Shown here piece by piece: positions 1 to 64,000 of a stretch of 64,000 bases of DNA. Numbering within the stretch: the first letter of the stretch is position 1; every line of letters begins with the position of its first letter. Below the pieces are notes generated by a model. That model had not been told where the DNA came from, searched no databases, and was given only the letters and a program-made list of their open reading frames with translations. Both the position numbers and the translations under genes were made by a program. Source of the stretch: SAR202 cluster bacterium bin22 (GTDB lineage: Bacteria > Chloroflexota > Dehalococcoidia > Lucifugimonadales > UBA3495); contig MPMM01000013.1 in assembly GCA_002238505.1 (NCBI GenBank), positions 1-64,000 of the forward strand, in the 5' to 3' direction.

Positions 1-345
1 CCTGCAAAGAAGCCCTGGCAATGGAAGCAGTCACATAACCGGAGGGCAGATGCTGCTATCGTACCCAGGTGAACTGTCAGTTATCAACCAGCAAGTGTCA
101 TAGATTAGTACCCATTAGAACAGATTAATGTAGATTTCTGCCGGCAGTCATAAGCCCCCGGAAGCCCGACGGGCTGAACCGGACCAGCAGGGACGGCTTG
201 CGCCGTCCCGCTGGATTGAAGACGGCCGCACAGCGGGCCGTCCGGTCGATGAGAAATTTTGGAAAGTTCGGGGCCAGGCAAAAGTCAAGAAGACGAAAGG
301 CGTGACGCCCGGCAAATCTGACAAAATAAGAGAGGTGAAATCATC
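1..345. other. Non-coding 5' stretch with two hairpins
   Basis: I see no convincing gene here. Two strong inverted repeats lie back to back. Positions 185-213 form GGGACGGC/GCCGTCCC with a TTGC loop and a flanking CAGC/GCTG extension, and 221-242 form GACGGCC/GGCCGTC. They sit about 100 bp before the first gene and could be a structured leader or a mobile-element remnant; no T-run follows them. A ribosome binding site (AGAGGTG) for the first gene is at 331-337. Confidence 0.4.
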
Positions 346-834
346 ATGGCTAACTACTGCGACAACAACCTGTACATCACCGGCGAGCCGGAACAGCTGG
401 CCCGCTTCATCGAGAAGGCAAGGGGTCCCAAGACCGACCTGTCCCTGCAGAGCATCAAGCCCATGCCCGAAGACCTGCGCTACGCGAACATCAGCTCGCA
501 GAGCGAGGAAGAATCGCAATGGCTCTATGACGAATACGGCGCCGCCGACTCCTTCAACTGGCGGATGATCAACTGGGGCACCGGCCGCGAGATCTCCATA
601 TCCTGCCTGGACGTCAAGGAAGACGGCAGCGCGGTATACCACTTCCGGACCGCCTGGGAACCCATCGGAGCGCGCCTGCTGCGGAGCATCACCAGCGAAT
701 TCCCCGGCCTGAAGGCCGAGGTCCGCTACGCCGAGCCCGGACGCTGCTTCAGCGGCCTGACCATCTCCCGCGACGGCTGGATAACGGAAGAGAGCAGGGA
801 ACCCTACGACCCGATGGAAGACAACGACGAGTAG
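346..834 (+). CDS. Api92-like (DUF1281-type) phage/plasmid protein
   Basis: 162 aa. The start MANYCDNNLYITG and the motif NWRMINWGTG at residues 71-80 match the layout of the Api92-like family (ferredoxin-like fold), which is found in phages, plasmids and integrative elements and has no settled biochemical role. The family's conserved 'NW-T-NWGTK' block is recognisable, although K is replaced by G. The ATG is well placed after AGAGGTG. The next gene follows after 52 bp in the same direction. The family call rests on motif memory only. Confidence 0.6.
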   Translation: MANYCDNNLYITGEPEQLARFIEKARGPKTDLSLQSIKPMPEDLRYANISSQSEEESQWLYDEYGAADSFNWRMINWGTGREISISCLDVKEDGSAVYHFRTAWEPIGARLLRSITSEFPGLKAEVRYAEPGRCFSGLTISRDGWITEESREPYDPMEDNDE

Positions 835-886
835 CCGAAGGGCGCCAGCGCCGCCGATACCGGCAAGAAAGGAGAAACCAGCAACC

Positions 887-1396
887 ATGACCACGATGAG
901 AGAACCACAGGGCGACCAGCCGGTGAAAATATCCGCCGACCCGCTGGAATACAACCTGGAAACCGAACCGGAGGGCCCGGTGGTACTAACGCTGACCGAG
1001 TGCCGACGCTGCAACTGCAGCCTGGACTCGGACAAGACGCTGGAGGACATCAGGCTGATGGAGGAACGGCTACCGGCCGCCATGTTCCGGTTCGAAACGG
1101 CGCTGACCGACGGCTGCCCCAACTGCCAGGATTTCAGCGACCACGACCTGCTGGTCATCGAGGAGAAGGAAAGCATGAACGCCTACCTGTCCACGATGCC
1201 GATGCAGTGGCACGACCCTGAGGAGATGGAGGAGCACCAACGGCTGGTGAAAAGGTGGACCGAGCTGGGCATCTGGCAGACCCCCGAAGAACGAAGGGCC
1301 GAACGGCAGGCACGGAACCGGCTGGCAGCCCGGCAGCTCCAGCCGGCCAGCCGGGTGGAACGGGAACCCGTCGCCGCGGGCGAGCTGCCCTTCTGA
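887..1396 (+). CDS. Hypothetical protein with CxxC zinc motif
   Basis: 169 aa, not recognised. Cysteines C39, C42 and C44 (CRRCNC) and C77/C80 (CPNC) could bind one zinc. The C-terminal third is rich in Arg, Glu and Ala (EERRAERQARNRLAARQ) and probably forms a charged helix. ATG 887 follows GGAGAAACC; a second ATG lies three codons on (896). The gene ends 20 bp before tRNA-Gly. Small zinc-ribbon proteins of this kind recur throughout the window. Confidence 0.6.
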   Translation: MTTMREPQGDQPVKISADPLEYNLETEPEGPVVLTLTECRRCNCSLDSDKTLEDIRLMEERLPAAMFRFETALTDGCPNCQDFSDHDLLVIEEKESMNAYLSTMPMQWHDPEEMEEHQRLVKRWTELGIWQTPEERRAERQARNRLAARQLQPASRVEREPVAAGELPF

Positions 1397-1415
1397 CGGG
1401 CCCCCAAAATTACGA

Positions 1416-1489
1416 GCTCCATTAGCTCAGTGGCAGAGCGCCTGGCTTCCAACCAGGATACACCGGTTCGAGCCCGGTATGGGGCTCCA
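1416..1489 (+). tRNA. tRNA-Gly (TCC)
   Basis: Full cloverleaf with encoded CCA. The acceptor GCTCCAT pairs with ATGGGGC (one T-G wobble), the D stem is GCTC/GAGC, the anticodon stem is CCTGG/CCAGG with loop CTTCCAA (anticodon TCC), and the T-arm carries GGTTCGAGCC. It lies between protein genes on the same strand, as in tRNA-bearing phages and large plasmids. Confidence 0.95.
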
Positions 1490-1530
1490 AGGAAGAGCAG
1501 ACCGAAAAACCACGCACCGGAAAGGATACT

Positions 1531-1962
1531 TTGGAAAATACACAACCGGACACAAGGATGCAGGAGCTGGCCGCACTCCTGCTGGAAAAATCCCGCGAGG
1601 GCAGAATCAGATGGCTGAACGGCCTGCGACGGAACGAGTACATCGCGGGGGTCGAGGACCTGAACTTCAGGATCTCCGGCAACCAGGGAAACCTGGAGCT
1701 GATCCTGATAGATGATAAGGCAAACCGCGCCGGCGAGGCCACGCCGGACGACGGCCCGGACATGACAGCAACGTTGAAGGAAATCCTAGCCCTGGCCGAG
1801 GAGCAGGTGAGAAACCGGACCATCCGGAAGGCCACCCAGTACCTTCAGGAACTGGAGCGGGAGAAGCCCGCCGAGGAGGGCCAGGAGACACTGAGGAAAG
1901 GCTGGACCAGAATACTGCCGTTCCGGCTCCCCGGAGCCCGCAGGGCCAGAAGGGAAAATTGA
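1531..1962 (+). CDS. Hypothetical helical protein
   Basis: 143 aa with a TTG start at 1531 after AAAGGA. Not recognised. Residues about 8-60 look like a mixed helix/strand domain (VEDLNFRISG, LELILIDD), and residues 85-115 a charged helix, followed by a basic tail. No zinc motif or membrane segment. It starts 41 bp after tRNA-Gly, so the tRNA and this gene may be co-transcribed. Confidence 0.5.
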   Translation: MENTQPDTRMQELAALLLEKSREGRIRWLNGLRRNEYIAGVEDLNFRISGNQGNLELILIDDKANRAGEATPDDGPDMTATLKEILALAEEQVRNRTIRKATQYLQELEREKPAEEGQETLRKGWTRILPFRLPGARRARREN

Positions 1963-2003
1963 GCGACCGCGGGCTCACGAAGCGGGAGTAGAGGAAGACT
2001 CCA

Positions 2004-2123
2004 ATGAAGCAACATATCCACATGATCACAGTACGATACGCCGAGCAGCTTAAACCCGGCCTGACTCACCTGGCCGGCGACTGCCTGCAGTGCGGGCAAA
2101 CAATCTCCCTGTATCGCCGCTGA
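2004..2123 (+). CDS. Small CxxC protein
   Basis: 39-aa open reading frame starting at ATG 2004 after GAGGAAG, ending TGA 2121-2123. It contains DCLQCGQTISLYRR at its C terminus, so one CxxC knuckle, in keeping with the many tiny zinc-ribbon proteins here. Support is limited to the start signal, direction and fit in an otherwise empty gap. Confidence 0.4.
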   Translation: MKQHIHMITVRYAEQLKPGLTHLAGDCLQCGQTISLYRR

Positions 2124-2225
2124 AAACTGGTCACCGGAAAAGCTGCAACAGCGCGGCACAAGGAATTGCCCTAACGGGAAATAAATAACCCGCCCGACGG
2201 CGGGAAAGGAGACGACAAACAGAGG

Positions 2226-2567
2226 ATGACCACGATTGCAACAGCCGAAAAGGCCGCGCTGGACGAAAGGGCAGAGCGACAGCTCCGGAACATGAGGGCG
2301 CTGCTCGGGCCTATCTACGATAACCGCAGGGCCCTGTCCATCGTCATGGAACAGAAGGTAGAACGCTGGAGCGAGGACGCCGCCGCCCACAACGACCGGC
2401 ACGGCGCGGCCGCCCTGCAGGCGGCAAGAAGGGCCCACGCCGCGGCGCTGGCATACCGGAACACCTTCAGCGAGGAGGAGGAAAGCGAGGCCCGAAACCT
2501 GCTCTGCCAGGCCATGGAAGACCTGTGCCGCCAGGAGACGGCAGCCGACGCGGCCCGCGCCTGCTAA
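2226..2567 (+). CDS. Hypothetical all-helical protein
   Basis: 113 aa, rich in Ala, Arg and Glu throughout, predicted almost entirely helical, with no membrane segment. The ATG follows a GGAGACGAC sequence at about 2207-2215. Two cysteines near the C terminus (LLCQ, DLCR) plus a terminal Cys are not in a clear metal motif. No family recognised. Confidence 0.5.
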   Translation: MTTIATAEKAALDERAERQLRNMRALLGPIYDNRRALSIVMEQKVERWSEDAAAHNDRHGAAALQAARRAHAAALAYRNTFSEEEESEARNLLCQAMEDLCRQETAADAARAC

Positions 2568-2694
2568 AAGCCGTCACGACGTCCCAACATAAGAGCGTCC
2601 CGCCATAACAACGTCCCGCCATAACCACGTCCAACCGTCAGGGAATCCAGACTAACCGGCGGCAGGACGCCTTGCCATCACCACGGCGCCACGC
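2568..2694. repeat. Short degenerate repeats (GTCCCGCCATAAC)
   Basis: Between 2573 and 2640 the sequence repeats a unit of roughly 16-18 bp built around 'ACGTCCCGCCATAAC', three to four times with substitutions. The same flavour of CGTC/GCC short repeats is seen on a larger scale at 61565-62166. Function unknown. Confidence 0.4.
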
Positions 2695-2771
2695 GCCCCC
2701 GTAGCTCAAACGGACAGAGCATCAGACTTCTAATCTGAACGTTGTGGGTTCGAGTCCCACCGAGGGCGCCA
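2695..2771 (+). tRNA. tRNA-Arg (TCT)
   Basis: 77 nt including CCA. The D stem is GCTC/GAGC, the anticodon stem TCAGA/TCTGA encloses CTTCTAA (anticodon TCT), and the T-arm is GTGGG-TTCGAGT-CCCAC. The acceptor GCCCCCG pairs with CGAGGGC except for one internal C-A mismatch, which might affect charging or be a sign of drift. TCT reads AGA codons, which are rare in the high-GC genes here. Confidence 0.9.
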
Positions 2772-2798
2772 CTCCCCTTCCAGACGGTGAATAACCCA

Positions 2799-2833
2799 GC
2801 GGCCCAGCCCGGCCGCCACAGGCTATTTTTTTT
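2799..2833 (+). terminator. Possible terminator after tRNA-Arg
   Basis: GCGGCC/GGCCGC (2799-2804 with 2811-2816, loop CAGCCC), then eight bases and a run of nine T (2825-2833). The gap between stem and T-run is longer than ideal, so efficiency is uncertain. Confidence 0.4.
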
Positions 2834-2847
2834 CAGGCTACGCCAAG

Positions 2848-2879
2848 GAAAGCGACCCCCGGCGGGGACTTGATATAAT
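2848..2879 (+). promoter_or_regulatory. Promoter: GAAAGC - 20 bp - TATAAT
   Basis: GAAAGC at 2848-2853 and a perfect TATAAT at 2874-2879, 118 bp before the GIY-YIG gene. One of eight sites in the window with this box pair and spacing; it lies just after the putative terminator, as expected for the start of a new transcription unit. Confidence 0.6.
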
Positions 2880-2996
2880 CGCACCTGAGAAAAAGGGGCC
2901 AGGCAAACTAAAGCAGCAAAGGGAAAACAGGCACGGAAGCAACGGAGAAGAGCGGTGGACGCGGGGCGGGCCAAGCTGAAGGACACCGAATAGCCG

Positions 2997-3434
2997 ATGG
3001 AAGCGCTGATCCTGATCATCACCGTGGTAATCATACTGGTAGCCACCCTGTTAGTGACGCCAGGAAGCGGCGTGTTCCCACCGAGAGCCGGCCGACGCCG
3101 AAGCCGCTGGGGAACAAGATCCCGCTGGATCGAGCCGGAGCACCTGCCCGGCCAGGCGGAAAGGGACCGGGCGCTGGGACGGACCAGGTTTTACGTCTAC
3201 GTCCTCGACACAGACATCGGCCCCTACGTCGGCCATTCCTACCACGTCGGGCGCCGCTACGAGGAGCACCTCAGAGGAGAAGTACCCAGTACCGCAGGCG
3301 AAAACCCGGAGCTGGTCTGGACCTCCCGACCCTTTGACACCCGGGAAGAGGCAGCCAGTTTCGAAGCAGCAATGAAGGCAATGGCCAGGAAGGGTGACCC
3401 CAGATTCGATGAGATCACCCACATCGACTGGTAA
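2997..3434 (+). CDS. Membrane-anchored GIY-YIG domain protein
   Basis: 145 aa. Residues 3-21 form one hydrophobic segment, then a basic linker (RAGRRRSRW). Residues 65-95 carry the GIY-YIG signature: FYVYVL (65-70), YVGHS (77-81), then R87 and H91 in RRYEEHL, as in the catalytic core of GIY-YIG nucleases. The family includes homing enzymes, UvrC and stand-alone nucleases. The membrane anchor is unusual. The C-terminal segment contains EEAASFEAAMKAM, also typical of short GIY-YIG proteins. DNA cleavage is inferred from the family. Confidence 0.7.
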   Translation: MEALILIITVVIILVATLLVTPGSGVFPPRAGRRRSRWGTRSRWIEPEHLPGQAERDRALGRTRFYVYVLDTDIGPYVGHSYHVGRRYEEHLRGEVPSTAGENPELVWTSRPFDTREEAASFEAAMKAMARKGDPRFDEITHIDW

Positions 3435-3483
3435 CCGCCCGTCCACCATCAGAATAAGAGAGAACACAGGGAGAAGAACCCCC

Positions 3484-3840
3484 ATGGGAATGTTCAGCGT
3501 GAGGATAGAGGTAACCAGCGTAACCGGCCAGACCTTCGAGGAGGTGGACGCCATCGTGGACACGGGCAGCGACTGGTCCACAATTCCAAGAGTGATCCTG
3601 GAACGGGCAGGAGTCCCCGTCACCAGGCAGGCCGTATCCCTGATGGCCGACGGCCGACAGACCAACAGCGACGCCGGCTGGGCAAAAATGAGGCTGGAGG
3701 GACAGGAGATCTATGCGCCCGTAATCTTCGGGGAGCAGGGCGAGGCAACGCTCCTGGGAGCAACCGCGCTGGAGGGAGCAGCCCTCGGCGTCGACGCCAA
3801 CAACCAGCGGCTGATTCCGGTCACGCTGCGCCGCTATTGA
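3484..3840 (+). CDS. Clan AA (retropepsin-like) aspartyl protease
   Basis: 118 aa from ATG 3484, which follows GGGAGAAG; an in-frame upstream ATG (3394) would overlap the preceding gene. DTGS at residues 26-29 is the catalytic Asp motif of retropepsin-like proteases; ATLLGATALEG towards the C terminus matches the conserved 'LLG---L' block of this family. Such small bacterial proteins are probably homodimeric. No signal peptide, so cytoplasmic. The substrate is unknown. A terminator hairpin follows at 3877. Confidence 0.75.
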   Translation: MGMFSVRIEVTSVTGQTFEEVDAIVDTGSDWSTIPRVILERAGVPVTRQAVSLMADGRQTNSDAGWAKMRLEGQEIYAPVIFGEQGEATLLGATALEGAALGVDANNQRLIPVTLRRY

Positions 3841-3876
3841 AAACGACACAACAGGGTCAGGATGCCACCGATAGAG

Positions 3877-3906
3877 GGGGCCCCGCACGGCGAGGGCCCT
3901 TTTTTA
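3877..3906 (+). terminator. Intrinsic terminator
   Basis: GGGGCC (3877-3882) pairs with GGCCCT (3895-3900), followed by a T-run at 3900-3906. It ends the unit containing the aspartyl protease gene. Confidence 0.65.
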
Positions 3907-3933
3907 TTTCTGCCAGCCCGCAGAAAGGGAAGG

Positions 3934-4299
3934 ATGAACTCAGACCACGCGGGAGGGAATTTGACCGGCGCCAACCCAGCCGAGAGCAACACGGCCACTG
4001 CCACCGCCGCCGAGCGGCGCAGGGAGAGACTCAGCCGGCGGCCACCCACCAAGCTGGCCCTGATGGGCCGCCTCACCATCGACAAGATGATGGAGCTCTG
4101 GCCCTGGGGCCCGCCCCACGCCCTGCCCCAGTACCGCTACTGGGAACTTTCCATCAGCTGCGACTGCGCCAACCGCAGCCACCGGCGGAAGGACTGCCCG
4201 GTGCGCGGTATGACCGAATGCCACATCTGCAAGCGGGCCTACGAGCCCAACGGAACCCTGTTCGAATACTGCCGCTACCGAGAATCTGATGAAATCTGA
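3934..4299 (+). pseudogene. Cys-rich protein gene interrupted by TnpB element (5' part)
   Basis: From ATG 3934 (after AAGGAAGG) the product has a Ser/Thr/Ala-rich N terminus and a zinc-type Cys cluster near the end: CDC, DCPVRG, ECHIC and a final C in FEYCRYR. The frame runs straight into the left end of the TnpB element and stops after four foreign residues (SDEI). The 3' remainder lies beyond the element at 5668-5775. If the host sequence is rejoined between the CGA codon ending about 4283 and GTT 5668, the reading frame is restored across the junction, so the gene was probably intact before insertion. No family recognised. Confidence 0.55.
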
Positions 4300-5543
4300 T
4301 ACTCCAGCTTTGCCGGAGCCCAGACTCCAGGACCAGGTTCCCTTGACGCTTCACAGGCCACTGCCGGCGCCGCCGGTCTTACACGGTCTCCACGTCCTGT
4401 CACCGGGAAGCTCAAACCCGGCCAGTTACTGAGATTCAGAGCGGCGTTGTAATCGCGGTTGTTCAGAACTCCACAACCGCCACACCACCACGCCCGCTCA
4501 GAAAGCGTGAGGTCTTCATTCCTCCAACGGCAGTGGGCGCACAGTTTAGACGACGCGAACCACCGGTCCGCCTTCACGTACTCGGCGCCGTACCACAGGC
4601 ACTTGTACTCCAGCCTGGTCAGGAAGCCTGACATCCCCGCATCGGCAACGGCCCGGGCCAGCCGCCGGTTGCGGATCATCCCTGTCACGTTCAGCGTTTC
4701 GACCACCACGCGGCCCGCCGACTTGGCTATCGCCGTCGTGGCCTTGTGATGGTTGTCATTCCGCACGTTAACAACCCGGGCGTGGAGACGCCGCCGCCTG
4801 GCCTGCAGCCGCTCGCGTCGCTTGGAATGATTGCCCTTGCCATGAACTTTCCGACTGCGGGCAATCGCCCTGTCAACACGCCGCAGTTTCTTCAAACCGC
4901 TGGTCAACGCCTTCGGGTTCTCTACCACCATGCCGTCGGAACAGGTGGCCATGGTTCCTACGCCCACGTCTACGCCTATGGTTGGACCTTCTTTCACCGG
5001 CGGCAACTCCTGTCCATCCTCAACACAGAAGGACGCAAACCACGTCCCCGCAGTCCGGTTGATGGTAACTTCGCGGATGGAACCTGCAAAACGCAGCTCC
5101 TCGACCATCGCCACCCAGCCGATCCTGGGCAGGATGACCACCCTGCCGTCCACTTTCACCGTGCCAGGCCCGTTGTCTGCCCGAAAACCCTGCTCATGTT
5201 TACGTCGCTTGAAACGGGGAAAGCCCACACGGCGACCCTGACGCCGACCGGCCTTCACCTTCCGCCGGTACTCCCCCCAGTTCTCCGCGGACTGGCCGAA
5301 GTCTATGATGGCGTACTTGGCCGCGTTCTGGGACAGTTCCCTTCCCCAAGGCGCGATCATGCCCTTGACACGGTTCCACCGTGGCCTAAGTGTCCTTTCG
5401 GTCAACCACTCGCCAACTTCCAACCCAGCCTGGAACTCGCCCAGCGCCCAGTTGTAGGCGAACCGGGCGTAGCCAGCGTGCTGGGCGAACCGGGATTCCT
5501 GCTCCGCCGTTGGTCTCAACGCTATCCGGTGGGACTTAAGCAT
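4275..5543 (-). CDS. tnpB: TnpB (OrfB, IS200/IS605-type) RNA-guided nuclease
   Basis: 422 aa. N-terminal helix-turn-helix/wedge region, then a split RuvC domain with all three acidic residues: D192 in IGVDVGVG, E282 in VVVETLNV, and D364 in NNRDYNAALNL. Zinc finger C335/C338 and C354/C357. The C-terminal tail (residues about 380-422) is of low complexity, as usual where the coding region overlaps the guide-RNA scaffold. TnpB proteins cut DNA next to a transposon-specific motif, guided by an RNA made from the element's right end. No tnpA is next to it, so the element would depend on a transposase in trans. It lies opposite to all neighbouring genes. Confidence 0.92.
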   Translation of the reverse strand: MLKSHRIALRPTAEQESRFAQHAGYARFAYNWALGEFQAGLEVGEWLTERTLRPRWNRVKGMIAPWGRELSQNAAKYAIIDFGQSAENWGEYRRKVKAGRRQGRRVGFPRFKRRKHEQGFRADNGPGTVKVDGRVVILPRIGWVAMVEELRFAGSIREVTINRTAGTWFASFCVEDGQELPPVKEGPTIGVDVGVGTMATCSDGMVVENPKALTSGLKKLRRVDRAIARSRKVHGKGNHSKRRERLQARRRRLHARVVNVRNDNHHKATTAIAKSAGRVVVETLNVTGMIRNRRLARAVADAGMSGFLTRLEYKCLWYGAEYVKADRWFASSKLCAHCRWRNEDLTLSERAWWCGGCGVLNNRDYNAALNLSNWPGLSFPVTGRGDRVRPAAPAVACEASREPGPGVWAPAKLEYQISSDSR

Positions 5544-5667
5544 AGGGAAAGCCTACCCAATGACCGGCTCCTCCCGCAAGAAGCTGCTGTCAGTAAACTC
5601 CACTCGAGCCGTGAAGAATGTCAGATATTACCAAGTATCATCAGATAACAGCAGATTAGAGCCAAGA
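4284..5667 (-). mobile_element. TnpB-only IS200/IS605-like element
   Basis: The limits are inferred from the split host gene. On the minus strand the sequence before the element is TTTAAC, resembling the TTTAA(C) target used by IS605-group elements, which insert without target duplication. Both edges carry CAGAT-rich subterminal sequence (4284-4303 and 5626-5656). The right end (minus-strand sense), beside the tnpB stop, would carry the guide RNA scaffold, with the guide drawn from the flanking host gene. Exact ends are uncertain by several bases. Confidence 0.55.
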
Positions 5668-5775
5668 GTTAAAAGCCCCGAATGCCAGGCCTTCTGGGAG
5701 GCGCGGCGCGTCTACCTAGCCCAATGGGCCGCCGAGAATACCGCCGACGGGGCCATGCAGGGAGCGCTGATCTGA
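5668..5775 (+). pseudogene. 3' fragment of the gene split by the TnpB element
   Basis: Open frame encoding VKSPECQAFWEARRVYLA and on to GAMQGALI, ending TGA 5773-5775. It has no start codon of its own directly after the element; an upstream ATG (5560) would read through element sequence. It is in frame with the Cys-rich gene at 3934 if the element is removed. It carries a further Cys that may belong to the same zinc site. Confidence 0.5.
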
Positions 5776-5778
5776 GAC

Positions 5779-5811
5779 AAAGGCCGGACCCCGCCCCTTC
5801 GGTGATAAGCT
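5779..5811 (+). promoter_or_regulatory. Promoter-like: AAAGGC - 21 bp - TAAGCT
   Basis: AAAGGC at 5779-5784 and TAAGCT at 5806-5811, 35 bp before the next start codon. It is the weakest member of the set sharing the GAAAGC-N20/21-TATAAT layout, but it has the same spacing and position. Confidence 0.35.
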
Positions 5812-5845
5812 GACACGGCCCGAAACCACACCGAGGAGGACAACC

Positions 5846-6115
5846 ATGACCCAGGCCACGGGACACCGGGAGATGCAGCTATACATCTACGGCCGCAGAA
5901 ACCCCGGGGTATTCACCAAATGGGACACCGTCGGCATTGACTGCCGATGCCAGGAAGAGCGGGCCGGCGGCCTGGTCCACCTCGCCCAGGGCGGCTCCGT
6001 CGTGGTTGAATGCCTGCTCTGCGGGACAATGTGGAGCATCGCCGGGATGCCCACCCACGACTGCGGCCCGCTGCCGCCCAAAATCAGCAACCCGGTGGGA
6101 CAGTTACCCGAATAG
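5846..6115 (+). CDS. Small Cys-containing hypothetical protein
   Basis: 89 aa, ATG 5846 after GAGGAGGA. Residues 34-75 look like a beta-rich zinc ribbon: DCRCQ, then VVVECLLCGTMW, then HDCG. The CxC and CxxC pairs separated by about 25 residues could form one zinc site. Family not recognised. It is the only gene between the promoter-like site and a strong terminator, so probably a single-gene unit. Confidence 0.55.
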   Translation: MTQATGHREMQLYIYGRRNPGVFTKWDTVGIDCRCQEERAGGLVHLAQGGSVVVECLLCGTMWSIAGMPTHDCGPLPPKISNPVGQLPE

Positions 6116-6167
6116 AAAAAGGAACCGAGGAGTAAAAGAGTCCAGCGCAGCTGTGATCTGCCGCTCA

Positions 6168-6187
6168 GGTTCCGGCGCTCCGGAACC
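6168..6187 (+). other. Perfect hairpin in 3' leader/UTR
   Basis: GGTTCCGG/CCGGAACC with a CGCT loop. With the terminator at 6240 it suggests that the 150-nt stretch 6120-6275 is transcribed and structured: either a long 3' UTR, a small RNA, or the leader of the next gene with a terminator. I do not recognise a known riboswitch class. Confidence 0.4.
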
Positions 6188-6239
6188 GCAACAGGGGAGA
6201 AGCCGTCACTTGGTCGTTTGCGGTGGTGGACTTCCGCCC

Positions 6240-6275
6240 GGGTCGTCGGGGTTGGCGCTCCGATGGCCCTTTTTT
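6240..6275 (+). terminator. Strong intrinsic terminator
   Basis: Ten-base-pair stem GGGTCGTCGG (6240-6249) with CCGATGGCCC (6260-6269), including two G-T pairs, directly followed by T6 (6270-6275). It separates the gene at 5846 from the next operon. Confidence 0.75.
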
Positions 6276-6365
6276 ATTGACTGAAACCAATCAACATTCC
6301 CAGCCGTCACGCCGGAGGGCTAGAAATGACCAGCCGCCGGCGAATCAGGCGCGGAGGAGAGAGAC

Positions 6366-7088
6366 GTGAGCACCGAAGCAACCTACCGGGTAATCTGGGA
6401 CCGGCCCGACCCCACCATCCTGGAGGCCGCCGCCGAGCTGGCCAGCCACGAGTACGACGTCAGAACCTCCGGGCAGGAGGCCGAGACCAGGGAGATCATC
6501 AGCGGGACCCGCCCCGCCTGGTGGCCCGGCTGGCAGGAATCCATCAGCGATATGTCCCGGAGCTGGCCGGACACCGTCTTCACGGTCGAGAGATGGAGCC
6601 ACGAACCCCACAACCACCTGGCCGCCTACTTCCAGGACGGCCGGAGCTACCAGCTCCAGGTCAACGCTCCGCCCTTCGATCCGGACATGCTGCCCGACCA
6701 GAACGGGGCCCGCTGCGCTGGCGCCCCGGTCCAGTACCGGTTCATTGACATCCCCGACGACGCGGGCTCCGAGGGCTGGCGCCGCCAGATGGCCCACGAC
6801 CACCCGGTGACCGACGCCAACCGCCTGCGCCTCCGGCGGGAGGTCACCTTCATCTGCGGGGCAGACCAACCCCCCGAGCAGGTCCCCAGCTCCGCCGCCG
6901 CTTGCATCCACGACGCCGACGAGCAGGGCGCCCACGGCCGCGCCGTGGCGTGGACCTGGCAGTACGAAATACCGGAGGCCAGCGGCCGCGAGCCCTACGA
7001 CGGCTTCGCCGGCTACCGCGCACCTTGCCTGCAGGAAAGCTACGGAATACAGCTGCCCCAGGTCCACGAGATATTCGGCCTCGGCTGA
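6366..7088 (+). CDS. Hypothetical protein, paralogue of the 30749 gene
   Basis: 240 aa, GTG start at 6366 after GAGGAGAGA. Not recognised. It aligns along its whole length with the product at 30749-31465: shared blocks include YRVIWD near the N terminus, HLAAYFQDGRSYQ in the middle, VQYRFIDIP, and RAVAWTWQYEIP plus YDGFAGY near the C terminus. Two late cysteines (ACIHD, APCLQ) are conserved in the pair. No membrane segment; presumed cytoplasmic. Confidence 0.65.
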   Translation: MSTEATYRVIWDRPDPTILEAAAELASHEYDVRTSGQEAETREIISGTRPAWWPGWQESISDMSRSWPDTVFTVERWSHEPHNHLAAYFQDGRSYQLQVNAPPFDPDMLPDQNGARCAGAPVQYRFIDIPDDAGSEGWRRQMAHDHPVTDANRLRLRREVTFICGADQPPEQVPSSAAACIHDADEQGAHGRAVAWTWQYEIPEASGREPYDGFAGYRAPCLQESYGIQLPQVHEIFGLG

Positions 7089-7182
7089 AACGCGCCGGAA
7101 CGGTAACCCACGCGGAGACGCTTCAGAAATCAGACAGAGCCACGGCGCCGCACAGGCGGACCGGAACGGGAGAAAAAGCGAC

Positions 7183-7902
7183 ATGACCATCAGAGACGAG
7201 CCCTGGACTTACGTGCAGATCAGGCTGCACCACTGCGCCACCTGCGGGCTGGCCACCACAGACCAGCTCACGCTGCAGAACCACCTGGCCGAACCCGCGA
7301 ACCAGGGACACCAGGCAGCCGCCGAGCTGCAGGTCCGGTTCCACGCCCTCCCCGAGGAACAGGGGATGGAGATCACCTACAGCACCGACACGGTGGACTT
7401 CGTCCGGCTGGGCCTGCTGCCCGCAGGACCGGCCCGCTGGAGCCAGCAGGCCGAGTGGAGTCCCGACGACGGGGAGACCGGAGAGCTGGCCACCAGGCAG
7501 ACCCGGGGAGTCACCCTCGAGGTCGTCTGCCACCACTGGCCCCAGGGCGCCGGCCCCGACCACTGGCAACGGGCCCTGGACTACGTCCTGTCGGAGAACG
7601 ACGCCTACGACCTGCTGTCAAACGACGCCGGGGACTACTTCCACGACCTGAACGACCACGTCCTCACCGGGACCGCATTCCAGTTCGAGCCCGGACGGCG
7701 CAACGCCGAAGGCCTGCTCTCCTTCCAGGGCAAGGCAACCAGGTACCGGGCCCACGAAGATCTCCAGGGCTCCGTAACCACCTTCAACCAGGACGAGGAC
7801 ATTGTAGAACAGGTACGGCTGGACATAACCCTGGGCCGTGATCCCGACGGCCTCCTGCTGGGCCGGATGCTGGAAGACGAGGGTTGCACCGAACAGGAGT
7901 AA
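7183..7902 (+). CDS. Hypothetical protein with N-terminal CxxC, related to the 14874 gene
   Basis: 239 aa, ATG 7183 after a purine-rich GGGAGAAAAAG. An N-terminal HHCATCGLATTDQLTLQNH segment resembles a C2H2-like zinc knuckle (C19, C22, then H). The C-terminal half (DYFHDLNDHVLTGTAF, GKATRYRAHEDLQGSV) matches the C-terminal half of the product at 14874 (DYYHDTDRALGITGTE, GYIFHSSENLRGHL). The shared domain is unknown. Confidence 0.6.
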   Translation: MTIRDEPWTYVQIRLHHCATCGLATTDQLTLQNHLAEPANQGHQAAAELQVRFHALPEEQGMEITYSTDTVDFVRLGLLPAGPARWSQQAEWSPDDGETGELATRQTRGVTLEVVCHHWPQGAGPDHWQRALDYVLSENDAYDLLSNDAGDYFHDLNDHVLTGTAFQFEPGRRNAEGLLSFQGKATRYRAHEDLQGSVTTFNQDEDIVEQVRLDITLGRDPDGLLLGRMLEDEGCTEQE

Positions 7903-7918
7903 CAGAGAACACCGGAAC

Positions 7919-8296
7919 ATGAAACCAGGAGATGAGCAGATAGACGCCGCATTCCGCGAACCGCGAAGCTACGTTACCCACACCAGACGGTACCCAGACC
8001 CCAGGGACACCGCCTCCGGCGCCGAAGACATAATCGAGCTGGTCCACCAGCGCTTCTATACCAACGACCAGGGACAGCGCCGGCCCACCGACATCCGGAC
8101 CGCGCTGGGCCGCTGGCAGAACCGGAACGGAGACTACACCGTTGACGAGGACGTCCGAAGCTGGATGAACCAAAGGGGCGGCGGCCGCGAGAGCTGGACC
8201 ACGCCGCGCAGCATGACCGACGAGCTGACCCGGCTGATCGACCCGGACCTGGACGCCATGCCACCAGCCGAGGAGTTCCCGAGACACCCCTACTGA
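7919..8296 (+). CDS. Hypothetical acidic protein
   Basis: 125 aa from ATG 7919, 17 bp after the preceding gene's stop. Not recognised. Mostly polar, with RFYTNDQGQRRPTDIRTAL and WMNQRGGGRESW. No cysteine motif or membrane segment. Same direction and close spacing suggest one operon with 7183. Confidence 0.5.
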   Translation: MKPGDEQIDAAFREPRSYVTHTRRYPDPRDTASGAEDIIELVHQRFYTNDQGQRRPTDIRTALGRWQNRNGDYTVDEDVRSWMNQRGGGRESWTTPRSMTDELTRLIDPDLDAMPPAEEFPRHPY

Positions 8297-8448
8297 AAAG
8301 GGACGGCAACTACGGCGCGAGATATCGTAAAAAGGCAGGCCTGCGTTCCTGCCACCATTTGAGGCCCTGGCAGAAATCCGTCCCCTGAGCGGAGAACGGG
8401 CTGTACGGTGCAGGGCCGACAAGATTGAGAAACAGGAGCGTGAGAAAA

Positions 8449-9159
8449 ATGAATCCCACCAAGAGCCACCAGCACGAGAAGTCCGGCGTTTGGAACGCCG
8501 TCAACGACTACGACCGGAGAAACCGGACCTGCTTCGTCTGTGAGCAGCCGATATACGGCTCCACCGCCTTCGGCATCCTAGACCTGCCCATGCACCAGTC
8601 CTGCAAGATAACGACGCAGATCACCAGCGAATACTGCCGACGCCCGGCCTGGATGGCCAGCGGCCACTACGAGGTCATAAACGAGGTCTCCGAGGTGATC
8701 ATGATGGCCCGCCTCGCCCAGCGCGGAGAGCTGGTGAGGGCAACCCGGCAATGGGAAGCGCTGGAGTACGACGACCTGGTAGAACACGGCTGCGGAGACC
8801 TGGACGAAATGGTGGTCTGCGTCGACTTCGAATGGGCCCCCGAGGACCTGGTCCGGATGTACCTGGACGCGAACGCCGGAGTTTACCAGAAGAGCAACCT
8901 GTGCCTGGTCTGCCAGACGCCCATCGAGAACAGGCCCGCGGAGATCGCGGTCTTCCATCGCCACGAGAGCTGCCAGCTGACCATGCAGATGGCTTACCGG
9001 GAGCTGTACGGCGACGAACCCATGCCCACAGGCTACCAGGGCGCCGAGCGGCAGGCCACCGCCGTAAACGTGGCCCGGCTGATCCAGCAGGGCCGGGTCC
9101 TCCAGATGCAGGAATGGACCGCCGCGCCGCAGGTCGAAACGCTGGCCCAGGCCGTGTAG
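8449..9159 (+). CDS. Tandem zinc-module protein
   Basis: 236 aa, ATG 8449 after AGGAG. It contains an internal duplication. Module 1 begins TCFVCEQPIYGS with a partner MHQSC; module 2 begins LCLVCQTPIENR with a partner RHESC. In each, CxxC plus H-x2-C about 20 residues later would hold one zinc, followed by a helical stretch ending in LARLIQQGRV-type sequence. The layout looks like a binding protein with two copies of one fold. No named family recognised. Confidence 0.65.
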   Translation: MNPTKSHQHEKSGVWNAVNDYDRRNRTCFVCEQPIYGSTAFGILDLPMHQSCKITTQITSEYCRRPAWMASGHYEVINEVSEVIMMARLAQRGELVRATRQWEALEYDDLVEHGCGDLDEMVVCVDFEWAPEDLVRMYLDANAGVYQKSNLCLVCQTPIENRPAEIAVFHRHESCQLTMQMAYRELYGDEPMPTGYQGAERQATAVNVARLIQQGRVLQMQEWTAAPQVETLAQAV

Positions 9160-9167
9160 CAAAGCCG

Positions 9168-9521
9168 ATGACTACTGAAAGAGCAAAGGAGAGCCATGAA
9201 CCCGACCCGCACGCGGTCGCCGTGGCCCGGGCCGCCGCCAACGCGGTCAGCCCGGCCCGGGTCGTGCTGTTCGGCTCCAGAGCCAGGGGAGACCACCGGC
9301 CCGATTCGAACATCAACCTGCTGGTGATCAGCCGCAATGCCAACCCCGACGGGGCCGCGGACCTGGCCAGAACCGCCGCCAGAAGGTTCATGGAGACCAG
9401 CGGTGAGGCCAACCAGCGGCTATCCATCGAGAGCATGTCCCACGCCGACTTCGAGCGGCGCCGCCAGAAGGACGGCGACGTAGCCCACCGGGCCGCCGCC
9501 GAGGGGATACCAATCAATTAG
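9168..9521 (+). CDS. MNT-fold nucleotidyltransferase-like protein, probably inactive
   Basis: 117 aa from ATG 9168, eight bases after the preceding stop. VVLFGSRARGD (residues 32-42) is the GSxARG motif of minimal nucleotidyltransferases. The catalytic SDxDL that should follow reads S47-N-I-N-L51, so both metal-binding aspartates are asparagines. This predicts a fold that may bind nucleotide but not transfer it. MNT proteins usually act as antitoxins that AMPylate HEPN toxins; no separate HEPN gene is adjacent. Compare the intact MNT domain at 28265. Confidence 0.75.
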   Translation: MTTERAKESHEPDPHAVAVARAAANAVSPARVVLFGSRARGDHRPDSNINLLVISRNANPDGAADLARTAARRFMETSGEANQRLSIESMSHADFERRRQKDGDVAHRAAAEGIPIN

Positions 9522-9542
9522 TTAAACAAGAGGAGACCAAGA

Positions 9543-9896
9543 ATGCTCAACGAGCAAGCAACCGCCGCGGCGCCCCGCCTGGAATGGGGAATCCGCAACG
9601 GCCGACCCGAGGACCACTTGTACGCCGGCGTCGCCCAGGACGGCGTCCACATAGATGCCCAGGTCTTCCCCAGCCGGAAGGGAGGCTGGCGCTGCCACAT
9701 CTGGACCGGGCTACACCTCTACCAACCCCCATCGTGGGACGAGCCCACGGCGCCGGACCTGGACGGGATTATCAAATGGGCCGAGCGCCACGTAGAACGG
9801 GAGCGAAGCCGCATCGAGGAGCATATCCGGCAGCGCCAACGCCCGAACCGCCACTGGACCATGACTGAGGACGGCGAGGCCCTGCCGCAACAATAA
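9543..9896 (+). CDS. Hypothetical protein
   Basis: 117 aa, ATG 9543 after AAGAGGAGACC. Not recognised. The first 75 residues look beta-rich (WGIRNGRPED, VHIDAQVFPS, WRCHIWTGLH); a charged helix follows (IIKWAERHVERERSRIEEH). Twenty-two bases separate it from the MNT-like gene and 20 from the HAD gene, so all three are probably co-transcribed. Confidence 0.55.
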   Translation: MLNEQATAAAPRLEWGIRNGRPEDHLYAGVAQDGVHIDAQVFPSRKGGWRCHIWTGLHLYQPPSWDEPTAPDLDGIIKWAERHVERERSRIEEHIRQRQRPNRHWTMTEDGEALPQQ

Positions 9897-9916
9897 AACC
9901 AGGAAAGGAAACAGCA

Positions 9917-10540
9917 ATGGCCACACCACCTACATCGGGCGACGGCGCCGCCCTGCAGGAGCCCCTTACGAGGTTTGAACGAGACCGCCATCCGGAGGCT
10001 GAACATGCCCTGAAAATCCTAGAGGCGGCCGCCAACGTCAACGAGCTCACCGGAACCCTGATGTTCCCCGGGGCAACCCCCTACGCCCACCGGGCCCTGA
10101 AAGCCTGCCTGGAGCAGGCGGAGACGAAGACCCGAGACCACGGACTATCTGTGGTGTCCTTCGACATCGACCTGACGCTGGCCACCGGCGAGCAGGACGA
10201 AGAGGGCCTGGTCCTGATAGACCCGGCGGAGATCTCCCGGCTGCAGGCCCTGGGCTATATCGCTGGAACCTGCTCCGACCGCGAGCCCTCGGACCAGCTG
10301 AGGCTGATGGAGACCCTGGGGCAGAGCCCCAACTTCGCCATCCCCAAGGAGCTGCTGGAATGGGCCAGAAGGCTCCTGCCCGGCACCATGCACCTGCACG
10401 TTGGCGACGACCCCCAGCGCGACAGGGCCGTCGCCCTGGCCGCCGGCTGGAATTACCAGACGCCCGGAGACTACACGCGCCGCGCCGCCAGCGGCCGCCG
10501 CCAAGCGAAACTTCCCCGACAGGAGAGAGAGACACCTTGA
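9917..10540 (+). CDS. HAD-like hydrolase
   Basis: 207 aa, ATG 9917 after AGGAAAGGAAA. HAD motifs in order: SFDIDLTLA with D83 and D85 (nucleophile and general acid), TCSDRE with S120 (motif II), and HVGDDPQRDRAVAL with D164/D165 and D169 (motif IV). The N-terminal 75 residues are helical and not part of the core. The motif III lysine is plausibly K144 or nearby. Predicted phosphatase-type hydrolase; substrate unknown. Its TGA overlaps the TTG start of the Rieske gene. Confidence 0.7.
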   Translation: MATPPTSGDGAALQEPLTRFERDRHPEAEHALKILEAAANVNELTGTLMFPGATPYAHRALKACLEQAETKTRDHGLSVVSFDIDLTLATGEQDEEGLVLIDPAEISRLQALGYIAGTCSDREPSDQLRLMETLGQSPNFAIPKELLEWARRLLPGTMHLHVGDDPQRDRAVALAAGWNYQTPGDYTRRAASGRRQAKLPRQERETP

Positions 10541-11160
10541 GCACAAGACCCGAGACCCAGGCCGGACCGGAACCGATGGAGCTGGGCGGGCTGTACACCG
10601 TTCCCCACGTCCGGGCCGTCTGGCCCGCAAACACCCCAAACTGGGTTCCGGTGCTGGGCCCCAGGCATAACGACGCCGAGATAATCAACTTCAAGCCGGA
10701 GCATTTCCATATAGACTTCCGGTTCGTCACCGACCAGATGCTGGCCGACGCCGAGGCCCTGGTGCCCACCGGCTCCATCTACGCCATCAGCTGGGTATAC
10801 CAGCAGGTGATCGCCTCCCTGGCGCCCGAAATCGACGACGACGTCCTGGCCCGCCTGACCCCGAAGGGGGAACTGGTCGAGCTGCACACCATGAAGCCGC
10901 TGCAAGCGCCCACGGAGAGCTGGTACCAGTTGCTGCCGGCGAAGTACCGACGGGTCTACCCCAACCATCCGACCTACCTGCTGCCCTGGATGAAGGAGCT
11001 AGAGAAGGCCTACGCCGACTGCCGCCTGGGGCCCGATTTGAAATGCCCCCACCGGGGCACCGACCTGAGCGGGCTGGAGGTGAAAAACGGCAACCTGACC
11101 TGTCCCCTTCACGGCCTCACCTGGAGAGTCAAGACCGGCCGGCTGGAGCCCAGCCCCTGA
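10537..11160 (+). CDS. Rieske-type [2Fe-2S] protein, paralogue of the 40593 gene
   Basis: 207 aa, TTG start at 10537 whose TTGA overlaps the upstream TGA. The C terminus holds the Rieske site: C170-P-H172-RG, 16 residues, C189-PLH192-G, the standard C-x-H / C-x2-H ligand set. About 160 residues of unknown fold precede it and align with the protein at 40593 (W-PV-GP-H-DAE, H-HID-RF). No transmembrane anchor and no oxygenase catalytic domain, so it is probably a soluble electron carrier or redox-sensing protein. A Rieske cluster on a region of this type is unusual. Confidence 0.75.
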   Translation: MSTRPETQAGPEPMELGGLYTVPHVRAVWPANTPNWVPVLGPRHNDAEIINFKPEHFHIDFRFVTDQMLADAEALVPTGSIYAISWVYQQVIASLAPEIDDDVLARLTPKGELVELHTMKPLQAPTESWYQLLPAKYRRVYPNHPTYLLPWMKELEKAYADCRLGPDLKCPHRGTDLSGLEVKNGNLTCPLHGLTWRVKTGRLEPSP

Positions 11161-11176
11161 CCCATAGGTGTAGAAT
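11144..11176 (+). promoter_or_regulatory. Promoter-like: TGGAGC - 21 bp - TAGAAT
   Basis: TGGAGC at 11144-11149 overlaps the end of the Rieske gene; TAGAAT at 11171-11176 lies 43 bp before the Uma2 start. Same layout as the other GAAAGC-N20/21-TATAAT sites. Confidence 0.4.
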
Positions 11177-11218
11177 AAACAGGGCAAGGCAGACCACCGC
11201 AGGGAGGATGAATCGACG

Positions 11219-11824
11219 ATGAACAGAACGACGCCGGAGACCCGACAGCACGAAGCCGCCCGAGTCCAGGCGGAGACGACACCCTGCAGGTTCAGCAGCC
11301 AGCAGTACCGCTGGCTGATCGACGCGGGGATCCTGACCACCGAGCACCGGGTCGAGCTGATCGAAGGAGAAATACGCACAATGGCGCCAATGGGACCCGC
11401 CCACCGCAGGAGCATGAGAAGGCTGAACACCTGGCTGGTGCTCCACGCCGGAGACGAATACGTGGTCGAAAGCCAGCTGAGCATAGACCTGTCCGAGGCG
11501 TTAACCCCCGACCCCGACTTCATTCTCGCCAGGTGGAGGGAGGACGGATATCCCGAAGAGGAAAACCCCGGCAGGGACGACGTCCTGCTGGCCATCGAGG
11601 TTGCCGAAAGCTCCCTGGAATACAACCTGGGCGAGAAGGCCCGGGCCTACGCCCGGGCCGGAATAGCCGAACTGTGGGTGGTCGACATACCCCACCGGCA
11701 GATCCACGTCTTCATTCACCCCTCCGACGACGGCTACCGGTCCCACGCTCTCGCGGGCGAGGATGAGGCGGTAACCGCCCTGCTGATCCCCAACCTGACG
11801 CTGCCGGTCTCCGAAGCGCTCTGA
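11219..11824 (+). CDS. Uma2 family (DUF820) endonuclease-like protein
   Basis: 201 aa, ATG 11219. Typical Uma2 order: YRWLIDAGILT, VELIEGEIRTMAPMGPAH, PDPDFILAR, LLAIEVAESSLEYNLGEK, then RAGIAELWVVDI and a closing beta segment. The D-(E)xK-like acidic residues of this PD-(D/E)XK superfamily branch are present (PDPD, IEVAES, then K). Uma2 proteins are abundant in cyanobacteria, Chloroflexota and actinobacteria; the biological role is poorly known. It probably has its own promoter. Confidence 0.85.
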   Translation: MNRTTPETRQHEAARVQAETTPCRFSSQQYRWLIDAGILTTEHRVELIEGEIRTMAPMGPAHRRSMRRLNTWLVLHAGDEYVVESQLSIDLSEALTPDPDFILARWREDGYPEEENPGRDDVLLAIEVAESSLEYNLGEKARAYARAGIAELWVVDIPHRQIHVFIHPSDDGYRSHALAGEDEAVTALLIPNLTLPVSEAL

Positions 11825-11850
11825 CCGACCGGCCCCCCGCCACTACCAGG

Positions 11851-11887
11851 AAAAAAGAGCCGCAATCGCCGTGAGCGACTGCGGCTC
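11851..11887 (-). terminator. Hairpin; intrinsic terminator for the minus strand
   Basis: GAGCCGCA-A-TCGC pairs with GCGA-C-TGCGGCTC (11857-11887). On the minus strand it is directly followed by six T (complement of 11851-11856). On the + strand no T-run follows. No minus-strand gene is nearby, so it may block antisense transcription or be a remnant. Confidence 0.5.
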
Positions 11888-11938
11888 TGCTGCTGCCAAC
11901 CGCAACCGCCGAAGCCGCCTGACAAGGAGATATTCACC

Positions 11939-13402
11939 TTGCCGAAAGCCACCACAACACGCAGCCCAGCAGGCCAGATGTCCCTCTTCCCAGAGGAGGC
12001 GCCGGAGCCGTCCAGCCCGGAAGAACAGGAGCCGGTAGAAATTCCGGTCGATGTGCCAGCGCCCACGGCCAAGGGGAATCGGCAGAGACCGCTGCCAACG
12101 CCGCCGCCAGGCATGACCTGGGAGGCAACCCCAGCCCCGGCCCTGCAGCTGACGCCCCTGCTCCACGAGGCCACCGAGGACGGCCGGTACCACAGGCACA
12201 CCGCTGGTGGGAGGATCGCCGCAACGCTGGCCAACCTGCGCGAGCTGCGGCAGGAGAACCCCGACCTGACGCCCCGGCAGCTGGCCCAGCTGGCCAGAGA
12301 ACCCGCGACCGGCCTCAGAGACGATCTGATCGAGCGACTGGCCGCGCTGGACACCGCCGCCGCCGACCCCCGGCTGCTTGAGGAAGAACGGTACCTGCTG
12401 AACCAGGACCTGCTGGACGGACGCGACGGCAAGGTCGCCACGGAGGCCCAGGTCGCCGACTTCCTGGCCATGGCCGCCAACCCCGGGCCCGACAGCCGGG
12501 TCCTGGACCTGTGCTGCGGCAGCGGCCGCCTGCTGGTACACGCCTGGCTCCACATGCTCCGCCAGACCGAGACGGGAAAGAACCCGATCACCGGACGCCT
12601 GCAGGGAATAGAACGCAACATGGACCTGGCCGAGGCCGCCGCCACCGGCCTACGCCTCCACGGCATCACCGGCGCCGGCGTCGCCCAGGCCAACAGCCTG
12701 AACCCCGAGGAATGCCACGAGGCCGGCGTGGAGGACGGCCAGTGGGACTTCGTGATCACCAACCTGCCCCTGGGCCTGAAGGTAAGAAAAGACCAGTTCG
12801 GATACTACGGCCGAAAGCCGGAGGACATCCTGTACACCGTCAAAAGCAGCCGGGCCAGGATGGACTCCGAGATCCTGATGCTGCAGCGGGTCAGAGACCT
12901 GCTGGCCCCAGGCCACGGCCGCGCCGCCCTCATTGTCTCCGACGGCCTGCTGAGCAACAGCAGCGACCGCTTCGCCCGGGACTGGATGATGAACCACCTG
13001 GCGCTGGAGGGCGTCATATCCCTGCCCCGCAAGAGCCGGAGCTCCGCCACCGCCAAGACCAGCGTCCTGCTGCTACGCCGGATGGCGCCGGGGGAGACCC
13101 AGGCCGACGAATCGCAGATCTTCATGGCCATCTGCGAAAACGACGGCCACGACGGCCGCAAGGAGACCAGCGCCCGATACGCCATTGACCAGAAGGAGGG
13201 CGACACCCAGCGGATCGTGATGCTGCACAACGACCTGGTCGATTACATGACCGCCGAGACCAGGCTCAGCGACGGATCCTGGCGGCGGACCAGGCGGATA
13301 CCGGTCCTGGACGCGAACCACGCCAGCATCCTGTCCCACCTGAACGACTTCCGCCGCGATCCCGCCGGCTGGGAATCGGAACAGGCCGCGGCGACGAGTT
13401 AG
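11939..13402 (+). CDS. HsdM-like N-6 adenine DNA methylase with altered motif IV
   Basis: 487 aa, TTG start at 11939 after AAGGAGATATT. N-terminal ~100 residues are Pro/Glu-rich. The methylase core follows: motif I LDLCCGSGRLL (about residue 190), and the motif IV region VITNLPLGLK (about residue 275) where NPPF/NPPY is expected. Downstream blocks DSEILMLQRVRDLL, AALIVSDGLL and GVISLPRKSR match the HsdM C-terminal half. No hsdS or hsdR is adjacent, so it is an orphan. The NLPL motif makes activity doubtful: N is kept but the second residue is changed. Confidence 0.75.
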   Translation: MPKATTTRSPAGQMSLFPEEAPEPSSPEEQEPVEIPVDVPAPTAKGNRQRPLPTPPPGMTWEATPAPALQLTPLLHEATEDGRYHRHTAGGRIAATLANLRELRQENPDLTPRQLAQLAREPATGLRDDLIERLAALDTAAADPRLLEEERYLLNQDLLDGRDGKVATEAQVADFLAMAANPGPDSRVLDLCCGSGRLLVHAWLHMLRQTETGKNPITGRLQGIERNMDLAEAAATGLRLHGITGAGVAQANSLNPEECHEAGVEDGQWDFVITNLPLGLKVRKDQFGYYGRKPEDILYTVKSSRARMDSEILMLQRVRDLLAPGHGRAALIVSDGLLSNSSDRFARDWMMNHLALEGVISLPRKSRSSATAKTSVLLLRRMAPGETQADESQIFMAICENDGHDGRKETSARYAIDQKEGDTQRIVMLHNDLVDYMTAETRLSDGSWRRTRRIPVLDANHASILSHLNDFRRDPAGWESEQAAATS

Positions 13403-13486
13403 CAGGAAAGCCCGCGGACCGAAACATAAAAGCAAGGGCCGGATCCGACTCCCCCCAGGAATCAAGCCCAACAGGAACAGGAAAAA

Positions 13487-13963
13487 ATGAACGAAACAAC
13501 GGAAGCCACCCCCAAGCGCCGGACCATCGCGGCCGAGGCCGCCGCGTCCATCCGGAAGGAACTCAAGGAGGCGGGAATAAAGGTCGATTCGGTGAAAAGC
13601 AAAACCTTCGCCGGCGGCGACAGCGTCAACATCAGCATCACCGACGCGCCGCCCGCGGTATACCGGACCGCCAGGGAGATCGCCAGCCGCCACGAGCTGG
13701 GCACCTTCGACGGCATGGAAGACATCTACCGCTACCGGCCCGACGACTCGGGGCGACCCCGCGCCAAGTACGTCCACGTCAATAACCAAATGTCCCCGCA
13801 GATGCGGGAGAGGATCCACACCTTCCTGATGGACACCCAGACGGACTACGCCGAGAACCCGGAAGGCCACCCGCAGCGCGACTACATATACTGGACCTTC
13901 TGCGCCAGCCGGGAATGGCTGCATCCATTCTGGTCCGAAGAGGACCTCGGAGTTGAACTTTAG
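13487..13963 (+). CDS. LPD29 domain protein
   Basis: 158 aa, ATG 13487 after AGGAACAGG. AAASIRKELKEAGIKVDSV, then GGDSVNISITD and FDGMEDIY follow the pattern of large polyvalent protein-associated domain 29: a helix, a 'GG-S--V-WTDGP' strand pair, and an FDGM-D block. The domain usually occurs inside giant phage and plasmid polyvalent proteins or as short stand-alone proteins like this one; its activity is unknown. The next gene starts directly after its stop. Confidence 0.65.
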   Translation: MNETTEATPKRRTIAAEAAASIRKELKEAGIKVDSVKSKTFAGGDSVNISITDAPPAVYRTAREIASRHELGTFDGMEDIYRYRPDDSGRPRAKYVHVNNQMSPQMRERIHTFLMDTQTDYAENPEGHPQRDYIYWTFCASREWLHPFWSEEDLGVEL

Positions 13964-14164
13964 ATGAAAACACTGACCCGACAGCAGCGGATAGTGGCCT
14001 ACCAGGAAGTATGCCGGCTGGCCGAAGCCAACGCCCTGATCCTCAAGGGCTACGGCGGAGTCCTGACGCTGGTACACCCGGACACCCAGGAACAAGAGGG
14101 CGTGATGGACCAGTGTCTCCGGATGGCAGACGCCTCGGAGAAGCCGAAGGCCGAAGCGGGCTAG
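13964..14164 (+). CDS. Small hypothetical protein
   Basis: 66 aa; ATG 13964 abuts the TAG of the LPD29 gene, so translation is probably coupled. Helical N terminus (QQRIVAYQEVCRLAEANAL) and one short strand segment (GVLTLVHPD). Single cysteines only. Not recognised; a partner of the LPD29 protein is possible from its position. Confidence 0.5.
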   Translation: MKTLTRQQRIVAYQEVCRLAEANALILKGYGGVLTLVHPDTQEQEGVMDQCLRMADASEKPKAEAG

Positions 14165-14216
14165 GCCGGCAGAGGGCCGACAAGGGAAACTGGCCGAGAA
14201 AAAGTCGAGATGATGA

Positions 14217-14834
14217 ATGAGCCAAAAAGAGGAAACAGTAAAGACCGAGGAGATGGCCAACTGGCCGGGAACTCCGGGCGAAAGCAGGCTGAAGGCCGCA
14301 ATTAACCTGCTGGAGGGCAGAACCGCGGTGGAGGACGTAAGTGGAGTCGCCAAAGAGGACGCCAGACAGCTGGAACGCAAGGAAGAAATCGAGGTCTTCA
14401 ACCTCTGGGCAGAACACGAGCTGGGCAAGCTCTTCCAGATGGAGGACATCACCCTGGAGGCCCTGATCAGGATCGTAAACAACGGAAGCAGCGAGGACTA
14501 CATCGGCGCGCTGCTGAGCAACAGGGAACCCGGAGACGACGTCGCCATGAGGGCGAGCAAGCTCTTCCGTCTGCCTGACTGGGTTGGTCTGCACCCAATG
14601 CTGCCGGAGTTCGAGGGGAAAGAGGCATTGATCATCGGCAACCCGCAGCAGGGGCAGGGCAACTGCATAATTGTGGCCAGCGACCGGATTCTCCAGGCCA
14701 GGTCCGCCACCGAGGAAGCGCAGTACCAGGGCCCGATGACCGATGCCCTGTACGATGTCCTGCGCTGGCACGGCGTGAAAAAGGTACATTGGTTGACAGA
14801 CCCGGACCGACTGCAACACGAAGCGAGAAAATGA
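14217..14834 (+). CDS. Hypothetical protein
   Basis: 205 aa, ATG 14217. Helical N-terminal half (RLKAAINLLEGR, ARQLERKEEIEVFNLWAEHE), then a mixed segment with EALIIGNPQQGQGN. The latter glycine-rich loop is not a Walker A motif. No membrane segment or metal motif. Not recognised. Confidence 0.5.
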   Translation: MSQKEETVKTEEMANWPGTPGESRLKAAINLLEGRTAVEDVSGVAKEDARQLERKEEIEVFNLWAEHELGKLFQMEDITLEALIRIVNNGSSEDYIGALLSNREPGDDVAMRASKLFRLPDWVGLHPMLPEFEGKEALIIGNPQQGQGNCIIVASDRILQARSATEEAQYQGPMTDALYDVLRWHGVKKVHWLTDPDRLQHEARK

Positions 14835-14873
14835 CCGAGGAGCACTCGGAGTTCTTAAAACAGGAGGAACGGG

Positions 14874-15698
14874 TTGACTACTGACACCGACCCGAAGCAG
14901 GACCCCACGGACCCCCGGAATGACAACGACGAAAACGACAACCCCGCCATCAGCGAGGAGACCTGGGACGAGGCCCGAAGCCTGGCCTGCCGTCTGAGAC
15001 AGAAGAAGGAAAGCACTAACCAGGGGGAGCAGGATAGCGAGCGGACCCTGCTGATGATGGCCCTCATCGTCGGAGCCAATGCCAACCGGCCCGAGGCGTC
15101 GGAACAGTTCACAAACCTTCACCGGGCCGAGATGACGGAGCACTACGCCCAGGCCCTGGAGGAAGGACTCATGCGGGGGTACGACCCCAGGGAATACGCC
15201 CACGACCTGCTGGCGCTGGCCGCACTGCTGGCCGGAACCGACGTCAACGGCATCAGGCCGACGGGCAGCCACAGCTTCGAGCACAGCTTCAGGACGCTGG
15301 CCAGCGGGGATGAGACCGCGCCGAAGACCCGGCTGAGAATCACGGTCAGCAACCCGCAAGGCGCCGACGTTCCCCTCCAGCACTGGCAGTGGGCCTTCGG
15401 ATACTTCAGCCAGGAGGAAGACCTGCAGAGCCTGGCCGAGAACAGCATGAGCGACTATTACCACGACACCGACCGGGCGCTGGGAATCACCGGCACCGAG
15501 ATCGTGATCGACGACGACAGCCTGCAGCCCGCCGCCGAGGCCCCCTGCCTGACCGGCAGAGGCTACATCTTCCACAGCAGCGAAAACCTGCGGGGCCACC
15601 TGGTCAACCATACCGACGACGTCCTATGCACCGTCGACCTGAAAATCGAAGTCCTGAATCCCGAAGAGGTGCGAACCGAGCTTCGGCAGTGCGTCTAA
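14874..15698 (+). CDS. Hypothetical protein, C-terminal domain shared with the 7183 gene
   Basis: 274 aa, TTG start 14874 after AGGAGGAA. The N-terminal ~55 residues are Asp/Asn-rich and probably disordered (DTDPKQDPTDPRNDNDEND). A helical middle part follows (LMMALIVGANANRPEA). The C-terminal 110 residues share DYYHDTDRALGITGTE and RGYIFHSSENLRGHLVN with the protein at 7183, including the terminal 'V--DL-I' strand. Function unknown. Confidence 0.55.
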   Translation: MTTDTDPKQDPTDPRNDNDENDNPAISEETWDEARSLACRLRQKKESTNQGEQDSERTLLMMALIVGANANRPEASEQFTNLHRAEMTEHYAQALEEGLMRGYDPREYAHDLLALAALLAGTDVNGIRPTGSHSFEHSFRTLASGDETAPKTRLRITVSNPQGADVPLQHWQWAFGYFSQEEDLQSLAENSMSDYYHDTDRALGITGTEIVIDDDSLQPAAEAPCLTGRGYIFHSSENLRGHLVNHTDDVLCTVDLKIEVLNPEEVRTELRQCV

Positions 15699-15816
15699 CC
15701 GGCTCCTGAGTGGCAACACCGTCTAAGCGGCTGACCGAAGGCGTCGAAACGGAAGACAGGAGCTGCCACCCAGGCATTATCATAGGGAAGCACCCTTAAC
15801 ATGGAGGCACAGGACA

Positions 15817-16212
15817 ATGCCCTACGGCCACTACTTCGAGACCGAGGAACCCCTGGAAGCAGACCAGGTTGAACGGATAATGAACCTGTCAGGAATTGAC
15901 ATCAAGGAATACCGTGACCCGATTCCGAAGGTCTACGGCGTGGTCCTGACCCCGTACACGATACGCAACCATTGGGAATACATGAGCGGCCAGAACCGCT
16001 GCCAAGGCAAATGCCGGGATGAGGACCGGAAGCATGCGAAGTGGGACGACCTGAGCGCCCAGCAGCAGGAGCAATTCACCCAGGAGGTCGTGCGACAGAT
16101 GAATAACTCCATGCTGGGCCGGGACGCGGAGGAGTTCGTGATCGAGAACCCCTTCTTCAGCGACGTCGCCCTGCGTCCCTGCGGAACCGCAGAGAACACG
16201 ACAAGCCGTTAG
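15817..16212 (+). CDS. Hypothetical protein
   Basis: 131 aa, ATG 15817 after a GGAGG box. Contains NRCQGKCRDEDRKHAKWDDL with a CxxxC pair, then a Gln-rich helix (QQQEQFTQEVVRQMNN). The preceding 118 bp hold no gene. Not recognised. Confidence 0.5.
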   Translation: MPYGHYFETEEPLEADQVERIMNLSGIDIKEYRDPIPKVYGVVLTPYTIRNHWEYMSGQNRCQGKCRDEDRKHAKWDDLSAQQQEQFTQEVVRQMNNSMLGRDAEEFVIENPFFSDVALRPCGTAENTTSR

Positions 16213-16238
16213 CAAGGGAGAAGAAAGAGGAACATCCC

Positions 16239-16634
16239 ATGTTGAAAATGCTGTTCGCAATATCGCTCGCCGGCGTTGCATTCACAATAGGCCTGCTGGC
16301 CCCGGACGCAGACCTCAAGATCGGCTTCCTGCACCACCGCTCCGCATTGACCCACGAACCGTGGCTCGCGCTGCTGACCGGATTCCTGGCCCTGCGGATC
16401 AACAAGGGAAGCTTCATCATGCCCCTGCTGGGCGCCGCGCTCTGCGTGGCCTTGACAATCCACCTCGCCGCCGACCTCTTCCCAAGCCACTGGGCGGGAT
16501 TCGCACTGATACACATGCCGATGTACGGCCGGGTGCCGGCCGCTGGCAGCGTCCTGTGGCTGGTGATGTCCACCGGCGTTTCGGCCACCACCGCTCTCTA
16601 CCTAGGATGGCGGTGCCTCCCGAAGCAAGATTGA
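16239..16634 (+). CDS. Integral membrane protein, DUF457/YdjM-like
   Basis: 131 aa, ATG 16239 after AGGGAGAAGAAAGAGG. Three to four hydrophobic segments at about residues 4-22, 42-60, 65-85 and 105-122. Short polar motifs between them, LLAPDADLK, HHRSALTHE and HLAADLFPSH, follow the PD-D / HR--THS / H-D pattern of the YdjM (DUF457) metal-dependent hydrolase family, whose catalytic site faces the membrane. The H and D residues that would bind metal are kept. The family assignment is tentative. Confidence 0.55.
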   Translation: MLKMLFAISLAGVAFTIGLLAPDADLKIGFLHHRSALTHEPWLALLTGFLALRINKGSFIMPLLGAALCVALTIHLAADLFPSHWAGFALIHMPMYGRVPAAGSVLWLVMSTGVSATTALYLGWRCLPKQD

Positions 16635-16719
16635 CCGTCGGAAACAAAACGGGAATACCGCGCCGCAAGCTGGCGCGGCAGAGGCGGGAACAAGTCAGAT
16701 CTGAAGGAGGAATCCACCA

Positions 16720-17166
16720 ATGAAACCATTGTTTGAGTTCCAGGACTGGAAGGCCACCAACGTTCCCGATTTCGATCATCCCGCCACCGCCACCCTGGCA
16801 GAGCTGGCCTACGGCCCCAGCGGAATCTGCCCGGAGCCGTCCTGCCTTGAAAGATCCCAGGATGAGACCAGGCTGGAATACAGCGGCCCCATCATCTTCG
16901 AGGGCGCCGACGGCGAGCCCACCGGCGTGGCGAGGCCCTGCCCCGAACACCTGGACTTCCAGTACGCCGACGGCTGGTACATGCGCTTCTCCGAGGCCGT
17001 CATGAAGCAGAGCGGCCAGGAGAACGAGACCCGGCAATGCCGCCAATGCGGCGAGGAATTTACCGAATGGCTGTGGGGCTGGGGCGGCCTGAACTGCGCC
17101 GGATGCTCCTACCAGAAGGCCACCGGCCAGCTACCGCCGGGCGACCGGGTGATGGCCCTGGCCTAA
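16720..17166 (+). CDS. Zinc-ribbon protein
   Basis: 148 aa, ATG 16720 after AAGGAGGAA. Two Cys groups: ICPEPSC with a later CPEH, and the C-terminal CRQCGEEF...CAGC, a classic four-Cys zinc ribbon. The final segment ATGQLPPGDRVMALA is echoed by a short non-coding fragment at 17562-17612, evidence of a lost second copy. Role unknown. Confidence 0.6.
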   Translation: MKPLFEFQDWKATNVPDFDHPATATLAELAYGPSGICPEPSCLERSQDETRLEYSGPIIFEGADGEPTGVARPCPEHLDFQYADGWYMRFSEAVMKQSGQENETRQCRQCGEEFTEWLWGWGGLNCAGCSYQKATGQLPPGDRVMALA

Positions 17167-17194
17167 ACACAAGCAGAACCAGAGGAGAAAAAGA

Positions 17195-17494
17195 ATGAAC
17201 CAGACTGCCACCAACCCACTGCTTCACAGGTCAAGGGCCTTCGTCTACGACCCCAAAGGAATGGAACGGGCCTCCCTCTGGGCGGATGAACACCGCAAAC
17301 AGGGCTACCATGTCACCCAGGCGCACAACCTGGGCGTGGGACCGACCGGACACTCGATCATCCGGTTCGTCCTGGAAGACAGACCGGCATGGCTAACGCC
17401 CAAGTCGCCACTATTGCTGATGGCCGCAGGAAAGCAGGGCTATCCAGTGGTACTCGCCGGCACAAACGAGGGGAAGCTGAACCACTTCCGCTGA
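17195..17494 (+). CDS. Small hypothetical protein
   Basis: 99 aa, ATG 17195 after AGAGGAGAAAAAG. Contains RASLWADEHRKQGYHVTQ and HSIIRFVLEDRPAWL; an alpha/beta pattern, no Cys motif and no membrane segment. It directly follows the zinc-ribbon gene in the same direction. Not recognised. Confidence 0.5.
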   Translation: MNQTATNPLLHRSRAFVYDPKGMERASLWADEHRKQGYHVTQAHNLGVGPTGHSIIRFVLEDRPAWLTPKSPLLLMAAGKQGYPVVLAGTNEGKLNHFR

Positions 17495-17561
17495 GGCCAC
17501 GCACCATCCTGCCAGGATAATTGGGATAAACCCAGCAGATGATGAAATACAAGGCTGAAAT

Positions 17562-17612
17562 GCCACCAGCCAGCTGCCGCCGGGAGACCGGCTGGTCGCC
17601 AGAGCCCACTGA
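17562..17612 (+). pseudogene. Remnant duplicate of the 16720 gene's 3' end
   Basis: Seventeen codons reading ATSQLPPGDRLVARAH then TGA. They match the last codons of the gene at 16720 (ATGQLPPGDRVMALA) with mostly synonymous or conservative changes. Nothing else of the gene remains in this 240-bp gap, so a paralogue was deleted here. Confidence 0.55.
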
Positions 17613-17734
17613 CAGCTACCTGTAGCTGGACGGCCAGAGCATTGGGTAGACTTCCCACCAGAGGCCCAAGGGCCGTGAGAACACGGCAGGGCCGAGGTTC
17701 AAAACACTACAATCAAAGCGGGAGAGGCACGCGC

Positions 17735-18202
17735 ATGACAAAAGGGCTGGAGCCCCTGAACGCACTTATGATCATAGCCACAGCGGCGGCCGTATCTGGC
17801 TGGGTGGCAGGAGACCTGGTCTTCACCGGAGGCGCCATACTCTTTCAGTGGAACCAGACCGGTCCCTGGCCCCTGGAGCCAGGCAACCCGCTCCACCTGG
17901 GAAGACTCATGATCCAGGCCGCAGCAATGCTGGGAGCGATCAGCATCACCATAGGAATAATTGCAGTGGCCGGGGCGTACACCCGCCTGAAAATCAGCAT
18001 GTTCCACCAGGGAAGCCGGCTGACCGCCATGACCCTCCAGGCCAACGCGGCCGGCGCCGCCTTCGGGGTTACGCTGGAAAGGGCCTTTGAGACCGCTGGC
18101 CAGGGCGTGATGGTACCGGTCCTGCTGACCGGCGCGGCGCTGGCCGCACTGGAGATAATCGTCCTGCGCTCCGTGGACCGGCATACCCCGGACGAGAGGT
18201 AA
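17735..18202 (+). CDS. Membrane protein of unknown function
   Basis: 155 aa from ATG 17735 after GGGAGAGG. Hydrophobic segments at about residues 8-30, 58-82, 97-115 and 125-145. The connecting loops are short; the C terminus (RSVDRHTPDER) is polar. No recognised motif. It precedes the RNA ligase gene by 79 bp. Confidence 0.6.
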   Translation: MTKGLEPLNALMIIATAAAVSGWVAGDLVFTGGAILFQWNQTGPWPLEPGNPLHLGRLMIQAAAMLGAISITIGIIAVAGAYTRLKISMFHQGSRLTAMTLQANAAGAAFGVTLERAFETAGQGVMVPVLLTGAALAALEIIVLRSVDRHTPDER

Positions 18203-18281
18203 ACACAAGGCAGCCGAGACCAAACAAAACCGAACAGTCTGATGGAGGCACGAAACCTCCAGGAAGGAAGGGCAACCAAAA

Positions 18282-19325
18282 ATGGCAGAATTTGAAGTAA
18301 AAGTATACCGGGCCCGCATCGAGGAGCACCCCTTTGCCGACGCCATCGAGCTGATGCGGATCGGCGACTACCGCTCGGTGGTCAGAAAGGGCCAGTTCCA
18401 GGACGGAGACCTGGTCGCCTACCTGCCCGAGCAGTCCATCGTCCCCGACCGCCTGCTGGAGGAGATGGGCCTGAAGGGCAAGCTGTCCGGCCCGGACTGC
18501 AACCGGATCCGCGCCGTCCGGCTGCGGGGCGTGGTCTCCGAGGGGCTGGTCTATCCCATGCCCGACGCCGCCGAGGGCGACGAGGTGGCCGAGCTGCTCG
18601 GCGTCACCAAGTACGTGCCGACGGTCCCGCCGGAACTGACGGGACAGGTCTACCACGCCCCGGGCCAGACGGTCCACTATGACATCGAGAACGTGAAGAA
18701 GTACCCCGACGCCCTGATCGAGGGCGAGGAGGTGATCGTCACTGAGAAGATCCACGGCACCCAGTGCCAGATGGGATACTACCGCGGCGAGTTCCTGGCC
18801 AGCTCCAAGCTCTACGGCGCCCATAACCAGGCGCTGGCATTGGACGAAAGCAACGACGGCAACCTCTACGTGAGGATGGCCCGGCAGTGCCGGGAGGCCC
18901 TGGCCGAGATCAACCAGGACCTGCAGCGCCGGCCCGACGGCCCCCATCCAACCTTCTACGTCGTCGGAGAAATCTACGGCCGCGGGGTCTAGGACCTCGG
19001 CTACGACAGCCCTGAGAAGCACTTCCGCGTCTTCGACGTCTACCTGGGCGAGTACCGACACGGACGGTTCCTGGAATACCAGGAGATGATCGACCTGCTG
19101 GACGGCCGCATCGATGCCGTGCCCCTGGTCTACCGGGGCCCCCACAGCCAGGAGAAGCTGCAGGAGATCACCCAAGGCCAATCGATGCTGGCAGACCACG
19201 AACGCGAGGGCGTGGTGGTCAAGACCGCCACCGAGAGGTCGGACCTGCGCCTCGACCGGATCATCCTCAAGTCGGTCTCTGAGAAGCACCAGATGCGGAA
19301 GGGCTCCACAACCGAATACCAGTAG
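18282..19325 (+). pseudogene. RNA ligase (DraRnl/DRB0094-like) with in-frame amber codon
   Basis: ATG 18282 to stop 19325 would encode 347 aa, the length of the Deinococcus DraRnl family. An N-terminal OB-like domain (residues 1-130: SVVRKGQFQDGDLVAYLPE) is followed by the adenylylation motif VTEKIHGTQ with the nucleotide-accepting Lys, then ASSKLYGAHN, VGEIYGRGV and EGVVVKTATE. At 18990-18992 a TAG interrupts GRGV-DLGYD; family members have Gln there (VQDL), so this is one step from CAG. The rest of the frame is intact and conserved, so the loss is recent, an assembly error, or read through. TAG ends many other genes here, so general recoding is unlikely. DraRnl-type ligases seal 3'-OH/5'-phosphate nicks in RNA. 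Confidence 0.75.
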
Positions 19326-19344
19326 AAATCCAGAGGAAGGACCT

Positions 19345-19566
19345 GTGATTAACCCCTACAAGTATTGTCCCACCTGCGCGAGGCCGCTGGTGAAGGAATA
19401 CATCGACCCCAACACCGGCCAGTGCCGCCACGGACTGGCCGCGCCCAACCCCGACACCGAGAGCTGGACCGGCGGGCTGGATCTCAGCCCCGAACAGCTG
19501 GCCGAGATGTACCCCGAACACTACGGCGCCGCCGCAAACGCCGACACGGAGGAAGAGGAAAGTTGA
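19345..19566 (+). CDS. Small zinc-ribbon protein
   Basis: 73 aa, GTG start 19345 after GAGGAAGG. YCPTCARPLVKEY then GQCRHG resembles the zinc ribbon that precedes some Nudix domains, but no Nudix domain follows. An acidic tail (ADTEEEES) ends the protein. The stop overlaps the next start as TTGA. Confidence 0.55.
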   Translation: MINPYKYCPTCARPLVKEYIDPNTGQCRHGLAAPNPDTESWTGGLDLSPEQLAEMYPEHYGAAANADTEEEES

Positions 19567-20003
19567 GCACCGACGCCTACATCGCCATGCTGGACCGCGA
19601 GGGCAACGGCCAGCGCATCGAGCTGCGCATGGACGGATACCCCACCTGGGCCGGAGCCCGCCTGTTGCTCCATTACCAGACCGAGGAACAGGTGCGCCAG
19701 CTCATCAGCCTGGGCAACCTGTTCACCCTGGGCAACCGGCCCGGGCCCGACCCGGGCGCCTTCATCAACGACGACGGCACCGACAAACTGGGCCAGCTGA
19801 CCAGGTCTCTGATGCGGGACACCATCCACTTTACGCCGGAACAAAAGGCCAGGCAGGCAGCCCAGACCTTCAGGGGAGGCCTGGACGGCATCGTGCCCCG
19901 GGACGACCAATATCCGCCCTTCACCTACGCCTGGACCGCCGACGGCTGGTTCGGCGCCGCGCCGGTGGAGGAATGCGACGTCTTCGCCTACTCCCCCTAC
20001 TGA
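19563..20003 (+). CDS. Hypothetical protein, related to the 25336 gene
   Basis: 146 aa, TTG start 19563 inside the preceding TGA (TTGA). It shares with the protein at 25336 the opening 'YIAMLDREGNGQRIELRMDG' pattern (there FIAHIDRRGNGLAIY), a middle QVRQLISLGN segment (there DVRALMALGR) and the closing YAWTADGWFGA (there YAWTPDGWFAA). Family of unknown function; probably a compact beta-rich domain. Confidence 0.55.
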   Translation: MSTDAYIAMLDREGNGQRIELRMDGYPTWAGARLLLHYQTEEQVRQLISLGNLFTLGNRPGPDPGAFINDDGTDKLGQLTRSLMRDTIHFTPEQKARQAAQTFRGGLDGIVPRDDQYPPFTYAWTADGWFGAAPVEECDVFAYSPY

Positions 20004-20005
20004 CG

Positions 20006-20242
20006 ATGATTCACGACTACCACCGGCTGATGTTCGAGGACTGCGTCCCCGACCCAAGCCGGGACTGGGGCCCCTACATGCTCCACTGCGCCGTCCACGA
20101 CCACGCCATCCGGCTGCTGAACCAGTGCCTCCCCCGGGCCCTGCTGCCCACCGAGCCGGACCATCCCAACGTCCTGATGGAACCCCTCTTCCCGCCGAAG
20201 GCGCAGCTGGCCCTGGACGAGCGGCCGCCGGAAGACGAGTGA
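20006..20242 (+). CDS. Small hypothetical protein
   Basis: 78 aa, ATG 20006, two bases after the preceding stop. Contains PYMLHCAVHDHAIRLLNQC, a helix with spaced His and Cys residues. Coupled to the gene at 19563 by spacing. Not recognised. Confidence 0.45.
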   Translation: MIHDYHRLMFEDCVPDPSRDWGPYMLHCAVHDHAIRLLNQCLPRALLPTEPDHPNVLMEPLFPPKAQLALDERPPEDE

Positions 20243-20273
20243 ATTCTGATACTTTCGGGAGAACCACAGACAA

Positions 20274-20441
20274 ATGAAACTGACCCAGGAAGAAATATTC
20301 CAGCTGGCGCTGAGGGACGCGGAGACCGAGAGCATGGAGAACCTGCAGGCCGCGGCCGACATGTACGACCGGCTGGTGGCAGAGCAGGTCGCCACTAACC
20401 AGGACACCCCGGCTCCGGAAGCCACGGAGCCTGCACGATGA
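20274..20441 (+). CDS. Small acidic protein
   Basis: 55 aa, ATG 20274, preceded by GGGAGAACC. MKLTQEEIFQLALRDAETES opens one long amphipathic helix; the tail is Pro/Glu-rich. The TGA overlaps the ATG of the next gene (ATGA), supporting translation. Confidence 0.5.
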   Translation: MKLTQEEIFQLALRDAETESMENLQAAADMYDRLVAEQVATNQDTPAPEATEPAR

Positions 20442-21241
20442 CCACCCGGCGCCGCAGGCGGCAGCCAGGGGAACACAACCCGATCATAACGCCGGAACAG
20501 CTCTACCGGTGCATCATGGAGGAGTTCCAGCGAACCGACATCAGCCCCACCATACGCAACGGGACCAGGATCGCCCGGGTGCTAGACGGCACCCACGTCG
20601 CCGGGTTTCCCAGGTGGCCCAGCCCAACGGCCCCCAACTGGCTGGACACGATTGAAGAGCGGATGCCGCCGGCCCTGACCCGCTCGGAGCGCTGGCTGGA
20701 CGCCGCCGCCCGCTGCGCCGCCAGCGGACCTGACCAGGCGGAAACCCAGATGGATGTGCTGGACCGCTGGATCTGGACCACCGTGGCACCAGCCCTGCAG
20801 GCCAGGGCCGAGGAACAGGGCCACGGAGACCACTGGCAGAGGTTTACCGAAACCCGTGGCCAGAGCCAGCTCCCCGCCGGAGGATTGCGCTGGAGCCGGC
20901 TGATCGCACGGCTGGCCATCTTCCGCCAGTGCATGGACACCGAGGCCTCCGGCCCACTCCCGCCCGACGTCAGGCATTACCTGGCCTCCAGCCACACCGA
21001 GCGGGCCGGCTCCGCCGGAGAGCACGCCGGCGCGGCCGCATGCCACGCCGTAGCCATCATCGGCCCCTTCACGCAGATAGAGGTCGGCCACGACAACCAC
21101 GGCGCCGCCCGCCGGGGCATGAGCCCGTCGGCCCGGGTGGGCACCACCGCCGACAACCTGGCCGCCAGGGCCTGGAACTCAATAAAGGTAGTCGAGACCC
21201 TGGAGGAACTGGCCGCAGCCCGGCCCTGGCCGGAAGGATAA
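20438..21241 (+). CDS. Hypothetical helical protein
   Basis: 267 aa, ATG 20438 coupled by ATGA to the small gene upstream. Basic N terminus (MTTRRRRRQ), then mostly helical. Notable segments: RWLDAAARCAASGPDQ, WRFTETRGQ region with Arg and His, and CHAVAIIGPFTQIEVGHDN. No recognised domain or membrane segment. Confidence 0.5.
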   Translation: MTTRRRRRQPGEHNPIITPEQLYRCIMEEFQRTDISPTIRNGTRIARVLDGTHVAGFPRWPSPTAPNWLDTIEERMPPALTRSERWLDAAARCAASGPDQAETQMDVLDRWIWTTVAPALQARAEEQGHGDHWQRFTETRGQSQLPAGGLRWSRLIARLAIFRQCMDTEASGPLPPDVRHYLASSHTERAGSAGEHAGAAACHAVAIIGPFTQIEVGHDNHGAARRGMSPSARVGTTADNLAARAWNSIKVVETLEELAAARPWPEG

Positions 21242-21280
21242 AAGCGAACTGTACCCACCACCAAAACGGAGGGAGAAGCT

Positions 21281-21703
21281 ATGCCAGCAGACGGAGAGCA
21301 AATCACCCTGAGCGATTACAACAACCTGCCCGACGCCCAGCGGACTCTGGAAACCCTGAAATCAGTCCGGGTAGCCGAGGACGACTTCGCCGAGGGCGTC
21401 AAGGCCGGCACGCCGCCGCTGGTGGACTCCGCCTTCGTGTTCATAAACCGGCCCGCCGACCTGCCCCCGCCGGTCGATCCGGAGGACCTGGAAGAGGGCG
21501 AAGAGGTGGAGGAACAGGACATCTACCCGGCCCCGCCGGTCGGCTGGCGCTGGGACGACGGCTTCTACCACCCGAAGGACGACAGGCTCCAGATCTATCT
21601 CCAGCGCGACCTCGACGAGCAGTGCGCCGTAACCCCGAACAAACCAACACCCTCACCGAGGGAAAAGGAAAGGAATGACCGCATATTTCATCAAAGAGCA
21701 TGA
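21281..21703 (+). CDS. Hypothetical acidic protein
   Basis: 140 aa, ATG 21281 after GGAGGGAGAAG. An acidic run (DPEDLEEGEEVEEQD) sits mid-protein; then PPVGWRWDDGFYHPKDDRL. The last 28 codons overlap the next gene, so the true C terminus is as read unless a frameshift occurs. Not recognised. Confidence 0.5.
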   Translation: MPADGEQITLSDYNNLPDAQRTLETLKSVRVAEDDFAEGVKAGTPPLVDSAFVFINRPADLPPPVDPEDLEEGEEVEEQDIYPAPPVGWRWDDGFYHPKDDRLQIYLQRDLDEQCAVTPNKPTPSPREKERNDRIFHQRA

Positions 21704-22007
21704 CGAACCCAACGACGACCCGGACGTCCTGATGGCCGACGAGGGCCACGCCCTCGCCTGGTGGACCACCGGCGACCTGTCCGGGGTCTATGACGTCGCC
21801 CTGGAAGCAGAGGGCCTCGGCCACCTGCCCCTATGGAACGACCTGGACGACGAGGACCGGGCCAAAGTGGTGCGGACGGTCCAAGCCGCCCTGCAGGCGG
21901 AGGACACGGTCGACGGCATGGACAACCTGTTCCGCGCCGCCGCCATGAACGGCGTCAACCAGTACCTGGACAAAAACGACCTGCGGGAAAGCGTCGACGA
22001 CAACTGA
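21675..22007 (+). CDS. Small acidic hypothetical protein
   Basis: 110 aa, ATG 21675 after GGAAAAGGAAAGG, overlapping the upstream gene by 29 bp in another frame. Highly acidic (HDEPNDDPDVLMADE, NDLDDEDRAK). Helical C-terminal half. Not recognised. Confidence 0.5.
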   Translation: MTAYFIKEHDEPNDDPDVLMADEGHALAWWTTGDLSGVYDVALEAEGLGHLPLWNDLDDEDRAKVVRTVQAALQAEDTVDGMDNLFRAAAMNGVNQYLDKNDLRESVDDN

Positions 22008-22050
22008 TTCCCGGGCGTTGCCGAAACCCGATAGGAGGACCAGCACCAGA

Positions 22051-22578
22051 ATGACCCAGAACCAGGAAACCATCGACCTGCAGGAGCTCGCCCAGCGGGC
22101 CATACGAATCGCCCAAGGCGACGAGAAGGCGCGGGAGGCGCAGGTACACCACGAAGAGACCCGTTTCGACTTCAACGGGGCCTCCGGCGCCATCATCCCG
22201 GACCCCACCGGGGCCAATGCCGGCATGCTGGCCGTAACCGAGGACTCCCCGACCGGGCCGGAGGAAACCCGGGCCCTGGAGGCGCTGGGCGCCCTGATCG
22301 GATATCCGCTCAACCCGCCGGAGGACAGCGTCTGGGACGATATGGATATGAACCTGTACCACCTGGTACGACGGGACATACCCCGGGAGCCCAGCGTCCC
22401 GCAGCTCCTCAAGAACCTCCAGCAGGCGCTGGAGCTGACGGTGGCCACCGGCCTGGCCATGGCCAAGTCCTCCAACACGGACAACGCGACGTTCTACGCC
22501 ATCAGCTCGGCCGCCGCGGCGCTGGAACAGGCCAGCAACCACCTGAAAGCCGGCAGCATGACGCCGGCGAAGGAGTAG
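22051..22578 (+). CDS. Hypothetical protein
   Basis: 175 aa, ATG 22051 after AGGAGGA. Helical N terminus (QELAQRAIRIAQGDEKARE), a central non-helical part, and two C-terminal helices rich in Ala (ATGLAMAKSSN, ISSAAAALEQASNHL). Not recognised. Confidence 0.5.
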   Translation: MTQNQETIDLQELAQRAIRIAQGDEKAREAQVHHEETRFDFNGASGAIIPDPTGANAGMLAVTEDSPTGPEETRALEALGALIGYPLNPPEDSVWDDMDMNLYHLVRRDIPREPSVPQLLKNLQQALELTVATGLAMAKSSNTDNATFYAISSAAAALEQASNHLKAGSMTPAKE

Positions 22579-22583
22579 ACGAA

Positions 22584-23120
22584 TTGCCCGACACCGATCC
22601 CTCAGCGACCAGCTCCAGGAAAAACCAAGCCCAGCAGTGGATGCAGGACGCCTGCCGCCTGCTGGACCCCGGCCGGGCCGACTCAATGCACCACGGGGAG
22701 GCCGACGCCGACCTGCTGGGCGACGCCCTGGCCGCCGCGGCCGCGACGCCCCTGAGGCTATACCGCCACCCATCAAACCCCAGCCTGGTAGTCCAGACCG
22801 TCACCGGCCACACCTTCGCCGACGGCAGCACGATGGAGCTGCTGCACACCCATACCGAGGACCACCTGCACATCTTCCTGCCCGGCGGCGTCGACCGGAT
22901 GAACCTAAGCCCCTGGGGCCGGGCCGGAGAGCGGCTCTTCGACCGCATCGGCAACCTGCAGCTGGCAAAGTTCCCCGAGCAGACCTACCGACAGCAGGTC
23001 CTGGACCCGTCCGAGGAGCAGGCCTCCGATCACCGGTGGCTGGACGCCATCGGCGTGACCCGCCACCCCGAATGGTGCATGGGATACCGCTGCCTGCAGG
23101 CCGCCACAACGCAGCCCTGA
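22584..23120 (+). CDS. Hypothetical protein
   Basis: 178 aa, TTG start 22584, five bases after the previous stop. Central segment ELLHTHTEDHLHIFLPGG has a HxH-x4-HLH cluster that might bind metal. C-terminal CMGYRCLQ. Not recognised. Confidence 0.5.
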   Translation: MPDTDPSATSSRKNQAQQWMQDACRLLDPGRADSMHHGEADADLLGDALAAAAATPLRLYRHPSNPSLVVQTVTGHTFADGSTMELLHTHTEDHLHIFLPGGVDRMNLSPWGRAGERLFDRIGNLQLAKFPEQTYRQQVLDPSEEQASDHRWLDAIGVTRHPEWCMGYRCLQAATTQP

Positions 23121-23153
23121 CCCGGGCAAACTCAAAAACAAAGGAGAAAGACC

Positions 23154-23708
23154 TTGACCACCGCTGACACCCAGCCCATGAGCCCCGCGACCGAAGAAAT
23201 GCCGGTCTACACCGTCAGAATCCCCCTGGTTGCGCCCACGGTGGAGGAACTGCTCCACGCCAAGGACACGCCGGACGGCGTGCCGATCAAGGGGATCATA
23301 ACCGCCGAGATGACTGAGGAGAAGTTCCACGAGCTCTTCGGCGCCGAGACCGATATCCGGCCCCAGCTCATCTATCCCCACGTATTCCGCGAGGGCGACG
23401 TGGGCTGGAACTGCCACGTCCACCCCGGCGACCCGGCCTACGACAGCTGGCTCATCTACGAGATCGCCGGGCGCATCTGCACCATGGACGACCTGGTTCA
23501 TGACAACCCCGGACAGTGGGACAGCGAGACCTGGGGAGACCTGTCAACCACGGACAAACTGCAGCCCCTGTCGCCCCGCGCCGTCTGGTACTTCATGGAG
23601 CAGTTCGCCCAGGTCAGCAACCCGGAGGACCAGGGCGACAGCTACACCGACGACCTGGCCGCCACCTGCGGCCTCGAGGTGGCAGACTTCACCTACAGCT
23701 TCCCCTAA
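23154..23708 (+). CDS. Hypothetical protein
   Basis: 184 aa, TTG start 23154 after AAAGGAGAAAG. An alternative ATG is at 23178. VYTVRIPLVAPTVEELL then a Trp/His-rich middle (GWNCHVHPGDPAYDSW). Acidic overall. Not recognised. Confidence 0.5.
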   Translation: MTTADTQPMSPATEEMPVYTVRIPLVAPTVEELLHAKDTPDGVPIKGIITAEMTEEKFHELFGAETDIRPQLIYPHVFREGDVGWNCHVHPGDPAYDSWLIYEIAGRICTMDDLVHDNPGQWDSETWGDLSTTDKLQPLSPRAVWYFMEQFAQVSNPEDQGDSYTDDLAATCGLEVADFTYSFP

Positions 23709-23761
23709 GACCGGACTGAGCCGGAACACATTCCAAGAATTCCCCGGAGGCTACGGATAAA

Positions 23762-24394
23762 ATGACCGACAAGCAGGAAAAACCCTTTGACCCGGCGGCA
23801 TACCCGCTGGTTGACGCCGAAACCCTGGCCAGACTGGACAAGATCGGGGCCCGCGACCCCAGGCAACTGACGTACACGCTGCAGGATACGCTGGGGACCA
23901 ACGCCATGCGGGCCGCCCGCTCCGAGATCAGCCAGGAAGCCCTGTGCCAGATGGTGCAGGCCGCCGGACACCTGATGAAGCTCCACCAGGAGCCGGTGCC
24001 GGAGAAGCCCAGCCAGGAAATCCAGAACATGATGGTCAAGGCCGCCACTGCCGCCGGACGGCGGACCGCCCGGCACCCGGAGTACGAGAACCGGGACGAC
24101 GAGCCCATCCAGAATTCGTACATCCACCGGCCCGGTGAGCCCAGCCACTTCAACGTCATGATGGGCGTCCAGTTCGAGAAGAACGGCAACAGCATGATGG
24201 TGAACCCCCACGGCACCGATATGGACTACGACTACCCCGAGATGACCGGGGAAGGCCAGGCCTTCCTCAAGAAGGCCCTCGAAGAGTCGGCCCAGGAGGC
24301 CGGACTGGAGCTGAAGGACGGCGTCTCCATCGTGCTCCGCGGCGATGAGAAGGGCTGGGTCAGTATCGGGTACCACTGGCAGACCGGAAAGTAG
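23762..24394 (+). CDS. Hypothetical protein
   Basis: 210 aa, ATG 23762 after CCCCGGAGG at a distance. Helical N-terminal two-thirds; the C-terminal third alternates strands (SIVLRGDEKGWVSIGYHWQ). A Met-rich stretch, FNVMMGVQFEKNGNSMMV, is unusual. A promoter-like site follows at 24423. Confidence 0.5.
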   Translation: MTDKQEKPFDPAAYPLVDAETLARLDKIGARDPRQLTYTLQDTLGTNAMRAARSEISQEALCQMVQAAGHLMKLHQEPVPEKPSQEIQNMMVKAATAAGRRTARHPEYENRDDEPIQNSYIHRPGEPSHFNVMMGVQFEKNGNSMMVNPHGTDMDYDYPEMTGEGQAFLKKALEESAQEAGLELKDGVSIVLRGDEKGWVSIGYHWQTGK

Positions 24395-24422
24395 TCACTG
24401 ACACGGGAATAAGCCCGGAGCA

Positions 24423-24455
24423 ATAAGCCAAATGCCACCGGCCGAAAGATAAAAT
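24423..24455 (+). promoter_or_regulatory. Promoter-like: ATAAGC - 21 bp - TAAAAT
   Basis: ATAAGC at 24423-24428 and TAAAAT at 24450-24455, 28 bp before the next ATG. Same arrangement as the GAAAGC-N20/21-TATAAT set. Confidence 0.45.
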
Positions 24456-24482
24456 ACGAGCACAGCAGGAGACCCAACAGGA

Positions 24483-24878
24483 ATGCAAAACCACAGATTT
24501 CTTATCAAAGTGGAGGCAAGCAGGCTGGAAGAGTTGGAGAAAGCCTGCGCCAGCGCCGGCGTGAGCTTCGATCCCCTGCGGGACGTCTTCGTCCTGGCCC
24601 AGGACAACTGGGAGATCGAGGTATTCACCACCGGCGACCTGGACGAGCTGGCGGAGCTGACCAACGAGCATCTCGAAGAGGACGCGCCGGACGAGCCCCG
24701 GCGGCTCAAGCTGGCCACCCACAACCTGTCGCTGGAGGAGAAGGAGCGGCTGCTGCACTTCTACCAGACCGAGGTCTCCTTCCGGCACAGCCTGAGGACG
24801 TCGGTATCCGGAATTCCCCGCGAGAGCCTGGACGAACTGCAGAAGAAAGCGCCGGGCGTATTCCAGGAAGCCCATTAA
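24483..24878 (+). CDS. Hypothetical protein, N-terminal domain shared with the 38657 gene
   Basis: 131 aa, ATG 24483. The N-terminal 35 residues match those at 38657: 'NHRFLIKVE', a helix, 'AGVSFDPLRDVFV' against 'HHHYILSVP', a helix, 'KGIDLEPQRDFVQ'. This is a beta-alpha-beta unit. Both genes also carry the same promoter-like signature. The C terminus here is helical (EEKERLLHFYQTEV). Function unknown. Confidence 0.6.
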   Translation: MQNHRFLIKVEASRLEELEKACASAGVSFDPLRDVFVLAQDNWEIEVFTTGDLDELAELTNEHLEEDAPDEPRRLKLATHNLSLEEKERLLHFYQTEVSFRHSLRTSVSGIPRESLDELQKKAPGVFQEAH

Positions 24879-24932
24879 CAGACCGCCGGGGCAAAGCGGA
24901 AATACGAACGCCTAAGGAGTGGAAAAGCCACA

Positions 24933-25304
24933 ATGCAGATGCCCGTAACCTTCAACGACATAGAGCTGTGCCGACCCTGCGTGGAAAGCTGCGCCGAATG
25001 CCGCCGCAAGAGGCCCGGAGACCACCAACAGAGCCAAGGACCGGCCCACCGCAAGCCCTGCGGCGTGAGCGGACACCCCCAGCGGCCCCAGCTGTACCTG
25101 TACCGGTGCCTGGACTGCGGCAACGAGATGACCGACGACCTGAAGGGCCGTCCCTGCGACCTCTGCGCGTCCCGCAGCATCGCCCGGACCGAGGCGCTGC
25201 CCGAGACATACCTGGTACCCCGCATCGCGCCCTTCTGCCTGGACTGCCACCTTTACCACGACGGGGGCAGGGAGCGGCGCAGCGCGGCCGGGGAGTATTG
25301 CTGA
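24933..25304 (+). CDS. Multi-zinc-ribbon protein
   Basis: 123 aa, ATG 24933. At least five Cys pairs: LCRPC, SCAEC, KPCG, RCLDCG, PCDLC and FCLDC with HLYH. Enough ligands for two or three zinc ions. It probably acts by binding nucleic acid or protein; no catalytic motif. Not recognised beyond this. Confidence 0.6.
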   Translation: MQMPVTFNDIELCRPCVESCAECRRKRPGDHQQSQGPAHRKPCGVSGHPQRPQLYLYRCLDCGNEMTDDLKGRPCDLCASRSIARTEALPETYLVPRIAPFCLDCHLYHDGGRERRSAAGEYC

Positions 25305-25335
25305 AAGCGCCAGCACGAAGGAGGAGCAGACAACC

Positions 25336-25836
25336 TTGGGAACCAGAAGCTTCATAGCGCACATCGACCGGCGGGGCAACGGCCTAGCCATCTACTGCGG
25401 GCAGGGCTCCCACCCGCGGGACCTGGGAGCGCTGCTGCTAACAAGCTACCAGCGGGAACGGGACGTCCGGGCCCTGATGGCCCTGGGACGGGTCTCCCGG
25501 GTCCTGGACACCCCCGAGCTGTCCGCCCGCTACTCGAATATAATCGCCGCCGGCGCGGCAACGAAGTTCAACTGCGGCACCGAGGGTTTCTTCGGCCGCT
25601 TCTGGACGCCGGGGACCGAATGGCTCTACGCCTGGACGCCGGACGGCTGGTTCGCCGCCCCCGGGCTGCGGCCGGCGCTGGGCGACTGGTACTACGACGA
25701 GGACCATCCCGACCACAACGCCGAGATGACCAGGCTCCACGAGCTGGCCACAGGGATCCAGGTTCCCGTCAGCCTCCACCAGCTGGTGGAGGAACAGCAA
25801 CCGGAAGACGGCCCTCCACCGGGCCCGGCAGATTAA
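25336..25836 (+). CDS. Hypothetical protein, related to the 19563 gene
   Basis: 166 aa, TTG start 25336 after GAAGGAGGAGC. Shares with 19563 the FIAHIDRRGNG opening, RDVRALMALGR and YAWTPDGWFAAPG. A longer acidic C terminus (DWYYDEDHPDHN) then a Pro-rich tail. The two genes show about one third identity by eye over the shared blocks. Confidence 0.55.
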   Translation: MGTRSFIAHIDRRGNGLAIYCGQGSHPRDLGALLLTSYQRERDVRALMALGRVSRVLDTPELSARYSNIIAAGAATKFNCGTEGFFGRFWTPGTEWLYAWTPDGWFAAPGLRPALGDWYYDEDHPDHNAEMTRLHELATGIQVPVSLHQLVEEQQPEDGPPPGPAD

Positions 25837-25916
25837 CAAAGCGGCTGAGACCAGGCCGGAATCAACCGGGTTGAAACCCCGGATTCGGGACACGATAAGA
25901 CAAGGAGCAGACACAC

Positions 25917-26576
25917 ATGAGCACAGCCCGGGGCGGCCAGTGCCGCCGCTGCGACAAGGAGACCAAGACCCACGCCGCCATGAAACAGCACCTCACCATG
26001 TGCCTGGAGGAATGGCATAAGGACATAAATATGTACGGCTGCGAGCCCATCCGAGAGGGAGAGGTGGCCGAGATCTACTGGCACCTGTCGGTGAAGAGTT
26101 CCGGACCCCACTGGCTGGAAATCCTGGTTCCGGAGAACACGACCCTGGATGAGCTGGACCGTTTCCTGCGCGACACCTGGCTCGATTGCTGCGGCCACTT
26201 GAGCGCCTTCCAGATGGGCAAGCTGCTGATCAGCAACTCCCTGGAGGAGGACATCGCCAACCACGTCAACCACATAGACCTGTCGGAGCTGGTGAGCATG
26301 GAAAGCGAGATCAGCGAGGTGCTATTGCCCGGCCACAGCATGGAGCACTCCTACGACTTCGGCGACATAACCCTGCTGGAGATCACCTGCCGGGACATCC
26401 TGGCACTGAGGAACCAGCCCGGTATAATACTGGCGGCCAGGAACTCCCGCGACCAGGACGAGAAATTCGACTCGCCCAGGGACGGGCTGCCCTGCTTCCA
26501 CCCCGACGGGCTGAAGGAACCGGTCAGCGCGGCCAGCCGCAAGGACTGGGCCGACGACGACACTAACGACCACTGA
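25917..26576 (+). CDS. pRiA4b ORF-3-like protein with N-terminal zinc finger
   Basis: 219 aa, ATG 25917 after AAGGAGC. Residues about 7-28 hold CRRCDKETKTHAAMKQHLTM, a C2H2-like finger. From residue 45 the pRiA4b ORF-3 pattern follows: YWHLSVKSSGPHWLEILVP, TLDELDRFLRD, WLDCCGHLSAFQ and, near residue 142, EHSYDFGDITLLE. This family is common on plasmids and in bacterial genomes; its function is not established. The finger fusion suggests nucleic-acid binding. Confidence 0.75.
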   Translation: MSTARGGQCRRCDKETKTHAAMKQHLTMCLEEWHKDINMYGCEPIREGEVAEIYWHLSVKSSGPHWLEILVPENTTLDELDRFLRDTWLDCCGHLSAFQMGKLLISNSLEEDIANHVNHIDLSELVSMESEISEVLLPGHSMEHSYDFGDITLLEITCRDILALRNQPGIILAARNSRDQDEKFDSPRDGLPCFHPDGLKEPVSAASRKDWADDDTNDH

Positions 26577-26632
26577 CGGAACACGGCCGCAAAGAGGCCG
26601 CCGCAACAATAGCAGAGAGGTGAAACGCGACC

Positions 26633-27139
26633 TTGACTACTCGGACTACAAACGCAACCGAGGAGACCGCAGGGGCCCCCGGGCAGAACAAGTACAAGCT
26701 GCGCGACGCCGGCCACGCCACCAGAGAGTCCAAGCGGGAGCTGCTGAAGCAGGCGAAACAGGTAGCGACGCTGGCCGCGGCGGGACACGGCCCCACCAGC
26801 CCGGAGGTGAAGGAACAGGCCCGCCTGCTCCTGAAGGCCGCCATCGACTGGCAGAACTCAGCGGTCCAGGCCGCCGCCGAGACCGGCAAGGAGGCCAGGC
26901 CCAGGCCCAACTTCCAGCAGGGGCCCAAGCCCCCGGACCTGAAGGCCCAGCCGGGACAAAGGAAGTACCACAGCCGGATCTTCTTCTGGGCCAGCAGGTA
27001 CGCCTGGGACAAGCGGGACGGGCTAAACCCCAGAGAGGCCGCCCGGAACCTGGTCCTGACCGCCTACGTCGGCTTTCACCGCAACGAATCGGAAAAGCCC
27101 AAAAACAGCGAGGAAGGGGGCGAGAATGCCCGAACTTGA
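26633..27139 (+). CDS. Hypothetical basic protein
   Basis: 168 aa, TTG start 26633 after GAGAGGTGAAA. Lys/Arg-rich and mostly helical (KRELLKQAKQVATLAAAG); a Pro-rich linker and a closing RKYHSRIFFWASRYAWDK segment. It overlaps the next gene by 14 bp. A DNA or RNA ligand is plausible from charge alone. Confidence 0.5.
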   Translation: MTTRTTNATEETAGAPGQNKYKLRDAGHATRESKRELLKQAKQVATLAAAGHGPTSPEVKEQARLLLKAAIDWQNSAVQAAAETGKEARPRPNFQQGPKPPDLKAQPGQRKYHSRIFFWASRYAWDKRDGLNPREAARNLVLTAYVGFHRNESEKPKNSEEGGENART

Positions 27140-27515
27140 CGAGGAGACCCGGCAGCGAAACCGGCAGCGGATGGACCGGCTGGAGGAAATACGCCGGTCG
27201 ATGCCCCGCTACGTCCAGCTAAGCTGCCGCCTGTGCAGCTGGGCCGTCAACGGCCTGGACCTGAACGAAGCCAGGAAGGGCCTGGACGAACACGAGAAGT
27301 CCCACCCGGAATACAACGAATGGCGGGAGCTGGTCGGATCCCGGGAGGACATTGGAGCCGCCATCCACGACCACGAATGCGCTATTACCGCCTGCGTATG
27401 CCGCTGCGGCTGCCGGAGCGGGCCCTTCTGCAGCCTGGTCTTCGGAACCCTGTGCTCCGTCTGCACCGTACGCGAGATGCGGGGCGACGAGGAACACGGC
27501 CGCCGGGAGGATTAA
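27126..27515 (+). CDS. Cys-rich hypothetical protein
   Basis: 129 aa, ATG 27126 after GGAAGGGGGCGAG. LSCRLCSW, then ECAITACVCRCGCRSG and FCSLVFGTLCSVC: ten or more cysteines, likely two zinc sites. A helical middle part contains DEHEKSHPEYNEW. Not recognised. Confidence 0.55.
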   Translation: MPELDEETRQRNRQRMDRLEEIRRSMPRYVQLSCRLCSWAVNGLDLNEARKGLDEHEKSHPEYNEWRELVGSREDIGAAIHDHECAITACVCRCGCRSGPFCSLVFGTLCSVCTVREMRGDEEHGRRED

Positions 27516-27569
27516 CAGCAACAGAGGCCTGGTGTGCCGCACAATTGTACGACAGGAGGGTGATTCTGA

Positions 27570-27899
27570 ATGAACCAGGGCGCGCTCCACTACCACATCT
27601 ACCAGCCGGTGATCGACCCGAACACCGGCGTCATCATCTTCTACCGGCTGGTGGAAAGCTACCCGGACTTCTACAGCGAAAGCCGCTCCACGGCCAACGG
27701 CCGCGCCCGCTATCACCACGAGACCTTCGGCATGGCCGCCGCCATGGTCCGCCAGTGCAACAACGTCAACTGCCTGCACCGCTACATACGGATGATCGAG
27801 GAGGTCATAGACAACCAAGAGACTCGGGACCAGAAGGGCGAGAGTCCCGAGGGCACAGCGGCAGACGAAAAACAGCCAACGGAAATTCCCCGGGAGTAA
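27570..27899 (+). CDS. Hypothetical protein
   Basis: 109 aa, ATG 27570 after AGGAGGGTGA. LHYHIYQPVIDPNTGVIIFY and FYSESRSTANGRARYHHET; a probable beta-hairpin with a helical tail holding a CNNVNCLHRY pair. Not recognised. Confidence 0.5.
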   Translation: MNQGALHYHIYQPVIDPNTGVIIFYRLVESYPDFYSESRSTANGRARYHHETFGMAAAMVRQCNNVNCLHRYIRMIEEVIDNQETRDQKGESPEGTAADEKQPTEIPRE

Positions 27900-27909
27900 A
27901 TCGGATATT

Positions 27910-28137
27910 ATGGAACAACTGCTCCACGCAGCAAGCATCCCGCTCTTCATCCTGACCGTCGCAACCATAGTCGGATTAATAGGCTGGAACTCGTACCAGG
28001 TGCTGCGCCACGGCCACCTGCCCCAGGAGGGCTCAGACCGGACGGCAAAGGTGAAGAACCGCCACGTCATGCTGAGGGTCGCAGCGGTCGGCCTGACCGG
28101 CGCGGCGGCGCTGGCGCTTTACATGCTAACCAGCTGA
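27910..28137 (+). CDS. Two-pass small membrane protein
   Basis: 75 aa, ATG 27910, ten bases after the preceding stop. Transmembrane segments at about residues 8-28 and 54-73, joined by a basic loop (RTAKVKNRH). By the positive-inside rule the loop is cytoplasmic. Holin-like size, but no holin-specific motif. Confidence 0.5.
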   Translation: MEQLLHAASIPLFILTVATIVGLIGWNSYQVLRHGHLPQEGSDRTAKVKNRHVMLRVAAVGLTGAAALALYMLTS

Positions 28138-28264
28138 AACAGCCGGGGAGCTGACGCAGCTCCGAACCGTCGCGTGAGACACCGCTTGGACTGGTGCGGA
28201 AAAGAAAGTAATATTAAAAGAAATCTCAACAGGAAACTGCCAGGTAGAACGGGGAGGAACCAGG

Positions 28265-29152
28265 ATGAAAACAGCCGACAGCATGGCCCTGGAAGTCGCC
28301 CAGGCGGTTCTGGAGAAACACCAGCCCGACCTGGTGATACTGTTCGGATCCCGTTCCCGCGGAGACTACAACCCCGACTCGGACGTGGACCTCATGCTGA
28401 TCACCAAGACTGCGCCGCCGGATAGGACCGAAGAGCCGGTGATGCAGACGCCAAACTCCCGGAGCCTGGGTCCCGGCACCCAGGCCACCTGGGAGGCAGA
28501 GCAGATCGCGCTGTCGATATACGGCAGACCCGTGCCGGTTCAATTGGTATGGATCACACCGGAAGAATACCTCCACCGACGGAAGTTCCGGAACAGCCTG
28601 GAGACGGTGGCGACCAGGGAGGGAACCCTCATGCCCAGAAACCCAGAAAACTACTCCGGCATGGAGTTCAATGAAGAGTACCAACCGGACGAATACGACT
28701 GGGAAAGGTACGAAGACCGGCTGGGAGAGGCCGAGGAACACAGGGATTATATTGAAGGAAAACTGTTGACCAATGACGGAGAACCGTCCCGGGACAACGG
28801 CGTAGGCCTACAGGCCCACGCCGGGGTTGAAAGCGGCCTGAAAGCCGTCCTGGAGGCCTGGAAAGGGATTGAGGGCGAGAGCGACCGGAACCGTTACCGC
28901 GAGGACCACAATATAAGCCAGCTCCTGGGGCAGCTCAGGCGAGCAGACCCGGAAATGGCGGACTTCCGGCTGGCAGTGGACCCGGCCATATATCAGTCCT
29001 ACCGGGGACGGCAGGCATATACCAGGAAGGAACCCCACCTGGCCATAACCATAATGGAGGGAGGACTGCAGGGCGCCCTGAACGACGTGAACGCGCTGAT
29101 TGAAAGGGCCAAGGAGGTCCAGGCAAGGGCCCACAGGGAGGGCGACTGCTGA
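28265..29152 (+). CDS. Fused MNT-HEPN protein (type VII toxin-antitoxin-like)
   Basis: 295 aa, ATG 28265 after GGGGAGGAACC. Residues 1-115: minimal nucleotidyltransferase with VILFGSRSRGD (G28-S29) and intact S39-D40-V-D42-L. Residues about 175-290: a helical HEPN-like domain (GLQAHAGVESGLKAVLEAW, EDHNISQLLGQLRR, SYRGRQAYTR). The R-x4-H-like arrangement of HEPN RNases may be RYREDH near residue 206. Normally MNT antitoxin and HEPN toxin are separate genes; here they are one chain. RNase and AMPylation activities are inferred from the families. A strong terminator follows. Confidence 0.75.
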   Translation: MKTADSMALEVAQAVLEKHQPDLVILFGSRSRGDYNPDSDVDLMLITKTAPPDRTEEPVMQTPNSRSLGPGTQATWEAEQIALSIYGRPVPVQLVWITPEEYLHRRKFRNSLETVATREGTLMPRNPENYSGMEFNEEYQPDEYDWERYEDRLGEAEEHRDYIEGKLLTNDGEPSRDNGVGLQAHAGVESGLKAVLEAWKGIEGESDRNRYREDHNISQLLGQLRRADPEMADFRLAVDPAIYQSYRGRQAYTRKEPHLAITIMEGGLQGALNDVNALIERAKEVQARAHREGDC

Positions 29153-29210
29153 AGACCCCGCAAGATTATTTCAATGAAGAAAGCTCAACAACCTCAGGAA
29201 CACCCAAGGA

Positions 29211-29239
29211 AAGGCCCCGCCAGAAAACGGCGGGGCCTT
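29211..29239 (+). terminator. Strong bidirectional terminator
   Basis: AAGGCCCCGCC and GGCGGGGCCTT pair perfectly with an A-rich loop; T residues follow on both strands. It closes the MNT-HEPN unit. Confidence 0.8.
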
Positions 29240-29261
29240 CACTTTTACCAGGGAGAAACGA

Positions 29262-29570
29262 ATGACCGACAGGATGACCTTCGACGAGATCAGCGAGCTG
29301 CTCGCGCGCCCGCCGGACATAGCCCGGACCGTGGAGTACGTCCAGCGGCGGCGCTGCCGGGCCTACCCGCCCTTCGGCGGGACCCCCGCCGAAAACCTGC
29401 TCCCCTGGGTCAAGGAAAACGAGCGCCGGTGCTTTAACTGCGGCCAGATGCGCCCGGAACACCAAGGCACCTGTTGGGGTAACGCAAGCTGCGAGATCTG
29501 GAACTGCCACGAGTGTGTGCCCCTGGTCCTGGACGCCCTGGCCGAGGCCGACAACGCGGGGCAAAAGTAG
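29262..29570 (+). CDS. Small zinc-ribbon protein
   Basis: 102 aa, ATG 29262 after a GGGAGAAACG box. RRCFNCGQMRPEHQG and CEIWNCHEC provide four to five Cys ligands. The first third is helical (FDEISELLARPPDI). It starts directly after the terminator hairpin, so its promoter must overlap the preceding unit. Not recognised. Confidence 0.55.
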   Translation: MTDRMTFDEISELLARPPDIARTVEYVQRRRCRAYPPFGGTPAENLLPWVKENERRCFNCGQMRPEHQGTCWGNASCEIWNCHECVPLVLDALAEADNAGQK

Positions 29571-29640
29571 CAGCCCAAACCCTAGCGAGCAAGAATGACC
29601 GGCCCGGAGCGCCGGATACCAAAAACGAGGAGCAGAAGAA

Positions 29641-30279
29641 TTGCCAAGCAACACCACGGCCAAGCAGCAGGATCCGGCCGAAGACGCAGGCCAATACAAG
29701 GTCCAGTACGACCGCCAGATAGAGCGCAGCATCGGCGCCATGAGGGAAACCACCCTGGTCTCCTTCCATGATATGAAGACCGAGGGCATGCCCACCCGGT
29801 TCGTCGACGACATCATGGCCGAGTTCTTCAGCCGGATCGAGGAGCAACGCTACAGCGGCATCGGAAGGGGAGACGACTGGTTTATTTACGACACCAGCGA
29901 AACGCTGGACCGGCAGAAGGGAGCCAGCGAGGCCCTGCACGGTGTAACCGTGGCGATCTGGGTCACCATCAAGCCCCTCCTCGGCGCCGCCGGGCCCGAA
30001 CGGCAGTACGAGGGACGGATCACGGCCACCGACGACAGCGCCTATCCCATCGCCGAGGCAAAGCCGCTGGCCACCGCCGCCTTCCAGGTCAGCATCGTCG
30101 ACGACGAGGACGCCAAGGCGCTGCTCAACGACGTGAAGGAGAAGACCCTCGCCTGCGCCACCGCCCTGGAGGAATACGAGGGCGACAGCCGACAGCTGGA
30201 CTTCCACGGCGCCCGTATGAAGGAGGCCGCCCTGGCCATGGACCGGGCGGAACGCCACGCCAACGGCCCCTGGTACTGA
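29641..30279 (+). CDS. Hypothetical protein
   Basis: 212 aa, TTG start 29641 after GAGGAGCAGAAG. Alternating helices and strands; GVTVAIWVTIKPLLGAAG, then a C-terminal helical part with KEKTLACATALEEYEG. No motif recognised. Phage single-strand annealing or tail-assembly functions were considered but nothing supports them. Confidence 0.5.
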   Translation: MPSNTTAKQQDPAEDAGQYKVQYDRQIERSIGAMRETTLVSFHDMKTEGMPTRFVDDIMAEFFSRIEEQRYSGIGRGDDWFIYDTSETLDRQKGASEALHGVTVAIWVTIKPLLGAAGPERQYEGRITATDDSAYPIAEAKPLATAAFQVSIVDDEDAKALLNDVKEKTLACATALEEYEGDSRQLDFHGARMKEAALAMDRAERHANGPWY

Positions 30280-30347
30280 GCTGAACCGCCCCAGGAACGG
30301 GAACCGCCACACCATTAGATCTGAAAACATCAAGGAGAAGAGCACCC

Positions 30348-30632
30348 ATGACCATGCCCTATAGCCCCGCTATTGTAGAGGAAGAGGAAAGCCAGCAGCC
30401 CGTAACCGTGGAAGAGCCCGAGGAGGTCGGCGATCCCACCCAGATCCTGCGCGACATGTTATGCGACTCGTGCAACGATTTCTACTACGACAACTACAAC
30501 TCGCTGGACCCGGCCAGCAAGGTATTCCTGGCCCAGGAGCTGGGCAGCGAGCTGGAGGACCACATCTGCGACCGCTCCGAGGAGCCGGAGATCCACTGCA
30601 CCTGCACCTGCCTGGCCATCAACCGCATCTGA
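30348..30632 (+). CDS. Small Cys-rich acidic protein
   Basis: 94 aa, ATG 30348 after AAGGAGAAGAG. Acidic N terminus; CDSCND near residue 43, a helical stretch, and CTCTCLAIN near the end (C-x-C-x-C). Not recognised. Confidence 0.5.
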   Translation: MTMPYSPAIVEEEESQQPVTVEEPEEVGDPTQILRDMLCDSCNDFYYDNYNSLDPASKVFLAQELGSELEDHICDRSEEPEIHCTCTCLAINRI

Positions 30633-30748
30633 ACCGTTGCAGACCGTGACCGGCGCCGCACGCATGGCCGGGACAACCCCGTAGACGGATGCCCCGGCCG
30701 GAGGCAACAAGTTTCGGAATTTTCTGAATCAAGGAGACAACCCCGAAT

Positions 30749-31465
30749 ATGGGACACGAAGCAATCTTCAACATCACCTGGGACGGAGACAAGCCGGACC
30801 CGAACGAAGTGGCCCGACGGCTGGCCGAGGGCTGGGGCCACACCAGGGAGGCCGACACCAGCCGGGCCGCCGACCTGATCCACGGAAGGTGCAGCGCCCG
30901 TTGGCTCAACTGGGATGACGACCTGCGGACCCTATCGCTCCAGTGGCCCGAGACGACCTTCACGGCCGAGCGCAGGGACGCCGCCGCCGGGGAGCACCTG
31001 GCCGCCTACTTCCAGAACGGCCGCAGCTACCAGGTATGCCTGAGGCCCCCGCCCTTCAACCAGGCCCTCCTGGAATGCGAGCAGGACAGACCCGACCTGG
31101 CCGCCCACGTCCAGTACCGGTTCGTGGAGGTCCCCGAGGAAGCCGGGAAGATCCCCTGGCGCCAGCAGGTAACACAGGACCATCCGGTCACCGAGGCCAA
31201 CCGCAGACGGCTGAACCACGAGGTCACATTCCTGTTCGGAACAATGGCGCCGCCCAGGGACATGCCCAGCTCCGGAGCGCGGTGCATCCACCACAACGAC
31301 GAGAACGGAGCCCACGACCGGGCCGTCGCCTGGACCTGGCAGTACGACATACCGGCAGAGAACAACGAATGCTACACCGGCTTCGCCGGATACTGCGGCG
31401 TCTGCCTGACCAGGAGCTACGGCATATTGCTCGACCAGGTACGGGCGATCTTCGGCCTGGGCTGA
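30749..31465 (+). CDS. Hypothetical protein, paralogue of the 6366 gene
   Basis: 238 aa, ATG 30749 after AAGGAGACAAC. Full-length relative of 6366: FNITWDGDKPDPNEV, HLAAYFQNGRSYQ, VQYRFVEVPEEAG, RAVAWTWQYDIP and YTGFAGYCG. In both copies the next gene starts within 100 bp but the downstream genes differ, so only this gene was duplicated. Function unknown. Confidence 0.65.
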   Translation: MGHEAIFNITWDGDKPDPNEVARRLAEGWGHTREADTSRAADLIHGRCSARWLNWDDDLRTLSLQWPETTFTAERRDAAAGEHLAAYFQNGRSYQVCLRPPPFNQALLECEQDRPDLAAHVQYRFVEVPEEAGKIPWRQQVTQDHPVTEANRRRLNHEVTFLFGTMAPPRDMPSSGARCIHHNDENGAHDRAVAWTWQYDIPAENNECYTGFAGYCGVCLTRSYGILLDQVRAIFGLG

Positions 31466-31503
31466 AGCGCCAGCAGCCCCCAATACTGGAGGATAAGAAC
31501 AGC

Positions 31504-31932
31504 GTGTACAACCCCGAAACAGGAATCACCCTGATCAACAGCAAACGGGAGCGGGACGCCCCGGGCACCCGCTTCTGGGACCCGTCGTCCAACCATCCCC
31601 GCTTCCGGCAGGCCTGGGAGCAGGACATCTCCGAGGACGAGACCTGCGCCTTCTGCCGCCACGACGCCCGCGACCACAGCATGATCGTCACCGAACCCCA
31701 CTTCTACCGGCCGGTAACGATGTACGACCAGCTGCAAAGAGAGCGTACCTTCGAGAATCCCCACGACCCCAACGGCGGACACCTGGTCCTGCAGGAGCTG
31801 GGACACAAGGCCGAGGTCGTGATGATGAAATGCCACGCCTGCGCCCGGGAGAAGGACACCGCCATGTCCGTATGCCTGTCCCTGGACTTCGACTACGGCT
31901 CGATGAAGGACGGCAGTCCCCACCCGCTGTAA
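31504..31932 (+). CDS. Hypothetical zinc-motif protein
   Basis: 142 aa, GTG start 31504 after GGAGGATAAG. CAFCRHDARDH and KCHACARE give a CxxC...CxxC pair with nearby His, spaced about 60 residues. The N terminus resembles a loop region (FWDPSSNHPRFRQAWE). Not recognised. Confidence 0.5.
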   Translation: MYNPETGITLINSKRERDAPGTRFWDPSSNHPRFRQAWEQDISEDETCAFCRHDARDHSMIVTEPHFYRPVTMYDQLQRERTFENPHDPNGGHLVLQELGHKAEVVMMKCHACAREKDTAMSVCLSLDFDYGSMKDGSPHPL

Positions 31933-31944
31933 TTCACCGCCGGC

Positions 31945-31976
31945 GAAAGCCGGGGAGAGCGCAAGCGCGATACGAT
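31945..31976 (+). promoter_or_regulatory. Promoter-like: GAAAGC - 20 bp - TACGAT
   Basis: GAAAGC (31945-31950) lies in the loop and arm of a GCCGGCGAAAGCCGG hairpin; TACGAT is at 31971-31976, 21 bp before the next ATG. Member of the shared promoter set. Confidence 0.45.
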
Positions 31977-31996
31977 AGAACTGAGGCCTGACCGGA

Positions 31997-32407
31997 ATGC
32001 CAAAGCAGCTCAACGAAATCAGACTCCATTTCGAATGCCTGATCGGCGGGCTCTTCGAGCACGATTACGCGCCGGCCCACGCGCCGGACCCCTGCCAGGA
32101 CTGCCAATTCCACCTGGGCAACGCCCGGATCCAGGCGGGAATCCTGATCAACCAGGAGGAAGGGAGAATCATGGCCCGGGACCGCAGCCTGCTTCCGGCC
32201 ACGCCAGCCCAGGAAGACGGTGGACTGTGGCAGTGCGCCGAACGGGACTGGCGCTGCGGGGTGAAACACGGAAGCTACAGCGCCGCCGCCAACCACATCC
32301 GACGGATGGGAAACGCCGCCGGTCGGAACTGGACCGTGATTCCCTGGCAGCCGCTGACCACCCGGGACCCCAACGATTGGGACGAAGACGACGAAGACGA
32401 GGAATAG
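31997..32407 (+). CDS. Hypothetical protein
   Basis: 136 aa, ATG 31997. DPCQDCQFHLGN gives one CxxC; LWQCAERDWRCG adds two more Cys. The segment HGSYSAAANHIRRMGN resembles a basic DNA-contact helix. Very acidic C terminus (DWDEDDEDEE). Not recognised. Confidence 0.5.
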   Translation: MPKQLNEIRLHFECLIGGLFEHDYAPAHAPDPCQDCQFHLGNARIQAGILINQEEGRIMARDRSLLPATPAQEDGGLWQCAERDWRCGVKHGSYSAAANHIRRMGNAAGRNWTVIPWQPLTTRDPNDWDEDDEDEE

Positions 32408-32423
32408 GGAGAAGTACCCCGCA

Positions 32424-33095
32424 ATGAACGAGACGCCAACCACGATAGCCCACGTCCTGCTAAGGGAGATGGAACGGGCCCAGGAGGCCGGATCCGGCCC
32501 CAGGCTCACCGCAGCACTGAACCTGGCCGCCCGGCTGGGCGCCAGCCGCCAGGGCTACAACGACCACTTCAGCCAGCTCAGCCGCATGTGGATGCCCGAC
32601 GGCAGCCGCCTGGAGTTCATCAAGGACCAGCACGGACGGGTCACCGCCAACTGCGCCGGGACCCGGCCCGAGGAGGACGCCCCCACCGGCATAGTCCTGC
32701 TCAGCCGCGGGCCGGACACCGGGACGGAACAGCCCGGGTGCAACCTGGAGGACATCAAGACCATGTTCGACGAGGCCCAGGAGACCTCCCCGACCGAGCC
32801 CCGTCTGGAGCAGGTCGCCGCCGCCGAGGTCAACTACCTCAACGCGACGCGCCGCATGGAAGCTGCGAAGACCGCCGAGATGGAACGGCAGGCCCTGGAA
32901 AGACTGACGCACCTGGCCGAGACCGGCGAGTGCCGCCGGGCCATCAGCCCGGACACCCTGCGGGAGGTGGTCTGCGACCTTGACTACATCACCGAGAAGA
33001 CGGTTACCATGGATGAGGCCACCCGCCTGATAGCGGTCATGTGGCAACGGACCGAGACGGAAGACGCGCAGGACGAGGTAGCGCCGGAAAGTTAG
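32424..33095 (+). CDS. Hypothetical helical protein
   Basis: 223 aa, ATG 32424 after GGGAGAAG, 16 bp from the previous stop. Helical, no membrane segment. The second half (EVNYLNATRRMEAAKTAEME) is probably a coiled coil. Not recognised. Confidence 0.5.
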   Translation: MNETPTTIAHVLLREMERAQEAGSGPRLTAALNLAARLGASRQGYNDHFSQLSRMWMPDGSRLEFIKDQHGRVTANCAGTRPEEDAPTGIVLLSRGPDTGTEQPGCNLEDIKTMFDEAQETSPTEPRLEQVAAAEVNYLNATRRMEAAKTAEMERQALERLTHLAETGECRRAISPDTLREVVCDLDYITEKTVTMDEATRLIAVMWQRTETEDAQDEVAPES

Positions 33096-33141
33096 CAGCC
33101 AAACCGACGAAATTCACCACCAGGGCCAGAGGAAAGGACAA

Positions 33142-33414
33142 TTGACAACGACAGCCAGACCAATACGGCCGGGAAGCCGCCCCGGCAAACGCTGGTGCCA
33201 GTGGCTGGACGCCATCGTCACCTGGACCCCCGAGGAGCGGGCACAGGCGAGGGAAAGGAGCAACAACGCCTACGCCTGCCGGTCCATACGGGCCCAGTAC
33301 GCCGCCCTCGGCGAGCTGAGCGCCCTGGAACAGGCCGACGCCGGAACCCTGATCCACACCGACCGCTGCGTCACCCGCGGCTGCCCCCACCGCACCGCCC
33401 AGCAGGGCGATTAA
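33142..33414 (+). CDS. Small basic protein
   Basis: 90 aa, TTG start 33142 after AGAGGAAAGG. WCQWLDAIVTWTPEERAQAR and a closing CVTRGCPHR with C-x4-C-x-H. Basic N terminus (PIRPGSRPGKR). Not recognised. Confidence 0.5.
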   Translation: MTTTARPIRPGSRPGKRWCQWLDAIVTWTPEERAQARERSNNAYACRSIRAQYAALGELSALEQADAGTLIHTDRCVTRGCPHRTAQQGD

Positions 33415-33423
33415 TCCCGAAAC

Positions 33424-33456
33424 GAAAGCTGCCCGGCCCCCTCCGGTTGGTAAGAT
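33424..33456 (+). promoter_or_regulatory. Promoter: GAAAGC - 21 bp - TAAGAT
   Basis: GAAAGC at 33424-33429 and TAAGAT at 33451-33456, preceded by TTGG (extended -10 like), 40 bp before the collagen-like gene. Member of the shared promoter set. Confidence 0.55.
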
Positions 33457-33495
33457 GAACGGCAGGCAACCCAAACTCCCAAACGGAGGAACCCC

Positions 33496-34374
33496 ATGAC
33501 AACAGCCCGCCGGGAACTCACCCTGCTGCTTATCGTCCTGACCGCCGCCGCATTGCTGCTGACGCCCGCCAGCCTGTGGGCCCAGGAGAACACGGAGGAA
33601 CCGGTCCACGTCTTCGTGGGACAGGCCGTGCTCAACGGCGTCGTCGCCCTGGAGGGCACCGAGATCACCGCCGAGTCCGAGGGCCAGACCATCGGCAAGA
33701 CCCTGGTGCAGGAGGGCGGCCACTTCATCCTGCGCGTGACGAAACCCACCGGCGTGATGCGCTTCTACATCGGGGGAATACGGTCCTTCGAGACCCAGGT
33801 GGGCTGGATCCCCGGCACCACCACCGACTACACCCTGACCGCCGTCGGCGTGGCCGAGGGCCAGAAAGAGACCGGCCCGGCCGGACCAGCCGGCCCCAGA
33901 GGGGACACCGGACCCCAAGGCCCGCCCGGAGAACCCGGCGAGACGGGCCCCCCCGGCCCCCCCCGCACGGCGGGCGGGCCCGAGGCCAAGAAGGAGCCCG
34001 CCCCGCCCGGCCCAGCCGGCCCCAGAGGGGACACCGGACCCCAAGGCCCGCCCGGAGAACCGGGCGAGACGGGCCCCACCGGCCCCGCCGGAATGCAGGG
34101 CGAGGCCGGACCGACCGGCCCGCAGGGCAACCCCGGCGAAAGGGGGCAGCGCGGCCCAGCCGGACCGCCGGGGCCAGACGGCAACGCCGGAATGCAGGGA
34201 CCCTCCGGACACGAAGGGCCGGCAGGACCCCAGGGCGTCGCGGGAACAGACGGCCGCCACGGGGAGAACCCCAGCACCGTGCTGCTGATCACCGCGCTGG
34301 GCGCCGCGCTGGCAGCCCTCGCCGTCAGCATAGGCACCATATTCCTGGTAATGGCCAGAGTATCCAGGTCCTGA
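33496..34374 (+). CDS. Secreted collagen-like protein with C-terminal anchor
   Basis: 292 aa, ATG 33496 after GGAGG. Signal peptide, residues 1-29 ([13 protein letters not shown] then ASLWA). Residues 30-115 form a beta-sandwich-like head ([31 protein letters not shown]). Residues about 128-255 are collagen-type G-x-y triplets ([19 protein letters not shown]), with one break around residues 155-170 ([12 protein letters not shown]). A C-terminal transmembrane helix follows ([16 protein letters not shown]) with a basic tail. It probably forms a trimeric surface stalk. It heads a cluster with small membrane proteins and a histidine kinase. Confidence 0.85.
33886..34077 (+). repeat. Direct repeat inside the collagen region
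   Basis: A 66-bp segment at 33886-33951 recurs at 34012-34077 with a single base difference, offset 126 bp (42 codons). The repeat flanks the non-collagen break and could expand or contract the stalk by recombination, as seen in other bacterial collagen-like genes. Confidence 0.8.
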
Positions 34375-34409
34375 ACCCGAACAGAGGAGCGCAAGGAGCA
34401 ACATCCCAC

Positions 34410-34721
34410 ATGAGCACGAATCAAACGAACCGAAACCGGAGCCTGATAGTTCCGGAATTCCAGGCCAGGCAGGGAATCGCCCTGGCCAGCCAGGAAGAGC
34501 TGGACAGCATGGAGGAAATCTACGCCTACAGCGCCGGCGCCATGCACCACGAGTTCGACTCCTGGACAGAGTCCCAGGGAAGCTCCCTGAGCTGGGAGGA
34601 CCTGGAGCCTGAGATCCAGGAGAAGATCAAGGAAGACGTCCAGAGATTCCTGGAGAACAACAACTCTCAGCTTTCCGACCAGCTCCAGCAGATCTTCGAA
34701 GAGGTCACCGGCGCCCTCTGA
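34410..34721 (+). CDS. Small helical protein
   Basis: 103 aa, ATG 34410 after GCAAGGAGC. Acidic, with a long predicted helix from residue 65 ([20 protein letters not shown]). No membrane segment. It sits between two membrane-anchored proteins, so it may be the cytoplasmic partner of the collagen-like protein. Not recognised. Confidence 0.5.
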
Positions 34722-34787
34722 CCCGCAGCCAGAAGATTGCGAAAGAACGCCCAAGCCGCAAACCTGAACTCGGGAGGAGCCGACACG

Positions 34788-35087
34788 ATGAATACGTCGA
34801 GCAGTGAGCGGAGATCGATGCTCACGCAGCTGAAACAGGCGCTCAGCGCCCAGCAGGAACGCTGGCGCGAATCAGCCCTGAAACAGCAGGAACTGCGGCG
34901 CGAGTTCTACCTGAAGCACGGCTGGCCGCCGGCCAACAACGCCCCGCCCGGCGGGTTCAGCCTGGTCATCGCCACCACCATCGCCACCGGCGGCCTGATC
35001 CTGATCGCCGTCATCCTGGCCCTGGCCATGAGCGACCCCATGGAATGGGTTCAGGCCTACGAACAGTTCCAGTCCCTGCGGCAGTAA
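34788..35087 (+). CDS. Single-pass membrane protein with coiled coil
   Basis: 99 aa, ATG 34788 after GGGAGGAGC. Residues 10-45: charged helix ([20 protein letters not shown]). Residues about 56-80: transmembrane segment ([20 protein letters not shown]). Short tail outside. Next to the histidine kinase gene (34 bp); could be an accessory sensor, but that rests on position only. Confidence 0.5.
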
Positions 35088-35121
35088 CAAACCCGAGACG
35101 ACAAGTTAAGGACGTCACCCG

Positions 35122-36972
35122 ATGCACTTTCTCGCCGCCGTATGGCGCCGGATCGGCGCCAGGCTCTACCTGACCCTCGGGGCCGCCGTGCTCCTCACCC
35201 TGGTATCCAGCGCCGTCGGCGTCTACTACTTTGAGCAGAGCGGGGACGCCAGCTTCCAGGTACAGGAGAAGTCGGTCCCGGCCCTGGAGGCGTCGTGGGC
35301 CGCAGCCCGGCAGGGAGAACGCCTGCGCAGCCTGGCCGCCGCGGCCGCCGCCGGACCGGTGGCCCCCCAGCAGGTCGACCAGACCCTCCAATCACTGGAG
35401 GAGCAGCTGTCGGCCGTCACCGTCGTGCCCGCCCTGGGCCAACGGGCCGAAAGCGTCCAGGAACCGGCCTACCGGCTGGCCACCATCATCGACAACCTGG
35501 CCATCGGCCGACAGTCCGCCGACGATGCCGCAGAGGAATCCCTCCAACTGAGGGAAAGAAGCGCCGGCGCCGGGGCAGCGGCGGAGCTGGAGTCCATGAG
35601 AACCGCGGCCGACGGGGCGGAACTGGACCGACGGTGGGATGAATTCAGCAGCCTGGGCTCCCTGGACGCGGAGACGGTGGAGCTGGGCCAGCAGATATTC
35701 GAGGTGCGAGCCCGGCAGCTAGCCGTCGACCAACGCGCCACCGAGCTGGCCACCGAGGCAGAGGACGCGGGCGCAGCCCTGGAGACCGCCCTGAGCGTCC
35801 TGCTGAAGGAGGCCGGAACCGGCTCGGCCGACGCGCTGGAGGCGTCTGTCGCCCAGTTCGACCAGGGGCGGATCCTGCTGGCCGGCATCAGCCTGGTCAG
35901 CGTGGGCGTCGCCACCGCCGCGGCGTGGCTGCTGGTGGGGAACGGATTGGTCCGCCCCCTGACCCGGCTGTCGGAGCGCATGCGCGGCATGGCCGACGGC
36001 GACCTGGAAACCCCGGTCCCCGGGCTGGGACGCGACGAGATCGGAGACCTGGCCCACGCGCTGGAGGTCTTCCGGGCCCAGGCGCTGGAGGTGCAGCGGC
36101 TCAACCTGGTGGAGAAGCTCTACAGCGAGCTGCAGCAGGCCAACGACGAGCTGAAGCGCATGCAGAACCGGCTGGTGGCCCAGGAGAAGCTGGCCGCCCT
36201 GGGCGAGCTGGTCTCCGGCGTGGCCCACGAGATCAGCAACCCGCTCAACTTCGTCCAGAACTTCGCCGAGATCTCGGTGGAGATGTACGAGGAGCTCAGC
36301 GAGGTCCTGGCCACCTACGAGGACAGCATGAGCGACGCGGACCGGACCTCCATCCAGGAACTGAAGGGCGACCTGTCCGACAGCCTGGGCCGCATCAGGA
36401 CCAACGGAGGACGCGCCCTGGCCATCGTGGAACGAATGCGGGGGCTGGGCGTGGTCGGCGGCGACCTGGTGCAGGTCTCGCTGAATCCCACACTTCGGGG
36501 CGCCGTCGAGGTGGCCACCGAGGCCTTCCTGGCCCAGTGGAAGGAGCTGAGACTGAACGTGGAGTACGACCTGGACGACGCGGTGGGCGAGGTGTCGCTG
36601 GTGGAACACGACTTCGGAGAGGCCGTGGTCAACCTGGTATCCAACGCCTGCTACGCCATGTGGCTCCGCCAGTCGGAGGGCGACGACCCGGATTACCGGC
36701 CCCGGCTGCAGATTGCCAGCGCCGCCGCCGGGGACTCCATCGAGGTCCGGGTGAGGGACAACGGCACCGGCATTGCGGACGACGTGGTCGGCCACATCTT
36801 CAATCCCTTCTTCTCCACCCGGGACGGAGCGCTGGGCGCCGGGCTCGGACTGTCCATCGCCGCCGACGTCATACACCGCGCCGGCGGAGCCGTGAGCGTG
36901 GAGACCGTACCGGGCCAGTTCGCCGAGTTCACCATCAGCCTGCCCGCCGCCGCGCCGGTCCCGGCAGGATGA
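35122..36972 (+). CDS. Membrane sensor histidine kinase
   Basis: 616 aa. Transmembrane helix 1 at about 13-35, a helical extracytoplasmic sensor of about 215 residues, transmembrane helix 2 at about 253-275, HAMP domain (LVRPLTRLSERMRGMADGDL), then a coiled coil (YSELQQANDELKRMQNRLV). The H-box is ELVSGVAHEISNPLNF with phospho-acceptor H369; N-box NLVSNACYAM; G-boxes DNGTGIADD and GAGLGLSIA. Complete and probably active. No response-regulator gene is adjacent, so the partner must lie elsewhere. The four-helix type sensor plus HAMP resembles chemoreceptor-like input modules. Confidence 0.92.
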   Translation: MHFLAAVWRRIGARLYLTLGAAVLLTLVSSAVGVYYFEQSGDASFQVQEKSVPALEASWAAARQGERLRSLAAAAAAGPVAPQQVDQTLQSLEEQLSAVTVVPALGQRAESVQEPAYRLATIIDNLAIGRQSADDAAEESLQLRERSAGAGAAAELESMRTAADGAELDRRWDEFSSLGSLDAETVELGQQIFEVRARQLAVDQRATELATEAEDAGAALETALSVLLKEAGTGSADALEASVAQFDQGRILLAGISLVSVGVATAAAWLLVGNGLVRPLTRLSERMRGMADGDLETPVPGLGRDEIGDLAHALEVFRAQALEVQRLNLVEKLYSELQQANDELKRMQNRLVAQEKLAALGELVSGVAHEISNPLNFVQNFAEISVEMYEELSEVLATYEDSMSDADRTSIQELKGDLSDSLGRIRTNGGRALAIVERMRGLGVVGGDLVQVSLNPTLRGAVEVATEAFLAQWKELRLNVEYDLDDAVGEVSLVEHDFGEAVVNLVSNACYAMWLRQSEGDDPDYRPRLQIASAAAGDSIEVRVRDNGTGIADDVVGHIFNPFFSTRDGALGAGLGLSIAADVIHRAGGAVSVETVPGQFAEFTISLPAAAPVPAG

Positions 36973-37021
36973 CATAAAACACATCCGCCGTATCCCCCAA
37001 AAACTCCAACGCCGAGGATAG

Positions 37022-37666
37022 ATGAACGAAACGGAATACCTGCTGGAGGTCGCCATAGCCCGCCATGACGGGATAATCCGGCGCTGCAAGACCGCAATAA
37101 ACCTGGTGATGGACCGGCCAACCCCGGGCAACCGGCACCTGGACCAGGCCATCACCGACATGCTCAAGGACGACTACCAGCGCCTGGACGCCAACGTCGC
37201 TCTGATGCAGGACCTCACCGCGCAGCTGACCGCCCAGGCCGAGGCCCAGGGCGAGACCTACTCCCATCCCAACAGCGAGGCCAACCGCCAGAAGGCGGAG
37301 GAGCTGGACGACCTGTGCCGGCGCTTCGAGGACCAGAGCCTACGCAGGTTCGGAACCGAAAACCGCTACTCCAAGCGCAGCGTCACCCTGGCGCTGACCC
37401 TGTACCCGCTGGTGATGAAGGAGGCCGTCGACGAACTCCACAGCGAGCTGATCACCCGGGACCGGGCCGATCCGATACGCGAGGCGTACATCGAGGCCAT
37501 GATCGAGGCAGCAGACCTGGTCCCCAAGCTCCGTGAGACGCTGGTCGCCGTCAGCCGGTGGACCGAGGGACGGCCGCCGGAGTCCGAGCTGGAGCAGGCC
37601 CTGGAGGCCTCTGACCGGATCGACACCATTACCGGGCCCTACCGGTCCGAACCGTCGCCAGCCTGA
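37022..37666 (+). CDS. Hypothetical helical protein
   Basis: 214 aa, ATG 37022, 49 bp after the kinase. Entirely helical with no membrane segment or metal motif (LEVAIARHDGIIRRCKTAIN, RRFEDQSLRRFGTENR). A phosphotransfer or adaptor role with the kinase could be imagined from position, but no Hpt motif is evident. A terminator follows. Confidence 0.55.
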   Translation: MNETEYLLEVAIARHDGIIRRCKTAINLVMDRPTPGNRHLDQAITDMLKDDYQRLDANVALMQDLTAQLTAQAEAQGETYSHPNSEANRQKAEELDDLCRRFEDQSLRRFGTENRYSKRSVTLALTLYPLVMKEAVDELHSELITRDRADPIREAYIEAMIEAADLVPKLRETLVAVSRWTEGRPPESELEQALEASDRIDTITGPYRSEPSPA

Positions 37667-37708
37667 CCAGAAGCCGCATCCAGCGGCAACCCCAGAAGGA
37701 GCCAGTAC

Positions 37709-37734
37709 GCCCCCGCCGGAATGCGGGGGTTTTT
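37709..37734 (+). terminator. Intrinsic terminator
   Basis: CCCCCGC (37710-37716) pairs with GCGGGGG (37723-37729), loop CGGAAT, then TTTTT (37730-37734). It ends the collagen-kinase cluster. Confidence 0.85.
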
Positions 37735-37773
37735 GACGTCCCGCGTAACACCTAACGAGGAGGACAGACACCA

Positions 37774-37947
37774 ATGAGCATGCCCGGCTTCTACTACAGC
37801 GTCCAGGAGATCGAGGACGCCGTGGCACACCTGCAGCGCGAGGGCGAGCACAACCGGCAGGCCGACGCCGACCCGGAGCTGGCCGCCATCGTCGAGGAGC
37901 TGCGCCAGGCCCGCCAGGCCAAGAAAAAGGAGGAAGACACGGTTTGA
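37774..37947 (+). CDS. Small helical protein
   Basis: 57 aa, ATG 37774 after AACGAGGAGGAC. YYSVQEIEDAVAHLQREGE and a charged C-terminal helix (RQARQAKKKEEDTV). Its TGA overlaps the TTG start of the next gene (TTGA). Not recognised. Confidence 0.55.
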   Translation: MSMPGFYYSVQEIEDAVAHLQREGEHNRQADADPELAAIVEELRQARQAKKKEEDTV

Positions 37948-38201
37948 CCACCAGCAACAGCACCACTATGACGATCAGCGACGCCGACCTGGACCGCATC
38001 GCCCGGAAGACCGAGGCGCAGTGGCGCCGGAAGGCCTGCCCCAACTGGATGACCCGCAACTTCGACGACCCGGCGCCGGTCTACGTCACCATAGCCCACC
38101 ACGAGACCTTCCCCCTGGGCGCCCGCAGCTTCACCCTGGAAATCCGGGACCGGAAGACCAGCGACCTGCTGCGCCGCCAGCGCATCAGCCAGGTGGACTG
38201 A
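37944..38201 (+). CDS. Small hypothetical protein
   Basis: 85 aa, TTG start 37944 coupled to the preceding stop. Helical N terminus (DLDRIARKTEAQWRRKA) and a beta segment with ARSFTLEIRDRKTSDLL. Not recognised. Confidence 0.5.
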   Translation: MTTSNSTTMTISDADLDRIARKTEAQWRRKACPNWMTRNFDDPAPVYVTIAHHETFPLGARSFTLEIRDRKTSDLLRRQRISQVD

Positions 38202-38212
38202 GCCGCCGGACC

Positions 38213-38548
38213 GTGACCGCCAGAATAGAGGAGACCAACGACACACGCCGGCGGCTGGAGGCGGAACTGCAGGAGGCCGAGGAGAAGGCCTGGAAAGCCC
38301 TGGCCGGATATAAGTTTGCGATGTTTGGGTATTGGGCGGCCATCTGGGTCCACCTGAACCGGCTGGGCCGCTTCGGCCGACCCAACCCCTTCCGGGACGC
38401 CGTCGCCCTAGCCCGCACCCATACGTCGGTAACGGAGCGGAAGGGAGAGGAGACCAAGGAACCCACGCTGACCGGACTCTTCGCAGCGCCCGCCGACGCG
38501 GCGGAGGACCGCCAACCGGAGGAGGCAACGGAAGAGAGCCGGGGGTGA
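38213..38548 (+). CDS. Hypothetical protein
   Basis: 111 aa, GTG start 38213, 11 bp after the preceding stop. Begins with a coiled-coil-like helix (DTRRRLEAELQEAEEKAW), then one moderately hydrophobic stretch (YKFAMFGYWAAIWVHL) that might touch the membrane. Acidic tail. Not recognised. Confidence 0.45.
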   Translation: MTARIEETNDTRRRLEAELQEAEEKAWKALAGYKFAMFGYWAAIWVHLNRLGRFGRPNPFRDAVALARTHTSVTERKGEETKEPTLTGLFAAPADAAEDRQPEEATEESRG

Positions 38549-38579
38549 AAGCCGCCGCCACCGGCAACGCTGGTAGAAT
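38547..38579 (+). promoter_or_regulatory. Promoter: GAAAGC - 21 bp - TAGAAT
   Basis: GAAAGC at 38547-38552, TAGAAT at 38574-38579 with TGG just before it, 78 bp before the next start. Member of the shared promoter set. Confidence 0.55.
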
Positions 38580-38656
38580 CGGCGCAAAAATGAGGCCCGG
38601 GAGGCCCGAACCAAACCGGCTCCCGGCCGGACAAACTCAAAATCAGAGGCAGGTTG

Positions 38657-39166
38657 ATGACCAACAGACACCACCATTACATACTATCCGTACCCGAAGG
38701 AAGAGAGCAGGAAATAGCCGAGGCCCTGGCGGAAAAGGGCATTGACCTTGAGCCACAGCGGGACTTCGTTCAGCGGCTGCCCGAGGAATACCCCTGGAAC
38801 GGCCGGTGCCTGGCCGAGTTCGTCCAGGAAGCCAACCAATGGCTGGAGAAAAACCAGCTCAAACCCCTGATACCGACGGACATCCCGACGGACGTCCACC
38901 AGGCCAAGCGCCTGGTGGAGATGCTCAACGACGAGTTCGAGTGGAACAAGGGCGAGGTCGCGGGAACCACCGGCGACGACAGCCAGGACGGCTGGCTCGA
39001 AATGATCAGGAGCGGCTATACCGATGTATTCAACCCCAGAGGGGAAACCCTCCAGGGCCTGATCCAGCTGCCTGCCTACGAGCGGGAACAGGCGGAACAG
39101 GCGCTGGCCGACGCCGGGTTCGAAATCGAGTGGCAGGAGCCGGAGCTGACGCCGACACAAGCCTGA
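38657..39166 (+). CDS. Hypothetical protein, N-terminal domain shared with the 24483 gene
   Basis: 169 aa, ATG 38657 after AGAGGCAGG. HHHYILSVPEG, helix, GIDLEPQRDFVQ matches the N terminus of the protein at 24483. The C terminus contains a second beta-alpha-beta-like unit (LIQLPAYEREQAEQALADAG then FEIEWQE), so the fold may be duplicated within this protein. Preceded by the shared promoter signature. Function unknown. Confidence 0.6.
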   Translation: MTNRHHHYILSVPEGREQEIAEALAEKGIDLEPQRDFVQRLPEEYPWNGRCLAEFVQEANQWLEKNQLKPLIPTDIPTDVHQAKRLVEMLNDEFEWNKGEVAGTTGDDSQDGWLEMIRSGYTDVFNPRGETLQGLIQLPAYEREQAEQALADAGFEIEWQEPELTPTQA

Positions 39167-39190
39167 AATTAATCGAGGAAATCTGACGCA

Positions 39191-40591
39191 ATGGACAAGA
39201 TGGAGAACCTGGGCAGCATCCTGAAGCGGATCGCCGGGACCCGCCGGGACCCCGGGCCCGGCGAGGAACCGCCGGAGAACCCGCCCCCGCCGGCCTGCCC
39301 GAAATGCGGCGACGCCGGCTGGCTGACCCGAAAGGTGGCGGTGGGACACCCGGACTTCGGCGAGGCCTTTCCCTGCAGCTGCCAGCAGCCCACCGAGAGG
39401 AAGAAGGCCGACGTCCTGCGCCGGTACAGCAACCTGGCCGGCCTGGAGTCCATAAGCCTCAGGGACACCCGCACCGAAGGGCCGAACGGCGGCGCCGCCG
39501 ACCCGGCCCGGTTCGCCAAGGCGCTGAAGGCCGCCGCAGCCTACGCCGAGAAACCCGAGGGCTGGCTGGTCCTGGACGGCCCCAGCGGCAGCGGCAAGAC
39601 CCACCTGGCCGCCGCGGTGGCCAACCGCTGCATGGAACGCGGCATGCGGGTCTACTACATCGCCGCCCCCGACCTGCTGGACCACCTGCGGGGCGCCTAC
39701 GGCCCAAACGCCGAGGTCGCCTACGATACCCTGTTCGAACAGGTCCGCAACGTCCCCCTGCTGGTCCTCGACGACCTGGCCACCCGGGACGCCTCCCCCT
39801 GGGCCGAGCAGAAGCTGGGCCAGATCCTCAACCACCGGTTCAACGGACCCCTGCCCACCGTCATCACCGTCCACGGCCCGGTGGAGGAGCTGGCCGAGAA
39901 CGTCCGAACCCGGGTCCAGGGCCTGGGCGGCGTCGCCCGGACCTTCAGCCTGGCCGACCACGGCTCCAGGCTGGCCCGGGAGCTGGGCGCCCAGCCGCTG
40001 GCCAACCTGGCCAGCATGAGCCTCCAGGCCTTTGACATAAACGCCGGCCGGACCGCGATGCAACGGGAGGCCCTGCTGGCCGCCCACACAGCCGCCAGGA
40101 GACTCGCCACCGGCGACGAGCCGCCCCACTGGCTGCTGCTCAGCGGGCCCCGGGGCTGCGGCAAGACCCACCTAGCCGCCGGCATCGAGCTGGAATGGGT
40201 CAGGCAGGGCAGGGACACCTTCCACGCCTTCGTGCCCGCCCTGCTGGACCACCTGCGCCAGACCTACGCCCCGGGCAGCCGGATCAGCTACGACGACCTG
40301 TTCCGACACATCAGGGAAGTCCCGCTGCTGGTGCTGGACGACCTGGGCACCGAGAGCCAGTCCAGCTGGACCGACGAGAAGCTCTACCAGCTCATCGTGC
40401 ACCGCCACGACCACCGGCTCCCCACCGTCGTCACCACCGTATTCACCCTGCCGGAGCTGGAGAAGATCAACGAACGGGTCGCCTCCCGGCTGGTCGACGT
40501 CAGCCTGGTTAAATACGTGGTCATGCTGGGCCCCAACTACCGGACCTTCAGCCGCACCGCCCAGGCCAGCGGCCGGAACGGAGGACAGTGA
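39191..40591 (+). CDS. Tandem DnaC/DnaI-type AAA+ ATPase
   Basis: 466 aa, ATG 39191. An N-terminal zinc knuckle (CPKCGDAGWL and FPCSCQQ) as in DnaI/DnaC-like loaders leads to two complete ATPase domains. Domain 1: Walker A GPSGSGKTHLA (from residue 130), Walker B LLVLDDLA. Domain 2: Walker A GPRGCGKTHLA (from 319), Walker B LLVLDDLGTE. Ordinary DnaC/IstB-like proteins have one domain of about 250 aa, so this looks like a duplication in one chain. Likely role: loading a replicative helicase for the element, or a transposition-helper type activity. No DnaB or primase gene is in the window. Confidence 0.85.
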   Translation: MDKMENLGSILKRIAGTRRDPGPGEEPPENPPPPACPKCGDAGWLTRKVAVGHPDFGEAFPCSCQQPTERKKADVLRRYSNLAGLESISLRDTRTEGPNGGAADPARFAKALKAAAAYAEKPEGWLVLDGPSGSGKTHLAAAVANRCMERGMRVYYIAAPDLLDHLRGAYGPNAEVAYDTLFEQVRNVPLLVLDDLATRDASPWAEQKLGQILNHRFNGPLPTVITVHGPVEELAENVRTRVQGLGGVARTFSLADHGSRLARELGAQPLANLASMSLQAFDINAGRTAMQREALLAAHTAARRLATGDEPPHWLLLSGPRGCGKTHLAAGIELEWVRQGRDTFHAFVPALLDHLRQTYAPGSRISYDDLFRHIREVPLLVLDDLGTESQSSWTDEKLYQLIVHRHDHRLPTVVTTVFTLPELEKINERVASRLVDVSLVKYVVMLGPNYRTFSRTAQASGRNGGQ

Positions 40592-40592
40592 C

Positions 40593-41300
40593 GTGGGAGA
40601 GAGAAGCAACGCCATAACTCAAGCGCCCAGGCCCCAGGACGCCAGCGGACCCCTGGTCGTGGGCCGCATCTACCAGGTGACCGAGATCCGCTCCCGGGTC
40701 CTGCAGGCCGGCAACCGCATCCAGTGGATCCCCGTCATCGGCCCCTTCCACGACGACGCCGAGTTCATCGGCTTCAGCGACCGCCACTGGCACATCGACT
40801 ACCGGTTTATCTCCAACGACCTGTACCGGGAGATGGAACACTACTGCCGGCTGAGGGCCGACCAGCATATCATCCACCCGGTCTACAACCTGGTCGTCAC
40901 CAGCGTCTGCCCCACCGGCCTCAGACCGCTGGCGCTGGACGGCTACGAGGTGGGACCGGGCCAGCAGCTGACCAACAATGACACCGGCGAGACCGTCACC
41001 GTGCCCCGCCGGACCTGGATGCGGCAGGCGCGGCGGCGCTGCCGACGTACCTATCCGCCCTACCCTTACGGCAGGCCCCAGTGGATGCCGGAACTGGAGC
41101 GGGCCTACCGGAACCACCGCCTCCAGGAGGGAAACGTCTGCCCCCACCGCGGAGCCCCGCTGGGCGGCCTGCAGGAGGACGAGAGCGGAAACGTCACCTG
41201 CCCGCTTCATGGGCTGAGATGGAACAAACACACCGGCCGCCTGGCCCCAAGACCGGCGCCGGACCGGCCAATGGAAATAGAAGAGAGGGAATTGATTTGA
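40593..41300 (+). CDS. Rieske-type [2Fe-2S] protein, paralogue of the 10537 gene
   Basis: 235 aa, GTG start 40593, one base after the ATPase stop. C-terminal cluster site C183-P-H185-RG, 17 residues, C203-PLH206-G. Shared N-terminal blocks with 10537: 'GRIYQVTEIRSRV', 'WIPVIGPFHDDAEFIGF', 'HIDYRFIS'. Its stop overlaps the next start (TTGA). Being translationally linked to a replication-type ATPase and a helical protein, it is more likely a redox-sensing or structural Fe-S protein of DNA metabolism than a respiratory one; that is inference. Confidence 0.75.
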   Translation: MGERSNAITQAPRPQDASGPLVVGRIYQVTEIRSRVLQAGNRIQWIPVIGPFHDDAEFIGFSDRHWHIDYRFISNDLYREMEHYCRLRADQHIIHPVYNLVVTSVCPTGLRPLALDGYEVGPGQQLTNNDTGETVTVPRRTWMRQARRRCRRTYPPYPYGRPQWMPELERAYRNHRLQEGNVCPHRGAPLGGLQEDESGNVTCPLHGLRWNKHTGRLAPRPAPDRPMEIEERELI

Positions 41301-42505
41301 CCGACAAGAGCCAGGACACGCTCCAGCAGCTGTGCGACCGGATCGTCGCCGAGGACGTCCCGCCCATCCTGGAGAAATACGAAAAATACGCCTACCTGCG
41401 GGTCAGGACGGCCCCCCAGCGGTCGCTGGAGCTCTTCGTCAGCCCGGCGGGACGCGCCGTATTCCGGCTGGACAGGCGCCGGGACGAGACCGTGGAAATC
41501 GTCCGCCACGCCGGCACCGAACGGTGCAACGGCGAGGGATCCATCGTCCACAGGGCCGAGGCCCACATGTGCGCCCTGGTGGAGGCCGAGCTGGCCGCCC
41601 GCGCCGCCCGCCGGGTCGACCGCAAGACCGCCACCGCCCTGCTCATGCAGCCGGCCTTCGGCCAGAGGAACCAGCCGTCGCCGCAGAAGACGCTGAACGA
41701 CCAGGCCAGAATGGTGGTCCGCAGGATAATGGCCCCGGGGCCCGGCGAGGACATGGACGCGGTGCAGGCCGCCCACCACCAGGCCGTAAACCTGCTCAGG
41801 ACCGAGTTCTTCACCCAGGAGGCCAGCGCCCTGCTCAACAAGTTCGACGGCAAGGGCACGGACTACGTGGCCAACCACAACAACGCGCTCCGCAGCGTGG
41901 AAGCCCTGGATTCCCTGCTGCGGGTCGGCGACCCGGAGGGACGGATCTTCGCAGAGGAGATGATGCACCTGCCGGCCCTGGATATGGGCATAAGGGGCAT
42001 CGACCAGCTCCGACGGGCCGTGGAGCGCTACACCGGCCTGAAGCGCCTGCAGATGGCCGTCCTGGCCCGGGACCCCTCCGGCGCCCAGGGCTGGGTGCCG
42101 GAACCCGAGAGCCTGCGGCCCGGCGCCCTGCCCATGGCCAACGCGGAACGCCGGACCAAAGCCGTCGCGGCCTGCCAGGCCCTCATCGACGCCGGTAGCC
42201 AGGAGGGCGTCCGGGCCACCGCCAGCCTGCCGGCCGGAATAATCCGCATGATCGGAGACGCCTCCGCCACCCTGGCCAAGACGCCGGGCGAAGCCCGCAA
42301 CCAGTGGCTGGCAGTCCTGCAGGCCTACCTTCAGGAGGTCGCACTAGCCATACCCGGCGAGAAGCAGCCGCCCACCGTCACCGCCCTGAACATCATCGGC
42401 CGCGCCATCATCGCCTGCCAGGAGCGGGAAATGGAGTGGCAGCACAGCAGCCTGGAACGGATGGCGGAGAACGCCCGGAGAATCCTGGACGGAGTTCCCG
42501 CATGA
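41297..42505 (+). CDS. Large helical hypothetical protein
   Basis: 402 aa, TTG start 41297 overlapping the Rieske stop. Residues 1-90 are mixed (VSPAGRAVFRLDRRRDETVE); the rest is helical and Ala/Arg-rich (ALVEAELAARAARRVDRKTA, LLRTEFFTQEASALLNKFDG). No motif recognised. The coupling to the ATPase and Rieske genes suggests a shared process, possibly replication. Confidence 0.6.
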   Translation: MTDKSQDTLQQLCDRIVAEDVPPILEKYEKYAYLRVRTAPQRSLELFVSPAGRAVFRLDRRRDETVEIVRHAGTERCNGEGSIVHRAEAHMCALVEAELAARAARRVDRKTATALLMQPAFGQRNQPSPQKTLNDQARMVVRRIMAPGPGEDMDAVQAAHHQAVNLLRTEFFTQEASALLNKFDGKGTDYVANHNNALRSVEALDSLLRVGDPEGRIFAEEMMHLPALDMGIRGIDQLRRAVERYTGLKRLQMAVLARDPSGAQGWVPEPESLRPGALPMANAERRTKAVAACQALIDAGSQEGVRATASLPAGIIRMIGDASATLAKTPGEARNQWLAVLQAYLQEVALAIPGEKQPPTVTALNIIGRAIIACQEREMEWQHSSLERMAENARRILDGVPA

Positions 42506-42639
42506 GCGCCGGAACCCGCGACGAGGCCGCAATCGACCTGACCCGATTGGGCCACCAGAGGTCACCCAGAACGCTGAGGCAAACCCAACGGTCAAAAAGA
42601 CCCGCCGGCGAAAGCCGGCCCGACCCCGGCCGGTGGTAG
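42502..42639 (+). CDS. Putative 45-aa basic protein
   Basis: ATG 42502 overlaps the previous stop (ATGA). The 45-aa product is basic (RSPRTLRQTQRSKRPAGES) and ends inside the promoter-like TAGAAT. Coupling favours translation, but codon pattern and overlap with the promoter region make it doubtful. Confidence 0.3.
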   Translation: MSAGTRDEAAIDLTRLGHQRSPRTLRQTQRSKRPAGESRPDPGRW

Positions 42640-42642
42640 AAT
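42610..42642 (+). promoter_or_regulatory. Promoter: GAAAGC - 21 bp - TAGAAT
   Basis: GAAAGC at 42610-42615 in the loop of a GCCGGCGAAAGCCGGC hairpin, TAGAAT at 42637-42642 preceded by TGG, 74 bp before the TnpB-like gene. Member of the shared promoter set. Confidence 0.55.
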
Positions 42643-42715
42643 GCCGGACGGTAGCTGTGAGACCACCCGGCAAACCCAACTCAACAGACTTGCGGATACG
42701 AGCGAGGCAGAGGCA

Positions 42716-44020
42716 ATGACGACCCAGCAAGACACATTCGGCCAGGAGCCCCGGCTGTTCAACACCGTATACCAGTTCCGGGCCTATACGACCCGGCAGG
42801 GATACGAGGAGCTGGACCGCGTCCTGGCCATGCAGTGCACCCTCTACAACGCCGCCCTGCAGGAACGCCGGGACGGCTGGAAGATGGGCAGGAACCAGAT
42901 CACTTACTACAGCCAGTGCCGTGAGCTAACCGGAGTCCGGGCCGACGACGGCGAGTGGAACCAGCAGAACCGCCGACTCGCCACCGGTACCCTCAAGCGC
43001 GTGGACCTGGCCTTCCAAGCCTTCTTCCGACGGTTCAAGAGCGGTGACACCCCGGGCTACCCCAGGTTCAAGCCCCGCCAGCGGTTCAAGACCCTGACCA
43101 CCCACGGCACCGAGCCGGGAATGTTCCGGCTGGACCTGCCCAGGGACCGGGCCGCCCTCACCATCAAGGGACTCCCGCGCCTCGACATCAAGTTGAAGGG
43201 CCGCAGGCTGCCCGAGGGTCAGAAGCCCACCACCATCATGATCACCCGGCGCGGCCGCCGCTGCACGGTGTCGCTGGGCTTCATGGTCCCCAAGGAGGAG
43301 CTGCCGCCCAACGGACGCGCCGTCGGGCTGGACATGCGGATGGGCATAGCCCGGGTGGTCACCAGCGACGCCGAATACTGGGACCGGAGGGAAAGGGACA
43401 CCAAGCCCATAAAGCGCCGGCAAAGAAAGCTGTCCCGGGCCGTCAGGGGATCAAACAAGCGGCGCAAGAAGGCGACAGCCCTCGCCAAATGCCAGTACCG
43501 GGAGCAGGTAAGCAACCGCAACGCGGTGCACCGCTTCACCACCGCAGCGGTAAGGCAGAACGAATTCATCGCCGTGGAGGAACTGGACATCAGGCAGATG
43601 ACCGGAACCGCCCGCGGCACCATCGAAAATCCCGGCACGGAGGTGCAGAGAACGGCGGACCGAAACCGCCAAGCGCTGGATCAGACCTGGGGAATGATAC
43701 GTCAGCAGCTGAGCTACAAGGCAGAATGGGCCGGCAGGCAGCTGGTGGAGGTTGACCCCGCTTACACGAGCCGGGCCTGCAGCAGGTGTGGCTACGTGCG
43801 ATCCTCGCCCCAAATTCGAACCACCTTCCGGTGCGCCGAGTGCGGGATGGAGGGCGCCGCAGCCCACAACGCCGCGGTCAACATTCTGCGCCTTGGCCTC
43901 GGCCAGGGCGAGAGCGGAGCAAAGGGCCTATGGCCTGCTCTCGACACGCCGCAGAATGTGGCAACAATCGGCGAATTGTCGCCGATGCGTGTGGAAATAC
44001 TACCGTCCGATACCGGCTGA
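42716..44020 (+). CDS. TnpB/Cas12-like protein with inactivated RuvC-III, next to CRISPR array
   Basis: 434 aa, ATG 42716 after GAGGCAGAGG. N-terminal wedge/helical region (ELDRVLAMQCTLYNAALQER), then split RuvC: D206 in AVGLDMRMG and E288/E289 in FIAVEELDIRQM. Zinc finger CSRCGYV...CAECG. The RuvC-III block reads GMEGAAAHNAAVNI: the residue aligned with the catalytic Asp (NNRDYNAALN in the TnpB at 4275) is A383. So the protein keeps the fold and zinc finger but should not cut DNA efficiently. The frame is otherwise intact and has its own promoter-like site. A CRISPR array begins 21 bp after the stop. It resembles type V-U (mini Cas12) effectors or TnpB-derived repressors; equally it could be a decayed tnpB copy inserted beside an array. 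Confidence 0.8.
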   Translation: MTTQQDTFGQEPRLFNTVYQFRAYTTRQGYEELDRVLAMQCTLYNAALQERRDGWKMGRNQITYYSQCRELTGVRADDGEWNQQNRRLATGTLKRVDLAFQAFFRRFKSGDTPGYPRFKPRQRFKTLTTHGTEPGMFRLDLPRDRAALTIKGLPRLDIKLKGRRLPEGQKPTTIMITRRGRRCTVSLGFMVPKEELPPNGRAVGLDMRMGIARVVTSDAEYWDRRERDTKPIKRRQRKLSRAVRGSNKRRKKATALAKCQYREQVSNRNAVHRFTTAAVRQNEFIAVEELDIRQMTGTARGTIENPGTEVQRTADRNRQALDQTWGMIRQQLSYKAEWAGRQLVEVDPAYTSRACSRCGYVRSSPQIRTTFRCAECGMEGAAAHNAAVNILRLGLGQGESGAKGLWPALDTPQNVATIGELSPMRVEILPSDTG

Positions 44021-44041
44021 TAACATCTATCAAATGGATAG

Positions 44042-44496
44042 GGGTAACCCCGGAAGGACAGGGATGCTCCGTTGGCGGACAGGGGTTGGAAAGCGCTCTC
44101 CAGGGTAACCCCGGAAGGACAGGGATGCTCCGTGAGCAACTTTGCAAGTGTTGGGCTCATCCTGGGTAACCCCGGAAGGACAGGGATGCTCCCTGATAGA
44201 CGAGAGCGGCGCCGAGGAGTGTCACGGTAACCCCGGAAGGACAGGGATGCTCCCGGTTGGCACTCGGCGGTGGACAAGGCCGTTCGGGTAACCCCGGAAG
44301 GACAGGGATGCTCCGAATAAGGCCCCGCTGAGACACCACCCTCAGCGGGTGACCCAGGACGGGCATGGAAGCTCCTTACGACCGGTTGGGGCAGAAACCC
44401 GGTTACAGCAACCCCTGACGGGTGAGACAACTCCCTTCGACAGCGATTGGATTCCCCCGGGAGGACCGACAACCCCGAACGGGCGAGGAATCCCCC
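44042..44496 (+). CRISPR. CRISPR array 1: five intact and three degenerate 29-bp repeats
   Basis: Repeats start at 44042, 44103, 44164, 44225 and 44286; each is 29 bp (beginning GGGTAACCCCGGAAGG, ending GGATGCTCC; the one at 44225 begins with C), separated by 32-bp unique spacers. Degenerate copies continue with the same 61-bp period at 44347, 44408 and about 44468. The GGATGCTCC end and the CCCCG...CAGGG arms resemble type I-E repeats read on the + strand. Degeneration at the right end implies the leader is on the left, inside or just after the TnpB-like gene. The last spacer (44315-44346) contains a GCTGAG/CTCAGC inverted repeat. Confidence 0.92.
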
Positions 44497-44611
44497 AGGT
44501 GGCTACCATAAGACGAGGCGCTCCATGGCGCAAACAAAGGACGGGCAAGCACGCTTCCCTATTCCGCTCAACGTCACCGACAACACGGAGAAAAGGCAGG
44601 TTAGAGACCGT

Positions 44612-45862
44612 ATGACAACGTCCGCACCTAGAGCAGGAACACTAGCCGACCTACTGACCGCCGAGGCCCTGGTCTTCCCACCCAAAGACGACACGCCCTT
44701 TGACTGGCTGGACGAACGGGTCAACGCCACCCGGGAACATGCCGCAGCCCTGGCCAGCCTCATCAACTGGCTGGACCGGCAGGAGAAGGAGCTGGCGATC
44801 CAGCTCACCGCCGACCTGACGCCGGACGACGTGGCCACCCGGCGGCCCTACAACTTCGGACCAGACCAGACACCCCAGCCCACCCGGGCCGGGGAGACCG
44901 CGCCGCCGGATCCGGACACCCCGCCGGAACCGCCCGGAAAGGGAATCCGGTTGAAGCAGATTGCCTGGCTGGACGAGCCTGACACCGACGGACAGCTCGA
45001 CAGGCTGATTGAGGCCGTCCGGAGCTGGCCCCAACGGCGCAGGACAGGCGCGGAAACAAAAAGGTACCTGGGGCAGGTGCTGGCGCTCAGGCTGACCGCG
45101 CCGGTGCTCCAGCAGGTGGTGACGATGGAACACTACCACCACGGCACGAAACTCGAGGAGCCGCTGGTGACCTACGTCATTCACGCAAGAGACAAACCGA
45201 AACCCACCTACACCAACTGGCGGCCGGACGTGGTATCCCCGCTGGCCTATGACTGCGAACAGGCGTGCTGGGAGAGCATCAGAAGGAACGCAGCCCACGT
45301 CCGGCGGCTGCTCAGGGCCCAGGCCCCTAGGCAGGTGGAGCTGGAAATCCAGGGCATCAGGAGCGAGATCCACTTTCTCGCCAGAATCGAAGAGCGGATC
45401 CACGAAATAGCCTACCTGCGGGAAGAGGAAGACGGCTGGGTCGCCAACGAAGACCCGGACAACGATTATCACAAGTACGGCAGCAGCCTCAGCGGGTCAG
45501 TAATCAGGGCCATCGAAGACTTCATGGACGTTCTGGAGCCGGAGGGAGACTACTGCGGCGACCGCGTCAACGACGACGACCCCGACCCTCCCACCGGACT
45601 GCTCCTGGCAGTCAGAGATCCCGACCTGCTCCGGATGTGCGTACGCTGCCTCAGATCCCTCCATCCCTTCGAGGCCAAGCACATCGCCAGGGTAATGGCC
45701 AGCGACCTTTCCTTCGACGAGAACTGCACCGGGGACGACCTGGCCAGATTCCAGGAGGCACTGCAGCAGCCGGTGGAACACTACGAGAAGTTCAGCCCCA
45801 GGACAATAACAAGACAAGGGGAGAGGAACAACGTCGGAATGGGGCCCAGGCGGGCACCATAA
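44612..45862 (+). CDS. Hypothetical protein downstream of CRISPR array 1
   Basis: 416 aa from ATG 44612; an in-frame ATG at 44525 (closer to the array) would add 29 residues. Not recognised. N-terminal helix (LADLLTAEAL, REHAAALASLINWLDRQEKE), a Pro/Thr-rich linker (TPQPTRAGETAPPDPDTPPE), a helical middle and a C-terminal part with LLRMCVRCLRSLHPFEAKHI, which holds one CxxC. No Cas motif was found in it. Its place directly after the array makes it a candidate partner, by position only. Confidence 0.55.
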   Translation: MTTSAPRAGTLADLLTAEALVFPPKDDTPFDWLDERVNATREHAAALASLINWLDRQEKELAIQLTADLTPDDVATRRPYNFGPDQTPQPTRAGETAPPDPDTPPEPPGKGIRLKQIAWLDEPDTDGQLDRLIEAVRSWPQRRRTGAETKRYLGQVLALRLTAPVLQQVVTMEHYHHGTKLEEPLVTYVIHARDKPKPTYTNWRPDVVSPLAYDCEQACWESIRRNAAHVRRLLRAQAPRQVELEIQGIRSEIHFLARIEERIHEIAYLREEEDGWVANEDPDNDYHKYGSSLSGSVIRAIEDFMDVLEPEGDYCGDRVNDDDPDPPTGLLLAVRDPDLLRMCVRCLRSLHPFEAKHIARVMASDLSFDENCTGDDLARFQEALQQPVEHYEKFSPRTITRQGERNNVGMGPRRAP

Positions 45863-45911
45863 CCGGATCCAGTCCACCTCCATAGAAAAGACGAAACAGG
45901 AGATTAGCCCA

Positions 45912-46471
45912 ATGAAACAATCCCGACCGGAACGAATCCTCGACCGCAGAACCCGCCTCCAGATAAAAGTCACCACGGCCGCCGTCCTGGTCATCATGAC
46001 CGCCGCGGCCGTCGCGGGCATCGCAACCGGCCCCCGACTGGAGAGCAGCCACGCCCAGGAACCCCACGGCGGCGAAGCCCAGGCCGCGAGCCAGAACGTA
46101 ACCAGGGTGGGCAGCGTACTGCACAGCACGGCCGCCCCCTGCTCTCCAAGGCCTCCTGCAACTGGGACGACTCCAACGACCTGTTCTGGACCAGCGGCCA
46201 CTCCCTGTCGTATGGATTCGCGCCGGCGCCCGACGGGTTGCGCGTGAAGCGCACCCACTATGACGAGGACGCCTACGAGAACCGGACCGTCACCTGGAAC
46301 CTGCTCAACGGGGAGGCAGAGCGGGTCGAAAACCGGGCGTAGACCTGGACCGACAAGACCAGCGACGCCGACGAGGTGCGCTACGAGTGCAGCGTCCGGG
46401 CCCTGAACGCCGACGGCGCCGAGAAGAAAGGACGCCAGTGGTCATGGCAGATGAGCTCCAAGTCCTGCTGA
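45912..46471 (+). pseudogene. Broken secreted protein gene (frameshift and amber)
   Basis: ATG 45912 after AGGAGATTAG. An N-terminal signal anchor (VLVIMTAAAVAGIATG) follows a basic start. At about 46130 the frame must shift to continue as NWDDSNDLFWTSGHSLSYGF, VKRTHYDEDAYENRTVTWNL; an in-frame TAG at 46339-46341 then interrupts ENRA-TWTDKTSD, before RYECSVRALNADGAEKKG and TGA at 46469-46471. The conserved part looks like a fibronectin type III or Ig-like repeat. Two lesions make it a pseudogene. Confidence 0.65.
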
Positions 46472-46506
46472 TACCACGAAACAAAAGAAGAAGAGAGGAA
46501 GATACC

Positions 46507-47331
46507 ATGCCACCTGTCAACCCCGCGGATCCGACCCACAACTGCGTCACCGCCGATACCCTGGTCCAGACCGACCAAGGGCCCCAGCGCGCCGCGTCAC
46601 TCGTAGGAAAGCCCTTCACCGGCCTGGTCGACGGCCGGGAATTCCCCTCAACGCCGGAGGGCTTCCGCCCCGCCGGTCGCCGCGCCGTCGTAACCCTGGA
46701 AACCGACAACGGCAACTACGTTGAGCTAACGGCGGACCATCCGGTCATGACCAAGGAGGAGAAGGGCCCCTGGGAATGGAAGGAGGCCGGATCGCTTCAG
46801 CCGCGGGACACCGTCCGGCTCCACAACCACCGCATAACCGGCCGGAAGGGCCAGACCGACGGGCTAAGGACGCTAGGCAAGGCCACGCTGGAACAGGCAG
46901 TCAACGCCATCGTCGACGACGCCACAGAGAGCATCTGGATCTACGGCCAGGCCGGCCACGCCCGCGACGCCGGAGACCGGAACGAAGCGAACCTGATCTG
47001 CCAGCAAATGCGCCGAGCCGGAATGAACCCCGTCCGGGCCGCGTCCAACGGCCAAGACAGGATATTCTTCACGGAAAGGGACCTGGCAGTAGCCAGGCTG
47101 GACACCCAGCAGGAGCGGGACAGCCAGCAGGCCGAGGACCGGCAGCGGCTGGAGGCGCCCCGGGATTACTATCCCGACGAGGACCGCGTCAAAACCATCA
47201 CCGAGGACGGGAAGAAGGACGTATACCAGGCCATCATACCGGGCGCCGACGGGTTCGACGGCAACGGCTTTTACCTGCAGATATGCGGAACAGAGGACCA
47301 GACAAAGCCATCAGCAACGGCAACCTGGTAA
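46507..47331 (+). CDS. Hint (intein-like) domain protein with degenerate C-terminal splice site
   Basis: 274 aa, ATG 46507 after GAGAGGAAG. NCVTADTLVQTDQG (Cys 13) is an intein block A start; VELTADHPVMT (about residues 72-82) is block B with the T-x-x-H pair; VYQAIIPGADGFDGNGFYLQ (about 238-257) is block F/G. The usual terminal His-Asn before the +1 Cys reads Gln-Ile (YLQIC), so branch resolution and splicing should fail, though N-terminal cleavage may persist. The insert (residues about 115-225) could be a worn homing-endonuclease region. Only 12 residues precede the domain and 14 follow, so no extein is present. Confidence 0.65.
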   Translation: MPPVNPADPTHNCVTADTLVQTDQGPQRAASLVGKPFTGLVDGREFPSTPEGFRPAGRRAVVTLETDNGNYVELTADHPVMTKEEKGPWEWKEAGSLQPRDTVRLHNHRITGRKGQTDGLRTLGKATLEQAVNAIVDDATESIWIYGQAGHARDAGDRNEANLICQQMRRAGMNPVRAASNGQDRIFFTERDLAVARLDTQQERDSQQAEDRQRLEAPRDYYPDEDRVKTITEDGKKDVYQAIIPGADGFDGNGFYLQICGTEDQTKPSATATW

Positions 47332-47382
47332 TACCGATTAACATACAAACCAGACCAGCAAGCGAAACAGTGATGAAGTAAA

Positions 47383-48162
47383 ATGGCTGATTTCCTCACC
47401 ACCACCGGCATTTCAAACCACCTGGAAGGGATTATCATCGACGCCACGGAAAGGCTCATCATCGTAAGTCCCTACCTCAAGGTAAACCCAAGACTCAAGG
47501 AACTACTGGAGGAGAAGGACCGGTGGAAAATTGACATTAGAGTCATCTACGGGAAGAGTGAGCTGAACCCCCAGGAAAGCAGCTGGCTGGAGTCTCTGCA
47601 GTCCGTCAGAACCAGTTTCTGCCAGGACCTGCACGCCAAGTGCTACATGAGCGAAGCAAAAGCCCTGATCACCTCCATGAACCTCTACGAGTACAGCCAA
47701 GTAAACAACCGGGAAATGGGCATCCTCATAGACCGGGAGAAAGATCCAGACCTGTACCAGGACATTTACCAGGAAGTGAACCGGCTGCTTCGCATCAGCG
47801 AAGAGATCCGCATAACCGTGGCGAAGGTCGAAGCCGAAGAGGAATGTCAACAGGTTCAGCCATCTGCCCCGGCAAAAAGCACAACGCCACCGGCCAAACC
47901 TCAAACTTCGCGAGCCCCTTCTCAAGGACATTGCATTGCCTGCAAGGCGTCCATCGCGCTCAACATCACCAGGCCCTACTGCCAGGGATGCTATACACCT
48001 GCAACGCAGGGACCAGACCGAACAAAGCCGCAGCAGTGTTGCCATATGTGCGGCGACGACCACCCCTCAACCACAGGAAGACCTCTCTGCACAAAGTGCT
48101 ACCCCAAGTACATGGCCAACCCAAGTCTGCAGAAATTCCCTTCCAGGAGAACCTCTTCCTGA
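47383..48162 (+). CDS. PLD-like domain protein with C-terminal zinc ribbons
   Basis: 259 aa, ATG 47383. A phospholipase D-like fold: ERLIIVSPYLKVNPRLKELL, then DLHAKCYMSEAKALITSMNL with the HxK of the HKD motif; the Asp is not in its usual place. N-terminal half of a single PLD unit, so a dimer is expected. C-terminal zinc ribbons: HCIACKASIA...YCQGCY and CCHMCGDD...CTKCYPKY. Family members act as nucleases or phosphodiesterases in restriction-like settings. GC content is lower than in the neighbouring genes, suggesting separate acquisition. Confidence 0.7.
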   Translation: MADFLTTTGISNHLEGIIIDATERLIIVSPYLKVNPRLKELLEEKDRWKIDIRVIYGKSELNPQESSWLESLQSVRTSFCQDLHAKCYMSEAKALITSMNLYEYSQVNNREMGILIDREKDPDLYQDIYQEVNRLLRISEEIRITVAKVEAEEECQQVQPSAPAKSTTPPAKPQTSRAPSQGHCIACKASIALNITRPYCQGCYTPATQGPDRTKPQQCCHMCGDDHPSTTGRPLCTKCYPKYMANPSLQKFPSRRTSS

Positions 48163-48210
48163 AATGAGAATTATGATGTTCCCCAACACAGGCGAGGAGG
48201 AGACAAGAGC

Positions 48211-48522
48211 ATGAGCGACATGCAAGCGGAACGCAACAACGGCAACCTGGTGATCCGGCCCACCGGAAAGATCGACGGCGGCAACTCCGGCGGCGTCCAG
48301 CGGGAGATCGGCAGCATCATCGACCGCCAGGACCAGGCGGTGATCCTGGACCTGGCCAGAATCGAGTACCTGAGCAGCGCGGGCCTGCGCGTCATCGCCG
48401 TCACCCTGAACCGGTGCCGCAGCCGCTCCCAGCAGCTAGCCCTCTGCAACGCCATGCCGAACATCTACAAGATCCTCAACAGTAGCGGATTCGACAAGCT
48501 GCTCCCCATCGCAGACAGCTAG
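48211..48522 (+). CDS. STAS-domain anti-sigma factor antagonist
   Basis: 103 aa, ATG 48211 after GAGGAGGAGAC. Single STAS domain: GNLVIRPTGKIDGGNS, AVILDLARIEYLSSAGLRVI with the regulatory serines S55/S56, then NAMPNIYKILNSSGFDKLLPI. Full length for the SpoIIAA/RsbV family. No RsbW-like kinase or sigma factor is adjacent, so it must act on a partner elsewhere. Confidence 0.85.
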   Translation: MSDMQAERNNGNLVIRPTGKIDGGNSGGVQREIGSIIDRQDQAVILDLARIEYLSSAGLRVIAVTLNRCRSRSQQLALCNAMPNIYKILNSSGFDKLLPIADS

Positions 48523-48597
48523 CAGAAAGCCCTGCAGGAGCGGGGGCAGCTGACAGAATTTCAACCCACGGACCAAGGAAAAAGGGAGACCCTCACA

Positions 48598-48991
48598 ATG
48601 AACGACATTTCAACCCACACCCCGGATGCCCCCGAACCCGCCGCCAAGTCGGCCGAGACGAAGCCCTGTCATACGCTCTTCGTTGACGACGAGTCGGACT
48701 TCGAACCCATGATCCCCACCCGCTTCTACCGCCGGCCGGACCCCCCAGCAATATGTTCGCATCGCCGTGGAGGGACGGCGGGCCCGCATGCATAGTCATA
48801 GCCAATGACGGCACGCCCCCTTCGAGCCCATCAAGCAGGCCGCGCCGGTCACCCTGCCCACAGGCCCCAGACAGGAAGAGCCGGAGTCCGGACTGGACAT
48901 ATTCCTGGCCCGCGAGCTGGCCGAGTCCATCTCCTATTCCTACCTGAACGGCCAGAACATGGTCTCCCTGACGGTGACCGACGCGAGTTGA
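48598..48991 (+). pseudogene. Decayed gene with two frameshifts
   Basis: ATG 48598 starts MNDISTHTPDAPEPAAKSAE and reads to RFYRRPDPP at about 48745. From there the plausible frame is QQYVRIAVEG, then (after another shift near 48800) FEPIKQAAPVTLPTG and LARELAESISYSYLNGQNMV, ending TGA 48989-48991. The piece ends in a normal acidic protein style. Family not recognised. Confidence 0.5.
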
Positions 48992-49034
48992 GCAAGCCGA
49001 CGGCCAAGAAACCTACAATATTTACGAGGAAAAT

Positions 49035-50357
49035 ATGTTCACAAAGGTTGCAAGCCTGATAGCGATAGGTCTGGGTCTCGCGCTCCTGGCACTGATCGGC
49101 ATGGTGTACCTGTCCATCGAAGCCCTGGGCACAACGATGGAGGAAGTAACGGACAGTATCGCCACATCCATCGAGACCGGCAGCGGCACCGTCGCAACAG
49201 GAATGGGTCTGATGTCGGTAGGAGGGGTCGCAGGCCCTCCCGGAGCGGGCAACGAAGCAACGTTGGATCCGCCCGCGGTTCAGAGGGGAACGCCCGCAGG
49301 AACGCAAATGCCGCAGGGCAACCAGCCAGACCCAGTTCAGGAAGGAAAGACCCAGGTTGAACTGACCGACGGCAGGCAGGGACAGACTCCCATCGCTCAT
49401 CGACCGATGCCCAACATACCAGGCAGCGGCGAGAGGACCAGCCAGATCCTACGCTACGCCATCAACAAAAAGGACAACCAGTCCGGAACCTACAGGTTGG
49501 AGGATTCTCACCTGAAGGCATTGATCCAAGCCGGTGCGCTGACCATTACAATGACCGAAAATGGAAAGGATTACCAATCCCTGCTACCCGACCAAGAAGA
49601 CTACGCCAACTACAACGACTACCATGAGTTCGTTACAGGATTCTTCGTCTTCTTCGCACCTGTAACTAAAGAGGAGGGGATCAAAAAATGGTTTACTGAC
49701 ATCCAAACAGTCAGTAATGGAAACCACACCCTGCTCTACCAGGTATGGAATAATCGGGACGAACCCCTGCCCGAGAACATACCTGAGAATTACAGGCTGG
49801 AGTACCTTGCAGTCGAAGGCCCAGACCCGACCACGTCGTATTCAGAACACCATCAACAATCATCCACATCATATGGCCTCAATACCTTCCCATACCATCC
49901 GTCAGGGCGCATCCGGTTCGGAGAGCTAAACCCGGAGCTCTGCGCCTCCGCCATCGAGAACTCAAACAAAGTAGAAACGGAAGTCGACTGCCTCGATGAC
50001 CCAGACCTTTATCAGTTCCACTTCCCCATCGCATCCCACGACCACATAGTAACCTGGCACCAGAGCGCGGATTTCGTGGCAGACAGGGACAGCCGTTTCT
50101 TCTGGCGCCTGCTCGCCAAATACAGCGAGACCAACTGGCAGACGGACTCGGAGGACGAACACCAACTGCTTCAGTATTACGACGGACGGGGAAAAATCCT
50201 GCACCCCGCCTACTTCAACGTGAAAGCACAGCACGAAGGATGCCTTTGCCTGAAAGCATCCCAACACGCCGAAGTTGCCGAATGGTTCGCGGCCCAGAGG
50301 GCCCTGCAGACCGGTCCAACGCAGCTCTACTGGGCCCCGGTTTGGAAGGTCCAATAA
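49035..50357 (+). CDS. Membrane-anchored hypothetical protein
   Basis: 440 aa, ATG 49035 after CGAGGAAAAT. One N-terminal transmembrane helix (residues about 6-28, IAIGLGLALLALIGMVYLSI), a Gly/Pro/Gln-rich linker to about residue 135, then a globular domain of about 300 residues (FVTGFFVFFAPVTKEEGI, LYQFHFPIASHDHIVTWHQS). Not recognised. Lower GC and different style from neighbours. The IS5-family element starts 49 bp after its stop. Confidence 0.6.
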   Translation: MFTKVASLIAIGLGLALLALIGMVYLSIEALGTTMEEVTDSIATSIETGSGTVATGMGLMSVGGVAGPPGAGNEATLDPPAVQRGTPAGTQMPQGNQPDPVQEGKTQVELTDGRQGQTPIAHRPMPNIPGSGERTSQILRYAINKKDNQSGTYRLEDSHLKALIQAGALTITMTENGKDYQSLLPDQEDYANYNDYHEFVTGFFVFFAPVTKEEGIKKWFTDIQTVSNGNHTLLYQVWNNRDEPLPENIPENYRLEYLAVEGPDPTTSYSEHHQQSSTSYGLNTFPYHPSGRIRFGELNPELCASAIENSNKVETEVDCLDDPDLYQFHFPIASHDHIVTWHQSADFVADRDSRFFWRLLAKYSETNWQTDSEDEHQLLQYYDGRGKILHPAYFNVKAQHEGCLCLKASQHAEVAEWFAAQRALQTGPTQLYWAPVWKVQ

Positions 50358-50405
50358 GAGCAATGAAAGACAAATCCAGGGTCCATTCTGACCTACAAAA
50401 TCCTA

Positions 50406-51248
50406 GGCAGTGTCGTCAAAATCGTAGGAAGATGTTAGATTTTTGTGTAGCAAGTGAGTGTGAAGGGTGGGGATATGGCAGCAGCGCATCGGCGTCACGA
50501 TATTTCGGACCAAGTTTGGGAAAGGTTGCGACCCCTTTTGCCTGGGGACGGATTCAAGAGGGGTCGACCGGCCCGGGACAACCGACTGTTTCTGAACGCG
50601 GTGTTCTGGATTCTGCGAACTGGGGCACCCTGGCGGGATCTGCCGCCCGACTACGGAGATTGGAAGAATACCCATCGACGCTTCTGTCGCTGGAGGGATG
50701 GGGGCGTCTGGAAGCGGTTGCTGGACTCCGTCATCGACGATCCGGATTTTGAGTGGCTGATGATCGACGCCAGCTACATCAAGGTTCATCCCCATGGGAC
50801 TGGAGCCCGGGGAGGCAACCAAGCCATAGGACGTACAAAAGGGGGCTGAACAGCAAACTGCACCTGGCGGTAGACTCTCATGGCATGCCGGTACGTTTGA
50901 GCCTGAGTGAGGGAACGGTAGCGGACTGCACCCAGGCGCATTCATTGATTGATGATATCTCAGCCGAATATCTGCTGGCGGACCGAGGCTACGACACCGA
51001 TGCCATCGTGGCTGAAGCCGAGGCTCGGGGAATACAGCCGGTAATACCACCGAGAAGTCACCGCAAGGAACCCCGGTATTACGACCAGGCTCTGTACAAA
51101 CTACGTCATTTGGTGGAGAACGCATTTCTATACTTCAAACAATGGAGAGCAGTAGCTACCCGATATGCCAAAAACGAAGCCTCGTTCCTGGCGATCTGCC
51201 AAATCCGCGCCCTGGCATTCTGGAGCAGATTATTTTGACGACACTCCC
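50406..51248 (+). mobile_element. IS5-family (IS427-group-like) insertion sequence
   Basis: 843 bp with imperfect terminal inverted repeats of at least 17 bp: left GGCAGTGTCGTCAAAAT (50406-50422), right complement GGGAGTGTCGTCAAAAT (51232-51248). It is flanked by TA on both sides (50404-50405 and 51249-51250), the target duplication expected for this group. It carries one transposase in two overlapping frames. Confidence 0.88.
50475..51238 (+). CDS. IS5-family DDE transposase in two frames
   Basis: Frame 1 (ATG 50475 to 50849) gives the N-terminal DUF4096-type region (ISDQVWERLRPLLPG, FLNAVFWILRTGAPWRDLP) and the first DDE Asp in WLMIDASYIKVH. Frame 2 (to 51238) continues at GLNSKLHLAVDSHG with the second Asp in LLADRGYDTD and the Glu in RHLVENAFLYFKQW. 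The switch lies at ACAAAAGGGGGCTG near 50835-50848, a slippery run typical of programmed frameshifting in this group. All catalytic residues are present. Confidence 0.88.
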
Positions 51249-51382
51249 TAAGTCGCTGCCACCAGTCCACTTCGTTTAAGGAAACGGGATGGGCTTCCAG
51301 CCATGAGGAAAAAGGAAATAATTTGCACAAGGAATCGGAATCAAAAAGATTCATTGTGAAAAGTCATAATTGAGGAGCAAGC

Positions 51383-52129
51383 ATGCCAGAGCAGAGAATA
51401 AACGGGTGGACCATCAGAGCCTCAAAAGCCCACGGGCACCAGGATGGATACCACCTGCAAGGGGAATGCGTAACCTGGGACTGCTTTACCAGGCAGCACG
51501 AAAGGTTGAGAAACCCAAGCAAACCCGCCAGGACGGAAACTGAAGTTGCCGTGATCTATTTCAGGGAAATGGGGCAAATGCCTCACTTGCAGGACCTAGG
51601 CCTCCTGATCACAGGCCACTGCCAGGGCAGGCCCGACCAGATGAGGTTCATCCTGCCGCCGGTAGACCAGCCCCCCACCCCCCACGCAAACATCAGGACG
51701 CTGACCCAGGCAGTTCCCATCCACACCGCCCTCTACACTAGCGCGGGCCAGCGGGGAGGCGTAATCTTCCCCCTGGAATTCTGGGATCTCCAGCTCGACG
51801 AGAACCGGGCAAATGCCCAGACCATTGACATCCTCATAACCGTCGTACACGAATCCTTCGCGAGCTACGCCAAAAAGCTGGCGGTGCAGAAAGGAGTAAC
51901 CACCATCTACGACCCGGGCCTGGACCAAATGGACGAAATGCTAAAAACGCACCCCTCGGTCGACCACCAGCCGGGCGTTTTCACCCTGGCCGTTACCGCA
52001 GCCGGACAACCCGCAGCCATGACCTGCGTAACGGAAGAGCAGGCCAGGGCCAAGAGCATCAGGGCGTTCACCGAACTCTACCGCCCGGCGGACCTGGTGA
52101 AAAGCGCCAGCCTCCAGACGCCCCGCTGA
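51383..52129 (+). CDS. Hypothetical protein
   Basis: 248 aa, ATG 51383 after TGAGGAGC. Alpha/beta content; RMGQMPHLQ-type N-terminal part, central GVIFPLEFWDLQLDENRANA, and VTTIYDPGLDQMDEMLKTHP. No motif recognised. It directly follows the insertion sequence; the promoter may come from the element's right flank. Confidence 0.5.
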   Translation: MPEQRINGWTIRASKAHGHQDGYHLQGECVTWDCFTRQHERLRNPSKPARTETEVAVIYFREMGQMPHLQDLGLLITGHCQGRPDQMRFILPPVDQPPTPHANIRTLTQAVPIHTALYTSAGQRGGVIFPLEFWDLQLDENRANAQTIDILITVVHESFASYAKKLAVQKGVTTIYDPGLDQMDEMLKTHPSVDHQPGVFTLAVTAAGQPAAMTCVTEEQARAKSIRAFTELYRPADLVKSASLQTPR

Positions 52130-52230
52130 TTTCCCGGCACTCAATACCATGAAGAACCTGCCCAAATCTCAGGAGTAGACAGAGCCTTCGTACCGAATAT
52201 CGACCCACGTATCAGGGAGAAATAAGAGCC

Positions 52231-52353
52231 ATGACAGACTCAGGAAAGCAACGGTCAATCGCGGAACTGGAACTCTTCCTGACAAGGGACCAGACAGCCC
52301 TGTGCAAATTCATGGCAAGCCATGCCAAGTCCTCCCTCACAGAGGAAAACTAA
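52231..52353 (+). CDS. Small 40-aa protein
   Basis: ATG 52231 to TAA 52353, preceded by AGGGAGAAATAAG. MTDSGKQRSIAELELFLTRD then helical to the end. Its start signal is good and it fills a gap between two genes; otherwise unsupported. Confidence 0.4.
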   Translation: MTDSGKQRSIAELELFLTRDQTALCKFMASHAKSSLTEEN

Positions 52354-52470
52354 CCCTTTCCCGACTGGAAAGAAGGCCGGCTTTGGCGAAAAGCGAACCA
52401 TCCTCCCAGACCGCTAGCTCTTGAGGAAACCAAAACACAGCCAAGCTATCTCAAACGAAGGAGGCCCGAC

Positions 52471-53007
52471 TTGTCAATAAGAGACCTGCAGCAAGCCGTC
52501 AGAGCAGCACAAAGGACCATCCAGGCATGGGAGAAAAGCAACACCGACCCACTAGAAGAAAGAACCCGAAGTGAGCTTATCGACCCCGTGCTGAAAGCGC
52601 TCGGGTGGCCTGTCAATTACGGGCAGCGGAGCCGGAGAAACCGCAAACCCTGCATTACCGAGTACTATCCTTATGAGGACTTCGCCTACAGAGTGGATTA
52701 CGCGATGTTCGATAATCACGGCAAAGAAGTTATCATCATCGAGGCAAAACATTTCCTGGAACACACCAAAGACCACTACCTCCAGCTCGCTGACTACTGT
52801 GACGATGCCCGCAACATGAAAGCCGTTCTCACCAATGGCGAGTACTGGAACGTCGTAGTCTTCGACCAACGAGGTATAGTCCACGAAGAAAACCCCATCA
52901 GCATCATGTGGGACAACAGCGGGGAAACTGTCGACCACCTCTACCGTCTCCTCTCCAGGGAGCACAATCGAGTAAATCCCAATAGCAGCGTCACCTGGAA
53001 GAGATAG
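52471..53007 (+). CDS. HSDR_N-like PD-(D/E)XK nuclease
   Basis: 178 aa, TTG start 52471 after AAGGAGG. The pattern of type I restriction R-subunit N-terminal domains: SELIDPVLKALGWPV, YRVDYAMFDN, EVIIIEAKHFLE (D-x(n)-E-x-K), HYLQLADYCDDARNMKAVLT and GEYWNVVVFD. The nuclease core appears complete, but there is no helicase part, so it is a stand-alone protein or an anti-phage nuclease. It lies 2.4 kb before the methylase at 55445, which suggests a once-linked restriction system. Confidence 0.8.
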   Translation: MSIRDLQQAVRAAQRTIQAWEKSNTDPLEERTRSELIDPVLKALGWPVNYGQRSRRNRKPCITEYYPYEDFAYRVDYAMFDNHGKEVIIIEAKHFLEHTKDHYLQLADYCDDARNMKAVLTNGEYWNVVVFDQRGIVHEENPISIMWDNSGETVDHLYRLLSREHNRVNPNSSVTWKR

Positions 53008-53623
53008 CCCACTCCTCCCTGAGGGTATCCGCCCTTGAAGACACCGACAAATTCGTAAATCGGTCCCAAGTAGAGTTAGAATCCGTGCTTGCTGCGCCAG
53101 CCTCCAATTCCGGAGGTCTACTTTCCAGGAAAACCAAGAAGCACCAACCTCATCATGCGAAACGGGCACCTCGCGAACATTGAAAACGGAGCAACGGAGA
53201 ACCGATGCCAGCTAAGTGCGGGAGACCCGCATACCTGACCACCGGCCAGAAAAAACTGCTGGTGCTGCTGCCGTTCAAGCTGAAGATTCAAAGCTTGTGC
53301 CTGTCCGCCCGCAATAGAAGCGACCCCTCCAACAGGGCCGTCGTAATCACCGTGACGGTCCTCGCTCCCTCCGCTAATAACACGACCCTGGCCCTCCATC
53401 CGGGGGGTCTTCAACCCGCCCTGGACGGACATGGATGGGAACCCGAACAGTAACTAGCCGACTGCTCGCCAAAATGCTGGGAGACCAGGCTCCCACCCAG
53501 CCAGGATAGCGCACCGGACGGGACTGCATTCCCTTTATCAAAAAGGCAATACTGGCCAAGCCCAACAAAGCAGGTAGCAACACCCAGGAAGAATCAATGA
53601 CTTGGAGGTGATGGATTGCCCAG
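53008..53623. other. Gap with no convincing gene
   Basis: The best open frame (53205-53453, 82 aa) has no family match, weak codon structure and a poor start. No hairpin with T-run or repeat was found. It may be the remains of restriction-system genes lost beside the nuclease. Confidence 0.4.
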
Positions 53624-53959
53624 ATGGTCAACCAAAAGAATGAAGACATATTCCGCCGTGCCGGTGGACGTTGTTCTATATGTAGTCAACCACAAACCCT
53701 GAGCGGATACAGCAAAAGATGGAACGAGGAATTAAGTCCGTCGGAAAACCCAACAGAACAGATAACAAGAAAGGACGTCAGGATGCAAGTCATTACTCAT
53801 TACGTCAGACCAGACAACAGTGAGGCACACCATAAAATGCTACCGGTTTGCGGACAATCTGAAAACGAAGACAAGGTTACTATCGTACCGGAATTCGTCA
53901 ACTGCAAACCCTGCAGGAATACAAATGAATTCAAGACAGACAGATTTGAGGACGATTAA
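53624..53959 (+). CDS. Possible HNH-type or Cys/His metal protein
   Basis: 111 aa, ATG 53624. RRAGGRCSICSQP opens like an HNH nuclease zinc loop; then VITHYVRPDNSEAHHKMLPVC and FVNCKPCRNTNEF. The Cys pairs could bracket a beta-beta-alpha metal fold with HH as ligands, but the spacing differs from standard HNH. Low GC, like the methylase that follows. Low confidence. Confidence 0.4.
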   Translation: MVNQKNEDIFRRAGGRCSICSQPQTLSGYSKRWNEELSPSENPTEQITRKDVRMQVITHYVRPDNSEAHHKMLPVCGQSENEDKVTIVPEFVNCKPCRNTNEFKTDRFEDD

Positions 53960-54240
53960 TATTAGAAGATCAATGCGTCATATCCAACCCGGCAAGAACG
54001 CCAACCGGTGCAAATCGACGGCGACACACCCCAACTAGCCGAGCAGCCCGGACGATTCAACACCACTAGGGGAGGCTGAAGTGCATGCGAGATGCTCCCA
54101 AAACCGGCCGGAGGGCCGGAGGGTACGCGACAGCAACCTGCCCCCAAACGGACCCGTAAACTGCCCAACCAGTCCCAAATTCACACCATCGGAAAAGACG
54201 ATCTGATGACACCAGACAATTGAGAACGCGGGAATACCTA
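53960..54240. other. Gap with no gene seen
   Basis: No start signal with a plausible frame. It ends in TA at 54239-54240, the IS630 target. The missing 5' end of the methylase gene should lie here if the insertion simply split it, but no continuation of that frame was found, so sequence has been lost. Confidence 0.4.
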
Positions 54241-55457
54241 GTACCTTGTCAAGCTTGGTTTGAGTGTTTAAAGGGTGATTGACTGGTAGTGCTAATCTGT
54301 TGATAGAACGTGTTGTTGTGAGGTGATGGTGTGGTCAGGGAGAAATTTGCGGTTCGGCTGACGCCGGAGCAGCGCGACCAACTGGAGCACATGGTCCGGG
54401 CTGGGAAGAGTTCCGCCCGGGTTACCACTCGGGCCCGCATTTTGCTCAAGATCGACGAGGGCTGGTCGGCGCCCCGGGTGGCCCAGGCCTGGACGTATCT
54501 GAAGGCACGGTGTTCCGGCTCAAGCGGCGTTTCGCCGAAGATGGGTTGGAGGGGACGCTGAAGGACCGGGTCCAGGCCCACCGGTACCGGAAGCTAGACC
54601 ACCTGGAGGAGGCCCACCTGATCGCCCTGGCCTGCAGTCCGGCGCCTGAGGGCCACGACCACTGGACCCTGCGGCTGCTGGCGGACCGGATGGTGGAGCT
54701 GGGAGTGGTGGAGTCGCTAGCGCCGGAGACGGTGCGGTTGCGGTTGAAAAAAACGCGCTCAAGCCGTGGCAGAAGAAGGAGTGGTGCATCCCCAAAGTGA
54801 GCGCCGACTTTGTGGCCCACATGGAGGATGTCCTGGATCTGTATGCCGAGCCCCATGATCCCCAGCGGCCGGTAGTCTGTTTTGACGAGACCTCCACCCA
54901 GTTGCTGGCCGACACCAGGGAACCGATTCCGGCCAAGCCTGGCAGGCCCAGGCAGGAGGACTACGAATACCGGCGAGAGGGCACCCGCAATCTGTTCCTG
55001 GCCTGTGAGCCCAGGGCGGGCTGGCGCCACGTGGCGGTAACGGAGCGGCGCACCAAAGAGGACTTTGCCCGCCAGATGCAGTGGCTGGTGGATGAGGCCT
55101 ACCCCGACGTCCCCGTGGTCCGCCTGGTTCTGGACAATTTGAACACCCACAGAATGGCGTCGCTGTATGAAACCTTTCCCGCTGCGGAGGCCCGGCGCAT
55201 CGCCACACGGCTGGAATTTCACTACACCCCCAAGCATGGCAGTTGGTTGAATATGGCGGAGATCGAATTCAGCGTCTTCTCGCGCAGTTGCCTCAGGAAG
55301 CGTCTTGCCGACGAGGAATCCCTCTGCCGAGAGGTCCAGGCTCTGGAGCTGGAACGGAATCAGGCTCAAGCCGGCATCAACTGGCAGTTCACTGCCCAAG
55401 ACGCAAGGGGTAAACTACGTCGCCTTTACCCCTGTCAATCCTGATTGGTTCTGGTAC
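54241..55457 (+). mobile_element. IS630-family insertion sequence
   Basis: About 1217 bp. Ends GTACC (54241) and GGTAC (55453-55457) form the outer part of imperfect inverted repeats; TA flanks both sides (54239-54240, 55458-55459), as expected for IS630/Tc1-mariner insertions. It carries a transposase with two frame changes. Confidence 0.75.
54331..55444 (+). pseudogene. IS630-family transposase, frameshifted
   Basis: Frame 1 from ATG 54331 gives the N-terminal helix-turn-helix (RLTPEQRDQLEHMVRAGK, ARILLKIDEGW). At about 54490 one base is missing, after which FRLKRRFAEDGLEG continues in frame 2. At about 54745 an A-run (AAAAAAA) precedes a second change; frame 3 from there holds the catalytic domain: VVCFDETSTQ, RLVLDNLNTH and HGSWLNMAEIEF (the DDE triad). 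The A-run change could be programmed, but the first looks like a deletion, so the enzyme is probably dead. Confidence 0.8.
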
Positions 55458-57868
55458 TAGTAGCAAAACTAGTAGCGGCACTCTCTCTTCCAAACGCCGC
55501 GACCAATGTAGCGGACCCTGCAGTAGAACTTAAAGAGCGTCTCAAAAACTTAGAAGACGGCAGCTTATTCCAAGACGCAGGAATAGTAAACATACTCGCA
55601 GGCGATTTCTTCGCTTGGTATTTGGACGACGTTTATTGGGACGATCTAAAGCAGCCTATCGAAGCCACACTAACCACACTTCAACACGTCAACTTCGACA
55701 TCGAGCGAAAAGAACTGTCATCAGTGAGAGACCTTTTCAAGGGAATGTACGAGACATTCATGCCGAGAGCCCTCCGCCACGCCATGGGAGAGTTTTACAC
55801 ACCCGACTGGCTAGCAGCCCATGCCCTAGACAAGATCGGATGGAACCCCAATAACCAGCTACTGGATCCAACCTGCGGTACTGGAACCTTTCTCCTAGAG
55901 GCGATTAAAAGGCGCCTGATGTCACAAGAATACGACAAGGAACGGAAACCCGACACCAGAAAACTCCTTGAAGGCATATACGGAATGGACCTCAATCCGC
56001 TAGCGGTCCTCGCCGCCCGAGCATCCATCGTAGTCTTCTTATCGCCGTACATAACTCCTGAAAACCCTGTCACCATCCCAGTATGGATGGCCGACGCCAT
56101 CAATTCCTCCACGAGAACAGGTGAAAACTTCGAGCACCAGTTACTAACCGAAAAGGGACTGAAGACTTTTAAAGTACCGTCCTCTCTAGTCAACAGTGTG
56201 GAATTCCACCGCATATTTCTCTCAATCATGGAATTAATAAACACAAACATGGACCACGGAGAAATTGAACATACCATACGGGGAGAATTCAACCTGGAAT
56301 ACTTGGATTTGAAAGAAAGCCAGGCATTCGCCGAAACCATCAAGAACCTTGTAGAACTCCACGCTGAGAGCTGGGATGGCATCTGGTGTCCAATCCTAGC
56401 AGACCGCTTTACCGCGGGTGCTATCCCAAAGGTATCCCATATCGCAGGAAATCCACCGTGGGTAAAGTGGAGCCACCTCCCGCCAGAATATGCCAACTTC
56501 ATAAAAGAAAAATGCCGACGCAGCGGAGTCTTCAGTCAAGACACCTGGTTTGGAGGAATAGAATCTGATATATCAACGGTAATAACATTCGAAGCCATGA
56601 GGAAATGGCTTGAACCAGAAGGAAAACTCGCTTTCTATATTACCGGAACCATATTCTCTAATGAATCCAGTCAGGGATTCAGAAAAATGCAATACTACCA
56701 AGGACAGAGAGCGTCCATACAAGAAGTAGAAGACTTCAAAGCCATTTCGCCTTTTGAAGGCGTCTCAAACCACCCGACTTTAATCACAATACACAACGGA
56801 AGCCCGACGATTTATCCAGTCGGCTATCGCATCTGGAATCTCAAAGACAAAAAAAGGAGAGCGAAAAAGAAAACTTTTAACTCTTGGGAAGAATTCGAGA
56901 AGGCAGCCACCCCAACAAACCTACTCGCCCGACCCGTCTACGGTAGTGACGAAGGGCCTTGGCTGAAAGGAACAGCTTCCCAGCACGAACAATGGCCCCT
57001 AATTTTCAAGACCGACGAAGAACCTAATTATCTAGCCCGCAAAGGGGTCTGCACAGACAGAAACGGTATATTCTTTGTCAAAGTATCCGACCACCGTTCA
57101 CCAGGATACTGCTCAATCAGCAACAACCCATCTCTGGGAAGAAAACCAGACATTCAAGCAATGAGACGTGCAACTGTAGAGACAGACCACGTGTTCCCGT
57201 TAATCCGGGGAAAAGGAGTCAGCGCATTCCAAGCTACAGCGGACCCAGATTATTTCATTCTGCTGCCTCAGAAAACAATGCACGGAAACCCGGAGCTCCC
57301 GAGAGAAGCACGCAACACTTACCGGTACCTCACTAGGTTTAAGACAATCCTGGAAGGCAGATCAAGCTACCGTAGGTATCAAAAAGGCCAGCCTTTTTGG
57401 TCAATTTGGAACGTAGGTCCATATACCTTTGCACCCTACAAAGTGGTATGGAAGGAGATGTCAGGAAACCGCTTCCAAGCCGCATATATCAGCAACCTCA
57501 AGGACAACATATTGGGAAATAAATTACTTATTCCCGACCACAAAGTCTACTTCGTTCCAGCATGGAACGAGGACGAAGCCGCATATCTTACCGGAATGCT
57601 GAACGCTCCTTCCGTAGCGCAGGCAGTATCAGCTTACAGCCCAAACCTGAGCCTAGGGGTCAACGTAGTAGAACACTTAGCTATACCCACATACAACCAG
57701 GCAGACATCAACCACCGGCTGATAGCAGGGCTATCTAAGCACATCACAGAACGAGGTAAGGGACCCTACCCAGGAAACCTAGAATACCTGGACCACCTAG
57801 CACACAAGAATTTCAGAAATGCCAAAACAGACCAGTCCAAACTGAAGCGAAGAACATCAACAGACTAA
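55445..57868 (+). CDS. N-6 DNA methylase of a type IIG-like restriction system, 5'-truncated by IS630
   Basis: 807 codons open from within the IS630 right end; the first host-coded residues follow the TA at 55458. Helical start, then EFYTPDWLAAHALDKIGW, motif I LLDPTCGTGTFLLEA, GMDLNPLAVLAARA and motif IV IAGNPPWVKW; after that a long target-recognition-type region (SVAQAVSAYSPNLSLGVNVV near the end). This matches the methylase plus specificity halves of Eco57I-like type IIG enzymes or related defence methylases. The N-terminal part, where a nuclease domain would be, is missing. GC content is well below the window average, so the locus was acquired separately. Confidence 0.8.
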   Translation: MVLVLVAKLVAALSLPNAATNVADPAVELKERLKNLEDGSLFQDAGIVNILAGDFFAWYLDDVYWDDLKQPIEATLTTLQHVNFDIERKELSSVRDLFKGMYETFMPRALRHAMGEFYTPDWLAAHALDKIGWNPNNQLLDPTCGTGTFLLEAIKRRLMSQEYDKERKPDTRKLLEGIYGMDLNPLAVLAARASIVVFLSPYITPENPVTIPVWMADAINSSTRTGENFEHQLLTEKGLKTFKVPSSLVNSVEFHRIFLSIMELINTNMDHGEIEHTIRGEFNLEYLDLKESQAFAETIKNLVELHAESWDGIWCPILADRFTAGAIPKVSHIAGNPPWVKWSHLPPEYANFIKEKCRRSGVFSQDTWFGGIESDISTVITFEAMRKWLEPEGKLAFYITGTIFSNESSQGFRKMQYYQGQRASIQEVEDFKAISPFEGVSNHPTLITIHNGSPTIYPVGYRIWNLKDKKRRAKKKTFNSWEEFEKAATPTNLLARPVYGSDEGPWLKGTASQHEQWPLIFKTDEEPNYLARKGVCTDRNGIFFVKVSDHRSPGYCSISNNPSLGRKPDIQAMRRATVETDHVFPLIRGKGVSAFQATADPDYFILLPQKTMHGNPELPREARNTYRYLTRFKTILEGRSSYRRYQKGQPFWSIWNVGPYTFAPYKVVWKEMSGNRFQAAYISNLKDNILGNKLLIPDHKVYFVPAWNEDEAAYLTGMLNAPSVAQAVSAYSPNLSLGVNVVEHLAIPTYNQADINHRLIAGLSKHITERGKGPYPGNLEYLDHLAHKNFRNAKTDQSKLKRRTSTD

Positions 57869-58633
57869 ACTACATAAAACCCCGACACCGCCTTAACTGT
57901 TGCAAACTGCACCGAGGCCCTGTCACCATACCTGAGAAAATTCCGCTACTCGGTACCCGACTCCGACCCGGCTTGAATCCGTCGCCAAGTTGTCGAAACC
58001 CGTTAGCTTCATCGGTCAACTGTGGTGACGAATTGCGTTTATCGCAGGAGCCTGAAAATTCGGCCACATCCGGCCGACGGTCCGGCCTACTTTTCTGCCG
58101 AGGGCGGCTACCCGGTGGCTAAGCTTATTGTCGGGTCCGCAGATTGTACCCAGACGTTCTCCCGCCTCCGGCCATTAGTCCGTTGACTTATACGCTTCCG
58201 CTTTGGAATTCAGCTGTAGCTGTAGCTGTGGTTGGCGTATATGGTCAGGCTTTCCCACGGCCACGTCAATGTTTTCAATCTGTGGTCTCTCCATGGGGCA
58301 CCGGCCACCAAGGGCATTGGCAGGGTGGCCCCACCGGATCTTGCTGGCCCGGATGGAGGTCTTCACCTGAGCCTCAGCTTTCCCTGTTCTTCCAGTAATC
58401 CCGTCCGAGCGATGGCACCACACCTGGGCTGGTGAGGGTATATTGGTTGTGCCTTACCAGGCATATGAGGCCGGACAGTGGGAGGGATCTCCGTTCCCTG
58501 CTCAATCTGGCCTGCCTGCAGGACCTGCAGAACTGAATTCGCGCCACGGCCACAGTATGGGACCCCGCCAGGGGGAGCCGAGGGCTCAGAAACATCTTTG
58601 ATTTCGCCGCGGAGGATTGCCGTGGCATCCGGC
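57869..58633. other. 765-bp stretch with decayed minus-strand coding
   Basis: No intact gene. On the minus strand, frames at 58680-58363 and 58423-58175 overlap and could be parts of one frameshifted gene (segments ILMPDATAILRGEIKD and VKTSIRASKIRWGHPANALG look protein-like), but I do not recognise a family. A short GCTGTA triplet repeat lies at 58210-58224. Confidence 0.35.
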
Positions 58634-59143
58634 ATGAGAATCCCGTCCATGTCCCCCGACAACCGGCCTGACGCGCTCACCCGTGGCTGTCTGCTGCTGG
58701 CAGCCGCGCTGCCGTGGTACGCGGTGGCCTCCGGCGTCTACGGCCTCTATTTCTACGTTCTCCTACTGGTTCCCATGGCCGGTGGAATACTGGAGGGATC
58801 TGCCCAGGAGATGGTGACCGGCGTCCTGTTTGGCTTTACGGTGGCAGCGGCCCTGCCACTGGCCCTGCTGCTGTTGCTGACGATGCCGGCCGGGTTGCTC
58901 TGGGCAGTGTTCCGTCGCCCGCTCCGCGGGCTGCCTGGGAGAGTGGTCAGGGGCGGATGCGTCGCCTCTATGGCGTTTGCGGCAACCTACGCTGCCCTCA
59001 TATTTGTAAGCAATGTAATTGACCTGAGCCAGGATGGGGCTGTCTTCCAGTGGTGGGCGGACTGGGTCCACGTGGTGGCGCTGCTTGTTGGCCTGGCCGC
59101 CACATGGCGGGCCTGGCGGTGGCTGCGCCGCCCAGTCCCGTGA
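58634..59143 (+). CDS. Four-pass membrane protein
   Basis: 169 aa from ATG 58634 (alternative 58652), after GAGGATTGCC. Hydrophobic segments at about residues 20-45, 50-75, 80-95, 110-130 and 142-160. Polar loops are short. The protein contains FVLLLVPMAGGILEGS-like and WWADWVHVVALLVG segments. Family not recognised. It lies 236 bp before CRISPR array 2 and on the opposite strand to it. Confidence 0.6.
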   Translation: MRIPSMSPDNRPDALTRGCLLLAAALPWYAVASGVYGLYFYVLLLVPMAGGILEGSAQEMVTGVLFGFTVAAALPLALLLLLTMPAGLLWAVFRRPLRGLPGRVVRGGCVASMAFAATYAALIFVSNVIDLSQDGAVFQWWADWVHVVALLVGLAATWRAWRWLRRPVP

Positions 59144-59379
59144 TCGTCGACTGGATGGGAGCACGTCCCCTGCCCCACGCAACAAGCCCCCGGCAGCATG
59201 CAGCCGGGGACCCATTGACCGGTCTATCCGGTAATCGTTTCCTCACCAGACTATCTGATTCCAGCAGTTGCCGTTCACGAAGGTCAGATGACGGACCTTG
59301 CCGCCCAGGATGGCCTGGGCGGTGGCCTTGCGTGGGCAGGGCAGGCAGCAAGATGCCATTGCTTCAAACACCCAGGGCA
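59144..59379. other. Trailer side of CRISPR array 2
   Basis: No gene. Contains a GCCCCCGGC/GCCGGGGAC hairpin near 59185-59208 and an isolated GGTCTATCC at 59221 that copies the first nine bases of the repeat, possibly a worn terminal repeat. Confidence 0.4.
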
Positions 59380-60077
59380 GGTCTATCCCCGCGTTGGCGG
59401 GGCAGCCTCTTTTGGTCATGGCACGGAGGCCCTGTTCGACGGTCTATCCCCGCGTTGGCGGGGCAGCCAAGGGGACAATACGCAGACAGAGCCCCGGAAA
59501 GGGTCTATCCCCGCGTTGGCGGGGCAGCCTCGCCAGATGAGGCCCGTTTCGGCTCTGCAGTTGGTCTATCCCCGCGTTGGCGGGGCAGCCGATCATGTTT
59601 CCGTAGGTCCTCTTGACCATGGAGGTCTATCCCCGCGTTGGCGGGGCAGCCCCCCCCTGCTTTTAAGATCACGCCCATGCGAAGGTCTATCCCCGCGTTG
59701 GCGGGGCAGCCACAGGCCCAGGTAATCGCGCCTGGCGGCGATGAGGTCTATCCCCGCGTTGGCGGGGCAGCCAGTCTACGTGGCGCCCAACAAGATTCCG
59801 GAAAAGGTCTATCCCCGCGTTGGCGGGGCAGCCGTCAATTTCGGAACCCCTAGAGAATCCCCGATCGGTCTATCCCCGCGTTGGCGGGGCAGCCGATGTC
59901 GATCAGCTCCGTCCTGATGTGGCGGGGGGTCTATCCCCGCGTTGGCGGGGCAGCCTTGTCGATCATGTGGGAGTAACCGGCGACTACGGGTCTATCCCCG
60001 CGTTGGCGGGGCAGCCTCTTATTCTGTGGAACTCGGAGTACCTATAACAGGTCTATCCCCGCGTTGGCGGGGCAGCC
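59380..60077 (-). CRISPR. CRISPR array 2: twelve identical 28-bp repeats, type I-E-like
   Basis: Repeat starts at 59380, 59441, 59502, 59563, 59624, 59684, 59745, 59806, 59867, 59928, 59989 and 60050. Each is 28 bp (GGTCTATCCCCGCG...GGCGGGGCAGCC) and all copies look identical; eleven spacers are 33 bp except one of 32. Read on the minus strand, the repeat has the I-E form: CTGCCCCGCC, CGCGGGGATAGACC. The leader is therefore at the right, where an AT-rich segment (60078-60131) and cas2/cas1 remnants lie. Identical repeats suggest it was active recently. Confidence 0.97.
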
Positions 60078-60131
60078 CCTATTTGACCAATGTTTCCAGC
60101 CTGCTTTTATTATATTATCCCCCTTCTTACC
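60078..60131 (-). promoter_or_regulatory. CRISPR leader of array 2
   Basis: 54 bp between the last repeat and the cas2 stop, much more AT-rich than the surroundings. On the minus strand it contains GATAATATAATAAAAG, which provides promoter-like -10 sequence for the array and the usual AT-rich integration leader. Confidence 0.7.
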
Positions 60132-60359
60132 TCACTCATACTCTACCAGATAGACACCGTCTCCATCTACGATGTCCTTCGGCGCCTCCCCCAGCTTACG
60201 GATGCTCTGGTCACTGACTGCCGCCGAGTCCCGGTACGTCATTGCTATGGAACACTGGCCAAATTGGAAGTACCAGCCCGTCAGCACATCCCATATCCAC
60301 TCCCTGATCCCAGCTGTAATGTCTGGTGATGTGTACACCCCCAGAACAATCTCCAGCAT
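60132..60359 (-). pseudogene. cas2: cas2 (type I-E) remnant lacking the N terminus
   Basis: Minus strand, 75 codons from the CAT at 60357-60359. LEIVLGVYTSPDITAGIREW is the 'LEI-PGV-VG--SARVRE' stretch that normally starts near residue 23 of Cas2e; then WQF-like QCSIAMTYRD, and IRKLGEAPKDIVDGDGVYLV, the C-terminal 'LG---R-PVD--GL-LV'. The first strand of the ferredoxin fold with its 'V-N-P--LRG--' loop is absent, and upstream sequence runs into cas1 in another frame. Not functional as read. Confidence 0.75.
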
Positions 60360-60369
60360 GGTCGATGCG

Positions 60370-60612
60370 AGGCCCCCCGATCCCTGCCTTCCACGTTCTG
60401 AAACAGGGCCTTGATCCGGTCGATCATCTTGGAAATCACCCTCTCCCGACAAAACAACTCGCCAGTGGTTCTGCGGGTATACCGCTCGATATCCAATCTC
60501 GACTGGTCCATTATCTCGGGCCGACTGGAAGGATGCCGGCAACAGGATCGTATCCCGGAAGAGGTCGGCTATGTCCAAGGCAAAGGCCTCGCCATTTGCC
60601 CTGGCCGCGCCG
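60370..60612 (-). pseudogene. cas1: cas1 (type I-E) C-terminal remnant, frameshifted
   Basis: Minus strand. One frame (about 60610-60510) reads GEAFALDIADLFRDTILLPA, the conserved Cas1e block 'FVYDIADLYK---TIPAAF'. A frame change near 60510 leads to RLDIERYTRRTTGELF and SKMIDRIKALFQ, the Cas1e C-terminal helices 'E---RR--RD-FRE--LL--IV-DI--LF'. The N-terminal two-thirds is missing: upstream of about 60612 the sequence becomes a GC-rich hairpin and then unrelated genes. Order cas1-cas2-leader-array is the normal I-E order. Confidence 0.7.
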
Positions 60613-60629
60613 TCGGCGGCAAAAGAGAA

Positions 60630-60667
60630 ACGCCGCCCCCGCCTCTCGGCTCTGCGGGGCGGCGGCT
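60630..60667 (-). other. GC-rich hairpin at the cas/accessory junction
   Basis: CGCCGCCCCCGC and GCGGGGCGGCGG pair around CTCTCGGCTCT. On the minus strand it is followed by TTTCTCTTTT, so it may act as a weak terminator. It marks the boundary where cas1 similarity is lost. Confidence 0.45.
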
Positions 60668-60781
60668 TAGCGGGCGTCTCCTCCGCCCGCCCATTGATGA
60701 GAGTTTTCAGGAAAAGCTCGGCTTGGTCCCCGGACCTGGAGAACACAAATATGCGAAAGCAATAAAAGAGGAGGCCCAATA

Positions 60782-61180
60782 ATGGCTTACGAACTGAACG
60801 ACAACAAAATCCCCCACGGCTACGAAAGCCTGGATGCCCACAAGAAACGGCACCTCAATCCCGACACCGGCAGCCTGGACCACCGCGGACCCCAGCACAA
60901 CGACTGGGTGCATTACCGGATGCTCAACCTGGCCGGCCCCGACCTGCTGGAGTGCGAACGGACCGCCCTGGAGCCCGGACAGCAGACCACCCTGACCTGG
61001 GACGCCGTCACCTGCCCCCACTGCGTGACCAGCATCGCCCAGTCCTGGGCCGGGTTCTGCGAGTTCGCGCCGCCCCTGGACCCCAAGGTCTACCACAGCA
61101 GCCTGGAGGACGTCTACGACGCGCCAACCGCCGAGAGCCTGGACCACATCTGGGACGCCTACACCGGCCGGCCCGTTTAG
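60782..61180 (+). CDS. Hypothetical protein with CPHC motif
   Basis: 132 aa, ATG 60782 after GAGGAGGCCC. A single CPHC (VTCPHCVTSIAQSW) and HRGPQHNDWVHYRMLNL. High-GC style of the main region resumes here. Not recognised. Confidence 0.5.
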   Translation: MAYELNDNKIPHGYESLDAHKKRHLNPDTGSLDHRGPQHNDWVHYRMLNLAGPDLLECERTALEPGQQTTLTWDAVTCPHCVTSIAQSWAGFCEFAPPLDPKVYHSSLEDVYDAPTAESLDHIWDAYTGRPV

Positions 61181-61255
61181 CCGGATCAGCAAAGGAGAAG
61201 CCCCGGCCCGTGGGTCGGGGCCCACCGAATTTGACGAAGAGAGGTGAAAGAGACC

Positions 61256-61564
61256 TTGCGGTACACACACTCATTCCCGCTGACCCAGCAGGTCATCAAG
61301 GCCGGGGACGCCAGCGACCGCAAATCGTGCCCGGTGGCCTGGGCCCTGTGGCTCCACGGGTACGACAACCCGGCTGTGGACGAATACTCGACCCGGCTCT
61401 ACGGCGACTACCGGCAGGACGTCTTCCTGCACACGTACGCCGCCCGGACCTGGATCCGGGACTTCGATAACGAGTGCACCGTGCCCGCCGGCACCCTGGT
61501 CGTCGCCGTCGATACCGACCGCCCCGCCGAGGGCTCCCTGGACTTCGTCCGGCACGACGCCTGA
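61256..61564 (+). CDS. Small hypothetical protein
   Basis: TTG start 61256 with GAGGTG eight bases upstream (a GTG within that box at 61244 is the alternative start). About 102 aa. SCPVAWALWLHGYDN then RQDVFLHTYAARTWIRDFDN. A GCCCCGG/TCGGGGC hairpin at 61199-61220 lies in the leader. Not recognised. Confidence 0.5.
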   Translation: MRYTHSFPLTQQVIKAGDASDRKSCPVAWALWLHGYDNPAVDEYSTRLYGDYRQDVFLHTYAARTWIRDFDNECTVPAGTLVVAVDTDRPAEGSLDFVRHDA

Positions 61565-62166
61565 GCGCCCGGGCGTCATATCATCCGGACACCGGGCCGT
61601 CCGGCTAGCAGGGCGTCGGCACGTTCCAACGTCAGACCGGCCCAGCGGCCGAACATCGGCACGGCAGGCCGTTTTACCGTCAGGCCGGCAGGACAGAGAG
61701 GAATAGGGATGGTAAAACACTGGGCCACCCAGACGGCAGAGTGGATGAGCGTCAGCCCATCAAGGCAAAGGAGCCCCGCACCGTCACGCCATGGGGGCGT
61801 CATGCCGGAGAGAGGGCAGGATGGTACCTCATACGGCCATACTGCCTTTCCACCAGCGGGCCTTCATTACGCCACACCACCACACCATTAGAACACCCCA
61901 CCGTTACACCTTCAGGAAATTAGAGCGTCACGCCGTCAGCACGCTACACCATCAGGGCGTTACGCCGTCAGGCCGCTGGTACGCCACGACGCCAGGCCAG
62001 GCCGACGGTCCGCCGCCGGTACGGCTCCACCCCGATACACCACGGCGTCAGGACGGCAGAGCGTCAGGAGGTCAAGCCGTCCCAGCATCCGCGTTATCTC
62101 CCCACAGCCCGGGTCAGTGACCCGCAACCGTGACCCGCAACCGTGACTCCGAGGAGGAATATACCC
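61565..62166. repeat. 600-bp non-coding stretch of degenerate short repeats
   Basis: No gene. A loose unit of 10-15 bp around CGTCACGCCGTCAGG recurs about a dozen times in one orientation or its variants (for example CGTTACACCTTCAGG near 61900, CGTCACGCCGTCAGC near 61928, CGTTACGCCGTCAGG near 61958, CGGCGTCAGGACGGC near 62043). Near the end GTGACCCGCAACC is directly repeated (62117 and 62130). This could be an iteron-type origin, a partition site, or decayed tandem DNA. Confidence 0.5.
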
Positions 62167-62712
62167 TTGAGCACCCACAGCAGCAAGACCGGGGACCAGC
62201 CCCGCTACACCATCGACGAGATCCGCCGCGACGTGGAGGACTGGCTGAAGTTCGGCCCACCCACCGAGGTCCAGGACAGCGAGACCGGCACCGACACCGG
62301 CCACCACGAGCTGGTGGAGGAGCTGGTCATCGCCCGGCGCGCCGCCAACCCCAACATGCCGGCCAGCCGGGTAATCCACCAGGTCACCCAGGCCGACACC
62401 GACCGGTTCCTGGAGGATTCCTGGTACAGCGCCGCCGGCGAGCCCATCGACGACGTCACCGACGAGAACCAGGCCGACTTCCGCGAGGAGGTCCGGAGGG
62501 AGCTGGCCAGCTGCCCCAAACTCAGCCGCGCCGTCGCCGACTGCCTGGAGCGGGCCTTCAAACGCTACAGCGCCCGGGTCCACGGCGACGACTCGCCCTT
62601 CCGCGCCGACTACCTCGGCGAATACCCCGACGACGACGCCGACCCGCCGGTCCCCATCGACGAGTTTGACGACGAGCCGGAGATCCACACGGCCCTGCAG
62701 CCCACGGCCTGA
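62167..62712 (+). CDS. Hypothetical helical protein
   Basis: 181 aa, TTG start 62167 after GAGGAGGAATA. Helical (YTIDEIRRDVEDWLKFG, REEVRRELASCPKLSRAVA) with an acidic C-terminal tail (YPDDDADPPVPIDEFDDE). No motif recognised. It follows the repeat stretch directly, which is where a replication or partition gene might be expected, but nothing in the sequence shows such a role. Confidence 0.55.
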   Translation: MSTHSSKTGDQPRYTIDEIRRDVEDWLKFGPPTEVQDSETGTDTGHHELVEELVIARRAANPNMPASRVIHQVTQADTDRFLEDSWYSAAGEPIDDVTDENQADFREEVRRELASCPKLSRAVADCLERAFKRYSARVHGDDSPFRADYLGEYPDDDADPPVPIDEFDDEPEIHTALQPTA

Positions 62713-62918
62713 CCGGAGCTGAACAAGAGCCGAGGGAACAGGACAGTGGGCCAGCCGAACGGCTGACGCCGTACAGGCTGGCAAGAGGTGGCCGCCGAGC
62801 TGGCCACCCGGAAGGCAGGGATTTTAAGACCAAGGAGGGCTTTCGGCACAGCCTTAAGCCCGGGTCCCCAACTTTGAAATGCCCGCCCCCGAGGAGGGGC
62901 AGCGAAGGAGTAGACACG

Positions 62919-63125
62919 ATGATGATGAGCAAGCACCAGGGAGCAACCGCACCGTGGAAGCCCGGCGAGACCGTCCGCTGCGGCGCCGAGTTCGTGACCT
63001 TCCAGCACCTGGCCGGCAAGGCCGCCATGATCACCCACGACGACGGCCTTATCGAGCTGGTACCCCTGCACACCCTGTCGGACCGCACCACCGGCGCCGC
63101 GGCCGAGCTGCAACTGGCCAGCTAA
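62919..63125 (+). CDS. Small beta-rich protein
   Basis: 68 aa, ATG 62919 after AAGGAG. GETVRCGAEFVTFQHLAGKA and DDGLIELVPLHTLSD suggest a small beta-barrel. Not recognised. Confidence 0.5.
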   Translation: MMMSKHQGATAPWKPGETVRCGAEFVTFQHLAGKAAMITHDDGLIELVPLHTLSDRTTGAAAELQLAS

Positions 63126-63189
63126 CAGCCAGGAAAACCCGAACGACAACAACCTGCCGGCCGAGGCCACGGCGAGAAGGAGGAAGGAG

Positions 63190-63774
63190 ATGACCACCGG
63201 CGCAATCGGAACCCAGCGCGACATCCTGATCACAGTCCGGAACCGGCAACACCTGGCGCCGGTGCTGGAGACCCTGCAGTCCATCAAAGCGTCCCAGGTC
63301 CTGCTGCAGCTGACCGGCAGCGACGACACCGAGTACCTGGTGCGCTACCAGGAATCAAAGGTCGAGCAGTCCAGCGCCCTGGTCAAGCTGCGCGTCCAGG
63401 CCGAGCCGAGCCCGCTGGCCGGACTGGAAGACCGCTACGAGGTGTGGGTCAGCGAGATCTACGCCAGCGCCCTGGGCGAGGAGGAGGCCGTCCGCGACTG
63501 GCAGAGGTTCTACGAGGGCATGCCCCAGGCCGACGGCAGCGAGGGGGAGCCCGGGCTGGCCCAGGACCCCATCGCCGCAGCGCTGCTGGCCGAGGGCTTC
63601 ACCCTGACCCACTGGGGCGACCTGGACCGATCCGACCAGGAACGCTTCATGGACCACGTGCAGCTCTTCGCCGAGGGCCCGGAGTGGCTCTCGCCCGAGC
63701 TGATGGAGGGCAGCACGTCCCGCGCGGACGCCCTGGAGCGCTACGCCCCCTTTCTGCAGGCCCCGCACGACTGA
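63190..63774 (+). CDS. Hypothetical protein
   Basis: 194 aa, ATG 63190 after AAGGAGGAAGGAG. N-terminal beta-alpha-beta (RDILITVRNRQHLAPVLETL, YLVRYQESK), then helical (EEEAVRDWQRFYEGM). Not recognised. Confidence 0.5.
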   Translation: MTTGAIGTQRDILITVRNRQHLAPVLETLQSIKASQVLLQLTGSDDTEYLVRYQESKVEQSSALVKLRVQAEPSPLAGLEDRYEVWVSEIYASALGEEEAVRDWQRFYEGMPQADGSEGEPGLAQDPIAAALLAEGFTLTHWGDLDRSDQERFMDHVQLFAEGPEWLSPELMEGSTSRADALERYAPFLQAPHD

Positions 63775-63810
63775 AACCAGCCGCACCAGCGGCGAAGGAG
63801 AAGGAACAGG

Positions 63811-64000
63811 ATGACCGCTACCCAACTGAAGAACCGGCCACAATGGGCCATTGACCCGTCGGGGCTGGCCGTCCAGGCCCGCCGACACGGCTTCGAGCCG
63901 GCCGCCAGGGACCTGGACCTGGCCCTGGAGGCGCAGGAGTTCATCTACAGCTGCAACGAGGCCCGCCTCCGGCTGGACATCGACCCCAACCGCTACGTCA
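63811..64000 (+). CDS. Hypothetical protein, runs off the window
   Basis: ATG 63811 after GAAGGAGAAGG; open to the window edge (63 codons seen). PSGLAVQARRHGFEPAARDL and ALEAQEFIYSCNEARLRLDI are helical. Incomplete, so no family can be proposed. Confidence 0.5.
   Translation, partial: MTATQLKNRPQWAIDPSGLAVQARRHGFEPAARDLDLALEAQEFIYSCNEARLRLDIDPNRYV

Follow-up and report, generated by a model that had tools for sequence, protein, structure and literature searches.

Gene content of the locus and its contig

The stretch of DNA analysed here (the window, 64,000 nucleotides) comprises bases 1-64000 of the 91.7-kb contig C28 in the draft assembly of SAR202 cluster bacterium bin22 (4.39 Mb, 58 contigs). 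The locus of interest is a run of three co-directional genes encoding a tandem ATPase, a Rieske-motif protein and an orphan protein, and the window also holds a second Rieske-family gene and two tRNA genes, as follows:

39191..40591, + strand: tandem AAA+ (DnaC/DnaI/IstB-type) helicase-loader paralogue, 466 aa (domain, profile and structure matches)
39296..39382, + strand: zinc motif CxxC…CxC of the ATPase, residues 36-64 (C36, C39, C62, C64)
39578..39601, + strand: Walker A of module 1, GPSGSGKT, residues 130-137
40145..40168, + strand: Walker A of module 2, GPRGCGKT, residues 319-326
40593..41300, + strand: Rieske-motif protein of PHROG_10072, 235 aa, GTG start (Pfam, PHROG and alignment)
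41297..42505, + strand: orphan protein, 402 aa, TTG start (predicted mostly helical, low confidence)
10537..11160, + strand: second Rieske-family gene, 37% identical to the first, with a 4-nt overlap with the gene before it
1416-1489: tRNA-Gly (TCC), on the plasmid-like contig
2695-2771: tRNA-Arg (TCT), on the plasmid-like contig

The three open reading frames and their junctions are present as an earlier sequence-only reading of this DNA had described them: the loader stop codon (40589-40591) ends one base before the Rieske GTG at 40593, and the Rieske stop TGA (41298-41300) overlaps the TTG start (41297) of the 402-aa frame. There are four consecutive tight co-directional junctions in this run, through the loader, the Rieske gene, the 402-aa gene, a 45-aa ORF and a TnpB gene. 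The tight spacing of the trio says little in itself, because 13 of the 77 co-directional junctions in the first 48 kb of the window are 5 nt or shorter. The 402-aa protein had no relatives in 118 related genomes or the viral collection, and its AlphaFold model, mostly helical with a pLDDT of 46, was too poor for fold searching.

Domain searches across C28 identified a single-stranded DNA-binding protein (SSB), a UvrD helicase and a CHC2-type zinc ribbon protein, with a weak match to PriCT_1, and the contig additionally encodes a 1342-aa coupling ATPase of the TrwB/TraG type. Portal, capsid and terminase proteins were absent among the first 25 families listed for the 101 predicted C28 proteins, and the tail-fibre matches probably stem from a collagen-like protein. 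The tetranucleotide profile of C28 agreed with that of contig C56 at 0.99, as against 0.83 with a chromosomal stretch. The contig ends did not overlap when compared, and no replication origin was located on the element. C28 is called here a candidate plasmid- or ICE-like element on the basis of this gene content and composition. Neither dnaB nor the winged-helix gene that accompanies it at chromosomal loci (see below) was found on C28; the search for a DnaB of the element's own, raised by the sequence-only reading, thus gave no detection on this contig, and unassembled parts of the element could include one.

Architecture and family of the 466-aa ATPase

The 466-aa protein consists of an N-terminal region with the zinc motif, module 1 at approximately residues 107-245, a linker and module 2 at approximately residues 296-452, with the Walker B motifs (VLDDL) around residues 194 and 383. 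The key residues of modules 1 and 2 are K136/K325, D194/D383-D384 and R241/R433, the last pair being arginine-finger-like, so that two complete Walker A/B sets and a single zinc motif, as first noticed from the sequence alone, are confirmed. Two stretches of the protein matched PF01695 (IstB_IS21; E 1.1e-29), the PHROGs profile phrog_50 (DnaC-like helicase loader) matched at 1.3e-68, and the score against NF005992 was 189.8 bits with a cut-off of 189. The best matches among solved structures were to Escherichia coli DnaC (6qel, 2.9e-12), a helicase loader (2w58) and Bacillus subtilis DnaI (4m4w). DnaI has a zinc-motif N-terminal region, which that of the 466-aa protein resembles, and both DnaC and DnaI carry a single AAA+ module in about 245-310 aa in all. 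At the sequence level the protein has the traits of a Dna[CI]-type loader, namely the PF01695 domain, intact Walker A/B sites and arginines, and a putative zinc motif, and these family matches support the original assignment as a DnaC/DnaI-type tandem ATPase with a probable role in replication. The window copy is not located beside dnaB, a position which is a trait of the chromosomal gene and not of the biochemical family.

The tandem loader across the class

A second tandem copy, 52% identical to the window copy, is present in the same genome on contig C16 (1.1 Mb), and the tandem form is therefore not the assembly artefact that had been allowed for. Loader matches were obtained in 58 of the 59 relatives searched, the majority being full-length tandems. 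Across the class (Dehalococcoidia, Chloroflexota), a strong match was found in 135 of 148 genomes, mostly as full-length tandems with some single-module proteins, and in 100 of the 102 genomes of good quality. Two Walker A motifs, spaced by roughly 185-197 residues, occurred in all 62 full-length copies read, and the zinc motif was kept in 61-62 of them. The tandem form, which had seemed peculiar to this locus, is thus a trait of the class that did not arise at the window locus, judging from the breadth of these matches and the two Walker A motifs in every copy read.

In complete core neighbourhoods the gene order was an rplI-like gene, dnaB, a DnaD/DnaB_2-type winged-helix gene (PF07261) and the tandem ATPase, where the first two are genes that we take to be rplI and dnaB from their sequence. 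Among the 65 loader loci with at least 900 nt of upstream sequence, a few of which are second views of one gene, dnaB lay directly upstream on the same strand in 64 and the winged-helix gene was present in 62. Linkage of the core gene to dnaB provides strong circumstantial evidence that the class-wide tandem protein is the replicative helicase loader. This linkage agrees with published work showing that dna[CI] became domesticated in Chloroflexi (Brezellec et al. 2016, PMC5109545); the genomes of that study include Dehalococcoides ethenogenes 195. The domesticated loader of that study and the proteins described here have the AAA^CI domain (PF01695) in common, and chromosomal copies are dnaB-linked in both; the differences are that the present loaders have two AAA+ modules per chain, a feature absent from the account in the available part of that paper, and that the window copy is fast evolving and lies on a mobile element, away from dnaB. 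A limited search of the literature found no description of the two-module form.

Origin of the two modules and ancestry of the window copy

When modules were placed singly in a tree, the module 1 sequences of the class came together in one group (22 rows, support 96/84) that also takes in three sequences of neighbouring families within the phylum, and the module 2 sequences of the class lay elsewhere. Since first and second modules group separately, the duplication of the module seems to predate the class. The loaders of family f51 (L220, L221 and L222) have one AAA+ module, which grouped with the second modules of the tandem form, suggesting that module 1 was probably lost secondarily in this family. 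Tandem loaders in families f64 and f93 of the phylum may represent a separate duplication. Many of the deep branches in this tree are weak.

In the whole-protein tree, the window copy nested within the clade of its own family (22 rows, 100/98) and stood beside its own genus with moderate support (82/85). Its end branch measured 1.09; that of the host's own copy was 0.14, and those of most relatives lay at roughly 0.1-0.3. It kept 68 of 74 near-invariant columns, and both Walker A/B sets, R433 and all four zinc ligands are among those kept. Between the window and host copies, dN was 0.42 and dS 1.1, the latter near saturation, and identity was 52% in the N-terminal region, 63% in module 1, 54% in module 2 and 35% in the linker. 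One other accessory copy without an adjoining dnaB was found (L044, G030:C31), in a different genome of this family, where it lies on a small contig. Loader capture may have happened more than once, as this second accessory copy groups with relatives from its own genus.

The Rieske-motif protein and its phage and plasmid family

The 235-aa protein matched PF00355 at 1.6e-8 over profile positions 41-82 of 88, which is the cluster-binding half. The Rieske motif proposed from the sequence is genuine, with C183xH185…C203xxH206 near the C-terminus conforming to CxH-x15-17-CxxH. An N-terminal block, H53xD55-x9-H65xH67xD69xR71F72, had no Pfam match, and it was over this block that the PHROG_10072 profile matched (4.2e-11); the gene at 10537-11160 matched that profile at 4.5e-12. 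The AlphaFold model (pLDDT 37) was too poor to use. Rieske ferredoxins and ferredoxin subunits (for example 8jng and arsenite oxidase AioB) have the CxH…CxxH cluster loops in common with this protein, but here the cluster-binding half alone is recognisable, and a His/Asp-rich block of another kind makes up the N-terminal half. A reading as a Rieske non-haem iron oxygenase is not supported, since Pfam and NCBIfam searches showed no recognisable catalytic domain with a 2-His-1-carboxylate site; the His/Asp block precedes the Rieske motif, where the oxygenase catalytic domain would follow it, and is not that domain.

Four copies of the family occur in this genome: 40593-41300, 10537-11160, one on C56 (C56:15553) and a remnant on C43. 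The remnant (L065:3425-4236, G000:C43) is 81% identical to the 10537 gene over 42 aa and adjoins an 83%-identical Uma2-type gene; by its sequence, the C43 segment is a degenerate version of the stretch at 10.5-11.8 kb in the window. Outside this genome, a search of 118 relatives found one genome with two full-family members, of which one is broken by a stop, and the remaining weak matches were ordinary Rieske domains, which also made up most of the matches when 301 genomes of the phylum were searched with a profile. Family members are carried by plasmids of Methylorubrum, Oscillatoria and Rhizobium, the last of which is also recorded as a viral contig. PHROG_10072, a phage family with no function annotated, matches both the Rieske gene and its relative on the Rhizobium phage-plasmid, whereas here the family is found on a plasmid-like element in Chloroflexota and in several copies per genome.

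Single-sequence searches of phage records and viral contigs for this family returned nothing usable; an initial alignment of the family was too diverged for scanning, and a smaller one yielded two contigs. The DNA pattern of the N-terminal block alone identified 68 viral stretches, and the Rieske loops followed downstream in frame in 66 of the 69 reading frames examined (which include L146, from the same contig as L172), giving about 60 phage members. All seven members found by similarity carry H53xD55, H65xH67xD69xR71F72 and the four cluster ligands in the alignment. The block is conserved by construction in the viral rows, and the four ligands were present in 65 of 65 aligned members, the motif being the inclusion rule for the viral ones. 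The pairing of block and Rieske motif is nonetheless independent of these rules, because the loops follow matches to the block pattern and the seven similarity-found members carry the block.

In one Mu-like early region a family member comes after a GemA-type gene, and a gene a few positions further on looks like Mor. Genes with methyltransferase motifs accounted for 10 of 36 immediate Rieske neighbours and, among other genes, for 17 of 260 (p 4e-4, from motifs and a rough gene caller), and a Pfam tally of the neighbours pointed in the same direction. As the test is rough and phage early regions often hold methyltransferases, the association is regarded as a lead, and DNA modification is the best lead to the role of the protein. 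A tentative and rather doubtful extension is that these phage and plasmid proteins are compact redox enzymes with two metal sites, which would oxidise or otherwise modify DNA bases in concert with neighbouring methyltransferases; the Rieske cluster would be one site and the invariant HxD-x9-HxHxD block the candidate second. PADLOC assigned no defence family to the Rieske or the 402-aa protein. These searches bring to light a widespread and barely studied phage Rieske family, and it is this family, rather than the trio of genes, that merits further pursuit.

Function of the window copy and alternative explanations

The preferred explanation, to which a probability of about 0.68 is given, is that the 466-aa protein is a host-type tandem loader, captured by a plasmid- or ICE-like element, that loads host DnaB onto the element. 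It draws on what can be read from sequence, namely homology, the tandem architecture, conserved active-site residues, placement within the host family, the dnaB linkage of the core gene and the absence of detectable dnaB from C28, a contig that does have SSB, a UvrD-type helicase and primase-like genes of its own. The element would have taken up a paralogue of the tandem loader from a close relative of the present host, and the gene would be co-transcribed within its run, the Rieske and 402-aa genes being separate cargo. The zinc-motif N-terminal region would bind the host DnaB hexamer, and the two AAA+ modules of each chain would open the ring or deliver it onto the element's single-stranded DNA, presumably at the element's origin; three chains might crown the hexamer, or six chains in two tiers. 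Such a capture suggests that the published route from phage loader to host loader may run in reverse, with a domesticated host loader passing onto a mobile element. A whole bacterial class with two ATPase modules per loader chain should, moreover, alter the number of subunits that crown the DnaB ring.

The long branch of the window copy, its diverged linker (35% identity, where the N-terminal region and modules reach 52-63%) and the lack of a detectable DnaB on C28 would also fit a takeover or interference factor, one that contends with the host's own loader for DnaB and holds back replication of the host instead of loading DnaB for the element. This is unlikely, given that the arginine residues and the two ATPase sites have been preserved, beyond what sequestration needs, and that the context is plasmid-like and not that of a lytic phage. 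A transposition helper of the IstB type, for which the shared Pfam family name speaks, is hardly credible and was dropped: the protein scored 125.6 bits against the IS21-helper model, where the cut-off is 200, there is no adjoining istA-type transposase gene, and the nearest relatives are the dnaB-linked copies.

The sequence-only reading had proposed that the loader, Rieske and helical proteins may make up an unusual module for replication initiation. In such a module the [2Fe-2S] protein would sense redox state or assist DNA melting. The one-base and 4-nt overlapping junctions do suggest co-translation, and Rieske relatives occur in phage early regions, where phage replication genes also lie. 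The linkage which this predicts was looked for and is absent: no Rieske-motif gene was found near the core loaders (two chance regex matches in 519 kb), whose upstream companion is dnaB in 64 of 65 loci, an outcome that the sequence-only reading had itself named as refuting, and the neighbours of the gene at 10537-11160 and the other same-genome Rieske copies differ from those of 40593-41300. The 402-aa protein shows no similarity to the 476-aa product of the gene that follows the Rhizobium Rieske gene. With tight junctions common on C28 and the 402-aa gene lacking relatives, the module is quite improbable. The trio is most simply a local gene order, because loaders elsewhere have no Rieske neighbours, the neighbours of Rieske genes vary and the 402-aa gene is an orphan; the Rieske gene belongs to a phage and plasmid early-gene family unrelated to the loader and is its neighbour by chance.

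Other features of the window

Downstream of the trio lies a TnpB/Cas12f-like gene (42641-44020; guided_TnpB 187 bits, PADLOC Cas12f 166 bits). After it come five 28-nt repeats, identical to one another and with an exact 61-nt period (44043-44374), and degenerate copies continue to about 44495; together they make up a candidate type V-U-like mini-array. This array had no other occurrence in the genome, and its spacers gave no convincing match among the loci compared. A second CRISPR-like mini-array at 59744-59895 also has a 61-nt period, and its repeat, GGTCTATCCCCGCGTTGGCGGGGCAGCC, resembles type I-E repeats. A free-standing intein/Hint-like ORF of 295 aa lies at 46444-47331 (PF14890, 4.5e-5). 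The consecutive ORFs of 236 and 79 aa at 18282-19325 may be one interrupted RNA ligase gene, as two C28 proteins match the RNA ligase family PF09414. The window further encodes a type IIG restriction-methyltransferase-like protein (55445-57868; PADLOC 532 bits) without the N-terminal part of the model, and upstream, past an IS-like insertion, a 178-aa ORF (52471-53007) shows a weak match to the N-terminal end of a different IIG model.
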